Below are positions 1 to 64,000 of a stretch of DNA of 64,000 bases, piece after piece. Each line of letters opens with the position of its first letter. The stretch's first letter is position 1. A program made the translations under genes and the position numbers. Origin of the DNA: Acetatifactor sp. (GTDB taxonomy: Bacteria > Bacillota > Clostridia > Lachnospirales > Lachnospiraceae). Under the pieces are notes generated by a model. That model was not told where the DNA came from and searched no databases. It saw only the letters and a program-made list of their open reading frames with translations. The stretch lies in contig JAEEVF010000001.1 of the NCBI GenBank assembly GCA_016290775.1, positions 186,001 to 250,000 on the forward strand, read 5' to 3'.

Positions 1-1
1 T

Positions 2-403
2 GGCTGGTATGAGGTGCGCGCCAGCGTCAAAAACACTTACAAGAGTCTTTTGATGCTGATCACGGGAAAGCTGACGAGGAAGGATGTGGCAGGGCCTGTT
101 GGCATGGCGCACATGGTAGGTGAGATCTACGAGGAGACCAAGGAGGATTGGCGCGACGTATTCGTGAATATGTTAAATCTCACCATGTTGATCTCCGTGA
201 GCCTTGGCATCATGAATATATTACCGCTTCCGGCGCTGGACGGAGGAAGGCTTGTCTTTTTGATCGTGGAAGTGTTCCGCGGCAAACCCGTGCCGCCGGA
301 AAAGGAAGGGCTGGTACACTTTGTAGGCCTCGTGTTTTTCATGATCTTGATGGTGGTGGTGCTCTTTAACGACGTCTCCAACATCCTGCACATTGGGTCT
401 TGA
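2..403 (+). CDS. rseP: RIP/site-2 zinc metalloprotease RseP, C-terminal part (5' end outside window)
   Basis: GPVGMAHMVGE...NILPLPALDGGRLVFLIVE is the C-terminal PDZ/TM and LDGG motif of RseP/S2P; frame is open to the window edge. Confidence 0.85.
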   Translation, partial: GWYEVRASVKNTYKSLLMLITGKLTRKDVAGPVGMAHMVGEIYEETKEDWRDVFVNMLNLTMLISVSLGIMNILPLPALDGGRLVFLIVEVFRGKPVPPEKEGLVHFVGLVFFMILMVVVLFNDVSNILHIGS

Positions 404-429
404 TTTTTCAAGCAACAAGCCCTATACTG
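400..429 (+). promoter_or_regulatory. Putative sigma-A promoter for fsa (TTGATT-N18-TATACT)
   Basis: -35 at 400-405, -10 at 424-429. Confidence 0.5.
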
Positions 430-442
430 ATAGAAGTGAAAC

Positions 443-481
443 GTCTACCGGCGCTAAGGAAACTTAGGTGCGGGGAGACGC
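443..481 (+). other. Structured leader element upstream of fsa (CGTCT/AGACG stem enclosing CTAAG-GAAA-CTTAG hairpin)
   Basis: Nested complementarity visible in the sequence. Confidence 0.4.
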
Positions 482-518
482 TCAATAACAAAATCAAAGA
501 GTAAAAGGAGAAACCGGC

Positions 519-1172
519 ATGAAATTTTTCGTTGATACCGCGAAGGTAGAGGACATTAAGAAGGCAAATGACATGGGCGTGATCTGTGGCGTAACCACGA
601 ACCCTTCCCTGATCGCTAAGGAAGGCAGAGATTTCGTAGAAGTGATCAAAGAGATCGCTTCCATCGTAGACGGACCCATCAGTGGCGAAGTAAAGGCTAC
701 GACCGTTGATGCTGAAGGCATGATCAAGGAAGGCCGCGAGATCGCAGCGATCCATCCCAACATGGTTGTTAAGATCCCTATGACCGTTGAAGGCCTGAAG
801 GCTTGTAAGGCACTGACCGCAGAAGGCATTAAGACCAACGTAACCCTGATCTTCTCCGCAAACCAGGCACTTCTGGCTGCAAGAGCAGGCGCTACCTATG
901 TATCTCCTTTCCTTGGCCGTCTGGATGACATCAGCACCAGAGGCGTAGATCTGATCCGTGAGATCGCTGACATCTTTGCAGTGGCAGGCATCAAGACCGA
1001 GATCATTGCAGCAAGCGTTCGCAATCCCATCCACGTTACCGATTGTGCACTGGCTGGCGCTGACATCGCAACCGTTCCTTACTCCGTGATCGAGCAGATG
1101 ACCAAGCATCCTCTTACGGACGCAGGCATCCTGAAGTTCCAGGCAGATTACAAGGCTGTTTTCGGTGAATAA
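519..1172 (+). CDS. fsa: Fructose-6-phosphate aldolase / small transaldolase family
   Basis: 217 aa; [31 protein letters not shown]...KIPMT motifs of the small transaldolase/FSA family; RBS aaaggag. Confidence 0.9.
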
Positions 1173-1186
1173 GTAGAAAGCGACAA

Positions 1187-1218
1187 AGGCCTTCGGCAGT
1201 ATGCCGAAGGTCTTTTTT
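1187..1218 (+). terminator. Rho-independent terminator after fsa
   Basis: ccttcggca-gta-tgccgaagg followed by tctttttt. Confidence 0.85.
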
Positions 1219-1251
1219 AGGAAAAGACGACATAAAGATCAGGTGGACAAT

Positions 1252-2349
1252 ATGAAAATTTTTCTCAAAAAACAAGTTCTGACAATTCTTCTTTGCGCCA
1301 TCCTTGCGATCACGCTGGCATCCTGCGAGAAAAAGCAGGAGGGGCAAAAGGACGCAACTTCCAGTCAAAGCGTGGAAGAGAGTAAGGAGACCGCGAGCAC
1401 CGCAGAAAGCACTTCTTCCGAACAGGCATCCATACAGACTCCTGAGCCGGAAGAACCCATAACGCTTCGGGTCGGCGCATTAAAGGGACCGACCACCATG
1501 GGCCTTTTGTTCCTGATGGACAAGCAAAAGAACGGAAATGCCTGGAATGATTATGAATTCCAGATGGCGACGGGCGCAGATGAGCTGTTGCCTCTCATGG
1601 TTTCAGGAAAGCTCGACATTGCGCTGGTGCCGGCCAACTTGGCAGCCATTCTGTACCAGAAGACGGAGGGCGGCATTGCCGTGATCGACATCAACACCCT
1701 CGGCGTACTCTATCTTGTGAGCAGTGACGATTCCATCCAAAAGATCGAGGACCTGCGCGGCAGGACGGTCTATCTGACCGGAAAGGGCACGACGCCGGAT
1801 TATGTGCTGCAGTACCTTTTGAAGGGCGCGGGACTTTCCACGGATGACGTGACGCTGGAATATAAATCCGAAGCAACGGAAGTGGCAGCAGTCCTTTCGC
1901 AGAAAAAGGAGGCCATTGGCTTTTTGCCGCAGCCCTTTGTGACGGCGGCCTGCATGCAAAATGAAAGCTTAAAGATCGTTCTTTCGGCAAACTTGCTTTG
2001 GAAAGAAATGAATGGAGACGACAAGGCACTTGTAACGGGCGTTACCGTGGTCCGCAAGGAAATCTTGGAGAAGTATCCTAAGGCGATCGAAACCTTCCTT
2101 GATGAGCATGTGGCTTCCACGCTGGCAATCAATGAAGACTGGACCAAAGGCGCGAAGCTGGCCGTGGAAGCTGGCATCGTCGCAAAGGAACCCATTGCGG
2201 AAAATGCCATTCCGTACTGTAACATCGCCTGCATTCATGGAGATGTCATGAAGGAGTGGCTCAGCTCGTACCTTCAGGTTCTTTACGATTTTGACAAGAC
2301 CGCCGTTGGCGGGAAGCTGCCGGAGGATGATTTCTACTACGTGCAATAA
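1252..2349 (+). CDS. ABC transporter substrate-binding lipoprotein (NitT/TauT/THI5-like)
   Basis: Lipobox ITLASC; SsuA/THI5-like fold signatures (RVGALKGPTTMGLL, GKLDIALVPANLA, GRTVYLTGKGTTPDYVLQYLL). Confidence 0.8.
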   Translation: MKIFLKKQVLTILLCAILAITLASCEKKQEGQKDATSSQSVEESKETASTAESTSSEQASIQTPEPEEPITLRVGALKGPTTMGLLFLMDKQKNGNAWNDYEFQMATGADELLPLMVSGKLDIALVPANLAAILYQKTEGGIAVIDINTLGVLYLVSSDDSIQKIEDLRGRTVYLTGKGTTPDYVLQYLLKGAGLSTDDVTLEYKSEATEVAAVLSQKKEAIGFLPQPFVTAACMQNESLKIVLSANLLWKEMNGDDKALVTGVTVVRKEILEKYPKAIETFLDEHVASTLAINEDWTKGAKLAVEAGIVAKEPIAENAIPYCNIACIHGDVMKEWLSSYLQVLYDFDKTAVGGKLPEDDFYYVQ

Positions 2350-2421
2350 GCTGGCATGATGCGTGCCGTGCTTGCATGAGCACGCACCAGGCGTAACAAT
2401 TTCAAACGACAGGAGGAAGCC

Positions 2422-3771
2422 ATGAAAGGCAAGGCGCGTTTTCAAAAGATCATACGTAAAACAGCCATTGTCCTTTTGTGGCTTTTTATTTGGCAAGGGG
2501 CGGGACTTCTGATCCGCAATCCCTTCTTATTTGCGACGCCGCTTCAGACGGCGAAGGCGCTTTTGCAAAACTTAGCGAACGATGATTTTTGGCGCACGGT
2601 CCTGATGACACTGTGTCGTATTGGCGCAGGTTTTTTCCTGGGCGTGATCGCAGGTATTTTGCTGGCAACGCTCAGTAAGGCATTTCCGCTCTTCGCGGAG
2701 ATCATTAGCCCCGTCATCTCGCTTGCAAAGACGGTTCCCGTCGTTTGCTTTGTGGTTTTGTTCCTGATCTGGTGGGGCGCCTCTTTTTTGTCCGTTGCCA
2801 TCAGTTTTCTCATGGTGTTTACGGCAGTTTACTTCAGCACGCTGGAGGGCCTTTTGGCCACGGACCGAAGCCTTCTTGAAATGGCGGAGGTCTTTCGGCT
2901 TCCCTTTGGTACAAAGGTGTTCTACCTTTACAGGACGGCGCTGAAGCCATTTTTCCTTGGGAGCCTAAAGACTGCTTTGGGTCTTGCATGGAAATCCGGC
3001 GTGGCCGCGGAGGTGATCGGCGTCCCGGCCCATTCGATCGGCGAAGGACTGTACCTCGCGAAGATATCCCTTGACACGGCAGGAATCTTTGCCTGGACGG
3101 TCGTTACTTGTTTGCTCTCGTTTGGATTTGAAAAGCTGGTGCTTTGGTTGGCAAAGCAACTTTTCGCGATGCAGGTGCCTTGCAAAGCGCCGAAGGAGGT
3201 TCAAGAAAAACTGGGGGAGATCCGACTTACAAACGTTCGGAAATCCTTTGGAGAGCAGAAGGTCCTTTCAAACTATTCCCTGACGCTTGCTCCGGGGGAG
3301 GAGAAGATGCTAAGCTGGCCTTCTGGTGCAGGTAAAACAACGCTTCTTCGGATCCTTTCCGGCCTGGAAAAGGCAGATGCAGGGGAAGTGACAGGCGCTG
3401 GAGTGGAAGCAGGGATCGGCATGCTCTTTCAGGAGGACAGGCTTCTTTTGGAGCAAAGCGCCCTTTGGAACGTTTACGTCGTGACTGGTTCCATGGAAAA
3501 GGCAAGGGATGCGCTAAAGCCGCTTTTGGAAGAGTCGCTTTGGGAGAAGCCTTGCAAGAGCCTTTCCGGCGGAGAACGGCGCCGCGTTGCGCTCGCCCGG
3601 GCCTTGGCGGCCGGCGGGAATCTTCTTCTTTTGGATGAGCCGTTTGCGGGGCTGGATGAAGAGAGGATCCTGATCTGCAGCGAGGAGATCAAAAAAAGCA
3701 AGAAACATCGGACAATTCTCATCGCAAGCCACGTAAAAAATGATTGTGTTTTTGAAGGAACTATGCTATAA
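2422..3771 (+). CDS. Fused ABC transporter permease + ATP-binding protein (NitT/TauT-like)
   Basis: Single 449-aa ORF: N-terminal SsuC-like permease (EAA-like loop) followed by an ATPase domain (WPSGAGKTT, LSGGERRRVALARAL, LLLLDEPFAGLD, ASH). Confidence 0.8.
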   Translation: MKGKARFQKIIRKTAIVLLWLFIWQGAGLLIRNPFLFATPLQTAKALLQNLANDDFWRTVLMTLCRIGAGFFLGVIAGILLATLSKAFPLFAEIISPVISLAKTVPVVCFVVLFLIWWGASFLSVAISFLMVFTAVYFSTLEGLLATDRSLLEMAEVFRLPFGTKVFYLYRTALKPFFLGSLKTALGLAWKSGVAAEVIGVPAHSIGEGLYLAKISLDTAGIFAWTVVTCLLSFGFEKLVLWLAKQLFAMQVPCKAPKEVQEKLGEIRLTNVRKSFGEQKVLSNYSLTLAPGEEKMLSWPSGAGKTTLLRILSGLEKADAGEVTGAGVEAGIGMLFQEDRLLLEQSALWNVYVVTGSMEKARDALKPLLEESLWEKPCKSLSGGERRRVALARALAAGGNLLLLDEPFAGLDEERILICSEEIKKSKKHRTILIASHVKNDCVFEGTML

Positions 3772-3866
3772 TTCTAAACTGACTGTAATCGTAACCAATT
3801 TTGGGCCGCAAAGACAAAACGAGCGGCGAAAATGGAGGTACGGTAGTTTAAGGAGGAGAACTAAGA

Positions 3867-5153
3867 ATGAGTTTGCAGGTAGAAAAATTAGACCACAACA
3901 TGGCAAAGCTGACGATCGAAGTTGGCGCTGAGGAGCTGGAGGAGGCACTTCAGAAGGCATATCTGAAGAACAAGAACAAGATCAACGTTCCCGGCTTCCG
4001 CAAGGGCAAGGTGCCCCGCAAGATGATCGAGAAGATGTACGGCGAAGCCGTTTTCTATGAGGATGCAGCAAATGAGCTGATCCCGGATGCTTATGACAAG
4101 GCACTCGAGGAGTGCACCGAGGAGATCGTATCCTCTCCGAAGATCGAAGTAACGAGCATCGAGGCAGGCAAGGGCATGACCTTTACCGCTGAGGTTGCAT
4201 TAAAGCCTGAAGTTACCCTTGGCGACTACAAGGGCGTGACCGTTGAGAAGGCTGATCTTACCGTTACCGACGACGAGATCAACGCGGCGATCGATAAGGA
4301 AAGAGAGAGCAACGCAAGAGCCATCGTGATCACGGATCGTCCCGTAAAGGCCGGTGATGAGACCGTTATCGATTTCGAAGGCTTTGTTGACGGTGTTGCA
4401 TTTGACGGCGGCAAGGGCGAGAATTACCCTCTGACCATTGGTTCCGGCGCATTCATCCCTGGCTTTGAAGAGGGACTCATCGGCGCAAGCCTGAACGAGG
4501 AAGTGGACGTGAACGTAACCTTCCCCGAGGATTATCAGGCATCCGAGCTTGCTGGCAAGGCTGCAACTTTTAAGTGCACCGTAAAGGAGATCAAGGAGAA
4601 GGAGCTTCCTGAGCTGGATGATGAATTCGCAGCAGAGGTTTCCGAGTTTGATACCCTTGAGGAGTACAAGGCTGACGTTAAGAAGAACCTTGAAGAGAGA
4701 AAGGCTTCTGAAGCTAAGAGAGCAAAGACGGACGCTGCAATCGACGCTGCGATCGCCAATGCTACCATGGACATCCCTGAAGCAATGATCCAGACAACTC
4801 AGAGACAGATCCTTGACGAGTATGCACAGAACATGCAGGCACAGGGCCTTAGCCTTGAGCAGTACATGCAGTACACCGGTCTTGACACCGACACTCTGAT
4901 GGAGCAGATCAGACCTCAGGCTGAGAGCCGCATCAAGGGCCGCCTGGTTCTTGAGGCTGTTGCAAAGGCTGAGAAGATCGAAGCTTCCGAGGAAGATTTC
5001 GAAGCAGAAGTAAAGACCATGGCAGACGCATACAACATGGAGGCTGACAAGGTGAAGGAGCTTCTCGGCGAGAAGGGCAAGAAGTCCCTGCTCGAGGACA
5101 TCTGCATCAAGAAGGCACAGGAGCTCATCGTGGAGAACACGAAAGAGGCCTAA
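3867..5153 (+). CDS. tig: Trigger factor
   Basis: 428 aa; GFRKGKVPRKMIEKMYG, FKBP-like VDGVAFDGGKGENYPLTIGSGAFIPGFEEGL. Confidence 0.95.
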   Translation: MSLQVEKLDHNMAKLTIEVGAEELEEALQKAYLKNKNKINVPGFRKGKVPRKMIEKMYGEAVFYEDAANELIPDAYDKALEECTEEIVSSPKIEVTSIEAGKGMTFTAEVALKPEVTLGDYKGVTVEKADLTVTDDEINAAIDKERESNARAIVITDRPVKAGDETVIDFEGFVDGVAFDGGKGENYPLTIGSGAFIPGFEEGLIGASLNEEVDVNVTFPEDYQASELAGKAATFKCTVKEIKEKELPELDDEFAAEVSEFDTLEEYKADVKKNLEERKASEAKRAKTDAAIDAAIANATMDIPEAMIQTTQRQILDEYAQNMQAQGLSLEQYMQYTGLDTDTLMEQIRPQAESRIKGRLVLEAVAKAEKIEASEEDFEAEVKTMADAYNMEADKVKELLGEKGKKSLLEDICIKKAQELIVENTKEA

Positions 5154-5192
5154 ACCTTAAGAACTTCAAGCGAAATGAGAATATGAGAAACG

Positions 5193-5228
5193 AAGGGCTG
5201 CGCCGCAAAAATGGCGAAGCCCTTTTTC
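5193..5228 (+). terminator. Rho-independent terminator after tig
   Basis: agggctgcgcc-N8-ggcgaagcccttttt. Confidence 0.75.
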
Positions 5229-5346
5229 TTCCTTAAAGTTTTCTAAAAATTCACGCATTATCATTGAAAAAAAGGTGATTTTGGGATATGCTAAATAAGA
5301 CGCATCGTGTCAAGAAGAATATTATTGCGAAAGGCAGGATCAGTAA

Positions 5347-5937
5347 ATGAGTTTAATTCCTTATGTCATTGAGCAGACCAGTAAGGGAGAGAGGTCATAT
5401 GACATCTACTCCAGACTTTTGAAGGATAGGATCATTTTCCTCGGAGAGGAGGTCAATGACGTTTCGGCGAGCATCGTCGTTGCGCAGCTTCTTTTCCTTG
5501 AGGCAGAGGATCCCGATAAAGACATCCATCTGTACATCAACAGCCCCGGCGGCAGCATTTCCGCAGGCATGGCCATTTACGACACCATGCAGTACGTGAA
5601 ATGTGACGTTTCCACCGTTTGCATCGGCATGGCCGCAAGCATGGGCGCATTTCTTCTCGCAAGTGGCGCAAAGGGCAAGCGTTTTGCGCTTCCCAATGCC
5701 GAGATCATGATCCATCAGCCTCTTGGCGGAACCCAGGGCCAGGCGACGGAGATCGAGATCGCCGCAAAGCACATCTTGAAGACGAAAGAGAAAATGAATC
5801 GCATGCTCGCTGAGATGACGGGCCAGAGCTACGAGACCATCTGCGCGGACACCGACAGAGACAACTGGAAGAGCGCACAGGAAGCAATGGAGTACGGCCT
5901 TGTGGATAAGGTGATCGCTTCTCACGACAACGCATGA
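5347..5937 (+). CDS. clpP: ATP-dependent Clp protease proteolytic subunit
   Basis: [33 protein letters not shown]; catalytic GMAASMGA and MIHQPLGG. Confidence 0.97.
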
Positions 5938-5952
5938 TAAGGAGCTAAGTAA

Positions 5953-7215
5953 ATGGCAGGAAAGTTTAACGATGATAACGTCAAGTGTTCCTTTTGCGGC
6001 AAGCATCAGGGACAGGTCCGCAAACTGATCGCAGGACCTACGGGCGTATATATCTGCGACGAATGCGTCGAGATCTGCGAGGACATCATCGCGGAGGAAC
6101 TCGAGGATGAGGATCAGCAGGAAGAAAGCCCCATTGACATTAATCTTCTGAAACCAAAGGAGATCAAGCACTTTCTCGATGATTACGTGATCGGGCAGGA
6201 GGAAGCTAAAAAGGTTTTGTCCGTGGCGGTCTACAATCATTACAAGAGAGTGACGGCACCCAAATCCGTGGGTGACGTGGAGCTCCAGAAAAGTAACATC
6301 ATCATGATCGGGCCCACGGGTTCCGGTAAGACCTATCTGGCACAGACGCTTGCGAAGATCATTGGCGTTCCGTTTGCGATTGCAGACGCCACGACGCTGA
6401 CCGAGGCAGGCTACGTGGGTGAGGACGTGGAGAATATCCTCTTAAAGCTCATCCAGGCGGCAGACTATGACGTAGAGCGTGCGCAGTATGGCATTGTCTA
6501 TATCGACGAGATTGACAAGATCACAAAAAAGAGCGAGAACGTGTCCATCACGCGTGACGTCTCCGGTGAGGGCGTGCAGCAGGCACTCCTGAAGATCATC
6601 GAGGGAACCGTTGCGAGCGTGCCTCCCCAGGGCGGAAGAAAGCACCCGCATCAGGAACTCATCCAGATCGACACCACCAACATCCTGTTTATCTGCGGCG
6701 GTGCGTTTGACGGACTGGAAAAGATCGTGGAGGCAAGACTGGACCGCAAGGCCATCGGCTTTAACACCGAGGTTTCGGTCAAGTCCAATAAGGAGATCAG
6801 CGATCTGCTCGCCGAGGTTGTGCCTCAGGATCTGACCAAGTTTGGCCTGATCCCTGAATTCGTTGGACGCGTGCCCATCAATGTTTCGCTCCGCGGTCTT
6901 GACAAGGAAGCACTGATCCGCATCCTGAAGGAGCCGAAGAATGCTTTGATCAAGCAGTATCAGAAGCTCTTTGAGATGGATGAGGTGAAGCTTTCCTTTG
7001 ACGATGACGCGGTGGAGCTGATCGCGCAGAAGGCCTTTGACAGAAAGACCGGCGCGAGAGGACTGCGCTCCATTCTTGAGAACGTGATGATGGATACGAT
7101 GTATGAGATCCCTTCGGATGATACGATCGGTCATTGCGTGATCACGAAGGATGCAGTCGAAGGGACCCAGCCGCCTACCGTTTTCCGCAGGGAAAAGAAG
7201 GCTGCCGGGATTTAA
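5953..7215 (+). CDS. clpX: ATP-dependent Clp protease ATP-binding subunit ClpX
   Basis: Zinc-binding [24 protein letters not shown]; Walker A GPTGSGKT. Confidence 0.97.
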
Positions 7216-7232
7216 GGAAGGAACCATAAGTC

Positions 7233-7829
7233 ATGGTGATCAAGAACGTCGCACTTGAGACGGTCTGCGGCATAACCAGCAAGATCCCCGATAACGCGCT
7301 GCCGGAGGTAGCCTTTGCGGGGAAGAGCAACGTGGGAAAGAGTTCGCTCATCAATGCGCTGATGAACCGTAAGAACCTTGCGAGGACCAGTTCGCAGCCT
7401 GGCAAGACGCAGACCATCAATTTCTATAATATCAACAACGCCTTATATTTTGTGGATCTTCCAGGCTATGGCTATGCAAAGGTCAGCCTGGAGATCAAGG
7501 CAAAATGGGGCAAGATGATCGAGAATTATCTCAAAAAAAGCAAACAGTTAAAGCTTGTCTTCCTGCTGATCGACATTCGTCATGAACCGTCGGAAAACGA
7601 TCGCGTCATGTACAACTGGGTCAAGGACATGGGCTTTGCCCCGGTGATCATTGCAACGAAGCTCGATAAGATCAACCGCAGCCAGATCCAAAAGCAGGTG
7701 AAGCTGATCCGGGAAGGCTTAAAGGCAAGCAGTGAAACAGTGATCATTCCCTTCTCCGCAGAGACAAAGCAGGGCAGGGACGAGATCTACGCACTCTTAG
7801 ACCAGGTGGATTTGGGAGGTACAACGTGA
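7233..7829 (+). CDS. ysxC: Ribosome biogenesis GTPase YsxC/EngB
   Basis: FAGKSNVGKSSLINALMNRKNLARTSSQPGKTQTINFY. Confidence 0.95.
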   Translation: MVIKNVALETVCGITSKIPDNALPEVAFAGKSNVGKSSLINALMNRKNLARTSSQPGKTQTINFYNINNALYFVDLPGYGYAKVSLEIKAKWGKMIENYLKKSKQLKLVFLLIDIRHEPSENDRVMYNWVKDMGFAPVIIATKLDKINRSQIQKQVKLIREGLKASSETVIIPFSAETKQGRDEIYALLDQVDLGGTT

Positions 7830-9031
7830 AGAAGTATTGCAAAGCCGTCGTGAATATTGTTGTTTTCATCGTGGCGGTGCTTCTTGTCATTTTTTTGCTT
7901 CCAAGGCTCCTGGCCTTTTTTGCGCCCTTTGTGGTAGGCCTTGTGATCGCATGGATGGCGGGTCCCCCCGTAAAATTCTTCGAGGAGAAGATGAAGATCA
8001 AGCGAAGGGCCGGTTCCGCATTTGTGATCATTGCCGTAATTGCCCTGATCGTGCTTGCGATCTATGGACTCGGTTCCATTTTGGTCAAAGAGGGCGTCGG
8101 CTTTGCACAATCCTTCCCGGAAATGTGGGAAGACGTGCAAAAGGATCTCGATGAGATCGCCGAACGCATGAAAAACGTGTATCTCTCCTTGCCGGAAGCC
8201 GTGCGGGACCGCCTCGACGGAAGCCTTACGGCCCTGGAAAACTCCGCGGGCGATTTCCTTGGAAAGATCAGCAATCCGACACTGACGGCGGTCGGGAATT
8301 TCGCAAAATATCTGCCGACGCTCCTGATCGGCGTGATCATGGCCCTTCTTTCGGCATATTTCTTCGTCGCGGATCGCAAGAACGTGAATGAGTGGTGCAC
8401 AAAGCACGTGCCCAAGGTCATTCAGGATCGTTATGAGCTGATCCGCCAAAGCCTGGTGCGCGCCGTGGGCGGCTATGTCAAGGCGCAGCTCAAGATCGAG
8501 ATCTGGGTGTATTTCGTACTTGTGATCGGCCTTTGGATCTTGAAGGTGAGGTATGTTCTTCTGATCGCAGTGGGCATTGCTTTTCTGGATTTCCTTCCCG
8601 TGTTTGGCACCGGAACCGTCATGGTGCCCTGGGCCATCATCAAGATCATGGGCGGAGACCTAAAGATGGGCATTGGCATTCTGATCACCTGGGGCCTTGG
8701 ACAGCTCCTTCGCCAGATCATTCAGCCCAAGATTGTTGGAGATTCCATCGGCCTTTCGCCGTTGCCAACCTTGTTCCTTTTGTACCTGGGCTATCAGTTC
8801 GGCGGCGTCTTTGGCATGATCGTTGCGATCCCCGTAGGTCTCATTTTGTTCTCCCTTTATGAGGGCGGCGTTTTTGACACCACCAAGGATTCCGTAAAGC
8901 TTCTGATCCTTGGGGTCAACCAGTTTAGACGACTTACGCCGGAGGACCTTAAGGAGATCCGGGAAGAGGAGAAAGCAGAGGAAAAGATGCTCGAGGAAGC
9001 CATTTCCGAAGAAAGTGAAAAAAACTCTTAA
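7826..9031 (+). CDS. AI-2E family transporter / YtvI-type membrane protein
   Basis: 401 aa polytopic; FLPVFGTGTVMVPWAI and GIGLSPLPTLFLLYLGYQFGGVFGMIVAIPVG motifs; GTG start overlapping ysxC stop. Confidence 0.85.
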   Translation: MKKYCKAVVNIVVFIVAVLLVIFLLPRLLAFFAPFVVGLVIAWMAGPPVKFFEEKMKIKRRAGSAFVIIAVIALIVLAIYGLGSILVKEGVGFAQSFPEMWEDVQKDLDEIAERMKNVYLSLPEAVRDRLDGSLTALENSAGDFLGKISNPTLTAVGNFAKYLPTLLIGVIMALLSAYFFVADRKNVNEWCTKHVPKVIQDRYELIRQSLVRAVGGYVKAQLKIEIWVYFVLVIGLWILKVRYVLLIAVGIAFLDFLPVFGTGTVMVPWAIIKIMGGDLKMGIGILITWGLGQLLRQIIQPKIVGDSIGLSPLPTLFLLYLGYQFGGVFGMIVAIPVGLILFSLYEGGVFDTTKDSVKLLILGVNQFRRLTPEDLKEIREEEKAEEKMLEEAISEESEKNS

Positions 9032-9066
9032 AAAATCAATAAAATCCATAAATTTACGTAACTTTT

Positions 9067-9105
9067 GCCTTCTAAAAACCGTCTTATGTTTTAGAAGGCA
9101 TTTTT
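9067..9105 (+). terminator. Rho-independent terminator
   Basis: gccttctaaaa-N11-ttttagaaggc + ttttt. Confidence 0.8.
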
Positions 9106-9182
9106 ATGGGCTTTTTTATGGCATTTTGTGGTATATACTTTGGGTTTTTGGGGTTTGGATTCATCGGAAAGGATGGGATGGC

Positions 9183-9881
9183 ATGCAAAAGATCGCGGTT
9201 TATAATAATGCAACGGGGATCGCAGGAAAGCTGGAATTCCTTTGCAGGGGCGAGCAGATCGAAATCGTGGTGGAAAAGACGAAAGAAAAGCTTTTGGAGG
9301 ACGTGGTGCGCAGGAGCGTGTCCATGGTTTTGTTAGACGTATTTATGGAGGCGCAGGGACTTGGCGAGGGACTTCGCCTGATCGCGGAGGTCCGCAAGAC
9401 CTGCAGGATGCCGATCATTGTCGTGTCTGATCAGACAAGCGATACGGCCAAGGTTGCGGCGCTTAGCATTGGCGCGGATGACTTTGTAAATGCCGATGAC
9501 AATCCCCTTGTCACCATGGCGCGGATCAAGTCGCAGCTTCGGCGCTACGTTCAGCTGACCGGAACCCGTCCGAGGCCCGCCGAGAACATGTATCGGATCG
9601 ATGGCCTTGTGATCTATGACGACCAAAGGAAGGTGACGGTGGAAGGAAGGGAAGTGTACCTGACACCGACGGAATATGAAATCCTAAAGCTTCTTGTCAT
9701 GGAGCACGGCAAGGTGTTATCCATTCCGAAGATCTACGAGGACATCTGGCAGATGCGGGCCGTGGACGTGGACAATACGGTCGCGGTTCACGTGCGACAC
9801 ATCCGCGAAAAGATCGAGGACAACCCCCGAAAACCCAAATACCTCAAGGCAATTTGGGGAACAGGCTATATGGTCGGCTAA
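9183..9881 (+). CDS. OmpR/PhoB-family response regulator with atypical receiver domain
   Basis: Winged-helix C-terminus (LTPTEYEILKLLVMEHGKVLS...VDNTVAVHVRHIREKIE..RKPKYLKAIWGTGYMVG); receiver lacks N-terminal acidic pair and conserved Lys. Confidence 0.8.
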   Translation: MQKIAVYNNATGIAGKLEFLCRGEQIEIVVEKTKEKLLEDVVRRSVSMVLLDVFMEAQGLGEGLRLIAEVRKTCRMPIIVVSDQTSDTAKVAALSIGADDFVNADDNPLVTMARIKSQLRRYVQLTGTRPRPAENMYRIDGLVIYDDQRKVTVEGREVYLTPTEYEILKLLVMEHGKVLSIPKIYEDIWQMRAVDVDNTVAVHVRHIREKIEDNPRKPKYLKAIWGTGYMVG

Positions 9882-9914
9882 TTCTAAAAGAAATGTGAAA
9901 TAATGCGAAAATTA

Positions 9915-9943
9915 TTGACGAATAGTCTGAAAAATCATATAAT
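9915..9943 (+). promoter_or_regulatory. Sigma-A-type promoter TTGACG-N17-TATAAT upstream of SPFH gene
   Basis: Direct match, 17-bp spacing. Confidence 0.7.
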
Positions 9944-10014
9944 TAAACTCGTGAGGGGTTTTTGAACAGAAGGCCCCGGAATGATTACCAGAATAAACTT
10001 AGGAGGTAGCAAGA

Positions 10015-11391
10015 ATGGGTTTAATTTCAACAGTTGTAGGCGCAGCGTCCGGAGTGATCAACGCAGGCGTAGGTGCAGTAGCAGGCACAATGTCTAACCA
10101 GTGGAAAGAGTTTTTCTACTGTGACGCCATCGACCCGAAGTATTTGATGGTTCGCGGTCACAAGAGGACCAGCGGCAAGGCTGCAAATAATAAGGGCGAT
10201 GACAATGTAATTTCTAATGGTTCCGTGATCGCGGTTGCAGACGGACAGTGTATGCTGATCGTTGATCAGGGCAGAGTTGCAGATCTGTGCGCAGTTCCCG
10301 GTGAGTATGTTTACGATCAGTCCAGCGAGCCTTCCATCTTCTCCGGCAACCTTGGCGAGTCCATTAAGGAAACCTTCAAGGCTATGGGAAGACGTTTCAC
10401 CTTTGGCGGTGACAGCGGCAAGGAGCAGAGAGTTTACTACATCAACACCAAGGAGATCATGGGCAACATGTACGGCACCCCTAAGAAGGTTCCCTTCCGC
10501 GTGGTGGACGAGCGTGCAGGCATCGACATTGACATCTCCATCGGATGCTTTGGTGAGTACAGCTATCGCGTAGCTGATCCCATCGTATTCTATACCAATA
10601 TCTGCGGTAATTCCGCTGAGTATTTTGAGCGTTCCAAGATCGACAGCCAGTTAAAGACTGAGATCCTGACCTCCCTTCAGCCCGCATTCGCTAAGATTTC
10701 CGCAATGGGCGTTCGTTATTCCGCACTTCCCGGCCACACCGAGGAGATCGCAGCAGCCCTGAACGAAGTTCTTTCCGAGAAGTGGGGTGCACAGAGAGGC
10801 CTTGAGATCGTATCCTTCGGCGTATCTTCCGTAACGGCAGACGAAGAAGACGAGAAGATGATCAAGGAAATGCAGAAGCAGGCTGCTTACACGGATCCTA
10901 CCCGTCTTGCAGCATATGCAGGCGTTGCTCAGGCAGACGCCATGAAGCTGGCAGCAGCAAATACTTCCGCAGGCCCCATGATGGCATTCATGGGCATGAA
11001 CGCAGCTCAGAACGCAGGCGGCGGCATGGACATCAACGGACTGATGGCACAGGGCCAGGCAATGCGTGCACAGCAGGCAGCAGCAGCGGCTCCCGCAGCA
11101 GCTCCCGCAGCAGCTCCCGCAAACAGCTGGAAGTGCAGCTGTGGTGCTACCGTAACCGGTAACTTCTGCCCTGAGTGTGGTTCTAAGAAGCCCGAAGCTC
11201 CTGCAGGTTGGACCTGCTCCTGTGGCGCAGTGAACCAGGGTAAGTTCTGCAGCAGCTGTGGCGCTAAGAAGCCCGCAGGCGCTCCTCAGTACAAGTGCGA
11301 CAAGTGCGGTTGGACTCCTGAAGATCCGACCAATCCTCCGAAGTTCTGCCCTGAGTGTGGCGATCCCTTCGGCGATGAGGACGTTCAGTAA
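10015..11391 (+). CDS. SPFH-domain protein with C-terminal zinc ribbons (virion-core-protein/YdjI-like)
   Basis: SPFH-like N-terminus, Ala/Pro linker, then CSCGATVTGNFCPECG, CSCGAVNQGKFCSSCG, CDKCGW..KFCPECG ribbons. Confidence 0.8.
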   Translation: MGLISTVVGAASGVINAGVGAVAGTMSNQWKEFFYCDAIDPKYLMVRGHKRTSGKAANNKGDDNVISNGSVIAVADGQCMLIVDQGRVADLCAVPGEYVYDQSSEPSIFSGNLGESIKETFKAMGRRFTFGGDSGKEQRVYYINTKEIMGNMYGTPKKVPFRVVDERAGIDIDISIGCFGEYSYRVADPIVFYTNICGNSAEYFERSKIDSQLKTEILTSLQPAFAKISAMGVRYSALPGHTEEIAAALNEVLSEKWGAQRGLEIVSFGVSSVTADEEDEKMIKEMQKQAAYTDPTRLAAYAGVAQADAMKLAAANTSAGPMMAFMGMNAAQNAGGGMDINGLMAQGQAMRAQQAAAAAPAAAPAAAPANSWKCSCGATVTGNFCPECGSKKPEAPAGWTCSCGAVNQGKFCSSCGAKKPAGAPQYKCDKCGWTPEDPTNPPKFCPECGDPFGDEDVQ

Positions 11392-11416
11392 GTAATCAGC
11401 CCCATAGGGCATTGGA

Positions 11417-11452
11417 AACTGGCTACCCAGAAACGGGTAGCCAGTTTTTTTA
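11417..11452 (+). terminator. Rho-independent terminator
   Basis: aactggctaccc-agaaac-gggtagccagtttttttt. Confidence 0.9.
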
Positions 11453-11471
11453 GATATTTTGTAAAATATAC

Positions 11472-11500
11472 TTGACAATATGTCGCTTTAGTTGTATAGT
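11472..11500 (+). promoter_or_regulatory. Sigma-A-type promoter TTGACA-N17-TATAGT upstream of natA-like gene
   Basis: Direct match. Confidence 0.7.
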
Positions 11501-11533
11501 GCATATTAGAAAGAAAAAAGGAGCGTGATCGCC

Positions 11534-12313
11534 ATGGAAGAATTATTACAAGTAAAAGAATTACGTAAGACCTTCCAGCTTACCGCGAAGCAGCAAAAGC
11601 TGGAAAACACAAAAGAAAAGGTCAAGGTGGCAGTGGACGGCCTGTCCTTCACGGCATATAAGGGAGAGGTGTTTGGGCTCCTTGGACCGAACGGTGCAGG
11701 AAAGACGACGACGCTGCGCATGCTTGCCACGTTGATCAAGCCGGATTCCGGTGATGCCATTTTGGATGGCGCGAGCATCGTGTCTCAGCCAGAGATCGTT
11801 CGTAGCAAGATCGGGTTTCTGACCAGTGAATTAAAGCTTGAAGATTTCTTTACGCCGAATTATCAATATGACTTCTTCTCGGGACTTTACGGAGTGGATC
11901 CTCAGATTGCGGCAGCCAGAAAGAAGGAATTGTTCGAGCGCTTTGGCATCGACAAGTTTGCCGAGGTGAAATATGGCAACCTTTCGACTGGCATGAAGCA
12001 GAAGGTGAGTCTTGTGGTCAGCCTGGTACATGATCCCGACGTCGTGATCTTTGATGAGCCCACAAACGGTCTGGACGTCCTTACGGCCAAGGTGGTAACG
12101 GACTTCCTCTTGGACCTGAAATCCAGGGGCAAGAGCATCATCGTTTCCACACACATCTTCAGCCTGATCGAAAAGGTCTGCGACAGAGTCGGCATCGTGA
12201 TCGCGGGAAAGATGGTGGAGTGCGGGACTCTCGGAGAGATTTGCGGCGAAAAGACGTTGGAGGATCGTTTCTTTGAAATCTATGAAGAAAAGGTAGGTAG
12301 GATCGATGAATAA
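11534..12313 (+). CDS. ABC transporter ATP-binding protein, NatA-like
   Basis: GLLGPNGAGKTTTLRMLATLIKPDSG; LSTGMKQKVSLVVSLVHDPDVVIFDEPTNGLD. Confidence 0.9.
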   Translation: MEELLQVKELRKTFQLTAKQQKLENTKEKVKVAVDGLSFTAYKGEVFGLLGPNGAGKTTTLRMLATLIKPDSGDAILDGASIVSQPEIVRSKIGFLTSELKLEDFFTPNYQYDFFSGLYGVDPQIAAARKKELFERFGIDKFAEVKYGNLSTGMKQKVSLVVSLVHDPDVVIFDEPTNGLDVLTAKVVTDFLLDLKSRGKSIIVSTHIFSLIEKVCDRVGIVIAGKMVECGTLGEICGEKTLEDRFFEIYEEKVGRIDE

Positions 12314-13490
12314 TATCATAACCATTATCAAAAAAGAGTTGGCCCGCTTCTTTGGGGACAGAAGATTGGTATTTACCACGATCATCATGCCGGGCCTTTT
12401 GATCTACTTGATGTACAGCCTGATGGGCGAGGGCATGATGAAGCAGATGACCACGCCGAAGGACTACGTATCGAAAATATATGCTTATAACATGCCTGCC
12501 GAAATGAAGGATCTGTTTGCACCCGTAAAAGCAGAGTGGACCACGTGGGACGGCAATGCGTCTGACAAGGATCGCGTACTGAAGGAGATCGCGGACGGCG
12601 AGATGGACCTTCTGGTATGCTTCCCGGACAATTTCTTAGAGACCGTACAGACCTATCAGAATTCAGATGGAAGCGCACCGCAGGTTGAGCTGTATTACAG
12701 TTCTGAGAAGAGCAATTCCCTGACGGCATATAACCAGATCAACGCAATGCTCGACGCCTGGGAAGAGCAGATGACCAACAAATTCGACGTAAACCGCGCG
12801 GAAGGAAGATTTGGCGATTATGATCAGGCTTCCGAGACCGGCATGATCGGAAAGCTGCTCTCCGGACTTCTGCCCATGCTGATCATGACCTTCATCTTCA
12901 GCGGATGCTCTGGCGTTGCGCCTGAATCCATCGCCGGTGAGAAGGAGAGAGGCACCATCGCAACCCTCCTGGTAACCCCCGTAAAGAGAAGCGCACTGGC
13001 CCTTGGCAAGGTCATCAGCCTTAGCATCATCGCCCTGATGGCGGGCGTATCGAGCTTTATCGGAACCATTCTCTCCCTGCCGAAAATGATGGGAGACGAA
13101 GTGGACATTAACATTGTAAGCTACGACATGAGCGATTACCTGCTGCTCTTTGCAGTCATTATCTCCACGGTGTTTGTGATCGTATCCATCATCTCCATCA
13201 TCTCCGCAAATTCGAAGAGCGTGAAGGAAGCAACGACCATGATGGCTCCGTTCATGATCGCGATCATGCTGGTGAGCATCCTGCCCATGCTCGGCGTGGA
13301 CGTTGGCGGCAAGGCAGCATATGCGATCCCTCTGTTCAACTCCGTAAAGACCATGTCCGGCATCTTTGGATTTAGCACAAACCTGCCCATGGCGATCATG
13401 ACCATCGGCGTGAACGTTGTAGCAACCTGCGTACTTGTTGTGGTACTTACGAAGATGTTCGATTCCGAGAACGTGATGTTTGGAAAGTAA
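12306..13490 (+). CDS. ABC-2 type permease, NatB-like
   Basis: Overlaps natA-like gene; MNNIITIIKKELARFFGDRRLVFTTIIMPGLLIY, PESIAGEKERGTIATLLVTPVKRSALALGK. Confidence 0.9.
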   Translation: MNNIITIIKKELARFFGDRRLVFTTIIMPGLLIYLMYSLMGEGMMKQMTTPKDYVSKIYAYNMPAEMKDLFAPVKAEWTTWDGNASDKDRVLKEIADGEMDLLVCFPDNFLETVQTYQNSDGSAPQVELYYSSEKSNSLTAYNQINAMLDAWEEQMTNKFDVNRAEGRFGDYDQASETGMIGKLLSGLLPMLIMTFIFSGCSGVAPESIAGEKERGTIATLLVTPVKRSALALGKVISLSIIALMAGVSSFIGTILSLPKMMGDEVDINIVSYDMSDYLLLFAVIISTVFVIVSIISIISANSKSVKEATTMMAPFMIAIMLVSILPMLGVDVGGKAAYAIPLFNSVKTMSGIFGFSTNLPMAIMTIGVNVVATCVLVVVLTKMFDSENVMFGK

Positions 13491-13559
13491 GACAATCCCT
13501 GAAAGAAAACAAGAAGAGTTATGAAGAATGCGAAAGAAGAGCATTCAAGAGCAAAAGAA

Positions 13560-13590
13560 AAGTGCCGGACGTTCCGTCCGGCACTTCTTG
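13560..13590. terminator. Bidirectional terminator between natB-like gene and csp
   Basis: aagtgccggac-gttcc-gtccggcactt flanked by A- and T-rich runs, convergent genes. Confidence 0.8.
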
Positions 13591-13610
13591 TTTGCAGATG
13601 TTTGATCTGA

Positions 13611-13826
13611 TTAAGCTACTACGGTAACGTTGGTAGCACGGATCTTGCTGCTGTTCTGAGGATCGCACTCGGTATCGAAGGTAACCTTCTGGCCCTCTTC
13701 AAGAGACTTGAAGCCTTCAGCGTTGATAGCGGAGAAGTGTACGAAAACTTCCTCTCCAGTTGCCTCGTTGGTGATGAAACCATAACCCTTCTGTGCGTTG
13801 AACCACTTAACAGTACCGTTGTTCAT
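13611..13826 (-). CDS. csp: Cold shock protein (CspA family)
   Basis: 71 aa [38 protein letters not shown] gaaggagg. Confidence 0.97.
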
Positions 13827-13860
13827 TGTAGAACCTCCTTCTTTTGCTTGGGACATAGCC

Positions 13861-14035
13861 CGTTTTAGGTTTAGTAATTCTAAAACGTAGGACAAAAAAA
13901 TCACATATTTTTGTCAACCATCATTCTTCAATGATCCGAAGGATCATTTGCACTCTGCACTTCGTAGCCAGGATCGCGAAAGGCGAATGATGACTTACAA
14001 AAATATGTGAGTTCAATGACACTCTTTTAGAATCC
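13861..14035 (-). other. Structured csp 5' leader with long hairpin (13901-14010), U-tract and alternative hairpin
   Basis: Exact 14-bp (13901-13914/13997-14010) and 8-bp (13921-13928/13985-13992) inverted repeats, inner AATGATCC-GAA-GGATCATT, U7 on the minus strand; alternative GACAAAAA/TTTTTGTC pairing. Confidence 0.7.
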
Positions 14036-14041
14036 TCTTAA

Positions 14042-14070
14042 AGTATAGTATTCAAAAAAGAAAATGTCAA
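14042..14070 (-). promoter_or_regulatory. csp promoter TTGACA-N17-TATACT (minus strand)
   Basis: -35 at 14065-14070, -10 at 14042-14047. Confidence 0.75.
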
Positions 14071-14217
14071 TAAAATTTTCATTTTTGTTGTGATAATTCA
14101 CTTAAATAGTTGCCGAATTCTCATTTTTCTTGTAAAATAGTAACATGAGACAGTGGGAAAGTATCTCCTTTTGACTGAGGTTTGATGGAGCGCCTTGGAC
14201 GCTTAGAGGGAGGCGAC

Positions 14218-17200
14218 ATGCTGGGAAACAAGAAAGTGATCGGACTTTGCGTCACGAAGATCCATGACAGGGTCAGGGCTGCCTTGGCTGACGAGGTGAA
14301 TCTTGCAGCCGTGGAGCAAGGCTATAAGCTGATCTGTTTTAACAGTATTGAGGATTTTTATCGGGACGACGTATATAGCAAGGGCGCCAAGACGATTTAT
14401 GACCGAATGGATCTTGACATGCTTGACGGACTGATCGTGTGCCAGGAGCATTTTTGCAATCAGCGGATCGTGGAAGAGATCATTGACCGCGCCGCGAAGA
14501 AGCAGATCCCTACCGTCATTTTGAACGGTGAGGCGAAGGGGTGCGTGAGTGTCATCAATGACTGCAAGGATGCCTTCAAGGACATGATCCGCCATATTAT
14601 CCGCGTTCACCACGTGAATGATCTGTATTTCCTTGCGGGGAGATTGGGAGACCATAATTCCGAGGAACGTCTTGAGTATTTCCGCGAGGTGATGGAGGAA
14701 TGTGGCCTTGCGGTCCGCGATGACCGCATCGGTTACGGAGATTACTGGGATGAGCCGGCCATGCGCATCACGGAGGATCTGGTGGTGAACGGAAAGCTTC
14801 CGCGTGCCATCATCTGTGCCAATGACAATATGGCCTTTGGCGTTTGCAAGAAGCTGAAAATGCTGGGCTATTCCGTCCCCGAGGATGTGATCGTGACGGG
14901 ATTTGACGGCATCCCGGCGGTGGAATATTTTTATCCAAAGCTCACGACCTGTCGCGAGAATTGGGAGGAGCAGGCCAAGACCTGCGTGGAAGTGCTCCGC
15001 AAGCTCTTTGCGGGAGAACCCGTACAGCAGACCTATCGGATCCCTTACGGAAATAAATATGCCGAGAGCTGCGGCTGTGAGAAGCCCAAGCTCATTCAAA
15101 GGGACGAGGCTGCGGCTGAGCTGTTTTCGCTCCTCGAGTCCATGGAGGCTCATGAGGATTACGTGACGAGCGAGACCGAGATGATGCTGAACATCGAGGA
15201 CGTAAATGACTTAATGGGACCGCTCTCAAGGTTTATTCTTTCGAATTCCTGGCTTTGCGTGAGCAGTAAGTTCATGCAGCTTGCCACCGTGGAAGGCTGG
15301 GAGGACGGCCGCATGATCGTGGTGCCGTCCATGTATGGCCAGGACCGTGAGCTGCGCTATATCAGCGACGATGACATGCTTCCGGAAACCTGGGAATGGG
15401 CAGAGGATGACAGTTGCTATGTCCTTACGAGCGTATATTCCAAGGATTCCTTCTGTGGCTATTATGCCGTAAAGACCACCTACATCGGCGGCATCGGCTA
15501 CAAGATGAAAAAGATCGTCCGTCTTGCGAACCTGGTCTGCAATTCGCTGATCAATCAGTTCAAGCAGCGCGAGATGATGCGCAACATGGAAGGCGCGATC
15601 TATCGCGACACCTTGACGGGACTTCCGAACCTAAAGGGTGCGACGAAGTGGTTCGAAGATTTTTCTTCCAACGAGGCAAATCACAAAAAGAGCCTTTCCA
15701 TTTCGGTGTTTGCACTGGCGCAGTATAAAATGCTTTATGAAAAATATGGCATGCCGGCCGTGGAGGATATCATCCTTACGCTTTCGGAAAAGCTCAAGAT
15801 TTTGCGTGGCATCGGCGGCTTCCTTGCAAGGACTTCTGAAAATGAGTTCGTTTTGATCCAGGTGTTTGAGAATGCCTCGATGATCAATTCCGCCAACGCA
15901 AGGCTTGCTTTGGCCGTGCAAAAGGAAGTTGCTAAATTCAATCAGCAAAAGCGCATCGGTCAGCCCGTGGACGTCAACGTCGGCAGCACGACCGCAGGCA
16001 GCGGCTGGAAGGGGTCTTTAAGCGCATTTGTGAAATATGCCTCCAACGAGATGGTCCTGAACAGAATGAACGGAAGCGCAGAGGTAAAGGACGACGAGCA
16101 GGGTTCCCACGGGGATTACCTCGACGTGTTCAATCTCCTTGTGGACAACAATCTTTTCCAGTATCATTATCAGCCCATCGTGGATGCGAGAGACGGTTCC
16201 ATCTATGGCTACGAGGCGTTGATGCGTACCAAGGGCGGCATCAATCTGACACCCCTCGACATTCTTGGCGCGGCGAAGGAATTTCAGAGATTGGATGAGA
16301 TCGAGCATGCTACCATGTTCAACATCATGAAGCAGTATGCGAACGAGAATGAGAGATTCTTTGGCAGAAAGGTCTTCATCAACACGATCCCCAATCATTT
16401 CCTCTCGGCGGAGGAAAGCGCAAAGCTGGCGGAGAAATATCAGGCCTACATGGACAAGGTGGTCTTTGAGGTGACGGAGCAGGAGACCAGCTCCGACGAG
16501 GAGCTTGAGGCCTTAAAGCGCTTCAGCGCCGGCAGCGGCAACGTGCAGATTGCCATTGACGATTACGGCACGGGACATTCCAACATCGTGAATCTTCTTC
16601 GCTATGCGCCGCAGATCATCAAGATCGACAGGTATCTGATCAGCGGCATCGACAGCGACGTGAATAAGCAGATCTTCGTTAAGAACACCATCGAGTTTGC
16701 GGCAATGAACGGGATCAAGGTGCTTGCGGAGGGCGTTGAGACGCTAGGAGAGCTCAGAAGCGTCATTGAGTATGGCGTTGACCTGATCCAGGGCTATTAT
16801 CTCGGCAGGCCCCAGGCGGACCCGATCGCGGAGCTTGAGGACAAGGTTCTGAGCGAGATCATCAACCAGAATCTGACCCTTGCCGTTTATGACAAGGGCA
16901 ATCAGAAGGTATATACGGCGAAGGACGGCGAGACCGTGAACGTGGTGGAGCTTGCGCTTCACAAGTACAATTACGTACATGTCGTATCGGGCAATGTAAA
17001 GCTTATCGGTAAGAAGGACAGCACGGTCAACCTTGTGGTGAAGGTGGCGGATAACGCGGACGTAAGGCTTTCGCTCACGGACGTGAACCTGACCGGCATT
17101 GATGAACCGGCGATCCAGCTGGGCAAGGCAAGCAATCTGGAACTTTCACTGGATGGCTTCAATTCCGTCAACAAGAACGGCATTTTGGTAACGACGAACG

Positions 17201-18081
17201 CAAGGCTTCGTATCGTTGGCCGCGGCGCGCTTCTTGTGAACAGCAATGACAATTATACGGTGGGCATTGGCGCCAAATATGACGATCCTTATGGAGAGAT
17301 CATTTTCGAGCATACCGGTTGGGTGCGCGTGATCTCCTCGGGCGATAAGATCGTCGGCGTCGGCGGAGGCTACAGCAATTCGCCCATCACCATTAAGAGC
17401 GGACACATGGAGGTTTCCTGCTCCGGCATCTCCGTCATGGGCATCGGAAGCTCTGCAGGTGAGGCATCGATCAACATCGGTGACGCGGAGGTGATGGTAA
17501 AACAGTCCGGAAATGAAGCCGTCGGCATTGGAACGATCAAGGGAAAATGCAAGCTTCATTTTGCGGGAAGGGCAAACGTGACGGCCGACGGAGAACGCGC
17601 GGTCTGCGTGGGTTCCATGTTTGGTGAGGATTGTTCGTTGCATCTCGACGGCGGAAAGATCAATGCCGTCAGCCATTGTGACACGGGCGCCGTGATCGGA
17701 ACCTATTCCGGGTCTTGTACGACCTATTGTAAGGATTGCGACGTGACGGTTTATGGAGAAGGTTCCATGGTGACCGGCATCGGAAGCAATCGCGGCAAGT
17801 GCACGACGGAGATTTCCGGCGGCGTATTGGACGTAAAGCTTCTTTCGGGCGGCGGAAAGCCGTTTGGATATGAAGAGGACCGCATGGTCATCACGGGAGG
17901 AAACGTGATCGACAGGGGCGGTGCGGAGATCACCGCGTGGAATGCATATGGACAAAGGCTGCATCTTGAGATCAAGGATCAAGATCATTTTGAACAGGTG
18001 ATCTGGACCGAGCACGGGGAGTACGTTTACTCTGCGGATCGCTCTAAGGAGCACGAGATCATGTGCATTTACCTGCCATAG
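14218..18081 (+). CDS. Cytosolic PBP-I (LacI-type ligand-binding) - degenerate GGDEF - EAL - C-terminal GIG-repeat beta-solenoid protein
   Basis: No HTH, signal peptide or TM; Peripla_BP-like AIICANDNMAFGVCKKLKMLGYSVPEDVIVTGFDG; ARTSENEF in place of RxGGDEF; EAL, FEVTEQE, DDYGTGHSN, IKIDRYLI, VLAEGVET; then about 7 rungs of GIGS... Confidence 0.8.
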   Translation: MLGNKKVIGLCVTKIHDRVRAALADEVNLAAVEQGYKLICFNSIEDFYRDDVYSKGAKTIYDRMDLDMLDGLIVCQEHFCNQRIVEEIIDRAAKKQIPTVILNGEAKGCVSVINDCKDAFKDMIRHIIRVHHVNDLYFLAGRLGDHNSEERLEYFREVMEECGLAVRDDRIGYGDYWDEPAMRITEDLVVNGKLPRAIICANDNMAFGVCKKLKMLGYSVPEDVIVTGFDGIPAVEYFYPKLTTCRENWEEQAKTCVEVLRKLFAGEPVQQTYRIPYGNKYAESCGCEKPKLIQRDEAAAELFSLLESMEAHEDYVTSETEMMLNIEDVNDLMGPLSRFILSNSWLCVSSKFMQLATVEGWEDGRMIVVPSMYGQDRELRYISDDDMLPETWEWAEDDSCYVLTSVYSKDSFCGYYAVKTTYIGGIGYKMKKIVRLANLVCNSLINQFKQREMMRNMEGAIYRDTLTGLPNLKGATKWFEDFSSNEANHKKSLSISVFALAQYKMLYEKYGMPAVEDIILTLSEKLKILRGIGGFLARTSENEFVLIQVFENASMINSANARLALAVQKEVAKFNQQKRIGQPVDVNVGSTTAGSGWKGSLSAFVKYASNEMVLNRMNGSAEVKDDEQGSHGDYLDVFNLLVDNNLFQYHYQPIVDARDGSIYGYEALMRTKGGINLTPLDILGAAKEFQRLDEIEHATMFNIMKQYANENERFFGRKVFINTIPNHFLSAEESAKLAEKYQAYMDKVVFEVTEQETSSDEELEALKRFSAGSGNVQIAIDDYGTGHSNIVNLLRYAPQIIKIDRYLISGIDSDVNKQIFVKNTIEFAAMNGIKVLAEGVETLGELRSVIEYGVDLIQGYYLGRPQADPIAELEDKVLSEIINQNLTLAVYDKGNQKVYTAKDGETVNVVELALHKYNYVHVVSGNVKLIGKKDSTVNLVVKVADNADVRLSLTDVNLTGIDEPAIQLGKASNLELSLDGFNSVNKNGILVTTNARLRIVGRGALLVNSNDNYTVGIGAKYDDPYGEIIFEHTGWVRVISSGDKIVGVGGGYSNSPITIKSGHMEVSCSGISVMGIGSSAGEASINIGDAEVMVKQSGNEAVGIGTIKGKCKLHFAGRANVTADGERAVCVGSMFGEDCSLHLDGGKINAVSHCDTGAVIGTYSGSCTTYCKDCDVTVYGEGSMVTGIGSNRGKCTTEISGGVLDVKLLSGGGKPFGYEEDRMVITGGNVIDRGGAEITAWNAYGQRLHLEIKDQDHFEQVIWTEHGEYVYSADRSKEHEIMCIYLP

Positions 18082-18110
18082 TTCGATTTCGGTTTTACAG
18101 GCTTGTACCC

Positions 18111-18144
18111 ATCGGGGACTGCACGTTCAGTCCCCGATTTTTCT
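18111..18144 (+). terminator. Rho-independent terminator
   Basis: cggggact-gcacgttc-agtccccg + attttt. Confidence 0.8.
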
Positions 18145-18242
18145 TGATTGTTCCGAAAAAGTTTATAGATTTTTAATTGCATTTATGCTTCATCGGTGTT
18201 ATACATGTTATAGAACAATAAATAGACAAAGGGGGTGTGAAC

Positions 18243-20828
18243 ATGAACATCCAGAAATTTACGCAAAAATCACTACAAGCAGTGCAGGACTGCGAAAAGC
18301 TTGCCATGGAATATGGCAATCAGGAGATCGAGCAGGAGCACCTTTTGGTTTCACTGTTGCAATTGGAGGACAGCCTGATCTTAAAGCTCATCGAAAGGAT
18401 GGAGATCCAAAAGGAGCACTTCATGAACCGCGCGATCTCGGCGCTCGAAAAGCGCGTGAAGGTGCAGGGCGGAAATCCTTATGTCGGCCAGTACTTGAAT
18501 AAAGTGCTGATCACGGCCGAGGATGAGGCAAAGCGCATGGGCGATGAATATGTTTCCGTAGAGCATCTTTTCCTCGCCATGTTAAAGAACCCCAACAGAG
18601 AGATCAAGGAGATCTTTAGGGAATATGGCATCACTCAGGAGCGCTTCTTGAAGGCGCTTTCAACCGTGCGCGGAAACAGAAACGTGACCAGCGATAATCC
18701 AGAGGCAACCTATGACACGCTTGAGAAATACGGCACGGACCTTGTGGAGAAGGCGAGAGATCAAAAGCTTGATCCCGTGATCGGGCGTGACAATGAGATC
18801 CGTAACGTGGTCCGGATCCTGTCCAGAAAAACAAAGAACAATCCCGTGTTGATCGGTGAGCCCGGCGTTGGTAAAACGGCCGTGGTGGAAGGTCTTGCAC
18901 AGAGGATCGTGCGCGGAGACGTGCCCCAGGGACTGAAGGATAAGAAGATCTTTGCCCTCGACATGGGTGCCCTTGTGGCCGGCGCAAAATACCGCGGTGA
19001 ATTTGAGGAAAGACTTAAGGCCGTGCTCGAGGACGTGAAAAAGAGCGAAGGACAGATCATTCTGTTCATCGATGAGCTGCACACGATCGTCGGCGCAGGA
19101 AAAACGGACGGCGCTTTGGATGCAGGCAACATGCTCAAGCCTATGCTTGCGCGTGGCGAGCTGCACTGCATTGGTGCGACGACCTTGGATGAGTATCGGA
19201 AGTACATTGAAAAGGATGCGGCCTTAGAGCGTAGGTTCCAGCCCGTCATGGTGGATGAGCCGACGGTGGAGGACACCATCTCCATTCTGCGTGGCATCAA
19301 GGAGCGTTATGAGGTATATCATGGCGTGAAGATCATGGACAATGCTTTGGTGAGCGCTGCCGTGTTGTCGCACAGATATATCACCGACAGATTTCTTCCT
19401 GACAAGGCCATTGACCTTGTGGACGAGGCCTGCGCGCTGATCAAAACGGAGCTTGACAGCATGCCTGCGGAGCTCGATGAGATTTCACGTAAGGTGATGC
19501 AGATGGAGATCGAGGAAGCGGCGCTGAAGAAAGAGGATGACAGATTAAGCAAGGAGCGTCTGGAAGAACTCCAAAAGGAGCTCGCGGAGCTGAAAGCGGA
19601 GTTCGCTGAGAAGAAGGCACAGTGGGATAATGAAAAGTCTTCAGTAGATCACCTGAGTAAGCTCCGTGAGGAGATCGATCAGGTGAATTCCGAGATTGAG
19701 ATCGCTCAGAGAAACGGCGACCTTGAGAAGGCGGCAGAGCTTTCCTATGGCAAGCTGCCCTCGCTGAAGAAAGAGTTGCAGCAGGAAGAGGAAAAGGTTG
19801 CAGGCGGCCTGTCGCTTGTGCATGAGAAGGTTTCGGACGAGGAGATTTCCAGGATCGTCAGCCGCTGGACCGGCATTCCCGTGGCAAAGCTCACGGAGAG
19901 CGAGAGAAACAAGACCTTGCATCTGGACGAGGAGCTGCATAAGAGAGTCATCGGTCAGGATGAGGGCGTTGAAAAGGTGACGGAGGCGATCATCCGCTCC
20001 AAGGCGGGCATCAAGGATCCTTCCAAACCCATTGGTTCGTTCCTGTTCCTTGGACCTACCGGCGTCGGCAAGACGGAGCTTGCTAAGGCATTGGCGGCAA
20101 GTCTTTTCGACGATGAGAGCAACATGGTCCGTCTGGACATGAGTGAGTACATGGAGAAGTTCTCCGTATCGAGACTGATCGGAGCGCCTCCCGGATACGT
20201 GGGCTATGAAGAGGGCGGCCAGCTGACGGAGGCTGTTCGCAGAAAGCCTTACAGCGTGGTGCTGTTCGATGAGATCGAGAAGGCACATCCTGACGTGTTC
20301 AACGTGCTCCTTCAGGTCCTCGACGATGGGCGTATCACGGATTCTCAGGGGCGTACCGTGGACTTTAAGAACACGATCCTGATCATGACCTCTAACATTG
20401 GTGCACAGTATCTTCTCGACGGCATATCCCCTGACGGCAGCATCGTTCCTTCGGCGGAAAAGGCCGTGATGGAAGACCTTCGTGCACATTTCCGCCCCGA
20501 GTTTTTGAATCGTCTCGATGAGACCATCCTGTTCAAACCGTTGACCAAGCAGAACATCAGCGGGATCATAGACCTCCTTATGAAGGACGTGAATGCACGC
20601 CTTTCGGAGAAGGAGCTTTCCATCGAGCTTACGGAGGATGCAAAGCACCTGATCGCCGAGGAAGCATATGATCCGATCTATGGCGCAAGGCCCTTAAAGC
20701 GTTATCTGCAAAAGAACGTGGAGACGCTGGCAGCGAGACTGATCTTGTCCGGCGAGGTGGATCAGGATGATGTCATTTTGGTCGACAGAGAGGGTGACGG
20801 GCTGAAGGCCATTGTGAAAAAAAGATAA
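18243..20828 (+). CDS. clpB: ATP-dependent chaperone ClpB
   Basis: Two AAA+ domains ([33 protein letters not shown]) and long M-domain coiled coil. Confidence 0.95.
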
Positions 20829-20907
20829 AACCCACTAGCATTTTTCAGCAAAACGTAGTATTTTTAAACTAGGATACTGTTTTGTCTCGGAACTTGCGGG
20901 AGGGCTT

Positions 20908-22770
20908 ATGACTCGAAGGATTGCCGTTTTTATCGGTCAGTTGAATCAAGAATACTTGATGGAGATGAGTCGCTCCGTAACAAACGCGGCGGGCAAGTTG
21001 GGCTATCGACTTGACGTGTTCACCGAGTTTGGTTCTTATGGCGATAATTATCTCCACGCGGAAGGGGAGAGGAATATCATTCGTCTCCCCTTTGTTGAGG
21101 ATTACGACGGCGTGATCATCGCGCCGGATACATTTGGCGTGCCCGAAATGGAAAAGCAATTGGACTTGCTTTTGCTTTCTCGGACGAAGGGACCCGTTGT
21201 CAGCATCCGTCAGGAAAAGGATTGCTTTTACACCGTGCAGATCGACAACCGTAAGGCCATGGCGGCGCTTACGGAGCATTTCGTGAAGGATCACGGCTAC
21301 AAGAGGATCTGCTTCATGAAAGGCAGGGCAGACCTTCGCGATGCCGACGAGCGTTTCCAGGGCTTTATGGACGTCATGAACAAATACAATTTGCCTGTGA
21401 CGGAGCAGCAGCTTTTCCAAGGAGATTACTGGAGGCGATTGGGCAAAGCGGCAGTGGATTGGTTCCTTTCCGGGCCGGAAATGCCCGAGGCCATCATATG
21501 CGCCAACGATTTTATGGCTATCTCTGTTTTGATCGCGCTTAAAGAACGCGACATAAGGATTCCGGAAGACATTGCGGTTGCAGGATTTGACGACGTGGAG
21601 GAGATCCGCTATCTGGATCCCGCGATCTGTAGCGTTCACATGCCTTGCTATGGCATCGGAGACGAGTCCGTCCGCCTGATCGACAAGCTTTGCCACGGCG
21701 GAAAATCGGAGCAGATCGTTCGTCTGCCTTATCAGGTGGTTCCCAGAAAGAGTTGTGGGTGCCCCATTGAAGAGCACGGCCACTGGGCGGAGCAGCTGTA
21801 CAATCAAAGAAGATACTTAAGCGAAGTGCTTCTGCACAATGGCTTCATGAATGCGGATTATGAGAACTGCGACACGCTCGATGAACTATTCGGCATTGCT
21901 TATCAATATACCAATCGTTTCAAATATGATGAGATCTTTGTCTGCCTGTGCGAATCAAAGGATGAAAACGGCGAACGCATTCTGGATTTCCAGCATTACA
22001 CGGATCATATGGTGTTGCGAGCCATCCTTAGAAGGGAAGGCGGCATGACGCTTCTTGAGGAACGATTCCCGAGAAGGGAACTTCTTCCGGAAAAGTACCG
22101 AAAGGACATTGAGACCTTGTATTACTTCCCGATGCATCATAAGAATCGTTGTCTGGGATACTTGGCCGTTGCATCCAGAGACGTTACGGAGCTGAAGGAA
22201 TTCTTCCAGTGCTGGACCTATGAGATGTGCAGTTGTCTGGACAAGGTTTTGCTTTACGAAGAGAATCAAAGCCTGCAGGAGTTCAGAAAGCTTTCCACGA
22301 TCGATGATCTTACGGGGCTTTATAACAGGCGTAAGTTTGAGCAGGAACTCAGCAAAAAGCTTGTGACTCTAAAATCCAGGGACATTGATTTTTACATTGT
22401 CAGCCTCGACATGGATGGGCTTAAGACCATCAATGACACCTATGGACACATGGAGGGCGACGTGGCGCTGAAGGCATTTGCGGACGCCTTGGTGAAAGCT
22501 GCGGGTGATATTGGAATGTGCTTCCGCGTGGGCGGAGATGAGTTCACGATGCTGGTATCCACGGGAGAGGAGTCAAAGCTAAAGGCCGTGCTCCACGCAG
22601 TCCAGGAAGAGATCGATGCATATAACGAAACCTCCGGGAAGCCATATGCAATCTCCGGAAGCCGTGGATATGCGAAATTCAAGAAGAATGAAGAACTGTC
22701 CAACTGCATCCGCCGCGCAGACATTGACATGTATGCCGACAAGATGGCAAGGAAGCGCGGAAGGAGATAA
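20908..22770 (+). CDS. Cytosolic PBP-I (LacI-type ligand-binding) - GGDEF diguanylate cyclase
   Basis: LacI-type effector-binding domain without HTH (AIICANDFMAISVLIALKERDIRIPEDIAVAGFDDVEEIRYLDP), then DDLTGLYNRRKFEQEL...FRVGGDEFTML. Confidence 0.85.
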   Translation: MTRRIAVFIGQLNQEYLMEMSRSVTNAAGKLGYRLDVFTEFGSYGDNYLHAEGERNIIRLPFVEDYDGVIIAPDTFGVPEMEKQLDLLLLSRTKGPVVSIRQEKDCFYTVQIDNRKAMAALTEHFVKDHGYKRICFMKGRADLRDADERFQGFMDVMNKYNLPVTEQQLFQGDYWRRLGKAAVDWFLSGPEMPEAIICANDFMAISVLIALKERDIRIPEDIAVAGFDDVEEIRYLDPAICSVHMPCYGIGDESVRLIDKLCHGGKSEQIVRLPYQVVPRKSCGCPIEEHGHWAEQLYNQRRYLSEVLLHNGFMNADYENCDTLDELFGIAYQYTNRFKYDEIFVCLCESKDENGERILDFQHYTDHMVLRAILRREGGMTLLEERFPRRELLPEKYRKDIETLYYFPMHHKNRCLGYLAVASRDVTELKEFFQCWTYEMCSCLDKVLLYEENQSLQEFRKLSTIDDLTGLYNRRKFEQELSKKLVTLKSRDIDFYIVSLDMDGLKTINDTYGHMEGDVALKAFADALVKAAGDIGMCFRVGGDEFTMLVSTGEESKLKAVLHAVQEEIDAYNETSGKPYAISGSRGYAKFKKNEELSNCIRRADIDMYADKMARKRGRR

Positions 22771-22773
22771 GGC

Positions 22774-24081
22774 ATGCAGGGAAATAAGGCACGCACAAAA
22801 GGGCTTCGGTGTCAGGTCTGCACGGGTTGCGGACTGTGTCCCGGCGTGGTGCGCGAGAATGGTCGAGAGCGCATTCATATTCTGACGGAGGATGGTCTTG
22901 GAACGCAGGGGCTTTCCTTGAAGAATGCAGGGAATCTTCGTCTGATCGCCACGGACATTGGAACGACCACCATCGCCATGGAGCTTCTTTCTGAGGATGG
23001 CACCGTGGAGGATTCCTTTGCGTGTTTAAACCCGCAGGCAAAGTATGGAGCGGACGTGCTCTCAAGAGTTTTGGCCGCAGAAGATCCTGAAAAGAGAAAA
23101 GAAATGCAAAGCATGGTAAAAAGCGCTTTGGCCCGGGGGGCGGAGCGCTTTTTGAAGTGTTTGAAGGACGGAGAGAAGCCGCTTGTGGTCATTGCCGCGA
23201 ACACGGTGATGAGCTATCTGCTCCTTGGACATGACCCGAAAGAACTTGGCCATGCACCCTTTACGGCCACGCATCTTTCTGGAGGGGAATTTGAGTTGGA
23301 GCTTGATGGTGACATGTGCCCAGGAGATACGCAGGCGGCGGCACCACAAGCTGGCGATCGCTTCGTTCACTGCATGGTCCTGCCAGGCTTTTCCGCCTTT
23401 GTGGGCGCGGACCTTTTCGCAGGTGCCATCGCCTGCAAAATGGCGGAGAAAAGCGAGATACAGCTCCTTGTGGACCTTGGGACCAACGGGGAAATCCTGC
23501 TGGGCAATTGCGATTTAATTCTGGCGACGGCGACGGCAGCAGGCCCGGCCTTTGAAGGAGGCCCTGCCAAGGGAACCTTTGGATCAGATCTTGTTCGGCT
23601 TGTGGCAAGGCTTTTGGAGGAAGGCATCCTGGATGAAACGGGACTTCTTTCAGAACCCTATTTTACAAAGGGCATTCGCATTGGGAATGTGTTGCTGACC
23701 AAGGAGGCCATTCGAAGTCTCCAGGTTGCCAAAGCAGCCATTCAGGCCGGGATCAGCGTTTTATTGGAGCAATATGGCATCGCACCAGAAGAGATTTCCC
23801 GCGTGGCCCTTGGAGGAGGCTTTGGATATTTCTTAGATCCCGCGGATGCCGTGCGCATTGGGCTTCTTCCCGCCTCACTGGAGGGAAAGGCCGTATCCGG
23901 CGGAAACACCGCGCTGGCAGGTGCAAAAAGGTTTGGCGCGTGTCTTCTTGCGAAGGAGGGTACGTCAGCAGACGTCATACAAGACTCATTGCCTGGGCGG
24001 GTCGAAGTCATCAACCTTGCAGAACAAAAGGCCTTTTCGGGAAAATATCTTGCCGCCATGGCATTCAAACCCGTCCCGTAA
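22774..24081 (+). CDS. ASKHA/RACo C-terminal-like (DUF4445) protein with N-terminal CxxCxxCxxC motif
   Basis: IATDIGTTTIAMELL, LLVDLGTNGEILLGN, ATATAAGPAFEGGP, LGGGFGYFLDP; N-terminal CQVCTGCGLC. Confidence 0.75.
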   Translation: MQGNKARTKGLRCQVCTGCGLCPGVVRENGRERIHILTEDGLGTQGLSLKNAGNLRLIATDIGTTTIAMELLSEDGTVEDSFACLNPQAKYGADVLSRVLAAEDPEKRKEMQSMVKSALARGAERFLKCLKDGEKPLVVIAANTVMSYLLLGHDPKELGHAPFTATHLSGGEFELELDGDMCPGDTQAAAPQAGDRFVHCMVLPGFSAFVGADLFAGAIACKMAEKSEIQLLVDLGTNGEILLGNCDLILATATAAGPAFEGGPAKGTFGSDLVRLVARLLEEGILDETGLLSEPYFTKGIRIGNVLLTKEAIRSLQVAKAAIQAGISVLLEQYGIAPEEISRVALGGGFGYFLDPADAVRIGLLPASLEGKAVSGGNTALAGAKRFGACLLAKEGTSADVIQDSLPGRVEVINLAEQKAFSGKYLAAMAFKPVP

Positions 24082-24098
24082 GGGGGCGGGTCTTTTTG
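24069..24098 (+). terminator. Rho-independent terminator
   Basis: acccgtcccgtaagggggcgggt + cttttt. Confidence 0.75.
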
Positions 24099-24235
24099 TC
24101 TTTAAAATGCACTTTTTTGCACGATACGGCGTCCTAAAGTGTTCCTGTTACGGATGGCAGACGACGAGATGGTATGTTAAAATATTAACATAAATACTGG
24201 ATGCCAACGGGGGCAAAAAAGAAAGGGGATAATTT

Positions 24236-26299
24236 ATGGACACAGAGCGAAAACGATTTTGGGCAAAGGGGTTAGCGGTTTTGTTAAGCTTTTCCATGGT
24301 GGCAGGCATGGCCGGCTGTGGCGGAGCAGGAAAAGGGGAAGGTAGTTCGAGTGAGAGCACCCAGGTGACTTCGGAGATTGTGGGGAGCTCCGAAGCAGGA
24401 GCGAATACGGAAGGCACGATTGCCACGCCGGAGCCCGTCGCTACGGTCTCTAAGATCAATGATAACGGAAAGGCCATTTGGGACTTTGATGAGTTCGTAA
24501 ATAGTGCGTGGAAAGAGGAACAAAAGAGCGGCGATAAAGATTGCGTGACCACGTGGGGTGAGACAGACGAAGAACTTAATGAATGGATCACGGAATTGGT
24601 TTGGAATACGGATCTGGCAACGATCCCTGAAGAGGAGGGATTATCCAAGGTCATAACGCTTTGCCGCCAGATAGAGGATGAAGGCTTTGAAAGCCGCGCG
24701 GATCGCGTAAGGACCGTCAAAAAGCATTTGGAACCCATTCTAAAGGTGAAAAAGCTGGACGATCTCTATAAGCTGTATGGAACGGAAGAATATGCATACC
24801 ATAATTACTTGCTTCAATTCCAAATCAACATGGATTGGAATGCAAATAATGCCGCATGGTTCTGGCCAGAAGCACTTCTTGGAAATGACATTGAGAGTGC
24901 CCAGGAGCAAATTGAAAACATGACGGGAAAGAACAAGGATGTGTTTTTTCCTTTTATGAAGGAATTAGGCTTTAGTGAGGACAGGACAAAAGAAATCCTC
25001 ACGAATGTGGCATTAGGAGATGCAAAGGTCTTTGAATACCATGACAAGGCATATGAAAGCTCGGTACTTTATTATTTCGGGGAAAAGCAGTTGCAGCAAG
25101 AAGAGGTACCTGTTCCTATCATGCAGATCCTTCAGTCGCTTGGATATGATAACGATTTTTTTGTGGCGAAGCTCGTGTCTTATGACTATCTAAAGGATCT
25201 TTATCAGCCAGAAAATCTGGGAATCCTCCGCGATCATTTGCTGTTCTCGGTCATTATGAATCTTTCGATCACTTTTGGCTCAATCGAAGAATTGGGTTGG
25301 ATTGATGATGCATTTACCGAGGATTACACAAAAAAGGAGCTGTTAGTCCAGGCCATAAAAGCCTTGGCCTGCGATGAGATCACAAAGGAATATGTGAAGA
25401 CACATATTTCAGAAAAGACCATGGAGGACGTCAAGGCCATGGTGGAAGACGTCAAGGTGTTTTCCAGAAGCGTGGTTTCAGATGCACAATGGCTGAGCAT
25501 TCACGGGAAGGAATTGGCAAAGCGTAAGATTTTGAGACTGAATTGTTATTATGGAGAAAATGAAATTAAGTATGATCTGTCTGAGTATTCCCTTGGAAAG
25601 GACGTTGTTGAAAGCTTCATTGCGCTTGAATCGGGACGCGTACGCTTCAAGATGGATCAGACGAAATTCTCTGGTGATGAAAGAGGCTTGTATGGTATAA
25701 CCACGATGATCGATAATGCGTTTTACATAAGGGAATTGAACGCTGTCGCTTTTATGGCAGGCTTCCTGAGCGACCCGCTTTGTTCCGCGGAGGCGAAATA
25801 TGAGGAACGACTGGCAAATTTGGGTGAAACGATCGCACACGAAATATCGCACGCATATGATCCTGAGGGCAGTGGATATGACGAGGATGGATACTATGAT
25901 CCATGGATGAAGGAAGAGGAACAGGCGGCATACGACGAAAGAGTAAAGAGAATCGCAGATTTCTTTGACGGCATGGAAGTGGAATATGGACAGAAGTTAG
26001 ATGGAAGGCGTGTATGCGCTGAGACCTTTGCGGATCTGATGGCGATGGAGTGTTGCCTTCGCATGCTAGAGGCGCAGGAGAACCCAGATTATGATCTGTT
26101 CTTCCGCAGCTACGCAAAGGGAAATGCAATGTATTTCAATGAGGAAGGCGCGGAAGGTGCCGTAGAAGACACGCATCTTCCCGGGAAGCAAAGGATCAAT
26201 TACGTATTAGGGCAGTTTGATAAGTTTTATGAGATCTATGACATCGACGAGAGCAGTCCTTTCTTCGTACCGAAGGAAGAAAGGCTTCCCGTATTCTGA
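24236..26299 (+). CDS. Lipoprotein M13-family (neprilysin-like) metallopeptidase
   Basis: Lipobox MAGC; HEISHAYDPEGSGYDEDG and ETFADLMAM match M13 HExxH and ExxAD motifs. Confidence 0.85.
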   Translation: MDTERKRFWAKGLAVLLSFSMVAGMAGCGGAGKGEGSSSESTQVTSEIVGSSEAGANTEGTIATPEPVATVSKINDNGKAIWDFDEFVNSAWKEEQKSGDKDCVTTWGETDEELNEWITELVWNTDLATIPEEEGLSKVITLCRQIEDEGFESRADRVRTVKKHLEPILKVKKLDDLYKLYGTEEYAYHNYLLQFQINMDWNANNAAWFWPEALLGNDIESAQEQIENMTGKNKDVFFPFMKELGFSEDRTKEILTNVALGDAKVFEYHDKAYESSVLYYFGEKQLQQEEVPVPIMQILQSLGYDNDFFVAKLVSYDYLKDLYQPENLGILRDHLLFSVIMNLSITFGSIEELGWIDDAFTEDYTKKELLVQAIKALACDEITKEYVKTHISEKTMEDVKAMVEDVKVFSRSVVSDAQWLSIHGKELAKRKILRLNCYYGENEIKYDLSEYSLGKDVVESFIALESGRVRFKMDQTKFSGDERGLYGITTMIDNAFYIRELNAVAFMAGFLSDPLCSAEAKYEERLANLGETIAHEISHAYDPEGSGYDEDGYYDPWMKEEEQAAYDERVKRIADFFDGMEVEYGQKLDGRRVCAETFADLMAMECCLRMLEAQENPDYDLFFRSYAKGNAMYFNEEGAEGAVEDTHLPGKQRINYVLGQFDKFYEIYDIDESSPFFVPKEERLPVF

Positions 26300-26321
26300 C
26301 ATCTGAACGAATGCATAAGAA

Positions 26322-26353
26322 AGGCGCCGGAGCGTAAAGCTTCGGCGCTTTTT
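26322..26353 (+). terminator. Rho-independent terminator
   Basis: gcgccggag-cgtaaag-cttcggcgc + tttttt. Confidence 0.8.
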
Positions 26354-26362
26354 TGATCTTGT

Positions 26363-27781
26363 TTATTCCACCGTTTTCAGGTCAAATCCAAAGTATTTTA
26401 CGGCGTTGTTGTAGGAGACGTCACGGACGATTTCACTCAAGGTCTCGTAATCTTCCGGGAATTCACCGTTTTCCACCAGGGTTCCAAGGAGGTTGCAGAG
26501 GATCCTGCGGAAGTAATCGTGGCGCACGTAGGAAAGGAAGCTCCTTGAGTCCGTCAGCATACCGACAAAACCGGAAAGGTTTCCAAGGTTTGCGAGGGAG
26601 AGCATTTGCTCCTCCATGCCCTTTTTGTTATCGTTGAACCACCATGCGCTGCCCTGCTGGATCTTAGCGATCGCGGTACTGTCCTGGAAACAACCCAGGA
26701 TCGTTCCGATGGCCGCGTTGTCATTGGGGTTCAGGCTGTAGAGAATGGTCTTCGGAAGCTCGCCCGTCTTTTCCAAGGCATTGAGATAATCCGCCAGGTC
26801 TGCGGCGGGAGCGTTATTGCCGATGCAATCAAATCCCGTGTCAGGCCCAAGCTTTTCGAAGCGCTGCGTGTTGTTGTCACGCTTGCAGCCGTAGTGGAGC
26901 TGCATGACCCAATTGCGTTTTGCATATTCGCGCCCAACATAGATCATGAACGCCGTCTTGAACTTGAATTCGTCTTCGCGGGAAGGTGTTTCGCCGCGCA
27001 ATCTCTTCGCAAAGATGGCTTCCACTTCGTCAGCGGAAGCAGGAGCATAGTAAACTACTTCCAGACCATGATCGGAAACCTTGCAGCCGCGGCTTGCGAA
27101 GAAGTCCATGCGAACGGAGAGGGCTTTACAAAGGTCTGCAAAGCTTTGGATCGTCATGCCGCTTGCGCGCTCAAGGCTTGCGAGATAAACCAGGTAGGTG
27201 GGCTTTTCCAGATTCATGGCCTTGTCAGGGCGCCATGCCGGAAGGACTTGCACGGAAAAGGTAGGATCTTCCGCAATCTTTTTATGGCATTCGAGATCAT
27301 CTGCCGGATCGTCCGTGGTGCAAAGGAGCGTCACGTTGGAAGACTGAATGAGGCCGCGAACGCTCATGGAAGGCTCGGCCAGCTTTTTGTTGCAAAGCTC
27401 CCAAACCTCCTCTGCCGTACGCTCGTTCAAAATGCCCTGATAATCAAAGTACTTGCGAAGCTCCAAATGGCTCCAGTGGTAAAGGGGATTGCCGATGGCC
27501 TTGCCGAGGCATTTTGCCCAGGCAAGGAACTTTTCCTTGTCGGAAGCATTGCCCGTGATATATTTTTCCTCCACGCCGCAGGAGCGCATAAAGCGCCATT
27601 TATAATGGTCGCCGCCAAGCCAGACCTGCGTGATGTTTTCAAACTTTCTGTCTTCCCAGATCTCCTTCTGGTTGATGTGGCAGTGATAGTCCAAAATGGG
27701 CATCGTTTCCGCCACTTCATGGTAGAGCTTTTTTGCTACTTCGTTTGACAGGATGAAATCCTGATCCATAAACGCTTTCAT
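26363..27781 (-). CDS. uxaC: Glucuronate isomerase
   Basis: 472 aa; MPILDYHCHINQKEIWED; GMLTDSRSFLSYVRHDYFRRILCNLLG. Confidence 0.93.
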   Translation of the reverse strand: MKAFMDQDFILSNEVAKKLYHEVAETMPILDYHCHINQKEIWEDRKFENITQVWLGGDHYKWRFMRSCGVEEKYITGNASDKEKFLAWAKCLGKAIGNPLYHWSHLELRKYFDYQGILNERTAEEVWELCNKKLAEPSMSVRGLIQSSNVTLLCTTDDPADDLECHKKIAEDPTFSVQVLPAWRPDKAMNLEKPTYLVYLASLERASGMTIQSFADLCKALSVRMDFFASRGCKVSDHGLEVVYYAPASADEVEAIFAKRLRGETPSREDEFKFKTAFMIYVGREYAKRNWVMQLHYGCKRDNNTQRFEKLGPDTGFDCIGNNAPAADLADYLNALEKTGELPKTILYSLNPNDNAAIGTILGCFQDSTAIAKIQQGSAWWFNDNKKGMEEQMLSLANLGNLSGFVGMLTDSRSFLSYVRHDYFRRILCNLLGTLVENGEFPEDYETLSEIVRDVSYNNAVKYFGFDLKTVE

Positions 27782-27829
27782 ATTTCTAACCTCCGAAGGG
27801 TTGTATTCCAAATGTTAAGGCACTTGACC

Positions 27830-28843
27830 TTAGGGCGTCGTCTGACGCTTGATGAGCTTGCCGGAGAACATATATTCCGCCGGCTTTTCTTCGCCGCCGA
27901 GAACTCCAAGGAGTGTCTGGATCAGCTGGTGGGTGATCTTGTCCGGCTGGTTGTCAACGCTGGTGATCTCGGGCACGGTACATTGCGTCAGCATGGAATT
28001 GTTGTAGCCGATGATCGCAAGGTCCTGAGGGATGCGAAGATTGTTTTGCACGCCATATTTTACGGCGCCGATGGCAAGGGCGTCATCCGAGGTGATCACG
28101 CCGTGGAAGGAAAGGCCCCTGTCGGCGAGATCCTGCAAAAATGCGGTGATCTCATTGATCTGATCCGTGCGTCCGCCATAGTAATGGATGAGGGGCGCGG
28201 TGTTCTGGAGCTTATGATTTTTCATTGCGGCTTTATAGCCCGCAAGCTTTCTGGTCGCACTGTAGGAATTGGAATCGTAAAGATAAAGAATGTCATCGAT
28301 GCCCGCACGGATCAGGCTGCTGGTTGCTTCAAACATGGAAGCGTAGTCATTGCTGAGGGTGCAGTAAACGTTGGGGCAGCGATAGGAGGCGTTCATCAGC
28401 ATGACCGGAACCTGCTGCGCGGCCTCGCGGATATATTCATTCTCCTCCTCCACGTCAGACACGTAATGCGAACCAACGAGGATCAGGCTGTCCACCTTTT
28501 TGGAAAGGATCAGGCGGATGTACTCTTTTCGCTCGGCGAGCTCATAGCCCGTGCAGCAAAGAAGGGACTCGTAACCATTCTGGTGAAGCTCGCGCTCGAG
28601 GAGATAAACGGCTCTTGCCAAGTACATGTCCGAGGAATCCGCGCAAAGAATACCGATGGTGCGAAGGGAGTGAAGTCCCATGCCGCGCGCAAAGGCGTTG
28701 GGCCTGTAGTCATATTCCTCGATCACTTTCATGACCTTTTCTCTGGTGGAAGCCTTGACATTGTCACTTCCGTTAAGAACGCGTGAGACGGTGGCGATGG
28801 AGACGCCTGCCTTTTTGGAGATGTCGTAGATGGTAAGTGCCAT
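27830..28843 (-). CDS. LacI-family transcriptional regulator (probable hexuronate regulator)
   Basis: MALTIYDISKKAGVSIATVSRVLNGSDNVKASTREKVMKVIEEYDYRPNAFARGM. Confidence 0.93.
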   Translation of the reverse strand: MALTIYDISKKAGVSIATVSRVLNGSDNVKASTREKVMKVIEEYDYRPNAFARGMGLHSLRTIGILCADSSDMYLARAVYLLERELHQNGYESLLCCTGYELAERKEYIRLILSKKVDSLILVGSHYVSDVEEENEYIREAAQQVPVMLMNASYRCPNVYCTLSNDYASMFEATSSLIRAGIDDILYLYDSNSYSATRKLAGYKAAMKNHKLQNTAPLIHYYGGRTDQINEITAFLQDLADRGLSFHGVITSDDALAIGAVKYGVQNNLRIPQDLAIIGYNNSMLTQCTVPEITSVDNQPDKITHQLIQTLLGVLGGEEKPAEYMFSGKLIKRQTTP

Positions 28844-28902
28844 GGGGTTTTGATCCTCCCGGTCTTTTTTCCTGCCGTAGCGACGAGCCTTTTGCCCTAT
28901 GC

Positions 28903-28920
28903 AATGTAAGCAGTTACATT
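28903..28920. promoter_or_regulatory. Candidate LacI-family operator AATGTAA-GCAG-TTACATT
   Basis: Perfect 7+7 palindrome in divergent intergenic region, at the predicted lacI transcription start. Confidence 0.6.
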
Positions 28921-28927
28921 CTTGTTC

Positions 28928-28956
28928 ATTATAGCGCATCCCATAGGGAAAATCAA
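28928..28956 (-). promoter_or_regulatory. lacI-uxaC promoter TTGATT-N17-TATAAT (minus strand)
   Basis: -35 at 28951-28956, -10 at 28928-28933. Confidence 0.65.
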
Positions 28957-28990
28957 GGCTTTCCTTTTTGGTTTTTCCCATGGGTTTTAC

Positions 28991-29018
28991 TTGACTTTCG
29001 CATGGTTTCATGTATGAT
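28991..29018 (+). promoter_or_regulatory. uxaB promoter TTGACT-N16-TATGAT
   Basis: -35 at 28991-28996, -10 at 29013-29018. Confidence 0.55.
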
Positions 29019-29063
29019 GATGTTGTGCAACTGATAATGACAAGAAAGGATGGCACAAAAGGC

Positions 29064-30530
29064 ATGGAACTGCTCGGAAGGAAGCGCGCGCAAAAAGTGG
29101 AAAGACCCATCAAAGTCTTGCAGTTTGGAGAGGGGAATTTTCTTCGCGGATTTGTGGATCAGATGATCGACGTTGCAAATGAAAAGGGCATCTTTGACGG
29201 AGACGTGGTGATCGTAAAGCCGACGGATCGCGGAGGCCTTGAGAAATTCAAGGCGCAGGAGTGCCAATATACGGTGATCCTTCGCGGGCTTTTGGATGGA
29301 GAGGCAAAGAGCGAGGGCCGCATCGTGACCTGCGTCGCGGACGCCGTGCATCCCTATCAGGAATATGAAAAATATGCAAAGCTTGCTGAGTTGGAATCCC
29401 TTCGTTTCGTGGTTTCAAACACGACGGAGGCAGGCATTGTTTTTGACGATACGGACAGGCTGGAGTTTTGCCCGCCGAAGTCCTTCCCGGGAAAGCTTTG
29501 TAAGTTCTTATATGAACGCTATCTGTTCTTTCGCGGTGACGCTTCCAAGGGCCTTGTGATGCTTCCCGTGGAGCTGATCGATGACAATGGAAAGAAGCTG
29601 AAAGACTGTGTCCTTCAGCTGGCTGAGCGTTGGGGGCTGGAGAAAGGCTTTGCGGACTGGCTGGATGAAGCCTGTGAATTTGCATCGACCCTAGTGGACC
29701 GCATCATTGCGGGTTATCCCAAGGATGAGGCCGTTACCATCTGTGAGAAGCTGGGCTATCAGGACGACCTTCTTGTGGTCGGCGAGCCCTTTGGACTTTG
29801 GGTGATCGAGAGTAAGAAGGACCTGACCGACGAGTTCCCTTTGCAAAAGGCAGGTCAGCCTGTGGTATATACGGACGATCACAAGCCTTATAAGCAGCGC
29901 AAAGTGCGCATCCTAAACGGCGCGCATACTTCTTTTGTGCTGGCATCCTACCTTTGCGGAAATGACATCGTGCTGGAATCCATGCGGGATGCGGATGTAT
30001 ATGATTTCGCAAAAAAGACCATCTACGAGGAGGTCATGCCGACCTTAAATCTTCCCAAGGAGGACTTAGAGGTCTTTGCGCAGGCAGTGTTTGAGCGGTT
30101 TGCGAATCCCTTTGTAAGGCATGCCCTGCTTTCCATCTCGCTCAATTCCGTTTCAAAATGGCGTGCAAGGTGCATGCCAAGCCTTCTTGCCTATCTGGAA
30201 AAAGAGGGAAAGCTCCCGAAGCGCCTTGTCTTTTCCATGGCTGCGCTCCTGGCTTTTTATACGGGAAGTGAACTACGCGGCAATGCTCTGATCGGGCATC
30301 GGGGAGACGCGGAATATGAGATCAAGGACGATGCTTCCGTACTGGAATTCTTTGCGGCAAACAGCGGAAGGGAAGCGGGAGAATATGCTAAGGCAGTCCT
30401 TTCCAACGAAGCCTTTTGGGGCCAGGACCTGAGCGCAGTTCCAGGCTTTTGTGACATGGTAGCCGCGGACCTCGCAAGGATCCGCGAAGTCGGCATGCGG
30501 GAAGCGATCAAGGAATTGGAAAAGGCCTGA
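29064..30530 (+). CDS. uxaB: Tagaturonate reductase (mannitol dehydrogenase family)
   Basis: PIKVLQFGEGNFLRGFVDQMID; SNTTEAGI; start codon uncertain (29037 or 29064). Confidence 0.88.
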   Translation: MELLGRKRAQKVERPIKVLQFGEGNFLRGFVDQMIDVANEKGIFDGDVVIVKPTDRGGLEKFKAQECQYTVILRGLLDGEAKSEGRIVTCVADAVHPYQEYEKYAKLAELESLRFVVSNTTEAGIVFDDTDRLEFCPPKSFPGKLCKFLYERYLFFRGDASKGLVMLPVELIDDNGKKLKDCVLQLAERWGLEKGFADWLDEACEFASTLVDRIIAGYPKDEAVTICEKLGYQDDLLVVGEPFGLWVIESKKDLTDEFPLQKAGQPVVYTDDHKPYKQRKVRILNGAHTSFVLASYLCGNDIVLESMRDADVYDFAKKTIYEEVMPTLNLPKEDLEVFAQAVFERFANPFVRHALLSISLNSVSKWRARCMPSLLAYLEKEGKLPKRLVFSMAALLAFYTGSELRGNALIGHRGDAEYEIKDDASVLEFFAANSGREAGEYAKAVLSNEAFWGQDLSAVPGFCDMVAADLARIREVGMREAIKELEKA

Positions 30531-30634
30531 AAGGCGCAAGAGATTTTGCGGCAGGATGGCACAAGGCGGCGCTAAGTTGCGCTGGCGAAGGCGACGGCAG
30601 TCGAATGACGGAAGATGTGTAAGGAGACTTGTAA

Positions 30635-32128
30635 ATGAAGGATTTTATCAAGATCCATCAAGAGGATAATGTGGTCGTGGCCTTAAAGGAACTGGTCCCT
30701 GGCACGGTACTTATCTTGGACGACGGACGGACCGTCACGGTCAAGGCGCAGATCCCCGCAGGCCATAAGGTGGCCATTTGCGACATTTCAAGCGGCGGGA
30801 GCGTCATCAAGTACGGCGCACGCATCGGCCTTGCCAAGGAAGCGATCGCGGCGGGGGAATGGGTGCATGTGCACAACCTTGCGACGGGCCTTGGTGACCT
30901 TTTGGAATATGAATATCATCCCGAAGCCGCAGCGTCCCATTCTTTGAAGCAGGCTAGGCAGGCCACGTTCCAAGGCTTTGTCCGCGCGGACGGCAAGGTC
31001 GGTATACGAAATGAGATCTGGATCATTCCCACGGTGGGATGCGTTAACAGCATTGCAACCACTTTGGCAAAAAGCGCGAATGCCTTTGTACATGGGAGCG
31101 TGGAGGAGGTCATCGCTTTCCCGCATCCTTACGGCTGCTCGCAGATGGGCGAGGACCAGGAGCATACAAGGCAGATCCTTGCAGACCTCATCCGTCATCC
31201 CAATGCAGGCGGCGTGTTGGTGCTTGGCCTTGGCTGTGAAAACAGTGGCATTCCCGTCTTGAAGGAATATCTTGAAAGCTATGACGAGAACCGCGTTCGT
31301 TTTCTTGTCTGCCAGGAAGTGGAAGATGAGATGGCTGAGGGCGAAAGGCTTCTTCGCGAGCTGATTGACCAGGCGGCGGTACTGGAAAGAGAGAGCATAG
31401 ATGCATCGCATCTAGTCGTTGGCATGAAGTGCGGAGGGAGCGACGGCTTTTCCGGGATCACGGCCAACCCTTTGGTGGGAAGGTTTTCCGACCTTTTGAC
31501 TGCGGCGGGCGGCACCACGATCCTTACGGAGGTGCCGGAGATGTTTGGCGCCGAGACGATTCTCATGAATCGCTGTGAAAGCAAAGAAATCTTTGATAAA
31601 ACGGTTTGTTTGATCAATGATTTCAAGAACTATTACAAGAAAAACGATCAGACCATTTACGAGAATCCTTCCCCCGGAAACAAGGCGGGCGGGATCTCGA
31701 CGTTGGAGGATAAGTCCCTTGGCTGCACCCAAAAGTCCGGGAGCGCGCCGGTTCGTGGCGTCCTTGCCTATGGGCAGCAGGCAAAGGAAAAGGGCTTAAA
31801 TCTCTTGTCGGCGCCAGGAAATGACCTTGTGGCGGCGACGGCGCTGGCGGCCTCCGGGGCACAGCTTCTATTATTCACGACAGGACGCGGCACGCCTTTT
31901 GCATCGCCCGTGCCGACCGTGAAGATCTCAAGCAATTCTTCGCTTGCAGGCAAGAAAAAGCATTGGATTGATTTCGATGCAGGCGTGCTTCTCGAAGACC
32001 GTGAAATCAGTGAACTTTCAGAAGAGTTGCTTTCCTATGTCCTCGAAGTGGCCTCGGGACGGAAGGTTTGCAGCGAGATTGCAGGTTTCCATGACATGGC
32101 GATCTTTAAACAGGGCGTAACATTGTAG
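30635..32128 (+). CDS. uxaA: Altronate dehydratase
   Basis: SAF domain N-terminus; GKVGIRNEIWIIPTVGCVN; MKCGGSDGFSGITANPLVG. Confidence 0.93.
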   Translation: MKDFIKIHQEDNVVVALKELVPGTVLILDDGRTVTVKAQIPAGHKVAICDISSGGSVIKYGARIGLAKEAIAAGEWVHVHNLATGLGDLLEYEYHPEAAASHSLKQARQATFQGFVRADGKVGIRNEIWIIPTVGCVNSIATTLAKSANAFVHGSVEEVIAFPHPYGCSQMGEDQEHTRQILADLIRHPNAGGVLVLGLGCENSGIPVLKEYLESYDENRVRFLVCQEVEDEMAEGERLLRELIDQAAVLERESIDASHLVVGMKCGGSDGFSGITANPLVGRFSDLLTAAGGTTILTEVPEMFGAETILMNRCESKEIFDKTVCLINDFKNYYKKNDQTIYENPSPGNKAGGISTLEDKSLGCTQKSGSAPVRGVLAYGQQAKEKGLNLLSAPGNDLVAATALAASGAQLLLFTTGRGTPFASPVPTVKISSNSSLAGKKKHWIDFDAGVLLEDREISELSEELLSYVLEVASGRKVCSEIAGFHDMAIFKQGVTL

Positions 32129-32146
32129 TGGTAGGAGGAACATATC

Positions 32147-32887
32147 GTGAGTGTCAATTACAAGTTTTTGATCCAATATGACGGCACAAGGTTTTACGGC
32201 TGGGAGCATCAGCCGAGCCAGGAAATGACCATTCAAGGAAAACTTGAGGCCGTGCTGTCCACGATGGCGGGAGAGCCTGTGGAGGTGATCGGCGCAGGCC
32301 GCACGGATGCCGGCGTTCACGCCAAGGGCATGGTGGCCAATGCGAAGCTAAAGGCCTTGATGGACGTGGACGAGCTTCGGGATTATATGAATCAGTACCT
32401 TCCGGATGACATCTGCATCAAGGAAGTCCGCATCGCCGCGGAAGGGTTCCACAGCCGCTACAAGGCCCAGGGAAAGACTTATCAGTACACCTGCTATATT
32501 GGCGAGACAAAGCCAGTGTTCGACCGCAAATACGTGCATGTTCTGGAGGACGTGCCAAATGTTGCCGCCATGCGAAAGGCAGCGGCATATCTCATGGGAA
32601 CCCATGATTTTGCAAGCTTTTGCGGTAATCCTAAGATGAAAAAATCCACCGTGCGCATGGTGGATCGCATAGACATTGACCTTGACGGTGATTATCTGCG
32701 CCTGACCTATCATGGCTCCGGCTTTTTGCAGTACATGGTCCGCATTCTCACGGGAACGCTTTTGGAGGTAGGCTTTGGACAGCGCGATCCTGAGTCCATT
32801 CCGGAACTGATCGAGGCCAAGAACCGTTCTCTGGCTGGCCCCACGGCGCCCGCCAAGGGCCTGTGCCTTTTGAAGGTGGATTATTGA
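32147..32887 (+). CDS. truA: tRNA pseudouridine(38-40) synthase
   Basis: YDGTRFYGWEHQPSQEMTIQGKLE; GAGRTDAGVHAKGMVANAK. Confidence 0.93.
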   Translation: MSVNYKFLIQYDGTRFYGWEHQPSQEMTIQGKLEAVLSTMAGEPVEVIGAGRTDAGVHAKGMVANAKLKALMDVDELRDYMNQYLPDDICIKEVRIAAEGFHSRYKAQGKTYQYTCYIGETKPVFDRKYVHVLEDVPNVAAMRKAAAYLMGTHDFASFCGNPKMKKSTVRMVDRIDIDLDGDYLRLTYHGSGFLQYMVRILTGTLLEVGFGQRDPESIPELIEAKNRSLAGPTAPAKGLCLLKVDY

Positions 32888-32906
32888 TCCCGGGAAGGAG
32901 GGCAAG

Positions 32907-33077
32907 ATGAAAAAACAGGCCAAACCCCAGGAAGGTGGCAACGCGGGGAAGCAAAAGAGCGCAAATTCAGAAGGTCAGAAATATGAACTGAACGGCAAGG
33001 AATTCCACGACCCTGACGGAAAACACTATGAGAACGTCATTCGAGAGCATATGAAAAAGATAAAGAGCGGAAACTGA
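32907..33077 (+). CDS. Small 56-aa charged hypothetical protein
   Basis: Good RBS (ggaaggagg) 5-7 nt upstream of ATG; MKKQAKPQEGGNAGKQKSANSEGQKYELNGKEFHDPDGKHYENVIREHMKKIKSGN. Confidence 0.5.
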   Translation: MKKQAKPQEGGNAGKQKSANSEGQKYELNGKEFHDPDGKHYENVIREHMKKIKSGN

Positions 33078-33156
33078 AGGCTGACACGACGGTTTCCCTG
33101 CGTAAAATGCCCCAAAATAAGAAAAAATACGAAGTCATGCTAGACACGATAAGAAG

Positions 33157-33188
33157 CCATGTTTTATAATAAACATGGATTCTTTTTA
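33157..33188 (+). terminator. Rho-independent terminator
   Basis: ccatgttttataataaacatgg + attcttttt. Confidence 0.75.
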
Positions 33189-33277
33189 TGTACAAATAAC
33201 TGTGGAGAATTGGGAAACTGCGCGTGGATTTTGATAAAAGAATTCGTATAAGACTTTGAAAAGGAGAATAAAGGAAA

Positions 33278-33388
33278 ATGGAATCAATCAAGGAAAGATA
33301 TGAGGTGCCCGTGATGGAAGTGACGGAATTTGACGCGGAGGATGCGATCAGGACAAGCAATCCGATGGGTCCCGAGGTTCCGGGCTGA
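33278..33388 (+). CDS. Small 36-aa peptide ORF
   Basis: MESIKERYEVPVMEVTEFDAEDAIRTSNPMGPEVPG, RBS aaggag; below the ORF-track length cut-off. Confidence 0.55.
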   Translation: MESIKERYEVPVMEVTEFDAEDAIRTSNPMGPEVPG

Positions 33389-33409
33389 TTGAAAGTGGGG
33401 ATTCTGAGC

Positions 33410-33901
33410 ATGCGAATCAAAAGAAGAGTTTTAGTAGTGGTGCTTGTAGCTTTGGCCTTGAGCGCTCTGCCTTCGTGTACCCTTTTTGGGGATAAGGAGG
33501 AAAGTGAGAATAAGCAGCAGACTGAAGCACAAAGCACTTCTTCGACACCGAAAACAATGAAAAAGGCATCTCCTTCTGAGGAAGCGGATGCCTTGAAGTC
33601 ATCCGAGGAAGGCCTTTCGGATGCCATCGGACAGAATGGCATTTTGCCAGAAATTGAGGATGCTGAACTGACTGAAGAAGTGATTTCTTCATCAGAGTCG
33701 CTGTCAGAGAGTAGTCAGATGGGCGGAGACAATGCTAAGACCGCTGAAAAACTTGATGACCCGAAGGACGGGGAGAACGCCGAACATTCGGATGGCGCCC
33801 AAAATGTCGGAGACAAGGCAGGTAATTCCGCAGGCTCCGGCGAATCAACTGGGGACGTGACCATTATAAACGGAGACATTTTGCTTCCGGAAGTTCCGTA
33901 A
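33410..33901 (+). CDS. Glu/Ser-rich putative lipoprotein
   Basis: MRIKRRVLVVVLVALALSALPSC signal/lipobox-like start, then acidic low-complexity tail. Confidence 0.6.
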   Translation: MRIKRRVLVVVLVALALSALPSCTLFGDKEESENKQQTEAQSTSSTPKTMKKASPSEEADALKSSEEGLSDAIGQNGILPEIEDAELTEEVISSSESLSESSQMGGDNAKTAEKLDDPKDGENAEHSDGAQNVGDKAGNSAGSGESTGDVTIINGDILLPEVP

Positions 33902-33947
33902 TTGAAGTGAAAGAAAATGAAAGTCGCTAAAGAAAGAGGGGTAAGAA

Positions 33948-36900
33948 ATGAAACGACACATGAGACGCATTCTGTATGGAAGGTTGCTTACGATGCTGCT
34001 TTTTCTCGTGCTGGTATTTACTGTGTCTGGTCTCGTTGCGATGGCAGACGGAGTGGATGGGAACGCAGCGTCAGAAACAGCCCCAAGCCTTGGCAGTACG
34101 CGTGCCACTGATGGGTCTGAGTCTGATCAATGCGACTATCTTACGGTCTGCGACGGAAGTGTCTATAAAACAGGTGTTCCTGTTTGCGGTATTTTTGTGT
34201 ATATGTTCACGAAATCGCAGTTTGTGATGCCGTCTGACCTGTTGACGGATATGAGGGACGGCAGGATTGCCATGATGCGGTTTTACCTTGAGTACAAGGC
34301 ATCCAGGTCATGGGGAAATGCCGTTTTCCAGGTGTACCTCAAGGAAGTGGCTTCCGCGACCATCACTGCCTTCGAAGACTTCGGAGACGCCACTTTGGTA
34401 TATGAAGGAACCCTCGACGCCACAAGTAACTACATGGACGTTTTGTTTGATCGTCAGTATGAATACAAGGGCGGAAATCTGTTGGTAAGCATTCACAATA
34501 CCCAAACGGGCGATAGCTCTACTGCGTGGTTTTGGGGCACGGGAGCATATAAATCCTCCTCAGTTTACGGCCGCAATGAAGAATTGACTGATCTCGTGGC
34601 GGAAGAGTCGATTGATTTTGTTCCGAAGACGACCTTCTGGTATGTTCCTGATCACATGCATGCGTTTTCCTATGAGGCGAACGGAGACGTCATCACGGCG
34701 ACCTGTGAGACGGAAGGCTGCGCCATTTCCGGAACCCAGCTTAAGATCCTGCCGCCCCAGGACCTTGTCTGCGACGGTACCGCTAAGACGGCATCCATTG
34801 AGGATGGGTACCAAGCATCAGCGTTTCGAGGCAAGTCCATCAGGTACGAGAAGGATGGCGTGGATGTGCCAGCTGATCAGGTGAAGGATCCAGGGACTTA
34901 CAAGGCATCCGTGACGGTGGGGGGCGTGACGGCAAGCGTTACATATACGATCATTCCCGATCCGTGCGATTATCTCACAGTCTGCGACGGAAGTGACAGC
35001 ATGTATATCGCTCCTGTTTACGGTGGTTTTGTGGATGATTTCACAAAATCCCAGTTTGTGATTTCGGCTGATCTATTGACGGACATGAGGGCCGGCAAGA
35101 TTGAAACAATGCGATTCTACCTTTCTGAGAAGGCAGCCAGGTCATGGGGAAATGCTGTTTTCCAGGTGTACCTAAAGGAAGTGACTTCCTCAACCATCAC
35201 TGCCTTCGAAGACCTTGGAGACGCCACGTTGGTATATGAAGGAACCCTCGACATCACGGGTGACTACATGGATGTTTTGTTTGACAGCCAGTATGAATAC
35301 AAGGGCGGAAATCTGTTGGTAAGCATTCACAATACCCAAAAGGGTAACAGTGTTTACGCAAGGTTTGTTGGCACCGGCGCTTATAAGTCTTCCTCGGTAT
35401 ACGGCAGCGGCTTCAATCCGACTGACTTTGCGGCTAAAACGCCGAAGGATTTTATTCCGAAGACGACCTTCGGTTATGTTCCCGATCACGTGCATGCGTT
35501 TTCCTATGAGGCAAACGGAGACGTCATCACGGCGACCTGTGAGACGGAAGGCTGCTTTTTTTCCGGAAGCCAGCTTAAGATCCTGCCGCCCAAGGGTCTT
35601 ATCTACGACGGTACCGCTAAGACGGCATCCATTGAGGAGGGGTATAAAGAATCAGTATTTCGAGGTGATCTGTCCATCAGATACGAGAAGGACGGCGTGG
35701 AAGTGCCAGCTGATCAGGTGAAGGAACTAGGGACATACAAGGCCTCCGTGACGGTGGGGGGCGTGACGGCAAGCGTTACATATACGATCATTCCCGATCC
35801 GTTGGATCACCTTACGATATGCGATGGAAGTGACGCCTTTGGTATGATCCCAATTTACGGTGCTTACGTGGATGCTTTCACAAAATCCCAGTTTGTGATC
35901 CCGTCTGACCTGTTGGATAGCATGAGGGGCGGCAAGATTGAAAGGATGCGATTCTATGTTAAGAAGCAGTCATACGTGTCATGGGAAAACATTGGATTTC
36001 AGGTGTATTTAAAGGAGGTGGCTTCTGCAACCATCAATGCCTTCGAAGACCTTGAAGACGCTATGTTGGTATATGAAGGAACCCTCGACGCCACGGGTGA
36101 ATACATGGACGTTGTGTTTGACGGCCAGTATGAATACAAAGGCGGAAATCTGCTGGTAAGCATTCACAATACCCAAAAGGGCGATTATAGTTTTGTGGAG
36201 TTCTGGGGCTCCAACGCATATGAGTATTCCTCAGTTTATGGCTACGACTTCGATTCGACTGACTTCGTCGCTAAAGAGTCGACGGGTTTTATCCCGAAGA
36301 CAACCTTCGATTACGTTTCCGCTCACGTGCATGCGTTTTCCTATGAGGCAAATGGTGATACCATCACTGTGACCTGTGATGCGGAAGGTTGCTTCCTCAC
36401 GGGATATGCCATAAGGCTTTTGCCGCCCAAGAAGCTTTACGCCAATGGCAAACTCAAGGTTGCAACGATAGAGCCAGAGAATTATCAAGATGTTCTTTCA
36501 GATGAACTTGTCATTTCGTATAAAAAAGATGGCGTGAGCATTCCTGCGGACCAAGTGACGGATCCGGGTACTTATGTTGCCAGCACAACGATTGGAGGGG
36601 TTACGGCGCAGACGGAGTTTACCATCCTGCCGAATGTATATGTCAACCAATGTATGACGTGTGACGGAACAGATATTAGTGATTGTGTTCCAACATACGG
36701 GAAAGAAATGAACGATAGACCATACAGTCAATTCATTATCCCCGCCGATGAACTTTTGGAGATGACTTCCCATGATATTGGGGGCATGAGATTCTATGCT
36801 ACGAGTAAAACGCCAGTTGATTGGGGGAATGTTTTTGAGGTGTTCCTAAAAGAGACCGAAGCAACTTCAATCTCCGAAAAGAATGGCTTAGAGGATGCGG

Positions 36901-39900
36901 TCAAAGTATATAGAGGACCGCTGAACGTATCAGACGGATATTTGGACATAGATTTCGATGCGCCATATAATTATCAAGGCGGGAATCTTTTCGTTTGTGT
37001 TCAGGCAGTTACCGCCGGTACGGTTGCAGAGATGAAATTCTACGGAATTGTAGCAAATGGGGCGTCCATACAAGACACCCGTTGGTCAATTAACATTCAA
37101 AAAAATTTCCTTCCAAAGACAACCTTTTTCTACAGAAGAACACATGAGCATAGCTTCTCCTACGTCGCCGAAGAAAATTCTCTGAAGGCTATATGCTCGG
37201 AGGAGAACTGTCCCTTAACCGGTAGCGTGCTTACGTTGCTTCGGCCATCCTATTTAATTGCGGATGGTAATGTCAAGAAGGCGAAGATTGTAGCGGGTTA
37301 TAATCCTATTGCTTTTCCTGATGAATATTCAATCAAATATACAAAAAACGGCGTGGAAGTCCCTGAAGATCAGGTCGTGGAGGCTGGTACGTATGAGGCG
37401 TCAGTTACCATCGGCGGGGCGACTGCAAGGGTGGCATTTTCGCTGACTCCCATCTCTCTTGTGGAAAGCTTGGATTTATATGCCGGAAGTGGGTCCGATT
37501 GGAGAATTCCCGTGTACGGAGATGCAGTGGTAAAAAATGAAGAGAGTCAAAGTGTTTACGCGGCGGAAGATCTGCGGGAAATGGTTGACGGCAGGATCGT
37601 TTCCATGCGGTTTTATCTTGGGACAAAAGCGAAGGAACCATGGACGGGTGCCATCTTTCGGGTCTACCTTAGGAAGTTTGGCGATGATGAATGGTCAGAT
37701 GATGAATGGCCAGATGATTTTTGGTCGCTTGAAGGCGCTACGTTAGTGTATGAGGGCCCGCTTGACGCGACGGGAGATCAAATGGATGTTTTGTTTGATC
37801 GAGAATATGTTTATGAAGGCGGCAATCTATTGTTTTGTATACAATGTATTGCCTCTGGGACAAGAACCTATGCATATTTCAAGGGTATTGATACCCAAGG
37901 CTATTATTCCAGGTACGGGAGTCGCGAGGATGGAGGTCACACCTCTAGTCATGGAGTAGAATTCCTTCCGCAAACGACATTTGGGTATATTCCGTCCCAT
38001 AAACATGTTTTTTCCTATGCAGTATCTGCTGAAAACGTCATCACGGCGACCTGCGAAACGCCAGAGTGTCCGCTTTCCGGGAATCAATTAAGGATCGTAG
38101 GGCCTAAGGACAATGCTTGCGATGGACTGATCAAGAAGGCTTCGCTCGAACCAGGTTATGCTCAGATTGTATTCCCTGGGGAGCATACGATCGTTTACAC
38201 GAAGGACGGTCAGGAAGTCTCGGAGGATCAGTTGACGGAGCCTGGGACTTACACCGCGTCCGTTACTGTCGCAGGATTGACTGCAAGCGTTACGTTTACC
38301 TTGATCCCACATGAGTATGAAAGCCACCTTACCATAAGTGATGACAGCTTTTTTTCAAGTTTTATTCCGCTATATGGGTTTGCCGCAAACGAGTTTACGC
38401 AATCCCAGTTTGTGGTGCCTGCCAGCTACATGCAGGAGATGAGGAATGGCACGATAGGCTGCATGAGATTCTATGCCCTCTTAACGGAAGGGTACGATTG
38501 GGAATGTAAGTACCAAGTGCATATGGCAGAGGTGGAAAATGGGTGGCTTTCGGGTTTTTATGACGTATCCAAGACAACGCTGGTATATGAAGGCCCCTTA
38601 AGTATCGTCAACGATTATTTGTTCATTCCATTTGATCAAGATTTTGTTTACCATGGTGGGAACCTATTGGTCAGCATTCGGAACATTGAGAAGGGAAGTT
38701 CAAGCGTAACAGATTTTTACGGGAAAATTAGTAATGGAGCTTCCGTGGTCGGAAACAGTACCGTGTCTTTAGATGACATTACCCCCTATCAGATTGATTT
38801 CATTCCTAAGACTACTTTTCTGTACAAAAAAGGGCATTCCGTGACTTTTGACACGGATGGTGGAACCCAAGTGGCTTCCCAGAGCGTCGCAGATGGTGGG
38901 ACGGTCAAGATCCCTGTATATCCAAAATGGGTTGGACACACCTTCTTGGAGTGGCAGCTAAACGGGCAACCTTATGATTTCTCGACGCCAGTCACCGAAC
39001 CCATCACGCTCACGGCGAAGTGGGCAGACGGAACCGTTCCGGCCTTTCGGAGTCATGCCGTGATGCTGAGCGGACAGATCGGCATTGTGTTTTACGTAGA
39101 CCTTTCCATGCTCGGTGACGTTCTTTGTGAGGACGTGACGATGACCTTTGAAGGCGGCATGACGGAAATAGCCTACTATGATGCAAACTTTACGAATCAA
39201 AGTGGGGAGTATCACGGTTTCGTTTGTCACCTGAACTCGGCGCAGATGGCGGATCGGATCACGGCGACGCTGCACTACGGGGAGGGGCAGGAACTTACCA
39301 ATGTTTACGACCTAAGGCAGTATGTGGGCTACATTGCGGACCATCCAGAGGGCTTTTCGGCAGAGGCGATTTCGCTGGTGAAGGCGATCGCGGATTACGG
39401 TCACTATGTGAAGCCGTTCATTCAGAACTACGGCACGGGAGCAGGGAGTTCCAGCCAGATTGAATGCTACGACGTCTATTCCGACACTGACGTGGATGAT
39501 GCCAGGACGGCCCTTGCGGGATATGCGTTCTCGAAGGAGGGCGCCGTGGACAAGGTGGCGTTCACTTACACGCTGGCCCTAGGCTCCGAGACCTCCATTT
39601 ACCTGTATGTAAAGCCGAAGGAAGGCACATCGATCACAGACGCAGGGCAGATCGTGGTCACAAAGGGCGGCAAGGCCGTAAGCGGAGTGACTGTCACCTG
39701 GGATAACAAGAAATCCCGCTACGAGGTCGTGATCCCTGACCTGAACGCGCTGCAGCTAGGCGACACTTACAGGGTGACGATCCGGACGGACGATGGCGAT
39801 GAGATCACGGCTGACGTCAGTGCTCTGTCGTATGCTTACGCAATCCTGACAAACGCTTTCTATCAGGACAAGGAAGACGCAAAGCATGCAATGGTGTCCC

Positions 39901-39953
39901 TGTACAAGTATCATCTGGCAACCGTGGCTTATGTCAATGCATCGAATCAATAA
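33948..39953 (+). CDS. 2001-aa secreted modular repeat protein (six jelly-roll/Ig-like supermodules, one InlB-like repeat, unique C-terminal domain)
   Basis: Signal peptide; repeated MRFYL..FQVYLKE..LVYEGPLDATGDYMDVLFD..YEYKGGNLLVSI..PKTTF modules; VTFDTDGGTQVASQSVADGGTV..P.W.GHTFLEW. Confidence 0.85.
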   Translation: MKRHMRRILYGRLLTMLLFLVLVFTVSGLVAMADGVDGNAASETAPSLGSTRATDGSESDQCDYLTVCDGSVYKTGVPVCGIFVYMFTKSQFVMPSDLLTDMRDGRIAMMRFYLEYKASRSWGNAVFQVYLKEVASATITAFEDFGDATLVYEGTLDATSNYMDVLFDRQYEYKGGNLLVSIHNTQTGDSSTAWFWGTGAYKSSSVYGRNEELTDLVAEESIDFVPKTTFWYVPDHMHAFSYEANGDVITATCETEGCAISGTQLKILPPQDLVCDGTAKTASIEDGYQASAFRGKSIRYEKDGVDVPADQVKDPGTYKASVTVGGVTASVTYTIIPDPCDYLTVCDGSDSMYIAPVYGGFVDDFTKSQFVISADLLTDMRAGKIETMRFYLSEKAARSWGNAVFQVYLKEVTSSTITAFEDLGDATLVYEGTLDITGDYMDVLFDSQYEYKGGNLLVSIHNTQKGNSVYARFVGTGAYKSSSVYGSGFNPTDFAAKTPKDFIPKTTFGYVPDHVHAFSYEANGDVITATCETEGCFFSGSQLKILPPKGLIYDGTAKTASIEEGYKESVFRGDLSIRYEKDGVEVPADQVKELGTYKASVTVGGVTASVTYTIIPDPLDHLTICDGSDAFGMIPIYGAYVDAFTKSQFVIPSDLLDSMRGGKIERMRFYVKKQSYVSWENIGFQVYLKEVASATINAFEDLEDAMLVYEGTLDATGEYMDVVFDGQYEYKGGNLLVSIHNTQKGDYSFVEFWGSNAYEYSSVYGYDFDSTDFVAKESTGFIPKTTFDYVSAHVHAFSYEANGDTITVTCDAEGCFLTGYAIRLLPPKKLYANGKLKVATIEPENYQDVLSDELVISYKKDGVSIPADQVTDPGTYVASTTIGGVTAQTEFTILPNVYVNQCMTCDGTDISDCVPTYGKEMNDRPYSQFIIPADELLEMTSHDIGGMRFYATSKTPVDWGNVFEVFLKETEATSISEKNGLEDAVKVYRGPLNVSDGYLDIDFDAPYNYQGGNLFVCVQAVTAGTVAEMKFYGIVANGASIQDTRWSINIQKNFLPKTTFFYRRTHEHSFSYVAEENSLKAICSEENCPLTGSVLTLLRPSYLIADGNVKKAKIVAGYNPIAFPDEYSIKYTKNGVEVPEDQVVEAGTYEASVTIGGATARVAFSLTPISLVESLDLYAGSGSDWRIPVYGDAVVKNEESQSVYAAEDLREMVDGRIVSMRFYLGTKAKEPWTGAIFRVYLRKFGDDEWSDDEWPDDFWSLEGATLVYEGPLDATGDQMDVLFDREYVYEGGNLLFCIQCIASGTRTYAYFKGIDTQGYYSRYGSREDGGHTSSHGVEFLPQTTFGYIPSHKHVFSYAVSAENVITATCETPECPLSGNQLRIVGPKDNACDGLIKKASLEPGYAQIVFPGEHTIVYTKDGQEVSEDQLTEPGTYTASVTVAGLTASVTFTLIPHEYESHLTISDDSFFSSFIPLYGFAANEFTQSQFVVPASYMQEMRNGTIGCMRFYALLTEGYDWECKYQVHMAEVENGWLSGFYDVSKTTLVYEGPLSIVNDYLFIPFDQDFVYHGGNLLVSIRNIEKGSSSVTDFYGKISNGASVVGNSTVSLDDITPYQIDFIPKTTFLYKKGHSVTFDTDGGTQVASQSVADGGTVKIPVYPKWVGHTFLEWQLNGQPYDFSTPVTEPITLTAKWADGTVPAFRSHAVMLSGQIGIVFYVDLSMLGDVLCEDVTMTFEGGMTEIAYYDANFTNQSGEYHGFVCHLNSAQMADRITATLHYGEGQELTNVYDLRQYVGYIADHPEGFSAEAISLVKAIADYGHYVKPFIQNYGTGAGSSSQIECYDVYSDTDVDDARTALAGYAFSKEGAVDKVAFTYTLALGSETSIYLYVKPKEGTSITDAGQIVVTKGGKAVSGVTVTWDNKKSRYEVVIPDLNALQLGDTYRVTIRTDDGDEITADVSALSYAYAILTNAFYQDKEDAKHAMVSLYKYHLATVAYVNASNQ
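34131..38832 (+). repeat. Six tandem coding repeats of about 820-850 bp; copies 1-3 most similar at DNA level
   Basis: Approximate starts 34131, 34965, 35802, 36642, 37464, 38316; last copy lacks the distal MBG-like segment. Confidence 0.8.
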
Positions 39954-39960
39954 ATACAAA

Positions 39961-39986
39961 TAAAAAGGCGGTGAGTGATCACCGCC
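39961..39986 (-). terminator. Terminator hairpin for DUF4364 gene (minus strand)
   Basis: ggcggtga-gtga-tcaccgcc, with TTTTT on the minus strand; overlaps the stop codon. Confidence 0.55.
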
Positions 39987-40501
39987 TAAAATAATTCCTT
40001 TATGACATATTGATAAATCTCTTGGTTCTTCTTTTGCCAGTTGTCGCAAATGCTTTCTGCCAGGTCCTTGGTGGGAACGGAGAGCGTCATGTCGATCAGC
40101 GAGATGCCGCGGTCCTTTGCCACCAGGCGCGCCTCATATTCCCCGCTGGTCGCCTTGAAATAATCCGCCAGGACGCTCACCTCATTTCGAAGGTCGAACT
40201 CCTTTTCCTGAAGGTAGGAGTTGATGTCCTCCTTGATGGAATCGCCGATCCTGTTTTCGAAGAAGCGCAGCGTCTCTTTTCCTTCCGTCGTGATGGACAG
40301 GTGCGTGCGATTTCGGATCGACTGCGTCGAGATCATGCCGGCTTCGGTCAGCTCGCCAATAATCTGCTGCAGGGTTAAGAAGGTTGTATATTCTTTTTCC
40401 AGGATGAAATCGCTGATCTGCGCATGCGTCATCGGGAAATTCACGCGGTCGAGCATATATAGCACGATCAGCTTGTAGAGCGTTATGGGATCCTGCGCCA
40501 T
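39986..40501 (-). CDS. DUF4364-family protein (winged-helix-like)
   Basis: MAQDPITLYKLIVLYMLDRVNFPMTHAQISDFILEKEYTTFLTLQQIIGELTEAGMI. Confidence 0.8.
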   Translation of the reverse strand: MAQDPITLYKLIVLYMLDRVNFPMTHAQISDFILEKEYTTFLTLQQIIGELTEAGMISTQSIRNRTHLSITTEGKETLRFFENRIGDSIKEDINSYLQEKEFDLRNEVSVLADYFKATSGEYEARLVAKDRGISLIDMTLSVPTKDLAESICDNWQKKNQEIYQYVIKELF

Positions 40502-40529
40502 GAAGAACCTCTTTCTTTGCTTTTGGGCA

Positions 40530-41684
40530 TTATCTCTTGATGTGACTCTTTACTGCCTCGGCAACGAGGTCTGCTACCTTAGGATTGAAAGCTTCCGGCA
40601 TAACGTTGTCCTCGGAGAGCTCCTCTTCAGGAACAAGGCTTGCGATGGCAAGTGCAGCGGCGAGCTTCATCTCTTCCGTGATCTGAGGTGCGCGGCCTTC
40701 CAGGGCGCCCTTGAAGATGCCGGGGAATGCAACCACGTTGTTCACCTGGTTCGGGAAGTCGCTTCTGCCGGTGCCAACCACCTTTGCGCCTGCAGCCTTT
40801 GCAATGTCAGGCATGATCTCGGGAACGGGATTCGAAAGAGCGAAGATGATCGCGTCGCGGTTCATGCTCTTTACCATGTCAGCCGTAACAACGCCGGGTG
40901 CGGAAACGCCCACGAAAATGTCTGCGCCGACCATGGCGTCTGCAAGGGTACCGTTCTTGCCTTCCAGATTGGTCACCTCTGCCATTTTCTGCTTCATCCA
41001 GTTAAGGTTCGTTCTGTCCTTGGAGATGATGCCGACAGTGTCACACATGGTAACGTAAGGGAAGCCGTAGGAGAGAAGGAGCTTCGTGATGGCCACGCCT
41101 GCGCTGCCCGCGCCGTTTACGACCACGCGGCAATCCTCTTTCTTCTTGCCAACCACCTTCAGGGAGTTGATGATGCCGGCCAAAACCACGATCGCGGTGC
41201 CGTGCTGATCATCATGGAATACGGGGATGTTCAGGGTTGCCTTCAGTCTCTCCTCGATCTCGAAGCATCTCGGAGCACTGATATCCTCAAGGTTGATGCC
41301 GCCAAAGCCGGGAGCAAGCCAGGTTACGGCCTTGATGATCTCCTCGGTATCCTGCGTGTCAAGGCAGATGGGAACGGCATTTACGCCGCCAAATTCCTTG
41401 AACAGTACGGCCTTTCCTTCCATGACGGGCATTGCCGCATAGGGGCCGATGTTGCCAAGACCGAGAACGGCGCTTCCGTCGGAAACGACTGCAACGGTAT
41501 TGGACTTCATGGTGTAGGTATATGCTTCCTCAGGATCTTTTGCGATCACCTTGCAAGGCTCTGCAACGCCCGGGGTATATGCGATCGCAAGGTCTTCCCT
41601 GTTCTTTACGGGAGCCTTTGATACGGTCTCGAGCTTTCCTTTCCACTCTTTATGCATCATCAGTGCTTTTTCGTTTGTCGTCAT
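40530..41684 (-). CDS. NAD(P)-dependent malic enzyme
   Basis: AYTPGVAEPCKVIAKDPE; VFHDDQHGTAIVVLAGIINSLKVVGKKKEDCRVVVNGAGSAGVAI. Confidence 0.93.
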   Translation of the reverse strand: MTTNEKALMMHKEWKGKLETVSKAPVKNREDLAIAYTPGVAEPCKVIAKDPEEAYTYTMKSNTVAVVSDGSAVLGLGNIGPYAAMPVMEGKAVLFKEFGGVNAVPICLDTQDTEEIIKAVTWLAPGFGGINLEDISAPRCFEIEERLKATLNIPVFHDDQHGTAIVVLAGIINSLKVVGKKKEDCRVVVNGAGSAGVAITKLLLSYGFPYVTMCDTVGIISKDRTNLNWMKQKMAEVTNLEGKNGTLADAMVGADIFVGVSAPGVVTADMVKSMNRDAIIFALSNPVPEIMPDIAKAAGAKVVGTGRSDFPNQVNNVVAFPGIFKGALEGRAPQITEEMKLAAALAIASLVPEEELSEDNVMPEAFNPKVADLVAEAVKSHIKR

Positions 41685-42017
41685 AAAACAACCTCTTTTC
41701 TTTCTTATTTTGGCACTATGTTTTTGTCCCCACAAAAAAACTGTCTATAGTATAGCCTATGAAATCCCAACTTTCAAGCCGTTTCAGCCCTCGTTTTGAA
41801 AAATTTTAATTTGGGACTTCCCTTTTTGGCGATTTTATATTACAATGCAAGAGTAGTACTTTTAGAAACACGTCACAGACAGTCGTTAATTACTCCCCAA
41901 ACGCGTAATCACATATGGATGCTTTGCTTGTGCCCGCGGGCTTTTTGCGTGCACGGAAGGTAAGTGGCGTAATTTGCGCGTATGGGCCGTATCATTTTAT
42001 GTTTCACAGGAGGAATT

Positions 42018-43631
42018 ATGAGAGAAAAATACGAATCACTTGCGCTTTCCGTGCTGCGTGACCTCGCAAAGGCAAGGGGGCTTAAGGGAACTTCCGGCAT
42101 GAAAAAGTCAGAGGTTGTTGAGGCCATGCTCGCAGAGGATGAAAGGCTGAAGGCGGAGGAAGAAAAGCAGGCAAAAGACGCTCCCGCAAAGCCCGCGTCT
42201 GAAAAGACGGCGCCTGCGCGTCCCATCATCGTCACCCAGGGCAACGCATCAAGCACGAAGCCGGCATCCGCTGCAGCGCCCGCACAGGCAAGATATGCAG
42301 CTCCCGCCGAGAGACCCGCGCCCACGCAACAGGCACCTGCCCAGGTAAGACCCGCGGCACCGACTGCGGAACGGCCCGCACAACAAGCGCCCGCTCAGCA
42401 GGCGCAGAATGCAACGCCCGCAGCGTCCGCACAGTCGGCTGATGCTGCGAAGATGGCACGCCCGCAGGAAGTATATGATGCCAACCAGTTCCCGGCAGAG
42501 CTTGACAGTGGCATCGAGGCTTACGGCATTCTGGAAGTCATGCCCGACGGCTATGGCTTTATCCGCGGAGAGAACTATCTTCCCGGCGAGAATGACGTTT
42601 ACGTGGCGCCCAGCCAGATCCGCAAGTTTGGCTTAAAGACCGGTGACATTCTCCGCGGCAACAAGAGAGTGAAGACGCAGCAGGAGAAGTTTAGTGCGCT
42701 TTTGTACGTGCGTTCCATCAATGGATATACTCCCGAAGAATCCGCAAAGCGTATGGACTTTTCCGACATGACGCCCATTTTCCCAGATAAGAGGATCCGC
42801 CTTGAGACTCCGGGATGCAGCATTGCAATGCGCGTAATGGATCTTGTGAGCCCCGTTGGCATGGGCCAGAGAGGCATGATCGTTTCACCGCCTAAGGCAG
42901 GTAAGACCACGCTCCTTAAGGAAGTCGCAAAATCCATTCTTCGCAATCGCCCCAAGACTTATATGATCATTTTGCTTATCGACGAGCGTCCCGAGGAAGT
43001 GACGGACATCCGCGAGGCGATCATCGGCGAGAACGTGGAAGTGATCTATTCTACCTTCGACGAGCTCCCTGAGCATCACAAGAGAGTTTCTGAGATGGCC
43101 ATCGAGCGCGCAAAGCGTCTTGTGGAGCACAAGGAGGACGTCGTGATCCTGCTCGACAGCATCACCCGTCTTACCAGAGCCTACAACCAGGTGGTTCCGC
43201 CCAGCGGCAGAACGCTTTCCGGCGGTCTTGATCCTTCGGCGCTCCATATGCCCAAGCGTTTCTTTGGCGCGGCAAGAAACATGAGAGAGGGCGGAAGCCT
43301 GACCATTCTCGCAACTGCACTTGTGGACACCGGAAGCAAGATGGACGACGTGGTTTACGAGGAATTCAAAGGTACCGGCAACATGGAAATGGTGCTTGAC
43401 CGGAAGCTCTCTGAAAAGCGCATTTTCCCCGCCATCGACCTTGCAAAGTCCGGAACGAGAAGAGAGGACCTTCTGCTTTCGGGCGAGGAGCTCGAAGCCA
43501 TCAACATCATGCGCAAGGCCCTGAACGGACTCAAGCCGGATGAGGCAACGGACCGGATCCTCGACATGTTCGCACGCACCAGAAACAATTTTGAATTCGT
43601 CCAAATGGTGAAAAAGAACAAATTTATCTAA
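42018..43631 (+). CDS. rho: Transcription termination factor Rho with low-complexity N-terminal insertion
   Basis: [36 protein letters not shown]; Ala/Pro/Gln-rich segment between the N-terminal and RNA-binding domains. Confidence 0.95.
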
Positions 43632-43760
43632 TATGAAAAAAAATTCTTTTTCCTCTTGCAACACAGCGGAACCTGTGTTACAATAACAACGCTGTTTGTG
43701 GTTCCATAAGCAGTGCGGATGAGAACGAATAATAACCATTTTAATAGAGAGGTGAAAGAG

Positions 43761-43961
43761 ATGAAGGAAGGAATCCATCCCGCTTACTACCAGGCAACCG
43801 TTACCTGCAACTGCGGCAACACGTTTGTGACCGGATCCACGAAGAAGGAGATCCATGTGGAGGTTTGCTCCAAGTGCCACTCATTCTATACGGGTCAGCA
43901 AAAGACTGCAAGAACTGATGGACGTATCGATAAGTTCAATAAGAAGTACGGCGTTAAATAG
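43761..43961 (+). CDS. rpmE: 50S ribosomal protein L31 (zinc-binding type)
   Basis: [48 protein letters not shown]. Confidence 0.95.
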
Positions 43962-43969
43962 TGCAGCCA

Positions 43970-44004
43970 AGCCCGGAAAACGGTATAGTTTTCCGGGCTT
44001 TTTG
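43970..44004 (+). terminator. Rho-independent terminator after rpmE
   Basis: agcccggaaaac-ggtata-gttttccgggctttttg. Confidence 0.9.
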
Positions 44005-44022
44005 TTAGCGAGGAAGGAAATC

Positions 44023-44142
44023 AAGCGCAGGCGCATGGAAATCTTCGATTTCCAAGCTAAGTTTGATTTCACCCGAGCGTACACGAAATAAAAACGAAAG
44101 CTGCGAAGCAGCGACGGACGCGAAGCGCAGGCGCATGGAAAT
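44023..44142 (+). repeat. 20-bp exact direct repeat (aagcgcaggcgcatggaaat) spaced exactly 100 bp
   Basis: Copies at 44023-44042 and 44123-44142. Confidence 0.8.
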
Positions 44143-44153
44143 AGAGGTACAAT

Positions 44154-45122
44154 ATGTCAAAAAAGAAAATCAAAAAGCATTATTCCGGCATCGGCGGACA
44201 GGCCGTTCTGGAAGGTGTCATGATGAAAAATAAGGAGAAATATGCCGTGGCCGTGCGTAAGCCCAGTGGCGAGATCGCGGTCGAGGTGGAGAATTACCAG
44301 GGGATCCTTCATGGTAGCAAACTCTTGGAGGTTCCTTTTATACGCGGCATTTTCAATTTTATAAATTCGCTGGTGCTTGGCACCAAGGTGCTCAATTACT
44401 CCGCCTCATTTTATGAGGAGGATGAGGAGAACACGCCAGTTGACAAGGTGCTCGACAAGGTTTCCGGCGGGAACGGAGAGAAGGTCCTTTCCAGTATCGT
44501 GACCTTGATCTCCATTGCACTTGCAATCGGCATCTTTATCGTACTCCCTTACCTGGCATCACATTATTTTGAAGGCTTTATCCAGAATCGCTCATTGCTT
44601 TTGATCATTGAGGGAGGCATTCGTATTGCCATCTTTTTGGCATATTGTGCCGCCATCAGTCTGATGAAGGACATTCATCGCCTCTATCAATATCACGGCG
44701 CCGAGCATAAGTGCATCAACTGTATTGAGCGCGGCCGCGAGCTGACCGTTGAGAACGTGATGAAATCCTCAAGATTCCATAAGCGTTGCGGTACCAGCTT
44801 CATCTTTTTCGTGCTGATCGTCAGCATCGTATTGTTCTTCTTTATCCGCGTGGACGGCGTGCTCCAAAGAGTGCTTCTTCGCATTCTGCTCATGCCCATT
44901 GTGGCTGGCATTTCCTATGAACTGATCCGCCTTGCGGGGCGATATGATAATTTCTTTGTCAATCTTTTGTCTTCCCCTGGATTCCTGTTCCAGAAGCTGA
45001 CGACAAAGGAGCCGGACGAGGAGATGGTGCAGGTTGCCATCGCGTCCGTGAATGCCGTGTTTGATTGGCGGGAATACCTTTCTGAGACCTTTGGCTATAC
45101 TTGGGATGAGGATGAAGCATGA
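44154..45122 (+). CDS. DUF1385 (YqhQ-like) membrane protein
   Basis: GIGGQAVLEGVMMKNKEKYAVAVRKPSGEI; RLYQYHGAEHKCINCIE. Confidence 0.88.
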   Translation: MSKKKIKKHYSGIGGQAVLEGVMMKNKEKYAVAVRKPSGEIAVEVENYQGILHGSKLLEVPFIRGIFNFINSLVLGTKVLNYSASFYEEDEENTPVDKVLDKVSGGNGEKVLSSIVTLISIALAIGIFIVLPYLASHYFEGFIQNRSLLLIIEGGIRIAIFLAYCAAISLMKDIHRLYQYHGAEHKCINCIERGRELTVENVMKSSRFHKRCGTSFIFFVLIVSIVLFFFIRVDGVLQRVLLRILLMPIVAGISYELIRLAGRYDNFFVNLLSSPGFLFQKLTTKEPDEEMVQVAIASVNAVFDWREYLSETFGYTWDEDEA

Positions 45123-45970
45123 CCTACCGGCAACTGTTTACGCGCGGAAAAGAAGAGCTTTCCAGGGCGCTTGTTCCGGAAGCGGAATTGGATGCAAGGC
45201 TGCTTTTGGAATATGCCTGCGAGATCACGCGAAGTGACCTTTTGGTGCACGGTGACCGCGAGGCGACCGCAGAGCAGGAGGAGCTTTATCTTTCCCTGCT
45301 TACAAGGCGTAGCAAGCGCATTCCGTTGCAGCATCTTACGGGGACGCAGGAATTCATGGGTCTGACCTTTGAGGTCGATGAGAATGTATTGATCCCGCGC
45401 CAAGACACGGAAATCCTGGTGGAAGAGGTCATGAAGGATCTTCATGGCGGGAGTTCCATTTTGGATCTTTGCACGGGGAGCGGATGCATTTTGATCAGCC
45501 TCCTCAATTATTCCAACGATTGCAGGGGCGTTGGCGTTGACCTTTCTCCCGCGGCGCTTTCCGTCGCGAGAAAGAATGCACGGCGTCTGATCCCGTCAAA
45601 GGATTGTGCTTTTTTGGAAGGTGATCTTTTTGCGCCCGTGACGGGCAAGTTTGACATTCTTACTTCGAATCCCCCTTACATTCCGAGCAATGTTGTGGAC
45701 GGCCTCATGCCTGAGGTCCGCGATCATGAACCGCGCATGGCCTTAGACGGCCTCGAGGACGGTCTTTTCTTTTACCGCCGCATCCTCGCCGAGTGCCCGC
45801 CCTACCTCCACGCCGGCTCCGAAGCATACTTCGAGATCGGATATGATCAAGGCCAGGCTGTTTCCGCACTCATGCAGAATTCTGGATTTACCGAGATTCG
45901 CGTTATTCAAGACTACGCAGGCCTCGACCGCGTCGTCCGTGGCATCTATACCCCCCACGACGGATTGTAG
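45119..45970 (+). CDS. prmC: Peptide chain release factor N5-glutamine methyltransferase
   Basis: NVLIPRQDTEILVEEV; ILDLCTGSGCILISL; TSNPPYIP. Confidence 0.93.
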   Translation: MTYRQLFTRGKEELSRALVPEAELDARLLLEYACEITRSDLLVHGDREATAEQEELYLSLLTRRSKRIPLQHLTGTQEFMGLTFEVDENVLIPRQDTEILVEEVMKDLHGGSSILDLCTGSGCILISLLNYSNDCRGVGVDLSPAALSVARKNARRLIPSKDCAFLEGDLFAPVTGKFDILTSNPPYIPSNVVDGLMPEVRDHEPRMALDGLEDGLFFYRRILAECPPYLHAGSEAYFEIGYDQGQAVSALMQNSGFTEIRVIQDYAGLDRVVRGIYTPHDGL

Positions 45971-45994
45971 CTTTGGAGAATTGTGATTCAGCAT

Positions 45995-46095
45995 ACTCGG
46001 GGCTGTGTTTGAGGGATCCCGTCTCAGGGGTTCGCATATGTTAGAGGTATTAACAGCAGAACTCGGGGCTGTGTTTGAGGGATCCCGTCTCAGGG
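45995..46095 (+). repeat. Two exact 35-bp direct repeats (actcggggctgtgtttgagggatcccgtctcaggg)
   Basis: Copies at 45995-46029 and 46061-46095. Confidence 0.85.
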
Positions 46096-46241
46096 ACGTT
46101 CGCACTCCGTAGGTGTACGTAGCGGATGCTAAGGCATCTCAAGTGTCGTCTCGCGTTCGCTCGGCTCCACTTGATACGCTGCCTAAGCACCGACGTGCAC
46201 CTACGGCCCTGAGAGGGACCACCTCAAACCGCCCCTCGAGT
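46061..46241. repeat. Long imperfect inverted repeat (arms about 85 and 75 nt) between prmC and prfA
   Basis: Left arm 46061-46145 complements right arm 46167-46241 in blocks: ACTCG.GG..GTTTGAGG..TCCC.TCTCAGGG...CGTAGGTG.ACGT..GATGCT.AGGCA...TCAAGTG. Confidence 0.75.
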
Positions 46242-46381
46242 GAGCTAAAAGCTTAGCCGCTTCTTGAGTGAGTTGAATTTAAAAAGCCGTGAAGCACAAA
46301 AGCATCGATACAAACAAAAAAGAAGATTAAAGTCGAGGTTGGAAGCTCGGCGAATGCATAGAATAGAAAAAGGTGATAATT

Positions 46382-47461
46382 ATGTTTGATAAACTGGAAG
46401 ATTTATTAATTAGGTTCGAGGAGATCATGGGTGAGCTCAGCGAGCCGAGCGTTACGAACAACCCGGAGCGGTTCCGCATGCTCATGAAAGAGCAAAGCGA
46501 CCTGACCCCCATCGTAAACGCCTACAAAGAATACAAAAAATGCAAACAGGACATCGAGGACTCCCTCGCCATGCTCGAGGAAGAATCCGACGAAGACATG
46601 CGTGAAATGATCAAGGAGACCCTTGCAGACAGCAAAAAGCGCGTGGAAGAACTTGAACAGGAGATGAAGATCCTGCTCCTTCCCAAGGATCCCAATGACG
46701 AGAAAAACGTGATCGTGGAAATCCGCGCGGGTGCAGGCGGAGACGAAGCAGCACTCTTTGCCGCAGAAATCTACCGCATGTACGTGCACTATGCAGAGTC
46801 CCGCCGCTGGAAGGTTGAGACCATGAACGTGGACGAGATCGGCATCGGAGGCATGAAAGAAGTACAGTTCATGATCACTGGACAGGGCGCATACTCCGTG
46901 ATGAAATATGAAAGCGGCGTGCACCGCGTACAGCGCGTTCCTGAGACCGAGAGCGGCGGCAGGATCCACACCTCCACCATCAGCGTTGCAGTGATGCCCG
47001 AGGTGGATGATGACATCGACATCGTAATTGAAGATAAGGACATCCGCATCGACGTGATGCGTGCTTCCGGAAACGGCGGACAGTGCGTCAACACCACGGA
47101 CTCCGCAGTTCGACTGACCCATTACCCTACCGGCATCGTGGTGTACAGCCAGACAGAAAAGTCCCAGCTGCAAAACAAGGCGAAAGCATTTGCACTCCTC
47201 AAGGCAAAGCTTTATGACATCGAGCAGCAGCAGCGCCACGACGCGGAGGCAGAGCTTCGTAAGAGCCAGATCGGAACGGGCGACCGCTCTGAGAAGATCC
47301 GCACCTACAACTTCCCCCAGGGAAGAGTGACGGACCATCGCATTGGTCTGACCATCTACAAGCTAGACAAGGTCATGAACGGCGACATTCAGGAGATCAT
47401 TGATGCCTGCATCGCCGCAGATCAGGCTGCAAAGCTCAGCAAGATGAATGCCAGCGCATGA
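46382..47461 (+). CDS. prfA: Peptide chain release factor 1
   Basis: [44 protein letters not shown] (GGQ). Confidence 0.96.
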
Positions 47462-47539
47462 CTCGCTTGACTGAAAAGTCTTCTTTTGTCATAATAAGAA
47501 CAGTGGGATATATTCCCGAAGTCTAAGGAGGAATAGAAT

Positions 47540-49429
47540 ATGAGAAATCGGATCCTTGGAAATAAGATGCTTGCGAAGACATTGGCATTTTGTTTGGTTC
47601 TTGCCCTGCTTCTTCTGACCGCGTGCGACAACAGCGGCGGAAAAGCTTCCAGTGAAGAGGAAGAAAGCACCGCGACCGAGAGCACTTCGGAGTCAAAGAC
47701 TGGCGGAGACGTTGTCGTTACGCCCCCCGCGAAGAGCTCCATGGAAATGTATGAGGACTTCCTCGCAGGCAAGGAGAAGCTCTACGTTGACCGCGTAAGC
47801 TACACCTACTATGATTTCGTGGCAGATGAGGAATATGATTATTTCGCCAACAAGGATGGCTATTATTTCCGCGACTTTATCGCTACCATCCAGAACATGG
47901 AAGACCTTGAGCCGGACAACGACATTCGCGTTGGAGGAGCTTATTACACCTACATTGATTGCGGCGACGACGGCGAGCAGGAGCTTGCCCTGTACGTTTA
48001 CCTCGACCAGAGCGATTGGTATGATTCCAGCTATTTGTTCATGATCAAGAACATTGACGGAAAGCTTCAGCTTTGCTACCGCGAAGAGGATGGATATAAT
48101 TCAAGCTTCTACTTGGATAACGAGTATGGCTTGATCTATGACGGCTGGTATGGCGGCATGCAGTATGGCGACACCTACGGCTATCTGGACGCCAACTGCG
48201 AGTATCACTTCCTGTATTCCTGCACGGGAGAATATGCTTTCGGCGCACAAAATGGATTTGAGGAAGGCGTGGAAGGTGCAGCAAGCGCCATCTGTGTGCG
48301 CGAGGGCGATGAGAGCCTTTTTGATCGCGTAACGCTCCTGACTTATCGCTTTAAGCAGTATGAAGAAGGCGAAAACGAGAGCGAAGTTCAGTTCTATTCT
48401 TACGACTACTACAATTGGGTCTATGACGAGGAGACCGGAGAAGGCTACAGCACCGAAGAGCCTGAGGCAGATCTGAAGGCCCTGATCGAAGAAGCCTTTG
48501 CCACCGCGGGCGTAAAGTACTACACCAAGGCTCAGATCAATGATATGATCGCGAAAAAATACGATGATGAGCATCTGACCGCCAACCAGAGAAACACCGA
48601 GGACAGCTACGTAGAATACACGCAGATGACTCGTGATGAGTACTGGCCCGGAAACATCGTGACCGTAAAGACGGCGGATGAGTTCATGAAGGCCATCGCT
48701 GACGACACGATCATCTACTTGGAGCCTGGTGAGTATGACCTGACGCATTGGCTTGTGGAAGAGGCAGGGGACGTTCCCCGTTATCTTTCCGGCGATTACT
48801 CCGGCGAGAACCCTACCGGCGTTCTTTATACGGGCTGGGATTCCGATTCCTATGAGATCGATATCTTTGACGTACAAAACCTTGTGATCGCTTCCAAGGA
48901 TCCGGAAAACCCTGCAACCATCGTAAGTTCCTGCCCGATCGCTTGTGTGATGCGCTTCATCCACTGCAAGTACCTGCGCGTGGAGAACGTGGTCATGGGT
49001 CATATCATTGAGCCTGGATACTGCAGCGGTAACGTTGTTTGCCTTGAGCAGAGCAAGGGCGCAACACTGGAAGGCTGTGACCTCTACGGCTGCGGCGCAT
49101 ATGGCGTCGAGATCGTGGACGGAGACATGACCTACGTGAACAATTGCGTGATCCATGACTGCACCTATGGTTGCATGACGAGTAGCAGAGCCGGCGACGT
49201 TTATATCAATGGAACGAAGTTTGAGAACTGTCAGGAATTCGACATGTTTGACGTCATTGGCGGAAGCTTTTACTTTGAGGGATGCTCCTTCAAGAATCTT
49301 TACGGAAACATGGTATATATCGCAGGAGATTATTCCTACGCAGGCTTCTATGATTGCCTGTTTGACGCACCTGCGCTTGAGTCCCTGCAGAACAACCCGC
49401 ACTACGGAAACAGCGTTTGCGTATATTAG
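47540..49429 (+). CDS. Lipoprotein with C-terminal right-handed beta-helix
   Basis: Lipobox LLLTAC; C-terminal rungs LEGCDLYGCGAYGVEIVDGDMTYVNNCVIHDCTYGCMTSSRAGDVYINGTKFENC. Confidence 0.75.
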   Translation: MRNRILGNKMLAKTLAFCLVLALLLLTACDNSGGKASSEEEESTATESTSESKTGGDVVVTPPAKSSMEMYEDFLAGKEKLYVDRVSYTYYDFVADEEYDYFANKDGYYFRDFIATIQNMEDLEPDNDIRVGGAYYTYIDCGDDGEQELALYVYLDQSDWYDSSYLFMIKNIDGKLQLCYREEDGYNSSFYLDNEYGLIYDGWYGGMQYGDTYGYLDANCEYHFLYSCTGEYAFGAQNGFEEGVEGAASAICVREGDESLFDRVTLLTYRFKQYEEGENESEVQFYSYDYYNWVYDEETGEGYSTEEPEADLKALIEEAFATAGVKYYTKAQINDMIAKKYDDEHLTANQRNTEDSYVEYTQMTRDEYWPGNIVTVKTADEFMKAIADDTIIYLEPGEYDLTHWLVEEAGDVPRYLSGDYSGENPTGVLYTGWDSDSYEIDIFDVQNLVIASKDPENPATIVSSCPIACVMRFIHCKYLRVENVVMGHIIEPGYCSGNVVCLEQSKGATLEGCDLYGCGAYGVEIVDGDMTYVNNCVIHDCTYGCMTSSRAGDVYINGTKFENCQEFDMFDVIGGSFYFEGCSFKNLYGNMVYIAGDYSYAGFYDCLFDAPALESLQNNPHYGNSVCVY

Positions 49430-49445
49430 ATCGAATGAACAAAAA

Positions 49446-49475
49446 AGGCCAGCCCCGTTTGGGACTGGCCTTTTT
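49446..49475. terminator. Bidirectional terminator between beta-helix lipoprotein and araC-like gene
   Basis: aaaaaaggccagccc-cgttt-gggactggccttttt. Confidence 0.85.
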
Positions 49476-49485
49476 ACGTTCTGTA

Positions 49486-50355
49486 TTAACCTTGCAGATA
49501 ATGCCGTTTGAACTCGCTGGGAGAGCACCCTTTGTACTTTTGGAATACGCGGTTGAAGGTGGAAATGCTCTTGAAGCCAGACTCCATGGCGATCGTCGTG
49601 ATGGCGTCATCGGAATCCGCCAGCAGCGTCTGTGCGCGCTTTAAGCGCTGCAGCGTCAGATACTCCACGAAATTGCACTGAATGGTCTGCTTAAAGACTC
49701 TTGAAAAGTAGCAGGAGCTAAAACCGATCTGATTTGCAATGTCGTCAAGCGTTAAGTCCTTGTCACAGTTTTCCGCGATATAGCGGCACGCGGCATTGAT
49801 CTTGTCAATGGTCCGACCGCTGCGCTGACGTGCGATCTCCTCGGCAGGCAAAAGGACGCTCTGCAGATGGATCCCAAACTGCATGAAGAGCTCATATACG
49901 TGGATCAGTTCGCGCACGCCGTGGAAGGGCGTGGAATTGTTCCGCGCCGCCATGATCTGGCGGAGCTTCTCATGCATATACTTTGCAAGGGATTCCATGT
50001 TCGCATCGTCCGAGCGGAAGAGGTGATAATTCCGGAAAAGATGTGCGAAGGAAGCAAACTCCGGAAGCTCAGTCAAAAGGGAGGACGTAAACTGGAGTCC
50101 GACAAGCGTGCCAGGCTCATTGAATTCCACGGAATGCATTTCGCTTGCCCAAATGATCAAGGTATCGCCCGGCATAAGCTCATATGTGGTCTGATCGATG
50201 GTGAACTTAGGACGCACGGAAGAGGCATGCTCCATTGGATAGAAGACCATTTCGGTGAAGTGGTGCCAATGGGGATCATATTTTGTCGGTACGTCTTGAA
50301 TAATGTTGATCGGTTGCTGAAACAGGATTCGTTCTGGTTTCTTAGTATTTGTCAT
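49486..50355 (-). CDS. AraC-family transcriptional regulator with N-terminal cupin
   Basis: Two HTH motifs LTLDDIANQIGFSSCYFSRVFKQTIQCNFVEYLTLQRLKRAQTLL...IATIAMESGFKSISTFNRVFQKYKGCSPSEFKR. Confidence 0.92.
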   Translation of the reverse strand: MTNTKKPERILFQQPINIIQDVPTKYDPHWHHFTEMVFYPMEHASSVRPKFTIDQTTYELMPGDTLIIWASEMHSVEFNEPGTLVGLQFTSSLLTELPEFASFAHLFRNYHLFRSDDANMESLAKYMHEKLRQIMAARNNSTPFHGVRELIHVYELFMQFGIHLQSVLLPAEEIARQRSGRTIDKINAACRYIAENCDKDLTLDDIANQIGFSSCYFSRVFKQTIQCNFVEYLTLQRLKRAQTLLADSDDAITTIAMESGFKSISTFNRVFQKYKGCSPSEFKRHYLQG

Positions 50356-50619
50356 ATTCTACCTCTTTTGAACAAATGCGGTGGTCAATTTTTGACCTTT
50401 TTAACAAAACCTGCAGGTTACTTATGTAAAAATACACGGAACTTAATTCAAATCTAAGGGATTTTTCGTCAAATGTCAAGAACAAATTATGATGACAAGA
50501 AATAAGAAAAACTACGCAACCCATGATTGGTAGAAATGACAAGAAGTGATAGGATGAACCTAGATAATGATTTTTGGGGTATCAGCAGGCCCGTTTACCC
50601 GCGGGACAAGGAGAAGAAC

Positions 50620-52086
50620 ATGGCTGGCAGTCAGACGATCAACATGACGACGGGGAGCCCGGCAAAGCATATTTTGCGATTTGCCTTACCGCTACTCATC
50701 GGAAATCTGTTTCAACAATTATATAACATGGTGGATTCCATGGTAGTGGGAACCTATGTGGGTTCAGCGGCGCTCGCGGCCGTCGGAACTTGCGGTTCCA
50801 CGAACTTTTTGTTTTTTGCATTAACTTCCGGTCTTGCGATCGGGATCGGCGTTATCGTATCGCAGTATTTTGGCGCGGATGATGAGGAAAACGTCCGGGC
50901 GACCATTGCCAATTCCATTTATGTATTGACGACGGCGTCGCTTTCGGTCAGCCTGATCGGATATGTTGCGGCGCCATATATCCTAAAGCTACTTAACGTT
51001 CCGGATTCCATTCTTTCGCTGTCAGTGCTGTACATGAGGACCACTTGTATGGGCATCCTTGGCGTTGCCACCTACAACGGCGTATCCGCAGTGCTCAGGG
51101 CACTTGGAGATTCGCGTACGCCCCTTTATTTCCTGATCCTCTCAAGTCTGATGAACGTTGCCTTGGACCTGATCTTTGTCAAGGATCTTGGCCTTGGCGT
51201 GTTTGGCGTGGCACTTGCAACCGTTCTCTCGCAATATGCCTCCGCCGTCAGTTGTCTTGTCTATGCATATGTTCGCGTCCCTTTCTTCCGCCTGACAAAG
51301 GAAGAATTAAAGCCCAAGGGAAAGATCATCCAAAGGTCCTTCCGCCTTGGCGTTCCGATCGCGCTGCAAAGCTCGATGATCGCGGTTTCCTGCATGGTAT
51401 TACAGGGCGTCGTGAATGGCTTTGGAGAGACGGTCATGGCGGCCTACACCGTGACGATGCGGATCGAGCAGCTGGTACAACAGCCTTATTCCTCCCTTGC
51501 AAGTGCCGTGACGACCTATTCCGGACAGAACATTGGGGCAGGCAACGTATCACGAGTTAAGAAGGGCTTTCGTCAGGCCGTGCTGATGGCGCTGATCTTC
51601 AGCCTCGCCATGATCCCCGTGATGTATCTCGGAGGCGAGTCCCTGGTGCGCCTTTTTGTCAAGGACAGCGAGGAGACCGTTCGGATCGCCGTCCGCGCGC
51701 TTCGGATCACAAGCCTTTGTTACTTTGGCCTTGGCATGATCTATGTTCCAAGAGGCCTCATGAACGGATGCGGAGACGCCGCCTTCTCCATGATCAACGG
51801 AATCTCCGAGGTGGCATGTCGCCTTTCCTTTGCACAGATTTTTACAAAGATCCCCGTCATCGGTTTTTGGGGCGTGTGGCTTACGACCGGCGCAACCTGG
51901 GCAGTCACGGGTGCCGTGTGCCTTGTACGTTACTGCCAGGGGGCATGGAAGCATAAGGCGATCACGGGAAAAACCTCGCAGGAGCTCCCGCAAACGGCTG
52001 AAACCTCCGATTCCGACCGGATTTCTCTACATAATGCACAAAAGACACCAGGAATGTTCTGCGCAAAATCCACAAAAGTGTCCTGA
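50620..52086 (+). CDS. MATE family efflux transporter
   Basis: PAKHILRFALPLLIGNLFQQLYNMVDSMVVGTYVGSAALAAVG. Confidence 0.93.
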   Translation: MAGSQTINMTTGSPAKHILRFALPLLIGNLFQQLYNMVDSMVVGTYVGSAALAAVGTCGSTNFLFFALTSGLAIGIGVIVSQYFGADDEENVRATIANSIYVLTTASLSVSLIGYVAAPYILKLLNVPDSILSLSVLYMRTTCMGILGVATYNGVSAVLRALGDSRTPLYFLILSSLMNVALDLIFVKDLGLGVFGVALATVLSQYASAVSCLVYAYVRVPFFRLTKEELKPKGKIIQRSFRLGVPIALQSSMIAVSCMVLQGVVNGFGETVMAAYTVTMRIEQLVQQPYSSLASAVTTYSGQNIGAGNVSRVKKGFRQAVLMALIFSLAMIPVMYLGGESLVRLFVKDSEETVRIAVRALRITSLCYFGLGMIYVPRGLMNGCGDAAFSMINGISEVACRLSFAQIFTKIPVIGFWGVWLTTGATWAVTGAVCLVRYCQGAWKHKAITGKTSQELPQTAETSDSDRISLHNAQKTPGMFCAKSTKVS

Positions 52087-52210
52087 TTTCAGAAAATTTG
52101 CTTACGTAATCCAAAATAATCTGCTATAATGTTATTCGTGGGAGATTTGCGAAAACTGTCGCGCATTGAAGCAGAGGTTACGTTGGGAAATCTGAGAAAA
52201 GGAGCGTTTT

Positions 52211-52738
52211 GTGTTTGATAAGGGTTCGTTTGTAGTCTGTGGGAGCAAGGGTGTTTGTACGGTGGAGGACATTGCGAGAATGAGCATTCCCGGTGTGGAC
52301 GGGAAGCGTGATTATTATGTTCTCAAACCGGTATATAACTTCGCCACCACGGTCTATATCCCCGTTGACGCGGGGAAGGAATCCATGCGAGGCGTTCTTT
52401 CGGCAACGGAGGCCAAAAAGCTCATCCGCGGCATGGAAAGCATCGCACCCATAGACATTGTCAATGACAAGATGCTCGAGCAGGAGTATCGCGGCTGCAT
52501 GCGCACAAATATGTGCGAAGAGTGGGTGCGGATCCTGAAGACCACCTATCAGCGCAAGGTAAAACGCCAGGAGATGGGGCGGAAGGTCACCGCGGTAGAC
52601 GCGAAGTACTGCAAAATCGCGGAGGACAGCCTGTTCGGAGAGCTGGCGATCGCGCTTGGCATTTCCAAGGATCAGGTTCCGGAGTATATCGAAAAAGAAA
52701 TGAAGAAGCAAAAAAGAAGCGAAAAATCGAAAAAATAG
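52211..52738 (+). CDS. CarD/CdnL-like transcriptional regulator
   Basis: MFDKGSFVVCGSKGVCTVEDIARM..YYVLKPVYNFATTVYIPVD; GTG start. Confidence 0.85.
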   Translation: MFDKGSFVVCGSKGVCTVEDIARMSIPGVDGKRDYYVLKPVYNFATTVYIPVDAGKESMRGVLSATEAKKLIRGMESIAPIDIVNDKMLEQEYRGCMRTNMCEEWVRILKTTYQRKVKRQEMGRKVTAVDAKYCKIAEDSLFGELAIALGISKDQVPEYIEKEMKKQKRSEKSKK

Positions 52739-52775
52739 CTTGACTTATAGGGAAAGCCATGGTATTGTATTCGGG

Positions 52776-52958
52776 TGTGAAGCTTCTTCACACATTAAAA
52801 CCAAGCAGAGTATCCACTCTCACCTTACGGCAATCGGGCCAGTAAGCGTTCATATCTTGAAGAAACCCATTAGGGTGCTCATTACGTGCATAAGTTGCGC
52901 TCTGTGAGCTGAATTGTCAAGGTCAGGTGGATAGCGATGCTATTCACCTTATTTTTTT
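52776..52958 (+). ncRNA. Ribosomal protein L20-type leader upstream of infC-rpmI-rplT, ending in a terminator (aggtggatagc-gat-gctattcacctt + attttttt)
   Basis: Position, length and terminal attenuator typical of L20 leaders; promoter-like TTGACT-N17-TATTGT just upstream. Confidence 0.7.
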
Positions 52959-52979
52959 CATCTTATGGAGGGCAAAACC

Positions 52980-53486
52980 ATTAGCGAATTAATGATCAAT
53001 GAGGAAATCCGTGACAAGGAGGTCCGCGTCATCGGAGAAGCAGGGCAGCAGCTGGGCATCATGTCCGCAAGAGAAGCACTGGCATTAGCAGAGGAAGCAG
53101 GTTTGGATCTTGTAAAGATCGCGCCTACCGCACAGCCGCCCGTGTGCAGGATCGTTGACTACGGAAAGTTCAAGTATGAGCAGCTTCGCAAGGAAAAGGA
53201 AGCGAAGAAAAAGCAGAAGGTGACGGAGGTAAAGGAAATTCGCCTTTCTCCCAACATTGACACCAATGACTTGAACACCAAGATGAATGCAGCAAGGAAG
53301 TTCCTTTCCAAGGGAGACCGCGTGAAGGTAACGCTTCGTTTCCGCGGCCGTGAGATGGCTCACATGAACACCAGCAAGCATATCCTTGATGATTTCGCCC
53401 AGAATCTTTCCGACGTTGCGGTGATGGAAAAGGCACCCAAGGTCGAGGGAAGAAGTATGACCATGTTTTTAACTGAGAAGCGATAA
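52980..53486 (+). CDS. infC: Translation initiation factor IF-3 (probable AUU start)
   Basis: ISELMINEEIRDKEVRVIGEAGQQLGIM; SD ggaggg 6-7 nt before ATT at 52980; ATG at 52965 lacks an SD. Confidence 0.93.
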   Translation: MSELMINEEIRDKEVRVIGEAGQQLGIMSAREALALAEEAGLDLVKIAPTAQPPVCRIVDYGKFKYEQLRKEKEAKKKQKVTEVKEIRLSPNIDTNDLNTKMNAARKFLSKGDRVKVTLRFRGREMAHMNTSKHILDDFAQNLSDVAVMEKAPKVEGRSMTMFLTEKR

Positions 53487-53552
53487 GCCTAGGGAACATT
53501 GGCAGGTCGCAGAAGTTAAAATAGAGAAAGAAGAGTTTAGGAGGAAACAGTC

Positions 53553-53750
53553 ATGCCCAAAATGAAGTCTAGTAAGTCGGCAGCAAAGCGTTTTAAGGTA
53601 ACCGGTACCGGTAAGTTAAAGAGAGCTAAGGCATATAAGAGCCACATTCTTGCAAAGAAGTCCACGAAGAGAAAGCGTAATCTCAGACAGCCTGCTATTA
53701 CCGATGCAACGAACGTAAAGAACATGAAGAAGATCCTTCCTTATCTGTAA
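53553..53750 (+). CDS. rpmI: 50S ribosomal protein L35
   Basis: [45 protein letters not shown]. Confidence 0.96.
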
Positions 53751-53808
53751 TCAGATCGGAAGAAAACGTTTGAGAAAATTATTATCTTAGGTTTGGAGGA
53801 AAAGAGAG

Positions 53809-54165
53809 ATGGCAAGAATTAAAGGTGGCTTAAATGCCAAGAAAAAGCACAATAGAGTTTTGAAGCTTGCAAAGGGCTACAGAGGAGCAAGAAGCAAGCA
53901 GTACAGAGTAGCAAAGCAGTCCGTTATGAGAGCACTGACCAGCGCATATGCAGGCAGAAAGCAGAGAAAGCGTCAGTTCAGACAGCTCTGGATCGCTCGT
54001 ATCAATGCAGCAGCAAGACTGAACGGTCTTTCCTACAGCAAGTTTATGTATGGCCTTAAGCTTGCAGGCATTGACATGAACAGAAAGATGCTTGCCGAGA
54101 TGGCAGTTAGCGATGCAGACGGCTTCAAGAGCCTTGCAGAGCTTGCAAAGAGCAAGATCGCATAA
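53809..54165 (+). CDS. rplT: 50S ribosomal protein L20
   Basis: [42 protein letters not shown]. Confidence 0.97.
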
Positions 54166-54170
54166 AAAGC

Positions 54171-54199
54171 TTGATTATTTTGTCATAAAAGGATAAAAT
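54171..54199 (+). promoter_or_regulatory. glmS promoter TTGATT-N17-TAAAAT
   Basis: -35 at 54171-54176, -10 at 54194-54199. Confidence 0.6.
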
Positions 54200-54210
54200 G
54201 AAGCTTGGAC

Positions 54211-54256
54211 AAAGGAGTCCTGCCCTTCGAGGGTTGGGACTCCTTTACTCTTTTTT
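54211..54256 (+). terminator. Terminator/attenuator-like hairpin in glmS leader
   Basis: aaaggagtcc-tgcccttcgagggttg-ggactccttt + actctttttt, ending directly before the glmS SD. Confidence 0.75.
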
Positions 54257-54270
54257 GGAGGTTAGGGTAT

Positions 54271-56112
54271 ATGTGCGGAATTGTTGGATTTGTAGGTAAT
54301 CATCAGGCAGCGCCGATCCTTTTGGATGGCTTGTCAAAGCTTGAGTATCGTGGCTATGATTCAGCCGGCATTGTGGTTCGCGACGGTGACAAACAGGCAG
54401 AGATCGTAAAGGCGAAGGGAAGGCTCAAGATCCTGGCAGAGAAGACCAACGACGGAAAGTCCGTTCCCGGCTGTTGCGGCATCGGCCATACGCGTTGGGC
54501 GACGCATGGCGAACCCTCCGAGATCAACGCACATCCTCACGTGAGCGGTGACGACATCAACGTTGTCGCAGTGCATAACGGCATCATCGAAAACTATCAG
54601 GAGATCCGCGAAAAGTTGATCCGCAAGGGCTACAAATTCTACTCCCAGACGGATACGGAAGTTCTGGTAAAATATGTTGATTACTATTACAAGAAATATG
54701 CCATGGGCCCCATCGACGCCATTGCAAAGACCATGGTGCGTGTACGCGGTTCTTACGCTTTGGCAGTTATGTTCAAGGACTTCCCAGGAGAGATCTACGT
54801 TGCCCGCAAGGACAGCCCCATGATCCTTGGCGTAGAGGGCGATGAATCCTATATCGCCTCTGACGTTCCCGCCATTTTGAAATATGCAAGAAACGTATAT
54901 TACATCGGGAATCTGGAGATGGCAAGGGTTCGCGCCGGTGAAGTGACCTTCTTTAACCTCGACGGCGACGTGATCGAAAAGGAACTGACGGAGATCAAGT
55001 GGGATGCGGAAGCTGCTGAAAAGGGCGGCTATGAGCATTTCATGATCAAGGAGATCCACGAGCAGCCCAGAGCCGTGCTTGACACTTTGAATTCCGTGAT
55101 CAAGAATGATGCGATCGACTTAAGCGAAGTCGGACTTTCCGAGGAGCAGATAAAGGACATTCATCAGATTCATATCGTGGCCTGCGGAAGCGCCTATCAC
55201 GTGGGCGTCGTGACGCAGTACGTTATGGAGGATCTTGCGAAAATCCCCGTTCGCGTGGAGTTTGCATCGGAATTCAGATATCGCAACCCCTTGCTGAACG
55301 AAAAGGACCTTGTCGTGATCATCAGCCAGTCCGGTGAGACGGCTGACTCCCTTGCGGCACTAAGGCTTGCAAAGGAGAAGGGCGTAAAGACGCTGGGCAT
55401 CGTGAACGTGATCGGTTCCACCATCGCAAGGGAAGCAGACAACGTGTTCTATACCATGGCAGGCCCGGAGATCGCGGTTGCGACGACCAAGGCCTATAGC
55501 GCTCAGCTGATCGCGGGATATCTTCTCGCCATCCAGTTCGCAAAGGTGCGCGGCGAGATCGATGCGGATGCATATGCACACTTCATTTCTGAATTGCAGA
55601 CCTTGCCCGGAAAGATCTCGAAGGTTTTGGAAGACAAGGAACGCATTCAGTGGTTTGCCTCCAAATTCGCGGCGGCAAAGGACGTGTTCTTCCTTGGAAG
55701 GGGCATCGATTATGCCATCAGCCTTGAGGGAAGCCTTAAGATGAAGGAGATCAGCTACATCCACAGCGAAGCTTATGCAGCCGGCGAACTCAAGCACGGC
55801 ACCATCACCTTGATCGAGGACGGCACCATGGTCATCAGCGTACTGACCCAAAAGGAACTCTTTGAGAAGATGATCAGCAACATGGTGGAGGTGAAGAGCC
55901 GCGGAGCATACCTCATGGGCCTTACGACCTATGGCAATTACAGCATCGAGGATACGGCGAACTTCAGCGTGTTCGTGCCGCAGATCGATCAGCATTTCGT
56001 GGCAAGTCTTGCCGTGGTTCCGTTGCAGCTCCTTGGCTATTACGTAAGCCTTGCAAGGGGCCTTGACGTAGATAAGCCAAGGAATCTTGCAAAGAGCGTG
56101 ACGGTAGAATAA
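54271..56112 (+). CDS. glmS: Glutamine--fructose-6-phosphate aminotransferase
   Basis: MCGIVGFVGNHQAAPILLDGLSKLEYRGYDSAGI; C-terminal SIS domains. Confidence 0.97.
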   Translation: MCGIVGFVGNHQAAPILLDGLSKLEYRGYDSAGIVVRDGDKQAEIVKAKGRLKILAEKTNDGKSVPGCCGIGHTRWATHGEPSEINAHPHVSGDDINVVAVHNGIIENYQEIREKLIRKGYKFYSQTDTEVLVKYVDYYYKKYAMGPIDAIAKTMVRVRGSYALAVMFKDFPGEIYVARKDSPMILGVEGDESYIASDVPAILKYARNVYYIGNLEMARVRAGEVTFFNLDGDVIEKELTEIKWDAEAAEKGGYEHFMIKEIHEQPRAVLDTLNSVIKNDAIDLSEVGLSEEQIKDIHQIHIVACGSAYHVGVVTQYVMEDLAKIPVRVEFASEFRYRNPLLNEKDLVVIISQSGETADSLAALRLAKEKGVKTLGIVNVIGSTIAREADNVFYTMAGPEIAVATTKAYSAQLIAGYLLAIQFAKVRGEIDADAYAHFISELQTLPGKISKVLEDKERIQWFASKFAAAKDVFFLGRGIDYAISLEGSLKMKEISYIHSEAYAAGELKHGTITLIEDGTMVISVLTQKELFEKMISNMVEVKSRGAYLMGLTTYGNYSIEDTANFSVFVPQIDQHFVASLAVVPLQLLGYYVSLARGLDVDKPRNLAKSVTVE

Positions 56113-56126
56113 ACGAGATAAGCAAA

Positions 56127-56160
56127 AACCCCTTGGGCACAAGGCTCAAGGGGCTTTTTG
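56127..56160. terminator. Terminator between glmS and tRNA-Gly
   Basis: aaaaaccccttg-ggcacaaggct-caaggggcttttt. Confidence 0.8.
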
Positions 56161-56161
56161 A

Positions 56162-56233
<72 letters not shown>

Positions 56234-56394
56234 AAACGCATAAATCACGCAAGAAACAGTATATCACGTCGCAGGCCGATTGACTAGCCCTATTTTTCAA
56301 AAACAAGATTTTTTTGTTTACTTCTAAAAACAAAGGTGCTATGATATAAAAGGTTTTTTGTATTCACGTGAGAAAATGGAAGGGTTGAAGTGGA

Positions 56395-64000: not shown

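Follow-up and report, generated by a model that had tools for sequence, protein, structure and literature searches.

Receptors of the FimX and LapD type have generally lost the catalytic motifs of their EAL domains, and in YkuI the accessory domain YkuI_C lies C-terminal to EAL. Beta-solenoids in the cytosol tend to self-assemble. YkuI_C is found in c-di-GMP enzymes and is thought to be intracellular, and the Periplas_BP domain is counted among the putative sensor domains of such enzymes (PMC8846402). Among glycine-rich solenoids, Cthe_2159 is a beta-helix that binds cellulose and acid sugars (PMC6712302). In the stretch of DNA analyzed here (64,000 nucleotides, hereafter the window), a first-pass annotation had proposed that a single protein joins a LacI-type ligand-binding domain, a degenerate GGDEF domain, an EAL domain and an adhesin-like beta-solenoid.

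Gene, locus and domain layout

The protein was encoded by a single ORF of 1287 aa at 14218-18081 (+), exactly where it had been placed. A strong Shine-Dalgarno region (GAGGGAGG; 14206-14217, +, read directly from the sequence and approximate to a few bases) preceded the ATG at 14218 by a few bases, making an in-frame extension to a TTG unlikely. Between the stop codon and clpB we read an apparent intrinsic terminator, a hairpin (CGGGGACTG...CAGTCCCCG) followed by a T-run (approximately 18111-18145, +). Given the strong Shine-Dalgarno before the ATG and the terminator-like hairpin past the stop, the gene probably forms a single-gene unit ahead of clpB. Immediately upstream, the other strand encodes a cold-shock-like small protein, recognized by eye (13611-13829, -). 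Elsewhere the window carried a glmS ribozyme (60823-60973, +; Rfam RF00234, 60.5 bits).

From N to C terminus the protein comprised a LacI-type periplasmic-binding-protein-like (PBP) domain, a middle domain, a degenerate GGDEF, an EAL, a beta-solenoid of about 320 aa and a tail of about 75 aa. The order of domains proposed earlier thus stood, but the tail (residues 1213-1287) and the conserved middle domain (291-455) had been missed. Pfam placed Peripla_BP_3 at residues 136-271 (E 1.3e-20), GGDEF at 462-610 (6.5e-9) and EAL at 642-865 (8.2e-47); PF13377 and PF00563, which the first-pass annotation had expected, were both matched. The PBP domain (residues 1-290; 14218-15087, +; PF13377/PF00532) was significantly homologous to the cores of LacI, CcpA and PurR, with ancestral LacI, CcpA and PurR as best PDB matches. 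The alignment with PurR began at PurR residue 57, past its helix-turn-helix (HTH) and hinge, which paired with query residue 4; the protein therefore has no DNA-binding part and, as had been proposed, lacks the N-terminal HTH of LacI-family transcription factors. Arg151, Asn202 and Asp230, which by eye and from motif positions we take to be the counterparts of the LacI sugar contacts Arg197, Asn246 and Asp274, were invariant among the aligned orthologs. With a Kyte-Doolittle average of only 1.12 for its most hydrophobic 19-mer, the protein has neither a transmembrane (TM) helix nor a signal peptide, again as first described. The middle domain (15088-15582, +) had no Pfam match; it was conserved, had a 21% identical counterpart in the PBP-GGDEF protein encoded downstream (alignment A8) and is possibly GAF-like.

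Full-length orthologs were found in at least eight other genomes. One genome scan gave six loci with 66-70% identity over all 1287 residues, and a search of the genus gave full-length matches, 36-68% identical, in four genomes, one of which (G309) is apparently the same contig as a locus from the scan (L040). That an assembly or frameshift artefact fused two genes is ruled out for practical purposes by full-length orthologs in independent assemblies and by many further EAL-solenoid proteins in several families; nothing was found in its favor. Among close orthologs (at least 55% identity) on contigs long enough to compare, two of which (L037 and L083) cover only part of the locus, gene order was membrane protein, response regulator, SPFH-like protein, ABC transporter, EAL gene, ClpB and PBP-GGDEF, the names membrane protein, SPFH-like and ABC being given by eye from translations. 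The ortholog with 36% identity (L084) did not share this locus. In the window the PBP-GGDEF protein (20908-22770, +; identified by Pfam) retained an intact RVGGDEF and is predicted to be a cytosolic diguanylate cyclase. Its gene keeps the same position relative to the EAL-solenoid gene in other species, sitting past clpB in all close orthologs whose contigs extend that far; with the EAL gene before clpB and the cyclase gene after it, enzymes of predicted opposing activity flank clpB.

Catalytic domains and the EAL-solenoid family

The GGDEF domain (residues 456-612; 15583-16053, +; PF00990) read ARTSENEF at its signature, as previously noted, and SE[S/N]EF in close orthologs; TSENEF departs from the GG[D/E]EF motif of active diguanylate cyclases. 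The domain was degenerate in all close orthologs and, together with the linker between EAL and solenoid (residues 869-897; 16822-16908, +), formed the least conserved part of the protein, which is consistent with a regulatory rather than a catalytic role. Identity among orthologs was 80.3% in the EAL, 71.6% in the solenoid, 71.5% in the PBP domain and 62.3% in the GGDEF.

The EAL domain (residues 640-868; 16135-16821, +) scored 160 bits against a Pfam cut-off of 31.3 and also matched EAL structures in the PDB. Its motifs were intact, bearing out the earlier reading: YEALMR, FINTIP, FEVTEQE, DDYGTGHSN, IKID, LAEGVET and IQGYY. In a motif alignment of 39 proteins the catalytic and metal-binding motifs were kept with rare exceptions. 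Phosphodiesterase activity is thus the default expectation, and judged from its sequence the EAL should be active on c-di-GMP. It might instead bind c-di-GMP without turnover, in the manner of FimX or LapD, and pass the signal to the solenoid as output; both proteins match the family as EAL relatives, and the GGDEF is likewise degenerate. We regard this as quite improbable, since the Glu of EAL, the Asn, ExTE, the Asp pair, the Lys, the Glu of EGVE and the Gln are all present, and are so throughout the clade.

The first-pass annotation had treated the architecture as a feature of one protein, which understated it; the domain combination is real and belongs to a family of EAL-solenoid enzymes. 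With the solenoid region alone as query, 17 of 299 sampled genomes of the family, besides the one analyzed here, yielded relatives; a search of the genus added more, and a profile of 25 sequences extended the set to other families of the class. The EAL-solenoid family is present in gut and rumen Lachnospiraceae and related families; tblastn against plasmids gave no match. In all 49 distinct proteins examined as full-length matches the EAL lay directly before the solenoid, and the C-terminal part (solenoid plus tail) was nearly constant at 365-433 aa, unlike variable repeat adhesins. The N-termini varied, comprising PBP-GGDEF, PBP alone, GNAT-GGDEF, GNAT alone, tandem GGDEF with TM segments, GGDEF only, or a short sequence. 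In two EAL-solenoid proteins (L087:6460-9336 and L088:6571-8964, -) the N-terminal domain was a GNAT acetyltransferase, accompanied by a GGDEF or not. At one locus (L126:345-4424, -) the protein was split, with a PBP-GGDEF gene followed on the same strand, about 90 bp on, by an EAL-solenoid gene.

The EALs of the 49 solenoid proteins formed one clade (support 100/100), separate from 33 other EALs that relatives encode. Because these 33 were drawn from a limited set of related genomes, an EAL from elsewhere could still nest in the solenoid clade. A very divergent solo EAL of the window's own genome, on a very long branch of 3.02 (L004; G000:C20:186377-187042), had fallen inside the clade in a first tree and was excluded from this second one; it is possibly a long-branch artefact or a relative that has lost its solenoid. 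Since the solenoid always follows the EAL, the N-termini vary and the EALs are monophyletic, the family is best explained by one founding EAL-solenoid unit joined to different sensors.

The solenoid, its relatives and its location

The first-pass annotation was right about the solenoid and its seven GIG rungs; its boundary needed correction. The domain (residues 898-1212; 16909-17853, +) starts at about residue 895-898, with irregular N-terminal rungs ahead of the GIG part, and the seven [IV]G motifs (at 1017, 1048, 1076, 1104, 1131, 1160 and 1188) are spaced by 27-31 residues, typically 28. AlphaFold2, the check proposed at the outset, predicted a beta-solenoid (pTM 0.82) from only seven aligned sequences; pLDDT was mostly >90 for about 250 residues and exceeded 60 through the first 320. 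The last 75 or so residues lay outside this model; the tail (17854-18078, +), which ends in YLP and has no confident model, was shared by the ortholog group and by L042 and L043 (alignment A4). A longer EAL-plus-solenoid construct again recovered the solenoid, with a poor EAL from a shallow alignment. Foldseek with the solenoid alone gave no match at E<=0.001, the top ones being mostly beta-solenoids (best TM 0.37-0.41); among the matches listed for the longer model with its poor EAL, all were EALs. The only solved structure that sequence search returned for the solenoid was 4peu (E 0.15).

The proposed relation to exported GIG surface proteins was borne out: the solenoid aligned with GIG/Beta_helix_3 proteins by hhalign at 99.3% (E 2.6e-20, 181 columns), a confirmation of relation rather than an independent discovery, as the exported set had been picked through its match to the solenoid profile. 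These exported proteins were matched only partially; they lacked an EAL and began with signal-like sequences, and Pfam Beta_helix_3 was present in two of three that were scanned. The 20-residue motif itself (PF18889) was not matched in the window protein. We take it that the solenoid shares descent with exported GIG solenoids, as these alignments indicate. The label Cthe_2159-like was not supported: PF14262 gave no match in the window solenoid at E<=10 and matched 4 of 25 solenoid relatives (best E 0.0038), so membership by Pfam match was rejected, and profile-profile comparison suggested at most a weak relation (73.8%, 87 columns, E 2.9e-5). The same genome encoded a Cthe_2159 protein (G000:C5:130267-130956) and large frames of Beta_helix_3 repeats (G000:C15:154831-161590), which means that the EAL-linked solenoid and exported-type ones occur together.

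Whereas GIG/Beta_helix_3 solenoids carry export signals, the window protein has no hydrophobic segment and its solenoid is fused to a cytosolic enzyme domain; from the missing export signals and the EAL fusion, the solenoid probably stays in the cytosol. Members with TM helices have their strongest hydrophobic segment close to the N-terminus, so that the solenoid stays with the EAL on the cytosolic side. EAL-linked solenoids were richer in Cys (2.2% against 0.6%) and in charged residues (19% against 10.5%) than their exported relatives, the pattern expected of cytosolic proteins.

Glycine and aliphatic residues made up nearly all well-conserved columns of the solenoid alignment, in which no binding patch of aromatic or acidic residues was seen to be conserved across the family. 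A structural or assembly role fits this better than a ligand site common to the family, though as negative evidence it is weak, and a ligand site specific to a subfamily would look identical. The same alignment bears on the first-pass suggestion that polysaccharides or oligomers are sensed at both ends of the enzyme, in which case the solenoid would detect glycans inside the cell, for instance storage polysaccharide or imported oligosaccharides. The homology to exported solenoids speaks for it, as do the weak profile relation to the cellulose- and acid-sugar-binding Cthe_2159 (PMC6712302) and the presence of glycan-processing beta-solenoids among the Foldseek neighbours, none of them significant. 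We nevertheless consider it unlikely: no such patch was seen across the family, the closest relatives are GIG/Beta_helix_3 proteins with no established ligand in the literature found, and all members are predicted to be cytosolic. Rather doubtful, too, is a C-terminal regulatory domain that touches the EAL and lets a signal other than a glycan gate its activity, as YkuI_C may do. Its fixed place right behind the EAL, strict co-inheritance and the precedent of YkuI_C, thought to be intracellular in c-di-GMP enzymes (PMC8846402), would suit such a role; however, the EAL-solenoid linker is poorly conserved and no ligand pocket was seen in the solenoid.

Proposed function and comparison with known systems

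We favor an assembly or docking role for the solenoid and a small-molecule sensor role for the PBP domain, the scaffold role being suggested by the lack of a conserved binding patch in the alignment and the general self-assembly tendency of cytosolic solenoids. We postulate, with about even confidence, a soluble cytosolic c-di-GMP phosphodiesterase with a PBP sensor, a solenoid that organizes the enzyme and a companion cyclase that opposes it. The N-terminal PBP domain would bind a cytosolic small molecule, probably a sugar or nucleoside-type metabolite, and signal its state to the EAL by way of the middle domain and a GGDEF without catalytic function; the EAL is predicted from its intact motifs to carry out catalysis. 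The solenoid, retained within the cell, would be a constant accessory module of these EALs and most likely organizes the enzyme, whether through self-assembly, through the geometry of the EAL dimer or by docking to a partner or site for local removal of c-di-GMP. The opposing activity probably comes from the PBP-GGDEF cyclase encoded one gene on, past clpB; the synteny itself was observed directly. Several features favor this explanation: the conserved EAL motifs, the fixed EAL-solenoid order under varied N-termini, the constant length and the single clade, together with the N-terminal position of TM segments, the Cys and charge contrast, conservation of the solenoid similar to that of the PBP domain, the ClpB/PBP-GGDEF locus and the split pair. 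More speculatively, a surface-type solenoid may have been internalized once and become a polymerizing or scaffolding tail that gathers the phosphodiesterase into local, bactofilin-like assemblies in the cytosol, confining c-di-GMP removal under interchangeable sensors.

The family is a taxonomically bounded, apparently undescribed lineage of predicted c-di-GMP phosphodiesterases from Clostridia of gut and rumen. Its large conserved domain, which neither Pfam nor NCBIfam names, is a solenoid typical of exported proteins but here predicted to lie in the cytosol. Its fixed catalytic and solenoid core with naturally swapped sensors offers a ready set for work on localization and assembly in c-di-GMP signaling. 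The architecture was absent from the literature found on EAL with beta-helix or solenoid and on Lachnospiraceae architectures, in which few subscription journals were covered.

Like other EAL phosphodiesterases (PF00563; Lmo0131 4q6j, PdeA and BlrP1), the protein has the EAL fold, its catalytic motifs and N-terminal sensors, but it adds a C-terminal beta-solenoid, and its clade is separate from other EALs of relatives. PBP-GGDEF(-EAL) proteins that carry LacI-like domains share its N-terminal layout; c-di-GMP enzymes with PBP domains were already known, and the account of such enzymes in PMC8846402 makes no mention of a solenoid, whereas the EAL-solenoid lineage is apparently undescribed. YkuI likewise combines an EAL with an intracellular C-terminal accessory domain, which there is a small PAS/CACHE-like fold and here a solenoid. 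Cthe_2159 (PF14262) is also a glycine-rich beta-helix with weak profile similarity, yet the sampled relatives mostly had exported or lipoprotein-like starts and did not match the EAL-solenoid profile. Exported Firmicutes surface-type proteins of the GIG/Beta_helix_3 group (PF18889) have a homologous solenoid with signal-peptide-like N-termini and no EAL, in contrast to the predicted cytosolic family described here, which is near-fixed in length and richer in Cys and charge.
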